Shown in pieces: positions 1 to 33,885 of a stretch of DNA of 33,885 bases. The DNA is from a virus, in IMG/VR virus record IMGVR_UViG_3300006751_000062, positions 1 through 33,885 of that record; one strand, 5' to 3'. How positions within the stretch are numbered: position 1 is the stretch's first letter; every line of letters begins with the position of its first letter. The position numbers and the translations under genes are program-made. The notes below the pieces were generated by a model, which searched no databases, was not told the origin of the DNA, and saw only the letters and a program-made list of their open reading frames with translations.

Positions 1-19
1 ATTATCTTAATAGATTGGT

Positions 20-730
20 ATGAAGACTAAAATCATCTGCAAGTGGTGCGGCAAAGCCTTCACCCCAGAGAAAAAAAGCAACCGAAAAGCCTGCTACTGT
101 AATGCCAAGTGTAGAGGTGCGTTTCATAATCAAGAGCAAAGAATTAGGCGACAAAAGGATAAAGATTACAGAGAATTCATAAATAAACAGCAAAGAGAGG
201 CATACCACAGAGTGAAAGCAGACAGACGGGAAAAAGCTAACGCATACAGAAAGAAACACAGAGACAAAATCCTCGCTGCAGGCCGAGAGTCTTACCACAG
301 AAACAAAGACACACCGGAATATAAAGCAACGGCATCGAGGAATGGAAAGAAATGGTATCGAAAGAACAAAGAAAAGCTAAAAGCTAAATGGAACGCACGT
401 ATGAAAGAAGACGTAGTGTTCAGCTTGAAAAACAAGACAAGAACCAGAATAAGTAATGCAATTCGGTATTATGTTAAAGGATTACGCAAAAGTAATGGAA
501 CAGTTGAACTCTTAGGCTGTTCACTATCATTCTTCAAAAAACATATTGAAAAGCAGTTCACTAAAGGCATGTCTTGGGATGAGTTCTTAGAGGGTAAGAT
601 ACACCTCGACCACATAAAGTCATGCTGGTCTTTCGACCTGTCCAAGGTAGAAGAACAGAAAAGGTGTTTCAATTACAAAAACGTTCAACCACTATGGGCC
701 GGTGACAACTTATCAAAGAACCGCTTTTAA
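20..730 (+). CDS. HNH endonuclease-like protein with N-terminal zinc ribbon
   Basis: This 236-residue protein is probably a DNA endonuclease. The N-terminus carries a Cys-rich zinc-ribbon-like cluster (C7-x2-C10, then C25, C27 and C31). A long, very Lys/Arg-rich middle (about 35-130) is probably helical and DNA-binding. The C-terminus has the phage HNH pattern: L-D-H at 196-198, then a C-F-N-Y-K-N-V-Q-P-L-W segment and a final N-L-S-K-N. That C-terminal pattern is typical of free-standing phage HNH nucleases, some of which are homing enzymes. The gene looks richer in A than the structural genes, which would fit separate acquisition. I see no Shine-Dalgarno sequence before the ATG. A structured region and a terminator follow. 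Its target and whether it is active are not visible. Confidence 0.7.
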   Translation: MKTKIICKWCGKAFTPEKKSNRKACYCNAKCRGAFHNQEQRIRRQKDKDYREFINKQQREAYHRVKADRREKANAYRKKHRDKILAAGRESYHRNKDTPEYKATASRNGKKWYRKNKEKLKAKWNARMKEDVVFSLKNKTRTRISNAIRYYVKGLRKSNGTVELLGCSLSFFKKHIEKQFTKGMSWDEFLEGKIHLDHIKSCWSFDLSKVEEQKRCFNYKNVQPLWAGDNLSKNRF

Positions 731-736
731 AGACTT

Positions 737-879
737 TCAGTTGAGGACAACTAACAACAAAAACTAGGAGGAAAGAAAGGCCTCCATATCTACGGTGTTT
801 GTGGATTAAAGTTGGGCAACACCTCAACTGACCCCGCCCCACAGGGTGTATGTCCCTTGTGGTGTGCGGGGATTTTTTT
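737..879 (+). ncRNA. Candidate structured RNA ending in an intrinsic terminator
   Basis: This gene-free stretch contains several complementary segments. 737-746 can pair with 822-831 as a perfect 10-bp helix. Inside it, 748-752 can pair with 810-814, and GGAGG at 767-771 pairs with CCTCC at 781-785 around a 9-nt loop. Competing pairings exist: 739-743 with 748-752, and GGTGTT 794-799 with AACACC 818-823, which would form a pseudoknot with 810-814/825-829. The block runs straight into the terminator hairpin at 832-879. It could be a small phage RNA or the structured 3' end of the HNH transcript. AGGAGG at 766-771 is a perfect ribosome-binding sequence with no start codon at a usable distance. 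The pairings are seen directly; an RNA function is inference. Confidence 0.4.
832..879 (+). terminator. Rho-independent terminator
   Basis: A strong GC-rich hairpin is followed by seven T residues. CCCCGC (832-837) pairs with GCGGGG (866-871), and CCACAGGG (839-846) pairs with CCC-T-TGTGG (854-862) with one bulged T. The loop is TGTATGT, and the T run is 873-879. It ends + strand transcription from the HNH gene before the repeat and promoter region upstream of the RNA polymerase gene. Confidence 0.85.
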
Positions 880-968
880 GTGACTCCTTACTACTTACCC
901 TCACAAGAGGAAGAGTGATCGCTTCGCTCACAGGGAAAGAACGAACGCTCCCGCTAAACGCCGAAGGG

Positions 969-1019
969 TACTATCATTGTTGGTACTCCATGAAAATACT
1001 ATCATTGTAGGTACTCCAT
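969..1019 (+). repeat. Two 23-bp direct repeats (possible operator or promoter elements)
   Basis: Copy 1 is 969-991 and copy 2 is 997-1019. They differ at one position (982 G/T-side context versus 1009 A in the run TTGT-N-GGTACTCCAT) and begin at a 28-bp interval. Each starts TACTATCATTGT and ends GGTACTCCAT. They lie in a gene-free region just upstream of the small HNH gene and the RNA polymerase gene. A tandem pair of this length is characteristic of a protein-binding site or a promoter pair. I did not find a further full copy in the window. Confidence 0.8.
977..1005 (+). promoter_or_regulatory. Sigma70-like promoter candidate within the repeats
   Basis: TTGTTG at 977-982 and TATCAT at 1000-1005 are separated by exactly 17 bp. 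The -10 matches five of six consensus positions, the -35 three of six. The -35 lies in repeat copy 1 and the -10 in copy 2, so a protein binding the repeats would cover the promoter. Transcription would start near 1012 and read the small HNH gene and then the RNA polymerase gene. The assignment rests on motif and spacing only. Confidence 0.35.
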
Positions 1020-1071
1020 ATTTGAGAGTTGCAAACAAGCATTAGAAGTTCTAATACTTCCCTTACGTGAA

Positions 1072-1299
1072 ATGAGCCAACGTAATTACAGAAAAGAATA
1101 CGATAATTACCACAAGCGGCCTACCCAGAAAAAGAGAAGGGCCGCTCGTAACACCAGTAGGGCGAGACTGATGGCTTCAGGGGCTGTTAAAAAGGGAGAT
1201 GGAAAAGATGTTCACCATAAGGATCGCAACCCTGCCAATAAATCACGCAAGAACCTACAGGTCACAAGCAAGGCCTATAACCGTAGCAAAAACAGTTAA
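1072..1299 (+). CDS. Small HNH-motif phage protein
   Basis: This 75-residue basic protein carries an HNH-like core near its C-terminus: V-H-H-K-D at 47-51, then N-P-A-N and K-N-L-Q-V, ending N-R-S-K. Very similar short proteins occur near the RNA polymerase gene in many T7-like marine phages and are usually annotated as HNH endonucleases. The N-terminal half is a Lys/Arg-rich stretch likely to bind nucleic acid. It is far shorter than a full homing endonuclease and may nick DNA or have only a DNA-binding role. There is no clear Shine-Dalgarno sequence before the ATG. It sits between the repeat/promoter region and the RNA polymerase gene, so it is probably expressed early. Confidence 0.7.
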   Translation: MSQRNYRKEYDNYHKRPTQKKRRAARNTSRARLMASGAVKKGDGKDVHHKDRNPANKSRKNLQVTSKAYNRSKNS

Positions 1300-1302
1300 A
1301 CC

Positions 1303-1331
1303 TTGACCACCACCCCACGGATGACTCTAAT
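1303..1331 (+). promoter_or_regulatory. Sigma70-like promoter for the RNA polymerase gene
   Basis: TTGACC at 1303-1308 and TCTAAT at 1326-1331 are spaced by exactly 17 bp. Each matches five of six consensus positions. Transcription would begin near 1338, about 85 bases before the phage RNA polymerase start codon. In T7-like phages the RNA polymerase gene is transcribed by host RNA polymerase, so a host-type promoter here is expected. The weak point is the C at the second position of the -10, normally a well conserved A. Confidence 0.5.
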
Positions 1332-1393
1332 CTGTCTGCCGTGTTCGTGTGTTTCTGCAGGGAATAGGGAGTTTTGGTCGATGAACTATTCCC
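1316..1393 (+). promoter_or_regulatory. Inverted repeats in the RNA polymerase 5' leader
   Basis: Two inverted repeats fill the gap before the RNA polymerase gene. CACGG (1316-1320) can pair with CCGTG (1339-1343), overlapping the -10 of the promoter candidate. GGGAATAG (1360-1367) can pair with CTATTCCC (1386-1393) around an 18-base loop, followed by a CT-rich tract. Neither is followed by a proper T run, so they are not clear terminators. They could be an operator and a leader hairpin or RNA-processing site; this is inference. Confidence 0.35.
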
Positions 1394-1423
1394 TCTCTCT
1401 CTTCACATGGATGCGGCACTTTT

Positions 1424-3634
1424 ATGGTTAATTCTTTAGACTGCGTAGAAGAAGGCCGTAAACGCTTCTATAACCGCACAAAAAGACTCCAAAAGAAACG
1501 GCAGGAGTCCATCACACTTCATGGGCGGTACTTCTACAAAAAAACACTAAACAAACTTTCAGAAAGAATTTCCCTTGTTGTCGCTAAAAAAGCGAAGGCG
1601 GGTATCTACGCAGCCGAGTGGAAACTTATTCAAGACTTAAAGCCACTACTTGTTGCCCACCTAGCACTTACGACAATCTTAGATACCTTATCTATCCAGC
1701 AAAAAAGAACAGCAATTGCCTCTAAAATAGGACAGAAGATGCAAGATGAGATCAACTTCTCTGCCCTTAAAAAGAAGTATCCTGCGTGGTGGAAGAGCCT
1801 AAAGGCAGAAAAAGACAAGCGAGTCGCCTATAAATTCAAGCGTATCTTTGCTGTCAGAAGGGCTGCAAGTGAGTTTGGGGACGCTTGGAAACAGGATTTA
1901 CCGCAAGCCTCCTTGATCAGAGTGGGTTTATCCTTGGTAGAACTCTTCAAACAGGAGACAGGACTGATCGAGTATGCTAGACAGAAAGTTTCTAGAGGTC
2001 GCTGGCAGTATGTAGTTTTACCCACGAATGGGGCAATCGACATAATTAGTCACATTCAAAAACAAGGTAGCCTAATCTCTCCCTGCTACCTTCCTCTGAC
2101 AGACAAGCCTTTAGATTGGACTACACTTGACGAAGGTGGTTACCAGTTTCCATCAGAGGTAGGCTGGAGATTCCTCAAAAGGGTCAGAGGAAAGACAAAA
2201 AAAGAGAGTTCATATGAAACTGCCTTCAATGCTGCCAACACTCTACAGAGAGTCCCCCTTAAGGTTAACCCTTGGGTGTCAGAGGTAGCACTAAGGTTAG
2301 TGGAGTTTAGTAAAGAGGAAGAAGTGACACGTAGGGAGCAAGACCGTGGGCTTCTCCTTGAGACCAATGGTAACCTTGCTTACAGAAGGCGTCAAGCTAA
2401 ATATCACGAAGGGCGACTTAAGCGGTTACCTAAACTAATAGCTACGGACAACACCTTGACCCTTGCGAGACGCTTCAAGGATCAGACAATCTATATGCCC
2501 GTTCAGGCTGACTTCAGGGGTCGCCTATATTATGCACCAACCCATCTGAACCCCCAAGGTAGCGATCTCTCTAGAGGGTTGCTTGAGTTTGCTACACCAA
2601 CTTCTGTCAGAGGTAATGAACATTGGTTCCTAGTTGGAGGAGCCAACAATTGGGGAATCAAAGGTAGCCTACAAGAGCGTCAGGATTGGGTATTGTCGCA
2701 TGAGAAACAGATCAAGGGTGTAGCAGATGACCCTCTCGGTAACCGCTGGTGGCAAGATGCAGCATCTCCCTATCCCTTCCTAGCTTTCTGCAGGGAGTTC
2801 AAAGAGTGGATCACCAATAGGATTACCTTCAAGACTCACCAACCTGTTCGCCTAGACCATACTGCATCTGGCTTACAAATAGTCGCTGCTCTGACTAAAG
2901 ATGAGGAGCTACTCCGACTCACCAATGTAGCTCATCTGGATTATCCTAATGACATCTACTCCTCCATCTTATCTAAACTGAAGGAGGGACTACAAATGTC
3001 CCACCGTCCAGAGGATCATGCGTGGATCAGTTTAGGCATCGACAGGGACTTGGTGAAGAAGCTGACCGTATCCTATATGTACGGCTCCACCTACTACGGT
3101 CTGGAGAAGACACTCATCAAGTGGTATGTCGAGCAATCAGCAGATATCTTCAAACGTGAGGTTTACAAAGAGGCTCGTCTGTTACTACACTCTTATTACA
3201 AGGCTCTCAACGCTGTCTCCGAAACCCCCATGAAATTCATGGAGGAAACCCGTCAACGCCAGAAAGATGAGGTACTATCATGGACTACGCCATCTGGCTT
3301 TCCCGTTTCCAATGACTACCGAAAATCCCAATCGGTTCGCATCAAGACTCTAATAATGGGTGAAGCTGTAGTTTGCAGGGCCAACATTGACACTAGAGAT
3401 TTCAGCCAAAGAGCCGCTAGACAGGCGTTGCCAGCCAACCTCGTTCACGCCTACGATTCAGCCATTCTTCACACCGTACTGACCTCTGAGGAGTGGCCCC
3501 TCATCATGACCCTCCACGATTGTTACTGTATTCCCCCTGCATATTGTGACAAAATACAGAAAAACATCAAAAACACATTATGTGGTATGTTCGGGCTTGA
3601 CCTCCCCCAAGATGTGGTATATACTGCATCCTGA
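1424..3634 (+). CDS. T7-like single-subunit DNA-dependent RNA polymerase
   Basis: This 736-residue phage RNA polymerase would transcribe the middle and late genes. All core motifs are visible by comparison with T7 gp1: D-F-R-G-R-L-Y-Y at 363-370; motif A with catalytic D478 (L-D-H-T-A-S-G-L-Q); the O-helix with R541, K545 and Y553-G554 (T7 R627, K631, Y639); and motif C L-H-D-C with catalytic D699 (T7 D812). At 736 residues it is clearly shorter than T7 RNA polymerase (883), the reduction lying mostly N-terminal, where promoter recognition and melting occur in T7. Its promoters are therefore unlikely to match T7 sequences. No in-frame ATG lies just upstream and the start has no Shine-Dalgarno sequence. 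A sigma70-like promoter lies at 1303-1331. Confidence 0.97.
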   Translation: MVNSLDCVEEGRKRFYNRTKRLQKKRQESITLHGRYFYKKTLNKLSERISLVVAKKAKAGIYAAEWKLIQDLKPLLVAHLALTTILDTLSIQQKRTAIASKIGQKMQDEINFSALKKKYPAWWKSLKAEKDKRVAYKFKRIFAVRRAASEFGDAWKQDLPQASLIRVGLSLVELFKQETGLIEYARQKVSRGRWQYVVLPTNGAIDIISHIQKQGSLISPCYLPLTDKPLDWTTLDEGGYQFPSEVGWRFLKRVRGKTKKESSYETAFNAANTLQRVPLKVNPWVSEVALRLVEFSKEEEVTRREQDRGLLLETNGNLAYRRRQAKYHEGRLKRLPKLIATDNTLTLARRFKDQTIYMPVQADFRGRLYYAPTHLNPQGSDLSRGLLEFATPTSVRGNEHWFLVGGANNWGIKGSLQERQDWVLSHEKQIKGVADDPLGNRWWQDAASPYPFLAFCREFKEWITNRITFKTHQPVRLDHTASGLQIVAALTKDEELLRLTNVAHLDYPNDIYSSILSKLKEGLQMSHRPEDHAWISLGIDRDLVKKLTVSYMYGSTYYGLEKTLIKWYVEQSADIFKREVYKEARLLLHSYYKALNAVSETPMKFMEETRQRQKDEVLSWTTPSGFPVSNDYRKSQSVRIKTLIMGEAVVCRANIDTRDFSQRAARQALPANLVHAYDSAILHTVLTSEEWPLIMTLHDCYCIPPAYCDKIQKNIKNTLCGMFGLDLPQDVVYTAS

Positions 3635-3659
3635 CGTCGCGAGATCGACCTAGTTTAAA

Positions 3660-3683
3660 CTCTCAAGGCGTCCTTTAAGAGAG
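3660..3683 (+). promoter_or_regulatory. Hairpin covering the ssb ribosome-binding site
   Basis: CTCTC (3660-3664) pairs with GAGAG (3679-3683), and inside it AAGG (3665-3668) pairs with CCTT (3672-3675) around a CGT loop, leaving TAA bulged. The GAGAG arm is the only purine-rich ribosome-binding candidate and abuts the ATG at 3684. A 10-bp palindrome, AGTTTAAACT (3652-3661), lies just upstream. The structure could limit initiation; regulation by the protein itself, as for T4 gp32, would be an inference. Confidence 0.4.
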
Positions 3684-4313
3684 ATGAAAAACGAAAGACT
3701 AACCACCGGAGCGGGTATTGCTATGTACCCGTATGTATTCAAACCCGACACCAAGTTCAGCACAGAAGGGGTCTATTGCCTCACACTACGCCTTGACGCC
3801 GATGAAGGGGGCAAGCTGCAGGATAAGCTGCAGGCACAACTCGATGAGCATCTAAGTTCCATCGAGGCAACGACAGGGAAGAAACCTGAGAGGGTCAACA
3901 ATCTTCCCGTTAAGACGGTCATCGATGAGCAGGGTAACGAAGTGAAGGACTTCAAGTTCAAGATGAAACCTTCTTTCAAATCCAAAGATGGCTCTAAGAT
4001 CGAACAGAGACCCGCTGTCTTTGACTCTTCCCTGAAGCCACTCACCGAGGATTGTGCCTTGGGTACTGGTTCAAAGGTGAAGGTGAATTTCTCCCCAATT
4101 CCCTACAGCACACAAATGGGAACGGGAGTTACCTTGAGGCTCGCCGCCGTACAGGTAATCGATTTGGTTCAATGGACAGGAGGCAATGATACGACTTCAG
4201 GTTTTGAAGTTGAAGAGGGGTTCTCGTCCAGCGAATCAAATGCGCCTGCAAGCTCGGCCAACGTACCGCAGGACGCCCCGCAGGAAGAAGCTACGTCCGC
4301 AAGTAACTTCTAG
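3684..4313 (+). CDS. Single-stranded DNA-binding protein, gp2.5-like
   Basis: This 209-residue protein is the likely replication ssDNA-binding protein, coating single strands and coordinating polymerase and primase-helicase. Its position directly after the RNA polymerase and before endonuclease I is that of T7 gene 2.5. The body (about 1-165) is an OB-fold-type beta-rich domain by family resemblance. The C-terminus from about 170 is a Ser/Ala/Glu-rich, probably disordered acidic tail ending in N-F. T7 gp2.5 likewise ends in an acidic tail with a terminal phenylalanine needed for partner binding. The ATG directly follows a hairpin (3660-3683) that includes the purine-rich ribosome-binding sequence. 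Confidence 0.85.
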   Translation: MKNERLTTGAGIAMYPYVFKPDTKFSTEGVYCLTLRLDADEGGKLQDKLQAQLDEHLSSIEATTGKKPERVNNLPVKTVIDEQGNEVKDFKFKMKPSFKSKDGSKIEQRPAVFDSSLKPLTEDCALGTGSKVKVNFSPIPYSTQMGTGVTLRLAAVQVIDLVQWTGGNDTTSGFEVEEGFSSSESNAPASSANVPQDAPQEEATSASNF

Positions 4314-4350
4314 GGCTTGGTAGTCTGCCTTAGAAGCCCATTGGAGACGT

Positions 4351-4707
4351 ATGCCTGCGGCCTACAAAAGTAAACTCGAAAAGAATATGGGGCATCTATT
4401 GGAAACAATGGGTGTCCCATATTCCTACGAGCCTCTTCGGATACCGTATGTCAAGCAACACTACTACCTACCTGACTTCTACATTAACGAAGAGTACTTC
4501 ATTGAGACCAAAGGTCGCTTCCTCGGTATTGACCGAAAGAAGCACCTACTAGTGAGGGAGCAGAACCCAGACATTGACATTCGCTTCGCATTCCAGAATC
4601 CGAAGGCACGTTTGAATAAGCATTCTAAAACGACCTACGGTGAATGGTGTGAGAAGCATGGGTTTCAATGGTGTGGTAAGAAAGTTCCACGCTCATGGTT
4701 CTCATAA
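4351..4707 (+). CDS. Endonuclease I, Holliday junction resolvase (T7 gp3-like)
   Basis: This 118-residue enzyme resolves branched DNA and, in T7, degrades host DNA. The alignment to T7 gp3 is clear by eye. Catalytic E10, D42, E52 and K54 correspond to T7 E20, D55, E65 and K67, within L-P-D-F and F-I-E-T-K-G. The following D-R-K-K-H-L-L-V-R-E-Q segment is nearly identical to T7. Near the C-terminus Y-G-E-W-C-E-K-H-G-F also matches. It is shorter than T7 gp3 (149) because the N-terminal extension and the basic C-terminal tail are missing. A GGAG lies at a good distance upstream of the ATG. The next small gene overlaps its last 13 bases. Confidence 0.95.
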   Translation: MPAAYKSKLEKNMGHLLETMGVPYSYEPLRIPYVKQHYYLPDFYINEEYFIETKGRFLGIDRKKHLLVREQNPDIDIRFAFQNPKARLNKHSKTTYGEWCEKHGFQWCGKKVPRSWFS

Positions 4708-4931
4708 AACCACGCAAGGCAACTCATGCCGTGCTGGAGACCTTTGAGGGCAAGAAGGCACTCGTCTCTGTAGACGATCTGGACACCCTTGTGGGAACCG
4801 CTGGCACACTCCAATGGTTAAGGCTGACTCGTACCAACCGAGAACTGCTTAACAGAATATCCTTTGATGGAACAATAGAAGAAATAACAAGTGACTACCA
4901 AATTAAACGAAGAAAAAAGAACGGAGGCTAA
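4695..4931 (+). CDS. Small hypothetical protein between endonuclease I and primase
   Basis: This 78-residue protein is not recognised. It overlaps the endonuclease gene by 13 bases and the primase-helicase gene by 41 bases, in different frames. It is predicted to start with a short beta-rich part (about 10-30), continue through a mixed segment rich in Leu, Thr and Arg, and end in a basic tail (I-K-R-R-K-K-N-G-G). The overlaps suggest translational coupling between its neighbours. No Shine-Dalgarno sequence is evident. It fills an otherwise 183-base gap in a block with almost no gaps, which favours it being real, but it has no function I can support. Confidence 0.55.
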   Translation: MVLIKPRKATHAVLETFEGKKALVSVDDLDTLVGTAGTLQWLRLTRTNRELLNRISFDGTIEEITSDYQIKRRKKNGG

Positions 4932-6537
4932 CTTCATTAAACACGGGGCTTGCACCGAGTGCGGCTCCTCCGATGGAGTAGGTCTATACGATGATGGACA
5001 CGGCTTCTGCTTTAGCTGCAACCATCTATACCCCAACTACGACTCACCTGACACCGTAGTACCTATGCCAGCCCAATCAGCTACTGCTGATCATGACGGG
5101 CTACAAGAACTATCATTTAGTGGGCTATCCGCTAGAGGTATCTCGGAAAAAACCTGTAAGTTCTGGAACTACCAAATTGGCTCCTACCAAGGCCGTCCAG
5201 TTCAAGTAGCCAACTACAGGGTCGGTGATTCGATCATAAGCAAGGTCAGATTTCAGGACAAAAATTTTCTGCAAGTTGGCAAGGGGAAAATGCCCTTGTA
5301 TGGCTCATGGCTCTTTCAACGTGGAGCGCATAGCAAGCAAGTTGTGGTTACCGAGGGAGAACTTGACGCCATGTCTGTCTCCCAATTGCAGGACAACAAG
5401 TGGCCTGTAGTCAGCGTACCTAACGGTGCAGCAGGAGCAGTCAGGGCATTCAAGGATAACCTAGAATATCTTGAGAGCTTTGAGAATGTGGTGATCATGT
5501 TCGACTCCGATAAGGTAGGACAAGAGGCAGCAGAGAAGTGCGCTCAAGTCTTGTCGGTAGGGAAGGCCAAGCTCTGTAAGTTACCTCTCAAGGATGCCAA
5601 CGAGATGTTGGTCGAGAAGCGAGGGGCAGAACTCATTCAGTTAATGTGGAACGCCCAAGCGTGGAGGCCTGACGGCATCATTGCGGGGTCTGATATGTGG
5701 GACTCTCTGCTGTCCAAGGGGACTTCAACTGCTCACCTTTATCCTTGGCCACAACTCAACGAGATGACGCTGGGCTTGAGAGAGGGTGAGATTGTCACAC
5801 TATGTGCTGGCTCTGGTATCGGCAAGTCAGCCGTCTGCAAAGAGATTGCCTACCATCTGTTATCTGCAGGGGAATCCATTGGTTACATTGCCTTGGAGGA
5901 ATCAACTGAACGTACTGCTCTAGGCATCATGGGCCTCCACATCAACAAGCCATTGTACCTCAACCCTGAAGAGATTCCAGAAGAGGAGCGCAAGCAGGCG
6001 TTTGAGGCTACCGTAGGTAGTGGGCGTTACTTCACCTATGACCATTGGGGATCGATGGGTGAGGCTAACCTGTTATCAAAAATAAGGTATTTAGTAACTG
6101 GAGTAGGCTGCAAAATTATTTTCTTGGATCACCTTTCCATTGTGGTCTCTGGGATGGAGGGCGGCGACGAGAGACGCCTGATCGACAACACCATGACCAA
6201 GCTGCGTAGCCTTGTTGAGGAACTGGGGTTCGCGCTGGTGCTTGTCAGCCATCTCAAGAGGCCCGATGGAAAGGGACATGAGGAGGGAGCAAGGACTTCC
6301 TTGGCACAACTACGAGGGAGTGCTGCTATCGCACAACTCTCTGACATGGTCATAGGTATGGAGCGTGACCAACAAGATGCAGCTACATCAAACATCACCA
6401 CACTTAGGGTGCTGAAGAACAGATGGTGTGGGCGTAATGGAGTGGCAGCTACGCTGGAGTTTACCGAGGAAACTGGACGCTTGAGCGAGGCCATCCAAGT
6501 AGAGGAAGGAGGGGACAATGAGCAGAACGATTTTTGA
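4891..6537 (+). CDS. Bifunctional DNA primase-helicase, T7 gp4-like
   Basis: This 548-residue replisome protein makes RNA primers and unwinds DNA. Domains in order: a zinc-binding primase module with C21-x2-C24 and C40-x2-C43, very like T7 gp4; a TOPRIM fold with T-E-G-E-L-D (E155, D159) and F-D-S-D (D205, D207); a hexameric helicase domain with Walker A A-G-S-G-I-G-K-S (K312) and a Walker B-like F-L-D-H at 411-414; a V-S-H motif; and a R-G-S-A-A-I motif typical of DnaB/gp4 helicases. It ends in an acidic tail with a terminal phenylalanine, as T7 gp4 does for polymerase contact. The longest frame starts with GTG at 4891, inside the preceding small gene; there is no clear ribosome-binding site, but the zinc motif needs a start near here. 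Confidence 0.95.
   Translation: MTTKLNEEKRTEANFIKHGACTECGSSDGVGLYDDGHGFCFSCNHLYPNYDSPDTVVPMPAQSATADHDGLQELSFSGLSARGISEKTCKFWNYQIGSYQGRPVQVANYRVGDSIISKVRFQDKNFLQVGKGKMPLYGSWLFQRGAHSKQVVVTEGELDAMSVSQLQDNKWPVVSVPNGAAGAVRAFKDNLEYLESFENVVIMFDSDKVGQEAAEKCAQVLSVGKAKLCKLPLKDANEMLVEKRGAELIQLMWNAQAWRPDGIIAGSDMWDSLLSKGTSTAHLYPWPQLNEMTLGLREGEIVTLCAGSGIGKSAVCKEIAYHLLSAGESIGYIALEESTERTALGIMGLHINKPLYLNPEEIPEEERKQAFEATVGSGRYFTYDHWGSMGEANLLSKIRYLVTGVGCKIIFLDHLSIVVSGMEGGDERRLIDNTMTKLRSLVEELGFALVLVSHLKRPDGKGHEEGARTSLAQLRGSAAIAQLSDMVIGMERDQQDAATSNITTLRVLKNRWCGRNGVAATLEFTEETGRLSEAIQVEEGGDNEQNDF
6506..6514 (+). promoter_or_regulatory. Strong ribosome-binding site for DNA polymerase
   Basis: AAGGAGGGG lies three bases before the ATG at 6518, with the AGGAGG core five bases away. 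It is within the last codons of the primase-helicase gene and fixes the polymerase start. It is one of only a few strong sites in this genome. Confidence 0.8.
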
Positions 6538-8353
6538 CATTGAAACCAACGGACTCCTTGACGCCTTAACAGACTGCTGGTGCGTCGTATGCCGAGACGC
6601 CGACACGGGAGAGGTATCCACCTTTGGGCCTGACCAGATTGAACGGGGAGTGGCACACCTTCTTGCCCAAGAGGAAATCATAGGCCACAACATCATCAAC
6701 TATGATATCCCTGCACTCCAACAGTTGGGATACTTAAAAGGCGTGGCCCTACCAAAGATCACCGACACCTTGGTGATGTCACGCCTCATCTACACCAACC
6801 TCGCTGAAGAGGACAAGATACGTAACCTGAAGGATGACTTCATACCCACTAAACTGACGGGGTCTCATGGATTGAAGGCATGGGGTTACCGTCTCGACTG
6901 CCACAAGGGGAACTACCTTGAAGAGGAGGGCTACGATAAGTTCACAGAGGGGATGCTGGTCTACTGCATCCAAGATACCGAGGTTACCTACCAGTTATTT
7001 CACAAGCTGGACAAGCAGGAGTGGGACACAAGATGTCTCACCTTGGAGCATGAGTTTGCTACGTGCATGAGCCACATGGAACGCTACGGCTTTTGTTTTG
7101 ATATCCGCAAGGCCCGTGATCTGTACGTCGAGTTGTCTTGCCGTAAGCTGGTACTGAATGAGAAGTTGCAGGATTTATTTCCTCCTGACAGCATCACCAT
7201 GAAGTCTCATCTCTGGCGTACACCTGACGGTGATCTGTATGAGACCAAGAAGGCTGCTCTAGGGGCTGGCTTCAAGGCTGCAGAGATAGAGAAGGGGCCA
7301 CTAAAAACAAAGCCTCTGGAGTTTAATCCAGCGAGTAGGGATCACATAGCTGACCGCCTCAAGCGTCTCGGTTGGGTTCCTAAAGACTTCACGGAGCAGG
7401 GGAAAGCCAAGGTAGATGAAGCTGTACTCTCTGCCATCAAACTTTCCAATGACGGTGGAGCCTGCAAAGCATTGTTGGAATACCTCCTTCTAATCAAGCG
7501 CATGGGTATGCTTGCGGAAGGCCAGCAGGCTTGGATGAAGTTGGAGAAAGCTGGGAGGCTACACGGGAGGGTCAACCCTAACGGTGCAGTCACGGGAAGG
7601 TGTACCCACTCGACACCTAACATGGCACAGGTTCCACGGGTAGGTTCACCCTATGGTAAGGACTGCAGGAGTCTGTTCAAGGCTACCGAAGGCTACACCT
7701 TGGTCGGTTGTGATGCCTCTGGCTTGGAGCTACGCTGCTTGGCTCACTACCTACACGCCTATGACGAGGGCGATTACTCTCGAAAGATTCTGGAGAAAGA
7801 CATCCACGTAGAGAACCAGAAGGCGGCTGGATTACCTAACAGAGATGCTGCTAAAACTTTCATCTACGCATTCCTCTACGGAGCAGGGGACGAGAAGATC
7901 GGTGACATCATAGGGAAGGGCAGGGGAGCAGGCAGAACTATTAAGGAAACTTTTTTGAGAAGGCTCCCTGCATTAGCTCAACTTAAGTCTTGCATTGGTG
8001 ACACTTTAGCTTCAAGAGACTACCTCAAGGGGATTGATGGTAGGCTTTTATACATACGTTCAGAGCATAGTGCGCTCAACACTTTGTTACAATCTGCTGG
8101 TGCAGTAGTAATGAAGAGGGCCACCGTTCACCTCTATAATAAACTAACAAACAGGGGGCTTCGACATGGGAAGGATTGGGCGTTCACCGCTCACGTTCAT
8201 GATGAGTTTCAGATGGACGTAAAGCCTGACCTTGTTGACCTAGTAAAGGAGGAGGCGGTAAATGCTATTCAGGAAACAAGCGGGTTGTTGGGGTTCAGAT
8301 GCCCCCTCGACGGTGAAGCAAAGTCTGGCCCCAACTGGGCCGAAACACACTAA
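6518..8353 (+). CDS. DNA polymerase, family A with 3'-5' exonuclease (T7 gp5-like)
   Basis: This 611-residue replicative polymerase has both domains. The proofreading exonuclease shows D7-I-E9, N-Y-D63 and Y-x3-D153. The polymerase shows motif A with D399 (D-A-S-G-L-E-L-R-C-L-A-H, as in T7), motif B with R442, K446 and Y450 (R-D-A-A-K-T-F-I-Y) and motif C H561-D562-E563. Tyr450 corresponds to T7 Tyr526, the residue governing dideoxynucleotide discrimination. It is about 90 residues shorter than T7 gp5 (704). The deficit is close to the size of the T7 thioredoxin-binding insertion, so processivity may not need host thioredoxin; this is inference from length. A strong ribosome-binding site precedes the ATG. 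The start overlaps the primase by 20 bases and the end overlaps the next gene by 92. Confidence 0.97.
   Translation: MSRTIFDIETNGLLDALTDCWCVVCRDADTGEVSTFGPDQIERGVAHLLAQEEIIGHNIINYDIPALQQLGYLKGVALPKITDTLVMSRLIYTNLAEEDKIRNLKDDFIPTKLTGSHGLKAWGYRLDCHKGNYLEEEGYDKFTEGMLVYCIQDTEVTYQLFHKLDKQEWDTRCLTLEHEFATCMSHMERYGFCFDIRKARDLYVELSCRKLVLNEKLQDLFPPDSITMKSHLWRTPDGDLYETKKAALGAGFKAAEIEKGPLKTKPLEFNPASRDHIADRLKRLGWVPKDFTEQGKAKVDEAVLSAIKLSNDGGACKALLEYLLLIKRMGMLAEGQQAWMKLEKAGRLHGRVNPNGAVTGRCTHSTPNMAQVPRVGSPYGKDCRSLFKATEGYTLVGCDASGLELRCLAHYLHAYDEGDYSRKILEKDIHVENQKAAGLPNRDAAKTFIYAFLYGAGDEKIGDIIGKGRGAGRTIKETFLRRLPALAQLKSCIGDTLASRDYLKGIDGRLLYIRSEHSALNTLLQSAGAVVMKRATVHLYNKLTNRGLRHGKDWAFTAHVHDEFQMDVKPDLVDLVKEEAVNAIQETSGLLGFRCPLDGEAKSGPNWAETH
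8246..8252 (+). promoter_or_regulatory. Ribosome-binding site for the PD-(D/E)XK-like gene
   Basis: AAGGAGG lies nine bases before the ATG at 8262, inside the DNA polymerase coding sequence. It is the main reason to accept the early start, which gives a 92-base overlap between the two genes. Confidence 0.65.
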
Positions 8354-8738
8354 AAGATTTGAGGTAACTGGCGTGGCTTGTGAATTTTTAATCAAAGCAA
8401 TCCTAATAGACCGAGGGTTCATTGTGTCTACACCTGACATCAGTACGGGCTACGATTTCCTTACCGATTGGGATGATGGCGTCATCAACAGGGTACAGGT
8501 GCGATCTACTAGTTCAGCCCAAAAGATTAGTGGGAGCAAACGCAAGAGATACAACATACCCACCATTAAAAGATTAGGGAATTATACTATTTTAATAATC
8601 CACATTCAACCGACAAAAACTAGTTACATAATCCCTTGGAGTGCAATCAAGAACCCAACTATTACATTTACCATAGGGCTTCCATCAAAATATGACATCT
8701 ATAAAGAAGCGTGGGAGTTACTTAAGGAGACCCACTAG
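8262..8738 (+). CDS. PD-(D/E)XK-like nuclease, small accessory protein
   Basis: This 158-residue protein looks like a small PD-(D/E)XK-type nuclease. After a non-conserved first 30 residues encoded within the polymerase overlap, a helix carries E41 (V-A-C-E-F-L), then Y64-D65-F, then R-V-Q79-V-R81. The order E, D, Q-x-R mirrors the E, D, (E/Q)-x-K core of small families such as PDDEXK_5, with Arg in place of the usual Lys. Conserved-looking N-I-P and I-I-P-W segments follow. The coding sequence after the overlap is visibly more AT-rich than its neighbours, suggesting later acquisition. A GTG at 8313 is an alternative start, but the 8262 ATG has the better ribosome-binding site. Role unknown; junction processing, host DNA attack or anti-defence are possible. 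Confidence 0.6.
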   Translation: MLFRKQAGCWGSDAPSTVKQSLAPTGPKHTKRFEVTGVACEFLIKAILIDRGFIVSTPDISTGYDFLTDWDDGVINRVQVRSTSSAQKISGSKRKRYNIPTIKRLGNYTILIIHIQPTKTSYIIPWSAIKNPTITFTIGLPSKYDIYKEAWELLKETH

Positions 8739-9024
8739 GATAACCATACTCAACCAAGAGTTTAAAGTGGAGTGGCTCTCCACGGGTGATGTTCACGGGA
8801 GTGTTGACCTAAACGACTGCGTCATACAGATGGTGAAGGGTTACCCCAAGGGGACAATGGCAGACACCTTTCTGCATGAGGTAATCCATGCGGTGAACCA
8901 TGTGATGGGCATCACCGACACAACGAACGAGGAGGAGAGTACCACACGCCTGTCCACGGGTTTGTGTACCGTGTGGAAGCACAACCCCAAGGTCTTTGAG
9001 TGGCTTCACAAACAACTGACATGA
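8692..9024 (+). CDS. Small HExxH metallopeptidase-like protein
   Basis: This 110-residue protein contains L-H62-E-V-I-H66, a zincin HExxH motif, followed by an acidic stretch (N-E-E-E at about 78-81) that could supply a third ligand. A C-terminal T-G-L-C-T-V-W and N-P-K-V-F-E-W-L follow. The layout matches a small metallopeptidase-like family common in phages, often described as SprT- or ImmA/IrrE-like, whose substrate is not known. It overlaps the preceding gene by 47 bases and the exonuclease gene by four. The ATG at 8692 adds about 16 basic residues before the conserved part and has no ribosome-binding site, whereas an AAGGAG at 8724-8729 precedes an in-frame ATA at 8740 where the conserved part begins. 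Confidence 0.6.
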   Translation: MTSIKKRGSYLRRPTRITILNQEFKVEWLSTGDVHGSVDLNDCVIQMVKGYPKGTMADTFLHEVIHAVNHVMGITDTTNEEESTTRLSTGLCTVWKHNPKVFEWLHKQLT

Positions 9025-9770
9025 ACACAATACTATTACTAGATGGAGACATCCTAGCATATAAACACGCTTCAGGAGCCGAGGTAGCAACTGATTGGGG
9101 AGGGGATTTCTGGTCTCTTCACACCGACACTCGCAAAGCCAAGGCCATGATGAACAAGGAGGTCGAACGGATTGCTGCTGCCTTGGGGGCTGATAAGATC
9201 GAGGTTGCTATCTCTGACAAAGGTAACTTCCGACGTCAGATTTGTGACACCTACAAGGCGGGTCGCAAGAAGAGTAGAAAGCCCATAGGTCTGCCTTGTC
9301 TGCGTGAAGAGTTGATGCTGGAGTGGAAGGCTCAAGTGAGAGAAGACCTAGAAGCAGATGACCTTCTGGGAATCTGGGCTACTGACCCAATGTATCATGC
9401 AGGGTCTAAGAAGATCATCGTCTCCATCGACAAGGACATGAAGACCATTCCTTGCTTCTTGTGGAATCAGAACCACCCAGAGTATGGCGTACTGGAGATC
9501 ACCAAACGAGAGGCTGACTATAACCATCTATATCAAACCCTAATAGGAGACAGCACCGACGGGTACTCTGGTTGTCCCACCGTTGGCCCTGCTAAGGCGA
9601 CACGCATCCTCGACGCTTCCCCCACATGGAAGGCCGTGGTTAGAGCCTACGAGGTACAGAATTTATCCGAAGAGACCGCACTCCAACAGGCACGGCTTGC
9701 ACGGATACTACGCATAGAGAACTATAACCCAAAGAAACAGACTATTAAACATTGGATACCATGCAAATAA
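9021..9770 (+). CDS. 5'-3' exonuclease, T7 gp6-like
   Basis: This 249-residue enzyme belongs to the 5' nuclease (FEN/polymerase I N-terminal) family. In T7 it removes RNA primers, degrades host DNA and acts in recombination. Metal-binding acids are visible: D8 and D10 (L-L-D-G-D), E111, D113 and D114 (E-A-D-D), and D137 and D139 (I-D-K-D). An Arg/Lys-rich T-Y-K-A-G-R region and a helix-hairpin-helix-like G-C-P-T-V-G-P-A-K-A-T segment follow. I chose the ATG at 9021, which overlaps the previous stop as ATGA, over an in-frame GTG at 9000. The protein then begins directly with the first strand and the catalytic acids. It is somewhat shorter than T7 gp6 (300). Confidence 0.93.
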   Translation: MNTILLLDGDILAYKHASGAEVATDWGGDFWSLHTDTRKAKAMMNKEVERIAAALGADKIEVAISDKGNFRRQICDTYKAGRKKSRKPIGLPCLREELMLEWKAQVREDLEADDLLGIWATDPMYHAGSKKIIVSIDKDMKTIPCFLWNQNHPEYGVLEITKREADYNHLYQTLIGDSTDGYSGCPTVGPAKATRILDASPTWKAVVRAYEVQNLSEETALQQARLARILRIENYNPKKQTIKHWIPCK

Positions 9771-10318
9771 TCGGACTAGCAGGAAAGAAAAGGTCAGGAA
9801 AAGACACCATCTATAGCATAGCCTCTGACGTATTAGAGGGTCGCATAGGCCGAGTAGGCTTTGCGGACGCTGTAAAACATGAGGTAAGTGAGGCTACAGG
9901 GTTTCGCATGGACTTCATTGAGGAGCATAAGAAAGACTTTCGATCTCTCCTACAGGTGTGGGGAACGGAGTTCAGGAGAAACCTCTGTGGTAATGAGTAC
10001 TGGATTGAGAGGATGGCAGATGTCCTCAAGGCCAGCGAAGGACACTATGACTACATCTTCATCACAGATGTGCGTTTTGATAATGAGTGTGAATTCATTA
10101 AGAACCTAGGAGGTCAGGTAGTACGTGTTGAACGGCGTCTTGAATCCTACAAAAACCTGTCTGAAATAGAGGCATTCGACAGCCACTCATCCGAGAACAG
10201 CTTAAATGACTATTCTCACTACGATTACGTGATTAAAAATGATGGAACCGAGAGAGAACTCAAGGATTCTGTGGCTCTCATGCTAGAAACTTTAAATATA
10301 TCGAAAAATGCCGCTTGA
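9761..10318 (+). CDS. Deoxynucleoside monophosphate kinase
   Basis: This 185-residue P-loop kinase probably phosphorylates dNMPs released from degraded host DNA for phage replication, like T4 gp1. It begins I-I-G-L-A-G-K-K-R-S-G-K-D-T, the P-loop, with K14. An F-A-D-A-V-K segment and the V-W-G-T-E-F-R-R segment match the nucleotide-binding parts of phage dNMP kinases, as does F-I-T-D-V-R-F-D-N-E, a Walker B-like strand. The ATG at 9761 is preferred over an in-frame TTG at 9752 because the P-loop strand starts directly after it. It overlaps the exonuclease gene by 10 bases and the next small gene by 11. It works with the exonuclease and endonuclease I in nucleotide salvage. Confidence 0.88.
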   Translation: MQIIGLAGKKRSGKDTIYSIASDVLEGRIGRVGFADAVKHEVSEATGFRMDFIEEHKKDFRSLLQVWGTEFRRNLCGNEYWIERMADVLKASEGHYDYIFITDVRFDNECEFIKNLGGQVVRVERRLESYKNLSEIEAFDSHSSENSLNDYSHYDYVIKNDGTERELKDSVALMLETLNISKNAA

Positions 10319-10502
10319 CTTGCCTATTAATTATGCTAATGAGAAGTTGCCTCCTGTAACAGGCGAGCTTATACTGTGGCTGAAGGAAGTATTTCCAGAT
10401 CGAATGCCTGACGATGTGGATATGTTAGAGATTAGGTACAAGCAGGGTCAGGTTGCCGTGGTGAAAGCCTTGGCTAGTGTTTACGAGGAGACAAAAAGAT
10501 AA
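10308..10502 (+). CDS. Small hypothetical protein
   Basis: This 64-residue acidic protein is not recognised. It reads P-P-V-T-G-E-L-I-L-W-L-K-E-V-F-P-D, then a predicted helix near the C-terminus (Q-V-A-V-V-K-A-L-A-S-V-Y-E-E). The pattern of a short amphipathic helix after a Pro-rich start resembles small conserved proteins that precede the head genes in related phages. It overlaps the kinase gene by 11 bases and shares one base with the next gene, so the three are probably translated together. Confidence 0.65.
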   Translation: MPLDLPINYANEKLPPVTGELILWLKEVFPDRMPDDVDMLEIRYKQGQVAVVKALASVYEETKR

Positions 10503-10720
10503 TGTGTATAGGAGCAAAACCCAAAACGGTGAAACCCCCAGCCCCTGTGCTGCAGCCCCTTCAGCCCAACAAAGTGGTGGATGTAAAGCGAGGAGCCAAC
10601 AGTAGAGTAGCTTCAAAGGGGAAAACCCGTAGGCGGGGGACGGCCCGTAAGGACATGATCATCAACAGGAATCCTGCGGGGGTTAACAAGGGTTCAGGTG
10701 GTGTAGGGGTTTACAGCTAA
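10502..10720 (+). CDS. Small basic protein upstream of portal (gp7.3-like by position)
   Basis: This 72-residue protein starts with a Pro-rich segment (K-P-P-A-P-V-L-Q-P-L-Q-P) and becomes Lys/Arg- and Gly-rich, ending G-S-G-G-V-G-V. T7 gp7.3, a virion protein encoded just upstream of the portal, has a similar composition and Gly-rich end, so this may be its counterpart; the match is by position and character rather than alignment. GAGGAG lies about ten bases upstream. Its stop overlaps the portal start (TAATG). Confidence 0.6.
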   Translation: MCIGAKPKTVKPPAPVLQPLQPNKVVDVKRGANSRVASKGKTRRRGTARKDMIINRNPAGVNKGSGGVGVYS

Positions 10721-12315
10721 TGCAAGAGGGTTCACTAAAGTCTTACTACCAAGCGTGTGAGTCTAACCGAGACCCTTTCCTACGTAGGGCTAGGGACGGA
10801 GCCTCATATACCATACCGTACCTCGTACCCCCAGAGTCAAACGGTTCGTCAACTGCTTATCCAACACCCTTCCAAGGCGTAGGGGCCAGAGGTGTAAATA
10901 ATCTCTCATCTAAGTTATTACTCGCTTTACTACCTCCTAACTCTCCCTTCTTTCGGCTAATCATAGACAAGTATGAGTTTGAGAAGGCCAGCGAGGGGGA
11001 ATCTGATCCTGCATTACAGACTGAATTAGAGAAGGCTCTGTCTGAAATAGAGAGGGCTGTCCAGAGTGAAGTGGAGACCTCTGCCATACGTGTAGGGGTC
11101 TTTGAAGCCCTGAAACAACTCATTGTAGCAGGCAACGTACTGCTTTATGTCCCTGACAAAGGAGGCCTACGGGTCTTCAACCTAGATAGGTATGTCTGCA
11201 AGCGCGATCCTATGGGTAACGTGCAGTCTATGATTGTCAAGGAGTCGGTTGACCCTGACGTCTTGCCAGTTGCTGTGAGGGAGCGTCTTGAGGAGGCAGG
11301 CAACCCTACCGTGCAGAACATGGGGCATCAGCAAGACAAAGCTGTTGATGTATACACAGGAATTTATAGGGACGGTGATAAATGGGTGGTTCGACAGGAG
11401 GTTGCCGACTTCGACATCCCCGAAGCCAACGGAGAGTATGCCTTGGATAAGAATCCTTGGATGCCTTTGCGTTACACCAGAATTGAGAACGAGGATTATG
11501 GGAGGGGTTTTGTTGAAGAATATCTAGGTGACCTACAGTCCCTTGAAGGCCTCACCCAAGCCATCGTTGAGGGAGCCGCTGCAGCAGCTAAAGTATTATT
11601 TCTAGTTAACCCTAATGGAACCACACGCCCACGCATTATTGCCAATTCTCCTAACGGTGCTATTGTTCAAGGTAACGCCCAAGATGTCACGGTTCTCCAG
11701 ATGGAGAAGTTTGCCGACTTCAGGGTGGCTCAAGAAACTATAGAGCAAATCAAGGAGAGACTAGGCTTCGCCTTCTTAATGAACACCTCCATCCAACGGA
11801 GTGGGGAGCGTGTGACTGCAGAGGAAATCAGATTCATGGCCCAAGAACTGGAAGATGTTCTCGGTGGGGTCTACTCTATCCTCGCACAGGAATTCCAGAT
11901 GCCACTAGTAAACAGGCTGATGGATCGAATGTCTAAGGCGGGGCGTCTTCCTAAGTTACCCAAGAAAATAATCAAACCTACTATTGTGACAGGGCTTGAG
12001 GCATTAGGTAGGGGCCACGACCTTAACAAACTAGACAGTTTTATTTCAGGTGCTTCCCAATTGTTAGGGGATGAATTTGCCACCTATGTAAACATGGGCG
12101 ACTATCTGAAGCGTAGGGCTACCTCGTTGGGGATAGATGTTGAGGGTCTGATCAGAACTGAAGAAGAAATTCAAATGGAACAACAACAGATGGCTCAACA
12201 GCAAATGGCCCAACAGGTTGCCCCTAATATGGCTAATGCTGCAGGGAAGATGGCCCAAGAAGACCCAGAGAAATTACAAGCCGTGGCTGAAGCGGTACAG
12301 GAGCAAGTCCAGTAA
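10720..12315 (+). CDS. Portal protein (head-tail connector), T7 gp8-like
   Basis: This 531-residue protein forms the dodecameric portal through which DNA is packaged and ejected. Its length is almost that of T7 gp8 (536). The N-terminal R-D-P-F-L-x-R-A-R-D-G-A motif is typical of podovirus portals, as are the Y-x-R-G-F-V-E-E-Y-L-G-D-L segment in the middle and the G-E-R-V-T-A-E-E-I segment near residue 365. The C-terminus becomes Gln/Met-rich, with E-Q-Q-Q-M-A-Q-Q-Q-M-A-Q-Q, a low-complexity helical tail probably lining the barrel. It sits between a small virion-type protein gene and the scaffold gene. Confidence 0.95.
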   Translation: MQEGSLKSYYQACESNRDPFLRRARDGASYTIPYLVPPESNGSSTAYPTPFQGVGARGVNNLSSKLLLALLPPNSPFFRLIIDKYEFEKASEGESDPALQTELEKALSEIERAVQSEVETSAIRVGVFEALKQLIVAGNVLLYVPDKGGLRVFNLDRYVCKRDPMGNVQSMIVKESVDPDVLPVAVRERLEEAGNPTVQNMGHQQDKAVDVYTGIYRDGDKWVVRQEVADFDIPEANGEYALDKNPWMPLRYTRIENEDYGRGFVEEYLGDLQSLEGLTQAIVEGAAAAAKVLFLVNPNGTTRPRIIANSPNGAIVQGNAQDVTVLQMEKFADFRVAQETIEQIKERLGFAFLMNTSIQRSGERVTAEEIRFMAQELEDVLGGVYSILAQEFQMPLVNRLMDRMSKAGRLPKLPKKIIKPTIVTGLEALGRGHDLNKLDSFISGASQLLGDEFATYVNMGDYLKRRATSLGIDVEGLIRTEEEIQMEQQQMAQQQMAQQVAPNMANAAGKMAQEDPEKLQAVAEAVQEQVQ

Positions 12316-12332
12316 AAAGAGAAAACTAACTA

Positions 12333-13067
12333 ATGGAAAGAGTAACTATAACAGACCAACAAGCGGAGGCTGAACCAACAGTTGAAGAACCTACTACTGC
12401 GGAAGCAACAGAAGAGACCTCGCCACAGGAAGAAGGCAATGCGACAAACCGACCAGATTGGCTACCTAATAAGTTTGAGTCTGCTCAAGACCTTGCCAAA
12501 GCCTACGGACAACTAGAGAAAAAGTTCAGTAGCAGGCAAGCAGAGGAACAAGGACTACTGACTGCAGATGATTTCCAGCAGTACTCTGATCAATATCAAG
12601 AGAACGGTGGCCTCGATGATAAGACCTATGAGGATTTAGGTAAGAAGGGTCTTTCCAGAGAATTAGTAGACCAATACATCACAGGCCAGCAACTGTTAGC
12701 CAACCAACAAGTGCAGGAACTACAGAATGTAGCAGGCGGTGAAGAGAACTATAAGAACATGATCCAATGGGCTTCAGAGACCCTACAACAGGATGATCTG
12801 GACGCCTTTAATGACGCTGTCCAAGGGTCTCCTGCTGTTGCCAAGTTAGCCATACGTGGCCTGTACGCTCAGTTTAATAAAGAAGTAGGAGCGTCAGCAT
12901 CTTCTCCTAGCCTCATACAGGGAGGGAAAGCTGGGAATCTGGGTGGCTATGGATCAACCTATGAGATGCAGCAGGACATGAAGAACCCTCTCTATAAAGC
13001 AGGGGATCAGAAGTTTCATGAGATGGTAGATCGAAGGCTGGCTGCTACTTCAGGAAGTGTTATATGA
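12333..13067 (+). CDS. Capsid assembly scaffolding protein, T7 gp9-like
   Basis: This 244-residue protein should guide capsid assembly and leave before maturation. Residues 1-45 are a disordered Glu/Thr-rich acidic stretch. Next comes R-P-D-W-L-P-N-K-F followed by A-Q-D-L-A-K-A-Y-G-Q-L-E, a signature of T7-type scaffolds. The middle is Gln-rich and helical (A-N-Q-Q-V-Q-E-L-Q-N). The C-terminal part (about 195-244) is Gly/Met-rich and probably contains the capsid-binding helix, with an N-P-L-Y segment. It is shorter than T7 gp9 (307). It lies 17 bases after the portal, and the next gene overlaps its end by four bases. Confidence 0.9.
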   Translation: MERVTITDQQAEAEPTVEEPTTAEATEETSPQEEGNATNRPDWLPNKFESAQDLAKAYGQLEKKFSSRQAEEQGLLTADDFQQYSDQYQENGGLDDKTYEDLGKKGLSRELVDQYITGQQLLANQQVQELQNVAGGEENYKNMIQWASETLQQDDLDAFNDAVQGSPAVAKLAIRGLYAQFNKEVGASASSPSLIQGGKAGNLGGYGSTYEMQQDMKNPLYKAGDQKFHEMVDRRLAATSGSVI

Positions 13068-13333
13068 CCGCAAAGAAAAAACCTACTACAGAGGAACCCG
13101 CTGCCCCTACAAAGAAGGCGGGTTATAAAAGCACCGAGTTCTACATGAGTCTATTCGCTATGGGAATAGGTGCGGTAGTCTCTTCAGGAGCTATCGAAGA
13201 GAATGAGTTCGCAACTAAAATTGTAGGCCTAATTGTGGCTGCCTTGGTAGCCCTTGGCTATACAGGTTCGCGACTCACCCTTAAGAAACTAGACGCTGAA
13301 AAAAATGGCAGCAGCCCTGATACTAATACTTAA
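13064..13333 (+). CDS. Holin-like membrane protein
   Basis: This 89-residue protein has a Lys-rich N-terminus, then two hydrophobic segments of about 19-20 residues (roughly 27-45 and 51-70) separated by a short acidic turn (E-E-N-E), and a charged C-terminus with K-K-L-D-A-E-K. That is the layout of a two-helix holin, which would form inner-membrane lesions for lysis. The start overlaps the scaffold stop by four bases (ATGA) and is preceded by AGGAAG. In T7 the holin gene (17.5) lies after the tail fibre; here it is between scaffold and capsid. Another small membrane role is possible, so the holin name rests on topology. Confidence 0.6.
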   Translation: MTAKKKPTTEEPAAPTKKAGYKSTEFYMSLFAMGIGAVVSSGAIEENEFATKIVGLIVAALVALGYTGSRLTLKKLDAEKNGSSPDTNT

Positions 13334-13356
13334 GGAGATATTAAATTTACTTTGGA

Positions 13357-13620
13357 ATGAATCCACTACACCCATTAAGGCGTCAGTTGCTCCTAGTGTT
13401 CCTACTTCTGTTAGGGATGCTTGGAACAAGCGGATGCTTAAGTGGAAAGAGGGTGGTATTCATATCAAATAACGATGCTTTGGTTCGTTTAGGGCCAGAT
13501 GTCAAAGGTCATGTGTACCATTGGACAGGTACAGAGTGGGAACTCTCTCAAAACAGAGTCACTCTGCCTGAAGGATGGATGGCAGGGCCACTAGAGTTAC
13601 CTCAAGGAGGAGCCGAATAG
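13357..13620 (+). CDS. Predicted lipoprotein of unknown function
   Basis: This 87-residue protein has a classical lipoprotein signal: basic R8-R9, a Leu-rich core (L11-L22), then G-T-S-G-C27. The residue at -3 is Thr rather than the usual Leu. With Leu at +2 it should be carried to the outer membrane of a Gram-negative cell. The mature part is about 60 residues: V-V-F-I-S-N-N-D at the start, then R-L-G-P-D-V-K-G-H-V-Y-x-W, and L-P-E-G-W near the end. Placed after a holin-like gene it could be an outer-membrane spanin, but no inner-membrane partner gene is seen. Superinfection exclusion is another option. An AAGGAG at 13333-13338 is 18 bases before the ATG, further than usual. Confidence 0.7.
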   Translation: MNPLHPLRRQLLLVFLLLLGMLGTSGCLSGKRVVFISNNDALVRLGPDVKGHVYHWTGTEWELSQNRVTLPEGWMAGPLELPQGGAE

Positions 13621-13740
13621 CCTGTTACGACAGACAACTTGGACGCAACAACAACGGGTATTGTGTTATGTATATAGACTGCGGTGAGTGCCGTAGTTGT
13701 TTAGTTGTTTATTAACGTATAAAAAGAAAGGTTATTAATT
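13621..13740 (+). promoter_or_regulatory. Structured leader upstream of the capsid gene
   Basis: This 120-base gap is the only sizeable one in the head block, and in T7 the strongest late promoter lies in the same place. A hairpin is visible: CTGCGG (13679-13684) pairs with CCGTAG (13691-13696) around TGAGTG, extendable by two pairs. AACAAC (13650-13655) can pair with GTTGTT (13704-13709) to enclose it. A short tandem TAGTTGTT repeat lies at 13694-13710. AAGG before the ATG is the likely ribosome-binding site. No sequence shared with the other gaps stood out as a phage promoter, so the promoter itself is not identified. Confidence 0.4.
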
Positions 13741-14970
13741 ATGGCAAATCTATTTACCAATCAAACAGCCTCCGCTGCTGGTGATGGTCGCGTAGGTAAT
13801 ATCAATTGGGGTAATGACTCCACGGCTCTCTTCCTGAAGAAATTTGCGGGAGAGGTAATGACGGTGTTTGATGAGAAAAACATCATGAAACCGTTGCATA
13901 CCATTCGTACTATAACGAAGGGTAAATCGGCGCAGTTCCCCGTGATCGGAACGGCAAACGCAGGCTACTACACTCCCGGTTCTTCTATCTTAGACCCGTC
14001 GGATAACGCAGTAACCACAGGTGGTGCTACAGGGACTGCTGGTCTTAACCAGTTCAAGCAGACTGAAATCTTGCTACACATCGATAAGGTTCTGATGGCT
14101 TCGACCTTCATAGCTTCCATCGATGAGTTAGTGAGCCACTTCGATGTTCGCGCTCCTTATTCTCACCAGCTTGGTGAAGCGTTGGCCAACCAGTTCGATA
14201 AGAACGTGTTGACTGTTGCTGCCAAGACAGGTGCTAAGACGGGTAATGATGGCGATGATGGTGATGGGCTTGTTCCTGCTGACGAGTGGATCAGCGGTCA
14301 GACCAAGAAGGGTTCTGTTGTTTATGCAGAGCGAGCCAACAACGGCTCTAGTGCCTTTGCTAGTCCCGCTGATGCAACTAACACGGCCCACGCTACGCCC
14401 CTTGACAAGACGTATGCAGAAGCTACTGGAACAGACGCCCGTGCGCTTAGGGAGAAACCCAATGCAGCTTACATTCGTCGCGCTCTCTTTGAGTCTGCAC
14501 GTTTGTTGGACGAGAAGGATGTTCCTCAGAGTGATCGGTTCGCTATCGTAACTCCTGCTATGTATTATGAGATGGTCAACAACAGTTCGGGAACGGACGT
14601 TGTGAGTTCATCCATGATCAACAAGGATGTCGGTGGTGAAGGTTCGTTGGCTGCTGGTACTATTGTTCGTGTTGCGGGTATCACCCTCCTCACAAGCAAT
14701 CACTTGCCATCCACCGATCTCGACAGCGTGGCCAACAAGTGGTCAGGAGCTACGGGTAATGATTACACGATTGATTGCACCGACTTGGCGGGTATCGTAT
14801 TCCAGAAAGGTGGATTCGGTACACTCAAGTTGATGGACTTGACGATGGAGTCAGAGTACGTCATTGAACGTCAGGGCAACCTGTTTGTAGCCAAGTACAG
14901 CATGGGTCACGGGGCGTTACGTCCTGAATCTGTTGTTGTCTGGTCAGACGGTCGCCAAAACGAAGCGTAA
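13741..14970 (+). CDS. Major capsid protein, T7 gp10-like
   Basis: This 409-residue protein forms the icosahedral shell. It has the N-terminus of T7-type capsid proteins (N-Q-T-A-S-A-A-G-D-G-R), followed by F-A-G-E-V-M-T-V-F and I-x-K-G-K-S-A-Q-F-P-V-I-G, strongly characteristic of gp10. It is longer than T7 gp10A (about 345), with an acidic Gly-rich loop (G-N-D-G-D-D-G-D-G) and an Ala/Thr/Asn-rich stretch between about 160 and 230 that could be a surface insertion. The C-terminal R-Q-G-N-L-F-V-A-K-Y-S-M-G-H-G matches the family. A strong terminator follows 12 bases after the stop, so a 10B-type frameshift extension is not supported. Confidence 0.95.
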   Translation: MANLFTNQTASAAGDGRVGNINWGNDSTALFLKKFAGEVMTVFDEKNIMKPLHTIRTITKGKSAQFPVIGTANAGYYTPGSSILDPSDNAVTTGGATGTAGLNQFKQTEILLHIDKVLMASTFIASIDELVSHFDVRAPYSHQLGEALANQFDKNVLTVAAKTGAKTGNDGDDGDGLVPADEWISGQTKKGSVVYAERANNGSSAFASPADATNTAHATPLDKTYAEATGTDARALREKPNAAYIRRALFESARLLDEKDVPQSDRFAIVTPAMYYEMVNNSSGTDVVSSSMINKDVGGEGSLAAGTIVRVAGITLLTSNHLPSTDLDSVANKWSGATGNDYTIDCTDLAGIVFQKGGFGTLKLMDLTMESEYVIERQGNLFVAKYSMGHGALRPESVVVWSDGRQNEA

Positions 14971-14982
14971 TATCTAACCATT

Positions 14983-15024
14983 GGGAACCCCTCTGAAATA
15001 TGGGGGGTTCCCTCTTTTATTTTT
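14983..15024 (+). terminator. Intrinsic terminator after the capsid gene
   Basis: GGGAACCCC (14983-14991) pairs perfectly with GGGGTTCCC (15004-15012) around a 12-base loop, followed by TCTTTTATTTTT. It starts 12 bases after the capsid stop codon, matching the place of T-phi in T7, which ends most late transcripts but lets some continue into tail genes. Confidence 0.9.
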
Positions 15025-15028
15025 AGTC

Positions 15029-15847
15029 ATGGCTTACGGATCATTTACATCAAAATTAGAGGCGGTCAACACGATGTTGTCCACCATTGGGCAGTCACGT
15101 ATCAGCCAGTTGGCAACCGCTGGTGAAGCCAACGATGCACAGAAGATACTGGAGGAGACCGACAGGGCCGTCCAAGCGGAGGGGTGGCACTTCAATATAT
15201 TTTATGATGTCGAGTTAGCCACAGGGTCAGCCACATTGGTTTGCGATGTATCCAACTCCACCACGGTTAACACAGCAACAGCACACTACCTTGTGGCAGG
15301 AGAAGCTGTAGAAATAAACACCGTGGCTAACACCGTGGTAAGTATAACGGATGCCGACACTTTCGTGGCCACTACAGCAGCAACAGGAACACTCCTTACA
15401 TATGCCAAGCGTATAGAGACACCAGCGACTGCACTTAACGTGGACTTCTCCACCTACAGGTACTCCACACTCGATCCTGTTGTGAGGGGTCGCTTCATCT
15501 ACGACAAGAACAATGCAACTTATGAATTTAACGAGGAGAACCTGAAGGCAATCATCACCTACCAAGTTCCGTTTGAGCAATCGACAGCAGGGGGAGAGGC
15601 ACTACCAGAGTATGCCCGTAGATATATCACCACCAAAGCTGCCCGAATCTTCGCTGCCCGTCATGTTGGTGATCCACAGTTGGTTCAGATGGCAGCACAA
15701 GACGAACGCGAAGCACACTCACAATTTTTACAGGCAGAAGCAGAGAACGCAGAGACTAACGTGTTCAACTCTGCCCTACCTTATCACACAATAGCAAGAG
15801 GAAGAGACGTACAGGTTCCTGCTATATCTAACTTATATAAATCCTAA
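15029..15847 (+). CDS. Tail tubular protein A, T7 gp11-like
   Basis: This 272-residue protein is the tail gatekeeper ring joining portal to nozzle. The typical start K-L-E-A-V-N-T-M-L-S-T-I-G-Q and the E-E-T-D-R-A-V-Q-A-E-G-W-H-F-N segment, and the C-terminal Y-I-T-x-K-A-A-R-I-F-A-A-R, identify the family. It is about 75 residues longer than T7 gp11 (196). The extra length is a Val/Thr-rich beta module at about 65-125 with H-Y-L-V-A-G-E and D-A-D-T-F. I used the ATG at 15029; an upstream in-frame TTG lies inside the terminator. No ribosome-binding site is visible. The stop overlaps the next start (TAATG). Confidence 0.92.
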   Translation: MAYGSFTSKLEAVNTMLSTIGQSRISQLATAGEANDAQKILEETDRAVQAEGWHFNIFYDVELATGSATLVCDVSNSTTVNTATAHYLVAGEAVEINTVANTVVSITDADTFVATTAATGTLLTYAKRIETPATALNVDFSTYRYSTLDPVVRGRFIYDKNNATYEFNEENLKAIITYQVPFEQSTAGGEALPEYARRYITTKAARIFAARHVGDPQLVQMAAQDEREAHSQFLQAEAENAETNVFNSALPYHTIARGRDVQVPAISNLYKS

Positions 15848-18800
15848 TGCCGATAGTTAAAAACGCAGCAACGAGTCTATCGCAGGGAGTCAGCCAACAG
15901 GCAGAGTCCCAGAGGTATCCCTCACAGGCTGACGAGCAGATCAATGCTTACTCGTCGCATATAAAGGGACTCGTCAAGCGTCCTCCGACTAAGCACATAG
16001 GCAATTTAGACCTAAACACATCTAGTGATTCTTTTATACACACGATAAACAGGGATAGCAGCGAACAGTATTCAGTAGTTGTAAGCCCCTACACCACGGT
16101 TGTTGTAAACAGTATCGATACATCTCCAAGTACCCTGAATGTTTCCACTCAATTAGCGTTGAATGATGCTGTTAGGTTTTCACTAACAACACCTGAAGGG
16201 ACACTACCAACAGGGCTGTCAACCAAGATCACTTACTACGTATTAAGCATCTCAGCCTCTGGGCCAAACTGGAATATAACAATCAGTAAAACTAAAGGGG
16301 GAGCTATTGTTAGGCTTGGTAAAGCCGAGATAGATGAAATAAGATTTACTTCGGTTAAAGACGGGGGGACGGGGCAATGGGTTGATGGTGTCTCTGCGGT
16401 TACCTTCGCAGCAAACCACGGATTAGTTGCGGGTGATCTTATAAAGCTGGAGGGGCTGACAGGAAAAGCACTAACATTCCTTGGAGAAACTACAGAGTAC
16501 GAACTACGTGTTCCTGACAACTACAACTACCACTTCACATACGCCAACAGTACCTATTCGACAGCTACGTGGCCTGCTGATAAATTTCTTCTCGGTGTAC
16601 CCAACGCAAACAAAAATAGCCTTGCCGACAACTTGGGTTACTACGTAGACAAGCAATGGCAAACAGATGGTGATGAATCTGGGTACACTATGATGGGCGA
16701 CGGTGCTAGTCCAAGTAACCTTCACTTTGTTCTTTTAGATGGGGAGGGTGCTATAACACACACCAAAGGAAACAAGCTAAAGTGGGATCACTCCGACGCA
16801 GGGGGGGATGAAGCAACTTGGCCAAGCGGGTGGGATGCCACAAAATTAATAGGATCGGTTATTCGGCTGGGTTCTCGGCGTGGGAAATCTAAGGCCTACA
16901 GAGCTATAGTCGCCGACGCCGACATCTCCGCAAGGACTCTCACACTTGATCATTATGTTGATCTTAACAACGAACTGTTTGATGTCGATCTATACGATAG
17001 CAGCGGTGACCCAAAAAGCTACAACACAACAAGCAACCCTAAGTGGGTCTTCGTTGCCTACTGGGCTGACACCACAACTTACACTTATTCAGCGGGAAGC
17101 AACCCCAGACAGTTCACCGAAGCAGAAGCCGATGCAGCTTATGTAGGAGTCGATGCTGGTGTTGGTGAGTTTCGTATAGAAAAAGGAGGCATAAAGATAT
17201 TTGATGTAAACACAGGGAGCGAGAAACAACTCAATGTTGAGTCAGGGTTAGACTATATTACTGAAGGAAACTCCCCAAGAAATAATCTCACAGCAGTCAC
17301 GGTGGCTGACTATACTTTCTTGGTAAACAAAATCGTAACCACACAATCCCACAGCAAAACAAAGTATGACAAAAAGTATGAGGCTATAATCACAGCAAGA
17401 ACGGCTGACTATGGCAAACGCTATAAAGTAAAAGTAGGGGAAGCCGCAAGTCCTCTTGAGGTTAAGGATACTGGAACAGCATCTACGGTGGCCTACGTCG
17501 ATCTAGTGGGGAGAGATCGAAATCTCAAGGAAGATAAGTGGATAGCAAGGATTCAAAGTATATCTAGTGATCCCAAGTGGAACGGCTGGCAGTTCCGTGT
17601 AGTACAGAATTGGAATTGGGACAGCAATTACGTGCTTCCTAACGCAAACCCAGATCAAGACTTCAAACACACGGATAAGCTACCCCCGCAACCCACTTCG
17701 ATACCCGCTACAGTTAAAACGTATTACTACAAAAACGAAAGAATTGCAGTCTATGTGGGGGATGGGTGGATAACGATCTACGGGAATTTCCATTGGTCTA
17801 ACTCCGATACAGTCAAAGGTAACCTAACAACCGTACAAGACCTTATTGATGTTTTTAGTGACACACCCGATTTGGCTAAAGATTGGGAGGTCAAAACACT
17901 AACGGGTGGGGCGTCCTCTTCGACAGCAGTAGTTGCGGGAAACAACACCAACGCCCAGTATTACACACTACAGAATGTTATTGTAGGTTCAGCAGGCGAG
18001 ACCGTATCTACCGAGCTTCCGTATAAAGCGACATACGTTTATGGGCGGGATGAGTCCATCAATACGGGTTGGGTTCCTTTTTACGGGAACACGGCAGGAT
18101 CAGCGTACATAACCGCAGGCTACCTGACTCCATCAGCTAAGGTTACAAATATTGAGCGTAAGTATTTTACAAGCAAAGCGGGGCGTATCCAAGCTGGCGC
18201 AGATTGGGATACCACTACAGGTACAACCGCTGTTCAAGTGGTTGAAACAGGGGAGTACTGGTACAAGTCGCCTAAATGGACAGGAGATGACTTTCAACAA
18301 GCTATAGGTACTGAACGAATTGCTGAAATGTTAGCCAGCAATGCCAAAATAAACAGAGGACGTTGGATTAATACTGACCCTAGAAAAGCTAACGGGCGAA
18401 AAATTACAACTAGGCCAGCAGGCTGGGATTCGGCTATAACTTCAACAGATAACGTAGCCCACAAAGGTGAGGAAGAAGCACTCGGTTTAACTTACTCTGG
18501 CCCCAGTAGCGATAAGGGTTATCTATACGATGTAAACGCAGCGGGAACTAACAAAAGGCTGGGAGAACATACGTCTGATTGGCGGGTGCAGCAGCAGGGA
18601 TACACGATAGCCTTGATGGCCCCTGACCGTGAACAGTTTCAGATTACTGTTGAAGATGATCTGGGCGGTATGGGCCTTAAACTTACTTACTTTGAGGTGG
18701 GGGAAGCAGCAGACCTACCTGACGTCTGCAGGCAGGGTCACATTGTTAAAGTGGTTGGGAGCGCGAGAGAAGAAGCCGATGATTACTACCTTCGCTTTGA

Positions 18801-20331
18801 AGCTGATGACCCTAACGAAACCAGCGTACTGCAGCATGGACGCTGGGTTGAGTGTGTTGGTTACAACCAGCAGTATAAGTTTGAAGAAGCCACAATGCCC
18901 GTGGGGTTGGTACGTGAAACTGATGGTAGTTTCTCTTTAAAACAACTAACATGGAGCGAAAGGAAAGCAGGCGATGATAACACTAACCCTTTCCCCTCCT
19001 TTAGAGGGAACACTATTAACGATGTCTTTCTGTTTAGAAACAGGCTGGGTTTTCTTTCTGGTGAGAATGTAATCCTTAGCGAAGCAGGGGAGTACTTCAA
19101 CTTCTTCAGAACAACAACAGCAGCCCTGCTGGACTCCGCACCTATAGATGCCACAGCAAGTACCAATAAAGTTTCCACCTTACGGAGTGCGCTACCCCAC
19201 AACGAGAAGCTGCTTATTTTTAGCGAGCAGACCCAGTTTATTCTAGATGGTGAGCCTTACCTGTCGCCTAAGACTGTCTCTATAACACCCACCACAGAGT
19301 TCACCTCTTTCCCGAATGTGAAGCCTGTCGTAAGCGGTAAGGCGGTATACTATGGCTTTAGTAGGACAGACTTTAGTGGGGTGGGGGAGTTCTCTGTGTC
19401 AGTACAGGATTCCGACATGGCTGACGCAGTAGATGTCACCGCTCATTGTCCTAAGTATATCAAGGGGGACATAACCATGTTCGCCGCTTCGCCCACGGAA
19501 GATGTCGTATGTTGCATCACAGATGATTCAACAAGCGGTGCTACCATGTATGTCTATAAGTTTTTTACCAACACGCAGAACCAGAAGGTTCAATCTGCTT
19601 GGTTCAAGTATGTCTTTGGTGGGACAGGGGACACTATTGAGGCTATAGATTTTATAAACACCAAACTTTATATGGTCATCACCAGAAACAACCAGACCTA
19701 TCTGGAGTCCCTCACGTTTGAGGATAGCCAGAAGGACACAGGGTTGGACTACGAGGTCTTGTTGGACAGGAAGCTACCAAAGAGTAGCCTCACTAACGTG
19801 ACCTCCACCACGGTGACGCTGCCCTATAACGTCACAGCAAACACTAAGCTGATTACGGCTGATTCAGTCTACAAAGGGAGCAGCACTACAGGCTCTACCA
19901 CGTTTACCGTGTCAGGTGTAGACCTTACCGCCACAGATTTTTATGTAGGGGAGTTGTATGAGATGTTGTACACGTTCAGTCAGCCTTTCTTAAAGTCAGA
20001 GAAGGCAACAGAGACAGGACGCTACCAGATACAGAGAGCATTCCTAGAGTATGCCAATGCACGTACCTTTGATGTTGATGTAGTCCACAACCCAACCATG
20101 AGTACGCCTAACAAAGTAACCGTGACCAACACCTTCGCTACATCGTCCATACAGCAGGGGTTAATTGAAGGTTCGGCAGACTTACAGCAGGGTTTCTATA
20201 AGATAGGCATTCAGGAGAAGAACGATAGATTGCAATTAACGCTTAAGAATAACGTACCATACCCGTCAGACTTTTTAAGTATCGACTATGAAGCAAGAGC
20301 GTACTCCCGTGGAAGTCGATGGAGAGGATAA
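15847..20331 (+). CDS. Tail tubular protein B (nozzle), oversized T7 gp12-like
   Basis: This 1494-residue protein forms the tail nozzle and is nearly twice the length of T7 gp12 (794). The N-terminus is classic: S-L-S-Q-G-V-S-Q-Q-A-E-S-Q-R-Y, then K-G-L-V-K-R-P-P-T. The typical continuation, with V-A-D-Y-T-F-L-V-N-K, only resumes near residue 485, so several hundred inserted residues separate them. That insertion includes an H-G-L-V-A-G-D module at about 192-200. The C-terminal half carries family features such as F-R-N-R-L-G-F-L-S-G and a segment on deletion of V-S-T-L-R-S-A-L-P-H-N-E. Many segments are Thr/Ser/Tyr-rich beta structure. The gene abuts gp11 and overlaps the next gene by 13 bases. 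Confidence 0.92.
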   Translation: MPIVKNAATSLSQGVSQQAESQRYPSQADEQINAYSSHIKGLVKRPPTKHIGNLDLNTSSDSFIHTINRDSSEQYSVVVSPYTTVVVNSIDTSPSTLNVSTQLALNDAVRFSLTTPEGTLPTGLSTKITYYVLSISASGPNWNITISKTKGGAIVRLGKAEIDEIRFTSVKDGGTGQWVDGVSAVTFAANHGLVAGDLIKLEGLTGKALTFLGETTEYELRVPDNYNYHFTYANSTYSTATWPADKFLLGVPNANKNSLADNLGYYVDKQWQTDGDESGYTMMGDGASPSNLHFVLLDGEGAITHTKGNKLKWDHSDAGGDEATWPSGWDATKLIGSVIRLGSRRGKSKAYRAIVADADISARTLTLDHYVDLNNELFDVDLYDSSGDPKSYNTTSNPKWVFVAYWADTTTYTYSAGSNPRQFTEAEADAAYVGVDAGVGEFRIEKGGIKIFDVNTGSEKQLNVESGLDYITEGNSPRNNLTAVTVADYTFLVNKIVTTQSHSKTKYDKKYEAIITARTADYGKRYKVKVGEAASPLEVKDTGTASTVAYVDLVGRDRNLKEDKWIARIQSISSDPKWNGWQFRVVQNWNWDSNYVLPNANPDQDFKHTDKLPPQPTSIPATVKTYYYKNERIAVYVGDGWITIYGNFHWSNSDTVKGNLTTVQDLIDVFSDTPDLAKDWEVKTLTGGASSSTAVVAGNNTNAQYYTLQNVIVGSAGETVSTELPYKATYVYGRDESINTGWVPFYGNTAGSAYITAGYLTPSAKVTNIERKYFTSKAGRIQAGADWDTTTGTTAVQVVETGEYWYKSPKWTGDDFQQAIGTERIAEMLASNAKINRGRWINTDPRKANGRKITTRPAGWDSAITSTDNVAHKGEEEALGLTYSGPSSDKGYLYDVNAAGTNKRLGEHTSDWRVQQQGYTIALMAPDREQFQITVEDDLGGMGLKLTYFEVGEAADLPDVCRQGHIVKVVGSAREEADDYYLRFEADDPNETSVLQHGRWVECVGYNQQYKFEEATMPVGLVRETDGSFSLKQLTWSERKAGDDNTNPFPSFRGNTINDVFLFRNRLGFLSGENVILSEAGEYFNFFRTTTAALLDSAPIDATASTNKVSTLRSALPHNEKLLIFSEQTQFILDGEPYLSPKTVSITPTTEFTSFPNVKPVVSGKAVYYGFSRTDFSGVGEFSVSVQDSDMADAVDVTAHCPKYIKGDITMFAASPTEDVVCCITDDSTSGATMYVYKFFTNTQNQKVQSAWFKYVFGGTGDTIEAIDFINTKLYMVITRNNQTYLESLTFEDSQKDTGLDYEVLLDRKLPKSSLTNVTSTTVTLPYNVTANTKLITADSVYKGSSTTGSTTFTVSGVDLTATDFYVGELYEMLYTFSQPFLKSEKATETGRYQIQRAFLEYANARTFDVDVVHNPTMSTPNKVTVTNTFATSSIQQGLIEGSADLQQGFYKIGIQEKNDRLQLTLKNNVPYPSDFLSIDYEARAYSRGSRWRG

Positions 20332-20798
20332 ACTATAGGGATTGTTATGTTAAACCTAGTACCGAATCAGACGGGGTATTCCTTTCCTCACGACTTCGTA
20401 CCGCTGATCGCGACGAACTCGCTGCCACAACTAAACTCCCTGCTATACGAGTCCTTGTCGATGGAATCCGTGCCTCCTCTCCGTGCTACACGATACACAC
20501 AAGAGAAGGAGACCCCTGCGGAATCTTTGGTACACGTGAATCTGACGATCCCTCTGTCGGAGTGGTCTGGATGCTCTGCTCTGACGATCTCCTTACCGTC
20601 TCCAGAACTTTCATCCGACACTCAAGAGGGTGGCTAAAGGAACTACATGAACAATACAGGCAACTCTATAATGTTATCGACGCACGAAACAAGGTACACC
20701 TTAGATGGCTCTCTTGGATGGGCTTTGAATTTTTACAGGACATCCCTAAGTACGGGGTAGAACAAAGACACTTTATATTATTCAGTCACTATGAATGA
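20319..20798 (+). CDS. Internal virion protein, T7 gp13-like
   Basis: This 159-residue protein corresponds to T7 gp13, required to build virions with their internal core but absent from or minor in the final particle. The fold resembles a GNAT acetyltransferase. The N-terminal half has L-R-T-A-D-R-D-E-L and C-G-I-F-G-T, and the C-terminal half has V-V-W-M-L-C-S-D-D-L, then a long helix, then W-L-S-W-M-G-F-E-F-L, parallel to T7 gp13 (F-L-K-T-I-G-A). Catalytic activity is not established in this family. It overlaps tail tube B by 13 bases and the next gene by eight. GGAAG lies four bases before the ATG. Confidence 0.85.
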   Translation: MERINYRDCYVKPSTESDGVFLSSRLRTADRDELAATTKLPAIRVLVDGIRASSPCYTIHTREGDPCGIFGTRESDDPSVGVVWMLCSDDLLTVSRTFIRHSRGWLKELHEQYRQLYNVIDARNKVHLRWLSWMGFEFLQDIPKYGVEQRHFILFSHYE

Positions 20799-21351
20799 AC
20801 ACGATCTGATACAGCCTATGTTAGCGTGTGGGCCTCTGTTGATAGCCCAGCTTGTGATTGGTGCTGCATCTGCTGCTGCTGCTTACTCGTCACAGAAGAA
20901 CCAAGCTAAAGCTACGGAGCAACACCAGAGAACCGTAGGCAAACTACAACTGGAGCAGTCTGTTCTCAATCAATCTGATCTCATACAGAGGAACGCCGAG
21001 ACAGAGGAAGCTACCGTCAGGGAGAGCTTGGAGATACAGCGTAAGTCTAGCTTGGCTAGAGCTTCTGCTACCACCTCTGCACTAGAGGGAGGGGCAGATG
21101 GAGCCGTGTTGGAAGCCTTGCAGGGAGAATATATGCAGAGGGAAGCTGAACTGATGTTCGCCTCTACGCAGCAGAGAGATATGGCATCCAATCGGTTGGA
21201 CAGAGATTTAGAAAGAATGAGGAAACAGTCACAGGGTCAATTCGCCTCAACCTTTAGGCCCATCAATCAACCCTCTGCAGCCGCTCACGCTCTAGACTTC
21301 GCATCGTCTGCAACGTCTGCTGTCTCAGACTACAAAATAAGAAATGCCTAA
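20791..21351 (+). CDS. Internal virion protein B, T7 gp14-like
   Basis: This 186-residue protein matches T7 gp14 (196) in size, position and layout. In T7 it enters the outer membrane during ejection to form part of the DNA channel. A hydrophobic, Ala-rich segment lies at about 10-32 (L-A-C-G-P-L-L-I-A-Q then A-A-S-A-A-A-A-Y-S), suited to membrane insertion. Then comes a long Gln/Glu/Arg-rich helix, probably coiled coil (about 36-155), and a short C-terminal tail. It overlaps both neighbours by eight bases, which suggests coupled production of the core proteins. No ribosome-binding site is evident. Confidence 0.85.
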   Translation: MNEHDLIQPMLACGPLLIAQLVIGAASAAAAYSSQKNQAKATEQHQRTVGKLQLEQSVLNQSDLIQRNAETEEATVRESLEIQRKSSLARASATTSALEGGADGAVLEALQGEYMQREAELMFASTQQRDMASNRLDRDLERMRKQSQGQFASTFRPINQPSAAAHALDFASSATSAVSDYKIRNA

Positions 21352-24300
21352 GAAGAAACGTATTGTACCTAATTTAGATGAGATAGGGGTGGTGAGGTCA
21401 CCCAATCAATCCAACGCTAACCGATACAACATAGTCGGGGCCGCTGGCCCACCTGTAGGCCCAGACCCTATTGCTCATCTGGCGAACTCCTTGAGTAGAT
21501 TCAACAAGAATCTTGGTCAGGCATCTGCAGGACTTAGGCAGGCAAGTGAGGCTGCTGCTATGGATAAGATACCTGAACTGCTCGCAGGGGTTGACGATGC
21601 TGCTGCCAACATTTCAAAGACCTTGGGAAAGAAAGGTCTCTCCAACTTCTTAAACCCAGCCACTCCTTCAGCAGCTACCTCGGCGGTAGGGTCTTATTCA
21701 GGTAGACGAGATGTTGCCAACATTATGAACTCTGTGGAGTTCGCGACATATGCCCAAGAGGAGATGGACGGAGAAGGAGACTATAAGCAGAAGCTCCATG
21801 ACTTTGTAGTAGGACAACTACCTAACCGTGACACGGGGAATAAAACAACAAGCCGTCAATGGAAGAGAGGGTATGATCCTACCGTCTTAGATCAGCTTGA
21901 GCAAAAGCTACAGCCTTACGAAGCGAAGAAGAAACTTAGAGAGTTTGCAGAAGCGCGAGAAGGATTCCTCGTTGAAGGACAGGAGATGTTGAAGGACGTC
22001 ATTAACGCTCGACAGTCTCCTGAAGGTTTCAACGCCGTGGATAGTTTTGTATCTTACTACGAGAGCTTGAGACACTCATATGTGACTACCCCCCAAAGTG
22101 GAATCACACTTAGGGGAGACTTTATCAGTAAGGTGATTAAGCCTATCTTTGAAGAAGCCCTTAATAATCCTGACACCGATTTAGACGCACTCGGAGAAAC
22201 TTTTGAGGCTCTCATGAAGAGTCGAAGGAAGACTGACAACGGGAGTACTCTTCTGTTTGGATCGGAAGCCACCGTCCAGACTGATTGGTTCAACAAGAGG
22301 GTTGACGCAGAACACGCCCAACCTTCTCTGACCACCCGCAGAAACGCTGCTGACCAGACCGAGTTATGGGAAACTATAGGTAAGCCTCTCGTAAACGGCT
22401 GGGATTTTATCCAGCAAGAACACTCAGACTTTCTATCCAAGGAGCAGATTGTTTCTCTCTCTGACCTTGAGGGTCAGCCAGATAAGTTTAACAAACTGGT
22501 ACATCTCCTTGCTAAGGGGGGTGACCTCAAGCACGACCCTGCAGTCTTTAAACGAGTGGGAGGACTCCAACGAGCCAGCCTGCTGGAGCAAATGACTGAT
22601 CTGTATAAAAGTTTGGCAAAAACAGAGATCGACACCGATGCTATAGTAGTTAAGGCAAGAGTCAGGGAGGCTTTAGGGAACAATTTTACGTACCAAGGCA
22701 TGACAGAGGATATTGCCGCCAATATGTCCTCATGGTTAAAAAGCGGTAAACCTATTGCTGACATAAGACAGGACATGGCAGCAGCCGTGGGTAAGTCACT
22801 CGCTAAAAACAATGTCAATTTTGGTGAGAGAGAAGAAGTTATAGGAGGCTACATCAGCAATCTTATGACAGAGCGGTTTGATTCTTCAGCCCGAAAGGAG
22901 GCAAGCCGTCTCTTACTTTACTATAACCATCTACTAGATAATGGGATTGTACCTCCTGACGCAACCAAGAACATACGAAATGTAATCTCCCAGAGTTTTA
23001 CAGGAGAAAAAGACATAGACCCTGACCTAAGAACCCTTCTGGGTAGGCTTGATAAGAACGATGAACGCAGCACGTATAAGGCATCAATTAAGTTTGGGGA
23101 TGTCCTGAACAAAGTTGGACAAGAAGCTGGTGGCGTATTATTTACCAAGATCGCTGCGAGTCATAAGATGAGGGGGTCATCCAATATCCCTTCGGAAGAC
23201 GGCACGTGGTCGTATAAGCGAGCATATGCAGACAAGCCGGAAGAAGAAGAGCAGGGAGCAGGAAGGCGTGTTCTGGAAGTAATGGAGAAAGACTATGAAG
23301 AGTTCATGTATGAATACTTGGAGGAGTGGGCTACGTCTCCAGAGAGGGTCGGAAAAGATTTAAAGGAAGAGTGGGCTAAACCTACAGGTCGTAACGCCGT
23401 AGAGGATAAAGTAATACGTGCCATCTTGAACCGAAAAGATGGTTACTTACAACTATATAACAACGCCCTAAACCCAGCAGATGAGGATGAGCAGGCATTA
23501 CAAATATCATCAAACGCGCTTGGCCCTAATTTTATGCCAGCGGCACGTAGCCTAGACTCGATGTATGAGGATAACTTCACCGAGTTTGGTGTGTTCCTCA
23601 ACAACAACGAAGTAGGCCAAGGAGCCTTATCCAAGCTGACCAAGCTTAAGTCAGGCAACACAGCCGCTACTGGTTTTTACGTTGGAGAAGTAGGCGACTC
23701 TCGCTTCGCCAAGTCTGCACAGCTTGTAGCTAGGCGCGATAAAATGACGTCTGATCTTGAGGGACATATAATTGGTTTGATGGAAGATGGGGAGGACATA
23801 TCAAAAAGGAATGTCGATGGGACTGCGGCTGACGAAGCCACAGCAAACCGAGCCGCCATCCGTGCTACTAAAGCACAGCTAAAAGCGCACCGCCTTAAGT
23901 ATGAAGGCGTGAGTTGGGAGGATTTGGTAGAAGGTAAGGCTAACTTTAATATTGATAGAGGTGGGAGGGCTGTTGTCATTCCCGTAAGCATGGAGGATAT
24001 CAGCCTCGATTCATCTATAGTATTCAAAAGTTGGGAAGAGATGGACAAACTTGAGGGTCTGTTTAACCGCTGGGAAAGGCTAGGAACCGCTAAGTCGGTA
24101 GAGCCAACCAGCCTCGTAGAGAAAGATTCAGGTCTAGCAGATCAGCCACAAGAAGAGAAACCGTTGACACCTGACGAGATGAAGAGGCTAGGGAGTTTCG
24201 TTGGCTTTGTCGCAGAACAGACAGGGTACAGCCTCTTTGACCCTGAACAGAAAAACCTTGCAGAAGGTCTCTATAATAACATGGCTCGAAAGCAACGGTC

Positions 24301-25012
24301 TATGATGATTGCAACCGACTTAAACAAGCTACCTAAAGCAGCGAATGTCGCAATCAAAGAGGAGGCACTACACACTTTTTTCAATAGCAAAAACAACACA
24401 TGGAAGGGCAAGCAGTACACCAATAATGACAAGGCGCGTGTCAAAGCGGTTAAAGAGTATAACGATTTTATTGTTAAGGGTAAATTTTCTTTAGCAACAG
24501 GTGTTACTGCAAAAGAGTTCCAGACGTTATACGCTGGTCTTGTAGGGGGTCGAATGTATAGCAACATACACCACAGAAGGGGTGGTACTGCAAGAGGACA
24601 CTTTGGGTCGAGTACGACAGCCATACCCGTTGACCCCTCCAAACCTTTAACTAATAAACAGAAGGAGATTATAGCAGAAGAGTTAGCAATGGCTCAACTA
24701 GGCATCAAAGACCCACTCATGCCTAGTGTTACCTACCGAGGCCGTCCACGAACCCACCCCATATCGGTAGGAGACAAAGCAGTTTACATGGCTCAATGGT
24801 CAAAGATGAGGAAACTTTTAGACAGCAAAGGCAGTAGCCCAGAGTTAGCTGCAGCCTACCAAAAGCTGTATAAGCACACGGACTTAACCAAGACCTACAG
24901 CAGCTTTGATGATCAACAGAAAGATTGGTCATTCTGGAAAGGCCAACGAAAAGGTGCTATGGATTTATTAGCCCCGTTCGGCCTCCACCCAATACCACTA
25001 CCAGACAAATAA
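21344..25012 (+). CDS. Large internal virion protein, T7 gp15-like by position
   Basis: This 1222-residue protein occupies the T7 gene 15 position. T7 gp15 (747) forms part of the core and, with gp16, a channel across the periplasm. The protein here is much longer and I recognise no enzyme domain. It is strongly charged and mostly helical by composition, with a basic start (M-P-K-K-K-R) and Ala-rich helices at 45-105. Acidic runs occur near 630 (P-E-E-E-E-Q). Around 1070 there is a His/Arg/Gly-rich stretch (H-H-R-R-G-G-T-A-R-G-H). I see no cysteine in the whole chain. It overlaps gp14 by eight bases and the next gene starts four bases after its stop. Confidence 0.8.
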   Translation: MPKKKRIVPNLDEIGVVRSPNQSNANRYNIVGAAGPPVGPDPIAHLANSLSRFNKNLGQASAGLRQASEAAAMDKIPELLAGVDDAAANISKTLGKKGLSNFLNPATPSAATSAVGSYSGRRDVANIMNSVEFATYAQEEMDGEGDYKQKLHDFVVGQLPNRDTGNKTTSRQWKRGYDPTVLDQLEQKLQPYEAKKKLREFAEAREGFLVEGQEMLKDVINARQSPEGFNAVDSFVSYYESLRHSYVTTPQSGITLRGDFISKVIKPIFEEALNNPDTDLDALGETFEALMKSRRKTDNGSTLLFGSEATVQTDWFNKRVDAEHAQPSLTTRRNAADQTELWETIGKPLVNGWDFIQQEHSDFLSKEQIVSLSDLEGQPDKFNKLVHLLAKGGDLKHDPAVFKRVGGLQRASLLEQMTDLYKSLAKTEIDTDAIVVKARVREALGNNFTYQGMTEDIAANMSSWLKSGKPIADIRQDMAAAVGKSLAKNNVNFGEREEVIGGYISNLMTERFDSSARKEASRLLLYYNHLLDNGIVPPDATKNIRNVISQSFTGEKDIDPDLRTLLGRLDKNDERSTYKASIKFGDVLNKVGQEAGGVLFTKIAASHKMRGSSNIPSEDGTWSYKRAYADKPEEEEQGAGRRVLEVMEKDYEEFMYEYLEEWATSPERVGKDLKEEWAKPTGRNAVEDKVIRAILNRKDGYLQLYNNALNPADEDEQALQISSNALGPNFMPAARSLDSMYEDNFTEFGVFLNNNEVGQGALSKLTKLKSGNTAATGFYVGEVGDSRFAKSAQLVARRDKMTSDLEGHIIGLMEDGEDISKRNVDGTAADEATANRAAIRATKAQLKAHRLKYEGVSWEDLVEGKANFNIDRGGRAVVIPVSMEDISLDSSIVFKSWEEMDKLEGLFNRWERLGTAKSVEPTSLVEKDSGLADQPQEEKPLTPDEMKRLGSFVGFVAEQTGYSLFDPEQKNLAEGLYNNMARKQRSMMIATDLNKLPKAANVAIKEEALHTFFNSKNNTWKGKQYTNNDKARVKAVKEYNDFIVKGKFSLATGVTAKEFQTLYAGLVGGRMYSNIHHRRGGTARGHFGSSTTAIPVDPSKPLTNKQKEIIAEELAMAQLGIKDPLMPSVTYRGRPRTHPISVGDKAVYMAQWSKMRKLLDSKGSSPELAAAYQKLYKHTDLTKTYSSFDDQQKDWSFWKGQRKGAMDLLAPFGLHPIPLPDK

Positions 25013-25016
25013 TTAT

Positions 25017-28000
25017 ATGCCTATAGGACAAGGACAATTTAGCGGTTCCACCCAACTCAAGTCGGAAGGTCAGCAACTACTCGATGGTTACAACAACCTA
25101 CAAGCTCGCTACCACTCCAACCATCTTGAGCAACTAAGGTTAAACCAAGAGGGAGCCATAAAGCAGCTTGGGATGTCTGCATTAAGAGGTGGTCAGGAAG
25201 GCGTAAAGAACATAGTTAATCTGATTCCAGACCTTACGGGCTTCAATAAGTGGACAACCTTTGAAGGTATATCCCCACGGGAAGGTTTCCTTAACCAAGC
25301 TGTTGAAGGTATAGCGACTTTTGCCACAGCATGGCCTGCGGGTGGGCCTGTAGCAAAAGGTCTGGTAAAGGTGGCCAAGGCTGCTAAGGGGGCTAAAGGA
25401 GCTAAAGCAGCTACAACAGGTTTCAAACCGAGACTAACCAAAAAAGAATACTATAAGCAACAAGCAGGGATGGGCTTACTAAAGGGAGGTGTGGCTGACT
25501 TTGCTGCCTTCGATGCCAACGACAGCCTTGTACTTCACCTTCTTAATGCACACCCCGATATGCATGATGCCTATGCGGAAATCACAGGCAAAGAAGGATG
25601 GCAGAATATGTCCCGTGCAGAACTTGTTAAGGCTACTCAAGGTCTAGGTTCGTTCTCTATGGAGCGTATGGCTAAGAACTGGGGAGGCAGAGGGGCCAAC
25701 GTAGCAGAGGGAGCGATCATAGGTGCTTTCCTTAATGTCTTTTGGGGAGCAGCCAAACTGAAATGGGACAGCGATGCTGCATTAGGTGGAACAACCGATT
25801 CACTAACTAAAGGTGCTATTGAGGGGACAGATGAGGCCATCAAGAGAGGTGTCGATAAGACCGAGAAGGACGGCATCGTAGTCATAAATAAGAGCGAGAA
25901 GGAACTGCAGGAGGAGACAGCCTTCCGTCACACACGCATGGCTAAAGAGGGGGAGGTTACCCCTGAACAGTTGGCTAAGTTAAAAGAAGATGACGCTGCT
26001 CTGGCAGAGGCTTCAGCCGACTATGCCGCTACAGCAGATGATCTCAGAGATAGGACTCCCCATGCAGAGATCGACGAAGATGAAGCTCTGGCTCCCAAGG
26101 ATTGGGATCGGATGGATGAACAGAAAGCCTATGGTGATCTGGAGAATGTTATACCTGACGAGGCTTGGGAGAAGGGTAGGGTAAAACACAGCGAAGAATT
26201 TAAGCCTACTGTCGAGTATGTTGAGGGTGATCTCCCTGCAATCTCCTCAACTGTCAACGGCGCAGACGATGCCCTCATTAAGATCAACCGACAAGCCCTT
26301 GCAGATGAGTGGGCCAAGGAGGGAACCACAGTACTGGAGCGTAAGTATTCCAAGGGTGCATTCAACAATGTAGATGAACTGGAGGCGTTCGCTCTGGCAA
26401 GAGAAGCCGCACAGATTAAGTACTCCAAGCTACAGAGAGAGTCTCACGCTGGTTACCAGAACCGTATCGACAGGGCTGCTGCCAATACCATGAAGCGTAA
26501 AGGTCTTGGTAACTTCTGGCTGTATGAGCAGGACGCCCTCAAGGGGATGAAACAGTTCCAGATGGATGAAGACATTCTGATGGGTAAACTGTTTAAGAAC
26601 CCAGAGGACATGAAGAAGCTCCTCAACGATCTTGTGAAGTCCCGCAAGGGTCAGGGTAAAGACCTCAACAAGATGTTCATCAAGGCGCAGGAGATGATCA
26701 ATCTAGACTCCACCATGACCTCTGGTGGGCAGAAGTATTTCTCCGCTAGGCTGATGCAGTTCATGATGAGAAGCATGAGGAAAGGTCTTGGGGATAAAGC
26801 CTCCAAAGACCCTATATCTGATCAGCTTGCCAAAGCCCTTCAATGGACTGCTGACCATGAGAGCCGCCTCTCTGCTGCTGACTTTGTACAGCAATCAACA
26901 ATGAACAACATTGATGAGATAGCCACAGCTAGAGGGTTGTCCCCGCAGGGTGTGGCTGAACGCTTGCGAAAGGGTAGGGGAGACTACAAAGAACTCTTCC
27001 CTGAAATTAAGTCTAAAACTAAGAGTGTTGACACAGCCCTCAAGGAGGATGCTGCAGTAATGAAAGAGATGTATATAAGGACATGGGCTTACCGCTTAGA
27101 CCAAGTGGTATCCATGCGTCAGATAGAACAACTCTCTTCTGAAATCGTTGAGGGGGGAGGCCTAAAGAACCTGACTCCAGCGCAAGGAGCCAAGTTTGCT
27201 GCACAGATAGAACTGCTGGAGGCCAAGCTACGATCCTTCCGAGACCTAGCAACAGGTCAGGGCCGCGCTCTGGCAGCTAACAAGGCAGTCAAGGAGGTAG
27301 GCCTTGGGGGTAGTGAGCAGATATACGATGAGATCGTCAACAAGGCTGGAGGACTCAAGGGTCTGGCCGAGCTTGCTAGTCGCATAGATGCCATTAAAAA
27401 TGGTAACAAAGGTAACCCAGCAGCGGCTGCGGCGGCAGCACAAGGACTCCTCAACAAGTCAGTCACAGGCATTGACGTTCACAATGAGTATTGGCTCAAC
27501 TCAGTTCTCTCTGGTGCGCGTACCCAAGTGGTCAATACCATAGGTACAGCCCTCCACGCTGCGTATAAACCTATGGAAGGCCTGCTTGGGGCAGTCGGTG
27601 GGGATGCTGCAGCTAAACGAGTCTTCATCAAACAGGCTGTCTATTCTGCCAACCTACTCTTTGAAACCATTAAGACAGTAGGAGCTTTGGGCCTCAACAA
27701 AGGTAGTAAGGTTTTAGGTGCTATCGACCATGATGCCTACATGAAGAAGAGGGGTCAGATTTTCTCTGAAGGAGGAGACGGTGCTGCTGTGGTAGCAGGA
27801 GGTCGTAAGTCCATGAGGTCAGGTAAGGCCACCCTTGAATCCCGTAGTGAAATCTTTGACGTCACCCCTACTAAAGCAATCAGCGGTGACCTTCTGGGCG
27901 ACTCTAGTGGCAAGTGGGCCAAGGATGCTTTAGACTATATAGGGGATATAGTACGTGTTCCTAGTCGGTTCATGATTACGACTGACGAGATTTTCAAGCA

Positions 28001-29702
28001 GATACAGTTTAGGTCAATGTCTATGGCCAAGCTAACAGGAGAAGCTCTGGAGAATTTACCTAAAGCCCACCACACCACAGACCATATATCAGACTATGTG
28101 TCCAAGCGTTTCCAAGGCATGGTCAGGTCTAACGGTGCTAGGTTTACCCCTGACATCGTCAAGGATGAAGCCTATAGGAACTACTTCCAAGCAGTCGCCA
28201 AGGCCGAGAACAATGGTACTCCACTTCCTGCTGAATTTCAGAACAAGAAGCAGTACATAGATCAGTACATTAATGACAACTATACAGCCCACGCTGACAA
28301 GGGTGAGCTATCTGACTTTGCTATGGATTGGGCAGAGGACACCACCTATACCAGAGCCTTAGATGCTGATCTCACAGAACTTCAAGGGAAGCATAACCTC
28401 CTTTTAGGCGAAGAAAGCGCACACAAAAACTTTCAAGACATGGTGAGTAAGCACTCTTGGATGCGTGTGGTTGCACCCTTCATTAGAACACCCATCAATC
28501 TTCTTAAGTTTCCTCTGCAGAGAATGCCTGTTGGCTATACCAGAGAGCTTACCGAGAAGACCCGCTTCCTTAAGAAGACTCATTTGAGGTATCAAGCTGA
28601 TATGCTTAGTGGTGACCCAGTACGAAAAGCACAGGCCATAGGAAGGATGAGGGCTGGGAAGCTCATGTACACCGGCATTGCAGCTTTAGCCGCTATGGAT
28701 ATGGTCACAGGCCAAGGCCCAACTGATCCCGCCAAACGCAGAGCCTTGATGGCAACAGGTTGGAGACCCTATTCAGTTAAGGTAGGCACACGCTGGATTA
28801 GCTATGCAAGACTAGACCCCTTCTCGACAGTAATCGGGCTTGCTGCTGACACCTCAGAGTTCCTAAAAGAAGCTGGTAGAGACGGTTCCTTAGACCAAGA
28901 CTTTGGTATGCCTCTAGCACTCGCTGGGATGTTTGCGCTGTCAAATAATATAGCCAACAAGAGCTATCTATCGGGAATGAGCCGTATACTTAACACTCTA
29001 ATAGACCCTGAAGGAGGAGGGCAGTTTGAGCAGTACGTACAAAAACAAGGAGCCTCTTATATCCCCAAGGCCATATCACAGTTTACCGTGCTGACAGATG
29101 ACGGCTACATGAAGAAAACCTATGGTCTTCTGGAGGCAATGAAGAGAGAGATACCCCTGCTGTCTGGAAGCATTGAGCCTATGCGTAATTACTTGGGGGA
29201 TAAAATGGACTATATAGACCCAAGTCTACTCAGTAGGGTTACCTCCATCTTCAATCCATTCCTGTCCTCCAAGTATAAACACGACACCATACTGGATAGG
29301 CTGGCTGACATGAACTACGGGTTCCAAGCACCTGAAGCTAAGATAAGAGGTAAGTCCTTCTTGGACATGAGGAAGTTCAAAGATGAACAGGGGCGGTCAG
29401 CTTATGATTACTACCAAGAGAGGGTCGGTAAGATAGTGTTGGGCGGTAAGACTCTAAGGGAACGCCTTGAAGATTACCTCAACTCCAAGCACTATTTAAA
29501 CGCTACTAAGTTTGAACAAAGAGAGGGATTTGAGTCTCTAGGTGGAGACCCAAGGGTTAAAGCGGTAAAATCAATAACCGATTCCTACAGGAGAAAAGCC
29601 AAGAGAGAGGCTCTGGCGAAGTACCCTGAACTACAGGCCACCATTAAGGCTTATGAACAGCAATACTCTGACACCATGAAGGAAATCTTTTCCTCACGTT
29701 AA
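25017..29702 (+). CDS. Largest internal virion protein, T7 gp16-like by position
   Basis: This 1561-residue protein takes the place of T7 gp16 (1318), which crosses the inner membrane and helps pull DNA in. Helical hydrophobic stretches are visible: around 90-110 (A-V-E-G-I-A-T-F-A-T-A-W), an Ala/Lys/Gly repeat at 120-140 (K-A-A-K-G-A-K-G-A-K-A-A), 230-248 and about 1225-1240 (T-G-I-A-A-L-A-A-M). A run of seven alanines lies near 802. The segments N-E-Y-W-L-N-S-V-L-S-G and G-W-R-P-Y-S-V-K-V-G resemble conserved parts of phage internal virion proteins. I do not see the lytic transglycosylase domain that T7 gp16 has at its N-terminus. I see no cysteine. Its start has no ribosome-binding site. 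Confidence 0.8.
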   Translation: MPIGQGQFSGSTQLKSEGQQLLDGYNNLQARYHSNHLEQLRLNQEGAIKQLGMSALRGGQEGVKNIVNLIPDLTGFNKWTTFEGISPREGFLNQAVEGIATFATAWPAGGPVAKGLVKVAKAAKGAKGAKAATTGFKPRLTKKEYYKQQAGMGLLKGGVADFAAFDANDSLVLHLLNAHPDMHDAYAEITGKEGWQNMSRAELVKATQGLGSFSMERMAKNWGGRGANVAEGAIIGAFLNVFWGAAKLKWDSDAALGGTTDSLTKGAIEGTDEAIKRGVDKTEKDGIVVINKSEKELQEETAFRHTRMAKEGEVTPEQLAKLKEDDAALAEASADYAATADDLRDRTPHAEIDEDEALAPKDWDRMDEQKAYGDLENVIPDEAWEKGRVKHSEEFKPTVEYVEGDLPAISSTVNGADDALIKINRQALADEWAKEGTTVLERKYSKGAFNNVDELEAFALAREAAQIKYSKLQRESHAGYQNRIDRAAANTMKRKGLGNFWLYEQDALKGMKQFQMDEDILMGKLFKNPEDMKKLLNDLVKSRKGQGKDLNKMFIKAQEMINLDSTMTSGGQKYFSARLMQFMMRSMRKGLGDKASKDPISDQLAKALQWTADHESRLSAADFVQQSTMNNIDEIATARGLSPQGVAERLRKGRGDYKELFPEIKSKTKSVDTALKEDAAVMKEMYIRTWAYRLDQVVSMRQIEQLSSEIVEGGGLKNLTPAQGAKFAAQIELLEAKLRSFRDLATGQGRALAANKAVKEVGLGGSEQIYDEIVNKAGGLKGLAELASRIDAIKNGNKGNPAAAAAAAQGLLNKSVTGIDVHNEYWLNSVLSGARTQVVNTIGTALHAAYKPMEGLLGAVGGDAAAKRVFIKQAVYSANLLFETIKTVGALGLNKGSKVLGAIDHDAYMKKRGQIFSEGGDGAAVVAGGRKSMRSGKATLESRSEIFDVTPTKAISGDLLGDSSGKWAKDALDYIGDIVRVPSRFMITTDEIFKQIQFRSMSMAKLTGEALENLPKAHHTTDHISDYVSKRFQGMVRSNGARFTPDIVKDEAYRNYFQAVAKAENNGTPLPAEFQNKKQYIDQYINDNYTAHADKGELSDFAMDWAEDTTYTRALDADLTELQGKHNLLLGEESAHKNFQDMVSKHSWMRVVAPFIRTPINLLKFPLQRMPVGYTRELTEKTRFLKKTHLRYQADMLSGDPVRKAQAIGRMRAGKLMYTGIAALAAMDMVTGQGPTDPAKRRALMATGWRPYSVKVGTRWISYARLDPFSTVIGLAADTSEFLKEAGRDGSLDQDFGMPLALAGMFALSNNIANKSYLSGMSRILNTLIDPEGGGQFEQYVQKQGASYIPKAISQFTVLTDDGYMKKTYGLLEAMKREIPLLSGSIEPMRNYLGDKMDYIDPSLLSRVTSIFNPFLSSKYKHDTILDRLADMNYGFQAPEAKIRGKSFLDMRKFKDEQGRSAYDYYQERVGKIVLGGKTLRERLEDYLNSKHYLNATKFEQREGFESLGGDPRVKAVKSITDSYRRKAKREALAKYPELQATIKAYEQQYSDTMKEIFSSR

Positions 29703-29705
29703 CCG

Positions 29706-30380
29706 ATGGCTTTCTCACGCTACTATGCCACGGAAGATACCCCTATTAATTCAGGGGTACTTACTCATACTATATCTAATCCCAGCAATACTAATTTTGG
29801 GTATCTTGCTGACACTCATCTGGAGCTATATGTGTCTAAGTCAGACGAGAGTATGTCGGCGTTTCAGGCAGACGTAGCCGCAGGGTATGCTGATAAGTAT
29901 AACCTCAACAACGACTTCACTCTGGAAGGGAGTACGATAACCATAACGGGGCTGGCCACGGACAAACGATACCGCCTGTTCCTCAAGAGGGTGACCCCCA
30001 AGCTCACTCATTACGTGGACTTTCAGGCAGGGTCTCCCCTAACAGAGGCTGACCTTGACAACAGCAACAAGTATAGCTTATTTAGAGAGCAGGAGATTGA
30101 GGATGATCTCGCTGACGCCAGAGCGGATATACTGGCCCTGCCAGATCAACTCTCAGATGATGTCTCGCGGCTCAGAACGGCGTTTACAACGGTGATTAGT
30201 GGGGGAAATAGTGAGTACGACATTACACATAACTTGGGGTATCACCCCGTCGTACAGGTGTTTGAGGGGAATAGCTTGCCGAGCAATCAACTGGACTGTG
30301 TAGTGACACACGTTAGTACAGCAGTAACTCGGTTGACCTTTGCGGGGAGTGCAGTAACAGCAACAGCAGAATTTAGATAA
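29706..30380 (+). CDS. Short tail fibre adaptor, T7 gp17 N-terminal domain-like
   Basis: This 224-residue protein resembles the N-terminal, tail-attaching domain of T7 gp17 (T-F-L-K-R-x-T and Y-V-D-F-Q-A-G-S-P-L-T-E-A-D-L-D motifs). The motif ending at about 120 is very typical of podovirus fibre adaptors. A short coiled-coil-like segment (E-Q-E-I-E-D-D-L-A-D-A-R-A-D-I) follows at 125-155. The last 60 residues form a small beta domain with I-T-H-N-L-G-Y-H-P-V-V-Q-V, seen in many phage receptor-binding proteins. T7 gp17 is a single protein; here the attachment part is separate from the fibre encoded next. It starts four bases after the preceding stop. Confidence 0.88.
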   Translation: MAFSRYYATEDTPINSGVLTHTISNPSNTNFGYLADTHLELYVSKSDESMSAFQADVAAGYADKYNLNNDFTLEGSTITITGLATDKRYRLFLKRVTPKLTHYVDFQAGSPLTEADLDNSNKYSLFREQEIEDDLADARADILALPDQLSDDVSRLRTAFTTVISGGNSEYDITHNLGYHPVVQVFEGNSLPSNQLDCVVTHVSTAVTRLTFAGSAVTATAEFR

Positions 30381-30381
30381 A

Positions 30382-33300
30382 ATGGCAGAAAAGAAAGTAT
30401 TCACAGGGTATAACTTTCAGGGTGGGGGCCAAGCAAAGAACCTCCGACTTGAATCTCGTACAGACGATCCTACCAATGTTGGTAAGGGCCACCTCTACTT
30501 TAACACCACTTCAGGTAAACCGAAGGTCGCCACAGTTGATGCTGGAACCGAAACATATGCCACCCTCCTTACGACAGACTCAGCCATTGAGGCTTCCCAG
30601 CTTGATCTTACCAATGTAGATGCAGTCACATTAGATGGTAAGGACTCCTCTACTACTGCTGTTGCCGATAAGATTCCAATTTACGGAGACAACGGCATAC
30701 TCCTAGTAGGCGACCCAACGGCAGACGGTCATGCGGCGAATAAGGGGTGGGTGGATACACAGGTGGCAAATCTGGTGGATTCTTCTCCCGAAGCGTTGGA
30801 CACGCTGAACGAACTGGCGACTGCGCTGGGGGATGATGCGGCGTTCTCCACCACGATAACCACATCGTTAAGCAACCGCTTACGGTTTGATGCAGCACAA
30901 ACGCTTACGAGTGGGGAGAAAACGCAGGGGCAGAGCAACCTTGGCCTTGGATCGGTGGCAACCCTCTCGGCTATTGGAGCTTCGGAGATCACGGACGGAT
31001 CGGTAGACACGGCAGAGTTAGCCGACAATGCCGTTGATGCCGACAAGCTGGATGATTCCGCTTCGTTCACAATGGCGGGGCTGACTACTGATTCGTTGTC
31101 AGTCGGTGATTACAGCGGAGCATCACCCGCATTAACTTTCAAAGCATCCCAAAACGGGACAGCCCGTATAAATTTCTACGATAACAATAACACAGAAGGG
31201 GGCAGCTTGCGAGTTGTCGGTGAGCAGGGTGGCAGTCGGATGAATTTTGCGAACCGATGGAATACGGATAGTGATTCCGTAACCTTCGATCTGGAAAACA
31301 AGAAAGTCGGCATAGGCGCAGACGCAACCTCACCCAGCGGAACCCTGCACGTTTCCACGGCGAGGTATGGGAGTGAGTTGATTGCTGGCACGTTTTCTTT
31401 GGATAATATAACCATAACTGCTGGAAACAATAACGGTTATTGGTACTGTAGCACGGGCTGGGATGTTGGATCAACTACGGCGGGGGTTGCAACACAAACT
31501 ACAGGGTCAAACGGCGCACCCCTTAGGACTAGCGATGGCTTCTTAACCGCAGGAAGGGCTTACACCTATTCGTTTGATTACGTCAAGACCGATGGATATT
31601 CTATCAAGTTTACACGGCATACTGGTTCGGCCTATGTGACCATTGCCGAGCTTACGGGTTCTTCAGGCACAGCTACGGGAACTTTTGATGCATCGGCTAC
31701 CAACGGGAAACTTTACTGGGAGGTAGTCTCTGGCTGGAAAGGAACAATATCAAATGTTTCCATCAAGGAAGATCACCACTCCACCAATGGAACTGTTTCA
31801 ATTAACTCTGGGTCAGACGATCTGGTTGTAGCTAACAGCGATCACGGTGGTATAACCCTGTTAAATCCAGTTAACAAGAAGGGTACTATATTCTTTGCCG
31901 ATAAAGATGACAACGATGTTGGTTCCATCAAATACAACCACGCCGATAACAGCCTAGCGTTTCACACAAATGGAGCAACGGCATCCCTAGAGTTAGACTC
32001 TGGCGAGAACGTCAAGATTCCGACAGGTGGACTTGGGGTTGGGCGAGCAGCGTCAACAGCCCCCTTGGAGATTAAGAGTAATTCAGTAAGTGCATCTGGT
32101 TCTGGTATTATCATTCAGAGCAATTCTGGAACTCACCCGATTGTAAAGTTTGGTGAGAAATCTACCGAAGGAGGACGACTCCATTTAGCAGACGAAGGGG
32201 TTGATAAGATCAGTTTTTATTCTGACGGCACTACCAATTTCATAAACGCTGGCAACGTGGCGATTGGTGCGACGAGTACAACTAATAAGCTATTAGTAAA
32301 CGATGCCAATGCCAACTCCACTTGGAACTCTGTTCATATTACAAACACCAACACGGTTGGGGCAGGGTTAACACTTGCAGCGAGTACTGGAGAGCAATGG
32401 TCTATAATTTCACAAGGTTCTAGTGGTGGTGGTGGACGATATAATTTAGGGTTTCACCAGACCACATCTAACGGCCCAGACGGAACGGGCTATAAACTTG
32501 TATTAGATAGCGATGGTTCACTTAACCAACAGGGCAATGGCATAGTAAACAGCGCATCGATCCAAGGGCTTCAGGACGGGGCTTGTTACGACTTTGATGG
32601 GACTAGCGGCGGCATAAAACTGGAGAGCATGGCCAATGTTGGAACAAGTGACTTAACTGTTTCGGCGTGGATAAAAACCACACAATCTGGCGAGGGAACA
32701 ATCTATCGTAATGGCTACACCACGCCTTATATTGTATGCGGCATCAACAGCACGAAGATGCGAGCCTCAATACATGATGGTTGGGCATCAGCAAACGATG
32801 AGAACGATAATGGGCCAGTAGTCAACGATGGGAATTGGCATCATTGCGTTTGGGTTCTTGATAGATCGGACAAGTTTATTTTCTACAAGGATGGAGTCAG
32901 GACTGATGGCAACAGTATAAGTAGTGCTACCGCAAGCATAGGTACTGACGCTTATCACGCAATTGGCAAACGCCCACCCTCTGATTCTGGAACGGGAGGT
33001 TCGCTGTATTTTGATGGCCAACTCCGAGACGTAAAAATCTTCCACTCAAAGCTGGAGGATGCAGACGTTCGCAAATTATATAGCGGCGAGAACCCGAAGA
33101 AGAATCTTAATGTTGATCTGTTGGCTGGGGATGGATCGTTTGACTCCGATTCGGGGTGGACGGTTCTTAACACGGGATGGTCACACGGAAGTGGGGTATA
33201 TTCGGTCAATGGATCACAAACGCAGACTTCACATTTACGCAGAACCGCTGCACCTTACGCTGAAGGAGATTTTATCCGTGTCACATTTGATGTAACAGCA

Positions 33301-33885
33301 TTTGCTAATGGCAACCTATACTTGAGCTACTCCAACGGGTCAGCCACAACCCCTGCAATTAACACAACGGGGTCGTATGAGTTTGTCCAGCAAGTCACAG
33401 CAAATAGCATAATTTATATCAGCGCAGACAGTTCATGCTCATGCTCCATAGACAATGTACGGTATGAAAAGATTGACACCCTAGTGGACTTCAACCCCCG
33501 CTCTGCATCCACAACCAAGTGGTACAACGCTGCCATCCCTGCCCTATACAACGGCACACTAGAAGGTGGAGTCACGTTGTCGGCTGGGTCTACGGATCAT
33601 TATGTGGGAGGAAACCTTCATGTTGAAGACCCAGTATTCTCCCGTGTTATAACAGAAAAAACAGGGGGAGCTTGGGGGTTCCTTGGTTCAGCCACTAACA
33701 GTAGTGTAATTGCCTTTAAGGATGACAAAAGTTTTGTTATCGGACGAAAAGCGACTGTTACAGATGGCAACTGGACGGGTCAGGATTTAACCATTGGTTC
33801 TGACGGCAACATCTCTACTGGTGGTGATGTCTTTATAGCGAGCGGCAAGAAGCTAGACGTAAAAGGCAACATCCGAGGCGAAGCA
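30382..33885 (+). CDS. Modular tail fibre with LamG-like and carbohydrate-binding-like domains (3' end cut by window)
   Basis: This open frame of 1168 codons has no stop before the window end. The start has no ribosome-binding site but lies two bases after the adaptor stop. Near the N-terminus are phage-fibre motifs: P-E-A-L-D-T-L-N-E-L-A-T-A-L-G-D (about 137-152), then E-K-T-Q-G-Q-S-N-L-G-L-G, then I-T-D-G-S-V-D-T-A-E-L-A. G-I-G/V-G-R-type repeats near 308, 552 and 627 precede beta strands ending L-H-V, L-E-I and L-L-V. A CBM-like beta domain lies at about 355-463. A LamG/concanavalin-like domain follows at about 735-905 (T-V-S-A-W-I-K, G-N-W-H-H). A second CBM-like domain lies at about 910-1032. 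The protein should recognise a cell-surface glycan. Confidence 0.9.
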   Translation, partial: MAEKKVFTGYNFQGGGQAKNLRLESRTDDPTNVGKGHLYFNTTSGKPKVATVDAGTETYATLLTTDSAIEASQLDLTNVDAVTLDGKDSSTTAVADKIPIYGDNGILLVGDPTADGHAANKGWVDTQVANLVDSSPEALDTLNELATALGDDAAFSTTITTSLSNRLRFDAAQTLTSGEKTQGQSNLGLGSVATLSAIGASEITDGSVDTAELADNAVDADKLDDSASFTMAGLTTDSLSVGDYSGASPALTFKASQNGTARINFYDNNNTEGGSLRVVGEQGGSRMNFANRWNTDSDSVTFDLENKKVGIGADATSPSGTLHVSTARYGSELIAGTFSLDNITITAGNNNGYWYCSTGWDVGSTTAGVATQTTGSNGAPLRTSDGFLTAGRAYTYSFDYVKTDGYSIKFTRHTGSAYVTIAELTGSSGTATGTFDASATNGKLYWEVVSGWKGTISNVSIKEDHHSTNGTVSINSGSDDLVVANSDHGGITLLNPVNKKGTIFFADKDDNDVGSIKYNHADNSLAFHTNGATASLELDSGENVKIPTGGLGVGRAASTAPLEIKSNSVSASGSGIIIQSNSGTHPIVKFGEKSTEGGRLHLADEGVDKISFYSDGTTNFINAGNVAIGATSTTNKLLVNDANANSTWNSVHITNTNTVGAGLTLAASTGEQWSIISQGSSGGGGRYNLGFHQTTSNGPDGTGYKLVLDSDGSLNQQGNGIVNSASIQGLQDGACYDFDGTSGGIKLESMANVGTSDLTVSAWIKTTQSGEGTIYRNGYTTPYIVCGINSTKMRASIHDGWASANDENDNGPVVNDGNWHHCVWVLDRSDKFIFYKDGVRTDGNSISSATASIGTDAYHAIGKRPPSDSGTGGSLYFDGQLRDVKIFHSKLEDADVRKLYSGENPKKNLNVDLLAGDGSFDSDSGWTVLNTGWSHGSGVYSVNGSQTQTSHLRRTAAPYAEGDFIRVTFDVTAFANGNLYLSYSNGSATTPAINTTGSYEFVQQVTANSIIYISADSSCSCSIDNVRYEKIDTLVDFNPRSASTTKWYNAAIPALYNGTLEGGVTLSAGSTDHYVGGNLHVEDPVFSRVITEKTGGAWGFLGSATNSSVIAFKDDKSFVIGRKATVTDGNWTGQDLTIGSDGNISTGGDVFIASGKKLDVKGNIRGEA

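Follow-up and report, generated by a model that had tools for sequence, protein, structure and literature searches.

The segment from 731 to 879 of the window, i.e., of the whole 33,885-base virus record analysed here, which has a T7-like phage gene order, is read, with a probability of roughly 0.55, as the structured 3' terminus of a T7-like phage transcript that starts further upstream, is probably an early one and is capped by an intrinsic terminator. This reading relies on a terminator hairpin of -27.0 kcal/mol (z -4.5) followed by U7, and on a branched domain with a z of -4.5 whose closing helix, P1, has a pairing probability of about 1. It also relies on the place of the domain, which starts 7 nt past a stop codon and has a repeated promoter-like element downstream, and on four related contigs in which an early gene, a structured RNA, HNH2 and the RNA polymerase (RNAP) gene follow one another in this order. 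Among the options offered in a preliminary description of this DNA, that of a 3'-UTR-derived, terminated RNA fits, given the start so close to the stop codon and the end in a strong terminator.

HNH1, HNH2 and the RNAP gene lie on the plus strand. The gene preceding the flagged RNA is HNH1 (20-730), a 236-aa ORF for an HNH-like endonuclease that shares 34-37% identity with phage proteins annotated as HNH endonucleases (tblastn); its PHROG matches are weak and a Pfam search at E 0.05 gave none. Downstream lie HNH2 (1072-1299), a 75-aa ORF for a small HNH protein that is kept before the RNAP gene in relatives, and a T7-type single-subunit RNAP (1424-3634; 736 aa; PHROG 414, E 1.4e-136) with about 25-29% identity to those of cultured phages among the matches listed. 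Then come a Gp2.5-like ssDNA-binding protein, an endonuclease, a primase/helicase, a DNA polymerase, an exonuclease, and head-tail and tail genes. Region 4326-4451, at the start of the endonuclease gene, includes an inverted repeat near 4381-4426, and 4351-4451 (-40.6 kcal/mol) is the strongest GC-corrected fold of the window. Between HNH1 and HNH2, the flagged stretch had been described as gene-free, which is true to the extent that this can be judged; it is overlapped by small ORFs at 669-842 (minus strand) and 846-1010 (plus strand), and the one of 54 aa has no Pfam match.

The predicted fold of 731-880 has a minimum free energy of -57.7 kcal/mol (z -4.1). Taken without the terminator, the domain 737-831 folds at -30.0 kcal/mol and none of 200 shuffles was as good, so that both segments came out far better than shuffled sequence, a check that had been proposed at the outset. 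P1, the perfect 10-bp helix noticed first (737-746/822-831), pairs with a probability of 0.85-1.0, and the GGAGG/CCUCC hairpin (767-785; stem 767-771/781-785) with a probability of 1.0. Together with the terminator, these two elements prevail in the predicted ensemble. An AUCUACG/UGUGGAU hairpin that had been overlooked (788-806; stem 788-794/800-806) has a probability of 0.78-1.0. The inner helix is displaced: the pairing first proposed, 748-752/810-814, has a probability of 0.02, and 751-755/811-815 forms instead (0.74). The proposed pseudoknot (794-799/818-823 with 810-814/825-829) has a probability of 0.0 and shares bases with the 10-bp helix, which makes the two mutually exclusive. Forcing either stem costs 6.6-6.7 kcal/mol, values that come from folds made to contain single stems, as Vienna cannot score the full pseudoknot; together with the exclusion by the 10-bp helix, they led to the rejection of this pairing.

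It should be kept in mind that 10 of 1352 windows fold lower after GC correction, which places the stretch in the lowest 1% and not at the extreme. The terminator alone could matter, the fold upstream of it being an incidental spacer structure. The window contains three inverted repeats that are perfect over 10 bp and have a loop of no more than 100 nt, the interior 747-821 folds only moderately by itself (z -1.5), and conservation of the domain was not found in the searches described below. However, this explanation is unlikely in view of the shuffling result for the whole domain, and a perfect 10-bp repeat arose in just 22 of 5000 shuffles of 731-831. The flagged fold is taken as real as a predicted, thermodynamic structure, and ordinary in kind.

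The stretch had been said to end exactly in a terminator, and so it does: the stem occupies 832-871 and the U-tract, seven T in the DNA, 873-879, with 879 as its exact end. Region 832-879 shows the two features that define an intrinsic terminator, a stable G+C-rich stem and a U-tract that follows at once, and it resembles in this the rho-independent terminators of phage transcription units. It differs from them by the 95-nt branched domain that abuts the stem without a gap, the 3' strand of P1 (822-831) directly adjoining it. In a simple scan, terminator sites in the region were no more numerous than expected by chance, so it is the stem's own energy that carries the argument. The same terminator was not seen at the corresponding place of the related contigs.

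Under the transcript-end reading, the RNA would fold once past the HNH1 stop codon into the 10-bp closing helix, the inner helix and the two hairpins, and transcription would stop near 879, at the end of the terminator that this branched domain abuts. The next unit would start downstream with two repeated promoter-like sites, HNH2 and the RNAP gene. The domain would most likely serve the 3' end of the HNH1 message, either by stabilizing it or by shielding the terminator from upstream sequence. The promoter-like or operator-like sites are two plus-strand direct copies of the 23-nt TACTATCATTGTTGGTACTCCAT (969-991 and 997-1019) that are 96% identical. An exact 17-mer of the repeat is found twice in contig L087, at 1021 before HNH2 and at 1406 at the start of the RNAP gene. 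Since only two full copies occur in the window, TACTATCATTGTTGGTACTCCAT is not an obvious genome-wide phage promoter. The early region of contig L014 holds several TACTATCAT sites.

Searches for homologues of the domain took several routes. An exact 18-mer from the P1 region is absent from viral contigs, and a single-sequence covariance model of 735-833, run on 61 sources, found only itself. Rfam gave no match reaching the gathering score over the whole window; at E values up to 10, the only matches were weak ones to snoRNAs and CRISPR repeats, which are unrelated. The only relative of HNH1 in viral contigs, L222, has other sequence directly adjoining the gene and no similar element in its 3' flank. 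The window RNAP used as a lone query gave no match, and an RNAP alignment led to six loci, four of them with sequence upstream of the RNAP gene; the same alignment matched nothing in prokaryote genomes. Tracing relatives by the TACTATCATTGTNGGTA repeat gave L087 as the only related contig. Two further contigs, L006 (97% in DNA polymerase) and L007, end before they reach this region. As no homologue of the domain was found, its fold is neither supported nor refuted by covariation.

The related contigs (L087, L012/L014 and L088) encode RNAPs 45-51% identical to that of the window, and in each of them the early genes are followed by an intergenic RNA, then by HNH2 and RNAP. Their intergenic RNA has a design of its own, a three-way junction made of a closing helix of 9-13 bp, AGU, a CCNNC-UAUUAAGAY-GNNGG hairpin, a short GGG/CCC hairpin and a joining strand, with CUAUUAAGA as the invariant loop of the P2 hairpin. 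In these contigs it lies at L087:631-704, L012:803-878, L014:1395-1469 and L088:502-571. Many further members were found by a filtered pattern scan of IMG/VR whose first pattern fixed the loop sequence, among them L098:4250-4321, L109:5704-5775 and, on the minus strand, L127:678-753, L136:2120-2191, L125:373-445 and L210:698-771. When the loop was unconstrained in a second pattern, each of the 20 distinct sequences with the three-way-junction design again had CTATTAAGA, while 32 sequences lacking it resembled chance matches. This RNA usually begins just past a stop codon and is found before HNH2 and RNAP, in the gap between a DnaB helicase gene and a small ORF (L098, L127, L136 and others) and upstream of a GpA-type terminase gene (L109). 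Over 24 distinct sequences, of which the DnaB-group members are mostly close to each other so that independent lineages are well below 24, 90% of the cells pair and 14 of the 20 pairs change on both sides. Covariation in the same set is strong, with a score of 0.526 against 0.220 in shuffles (none of 500 as high), and slid controls do not exceed 0.18.

None of seven member loci reaches the Rfam gathering score, and the L087 RNA gives nothing even at E up to 10; one scan of prokaryote genomes found no copy. The CUAUUAAGA three-way junction is a candidate new RNA family, without an Rfam match and occurring in unrelated viral contexts. Its candidate roles are those of a ribozyme, a processing site or a regulatory element.

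The window's domain occupies the same place as this RNA, before HNH2 and RNAP, and also has a long perfect closing helix soon past a stop codon, but the conserved nucleotides of the relatives' RNA are all missing from the window. The covariance model, with which known members score 55-88 bits, finds no member in the window; the only exact CTATTAAGA there lies at 5-13 on the minus strand. Membership of the window's element in the CUAUUAAGA family is ruled out by this model. The domain could still be a positional, perhaps functional, replacement of the relatives' RNA or a form of it diverged beyond recognition. The synteny is identical, the outline is similar (a perfect closing helix of 10-12 bp that begins no more than about 15 nt past a stop codon and encloses hairpins), and L087 resembles the window closely in other genes (84% identity for the endonuclease, 79% for the primase and 76% for HNH2). 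However, the model is blank at 737-831, where the best local score with filters off is 0.6 bits, and the window has neither the CCNNC-UAUUAAGAY-GNNGG hairpin nor the GGG/CCC helix; such a relationship is improbable. Also improbable is a reading in which the interval before HNH2 and RNAP would always house a structured RNA with a role in the early-to-middle switch, the unrelated fold of the window doing this work here. If it were so, most members of this phage group would carry the new CUAUUAAGA three-way-junction family there.

The AGGAGG at 766-771 indeed has no ATG, GTG or TTG downstream at a normal distance, as had been pointed out. Its description as a free-standing ribosome-binding sequence finds no support, given that the window holds 28 copies of AGGAGG, that gene starts show no Shine-Dalgarno enrichment and that 767-771 of this copy are buried in the GGAGG/CCUCC hairpin. 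Matches of at least 4 nt to a Shine-Dalgarno sequence are found at 5 of 26 chosen gene starts, against 17.8% of random positions; the host may rely little on such sequences. It is very improbable that the element is a free small RNA of the phage in which an exposed AGGAGG binds or titrates ribosomes, a reading suggested by a terminated structure whose AGGAGG has no start codon. The motif is common, Shine-Dalgarno matches are not enriched at these 26 starts, and this copy is paired in a hairpin rather than exposed.

A second structured RNA is a leader hairpin on the plus strand at 1337-1418 (z -4.7), in the gap between HNH2 and RNAP and directly before the RNAP gene. In the window it consists of a 15-bp P1, an internal loop UUUCUGC/CUCUCUCUU, P2 and an apical UUGGUC loop. 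The architecture is common to the window, L087, L012/L014 and L088: a P1 of 14-15 pairs, interrupted in L012 and L088 by a bulge or a small internal loop, then an internal loop whose 5' side is U-rich (UUUCU) and whose 3' side has CUCUCUU, then P2 and, at the apex, a small stem enclosing UUGGUC. The stem sequences vary with compensatory changes and pairing is kept in four of four, a descriptive count that includes the close relatives L012 and L088 and was made on stems hand-set from each sequence's own fold because the MAFFT alignment shifts the stems. The stem of L087 leads into U6, and the TACTATCATTGTTGGTA repeat at the polymerase start comes next, so a terminator, an attenuator and a processing hairpin are all possible. 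The early mRNA of T7 carries RNase III processing hairpins, and structured intergenic RNA surrounds its RNA polymerase gene. By analogy, the element at 1337-1418, with its long stem and internal loop, would be the one that most resembles these hairpins, whereas 731-831 is branched rather than one long hairpin.

Neither the CUAUUAAGA RNA nor the polymerase-leader hairpin is described in the open-access literature searched, which does not prove that no description exists. The flagged fold is most simply the end of a transcript with an unusually elaborate 3' structure. The synteny check has exposed two conserved phage RNAs, each better supported than this fold, and the place of the flagged element and the hairpin before the polymerase gene are more interesting leads than the element itself. 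Lying just before a T7-type RNAP gene, the 1337-1418 hairpin could control the main transcription switch of the phage.
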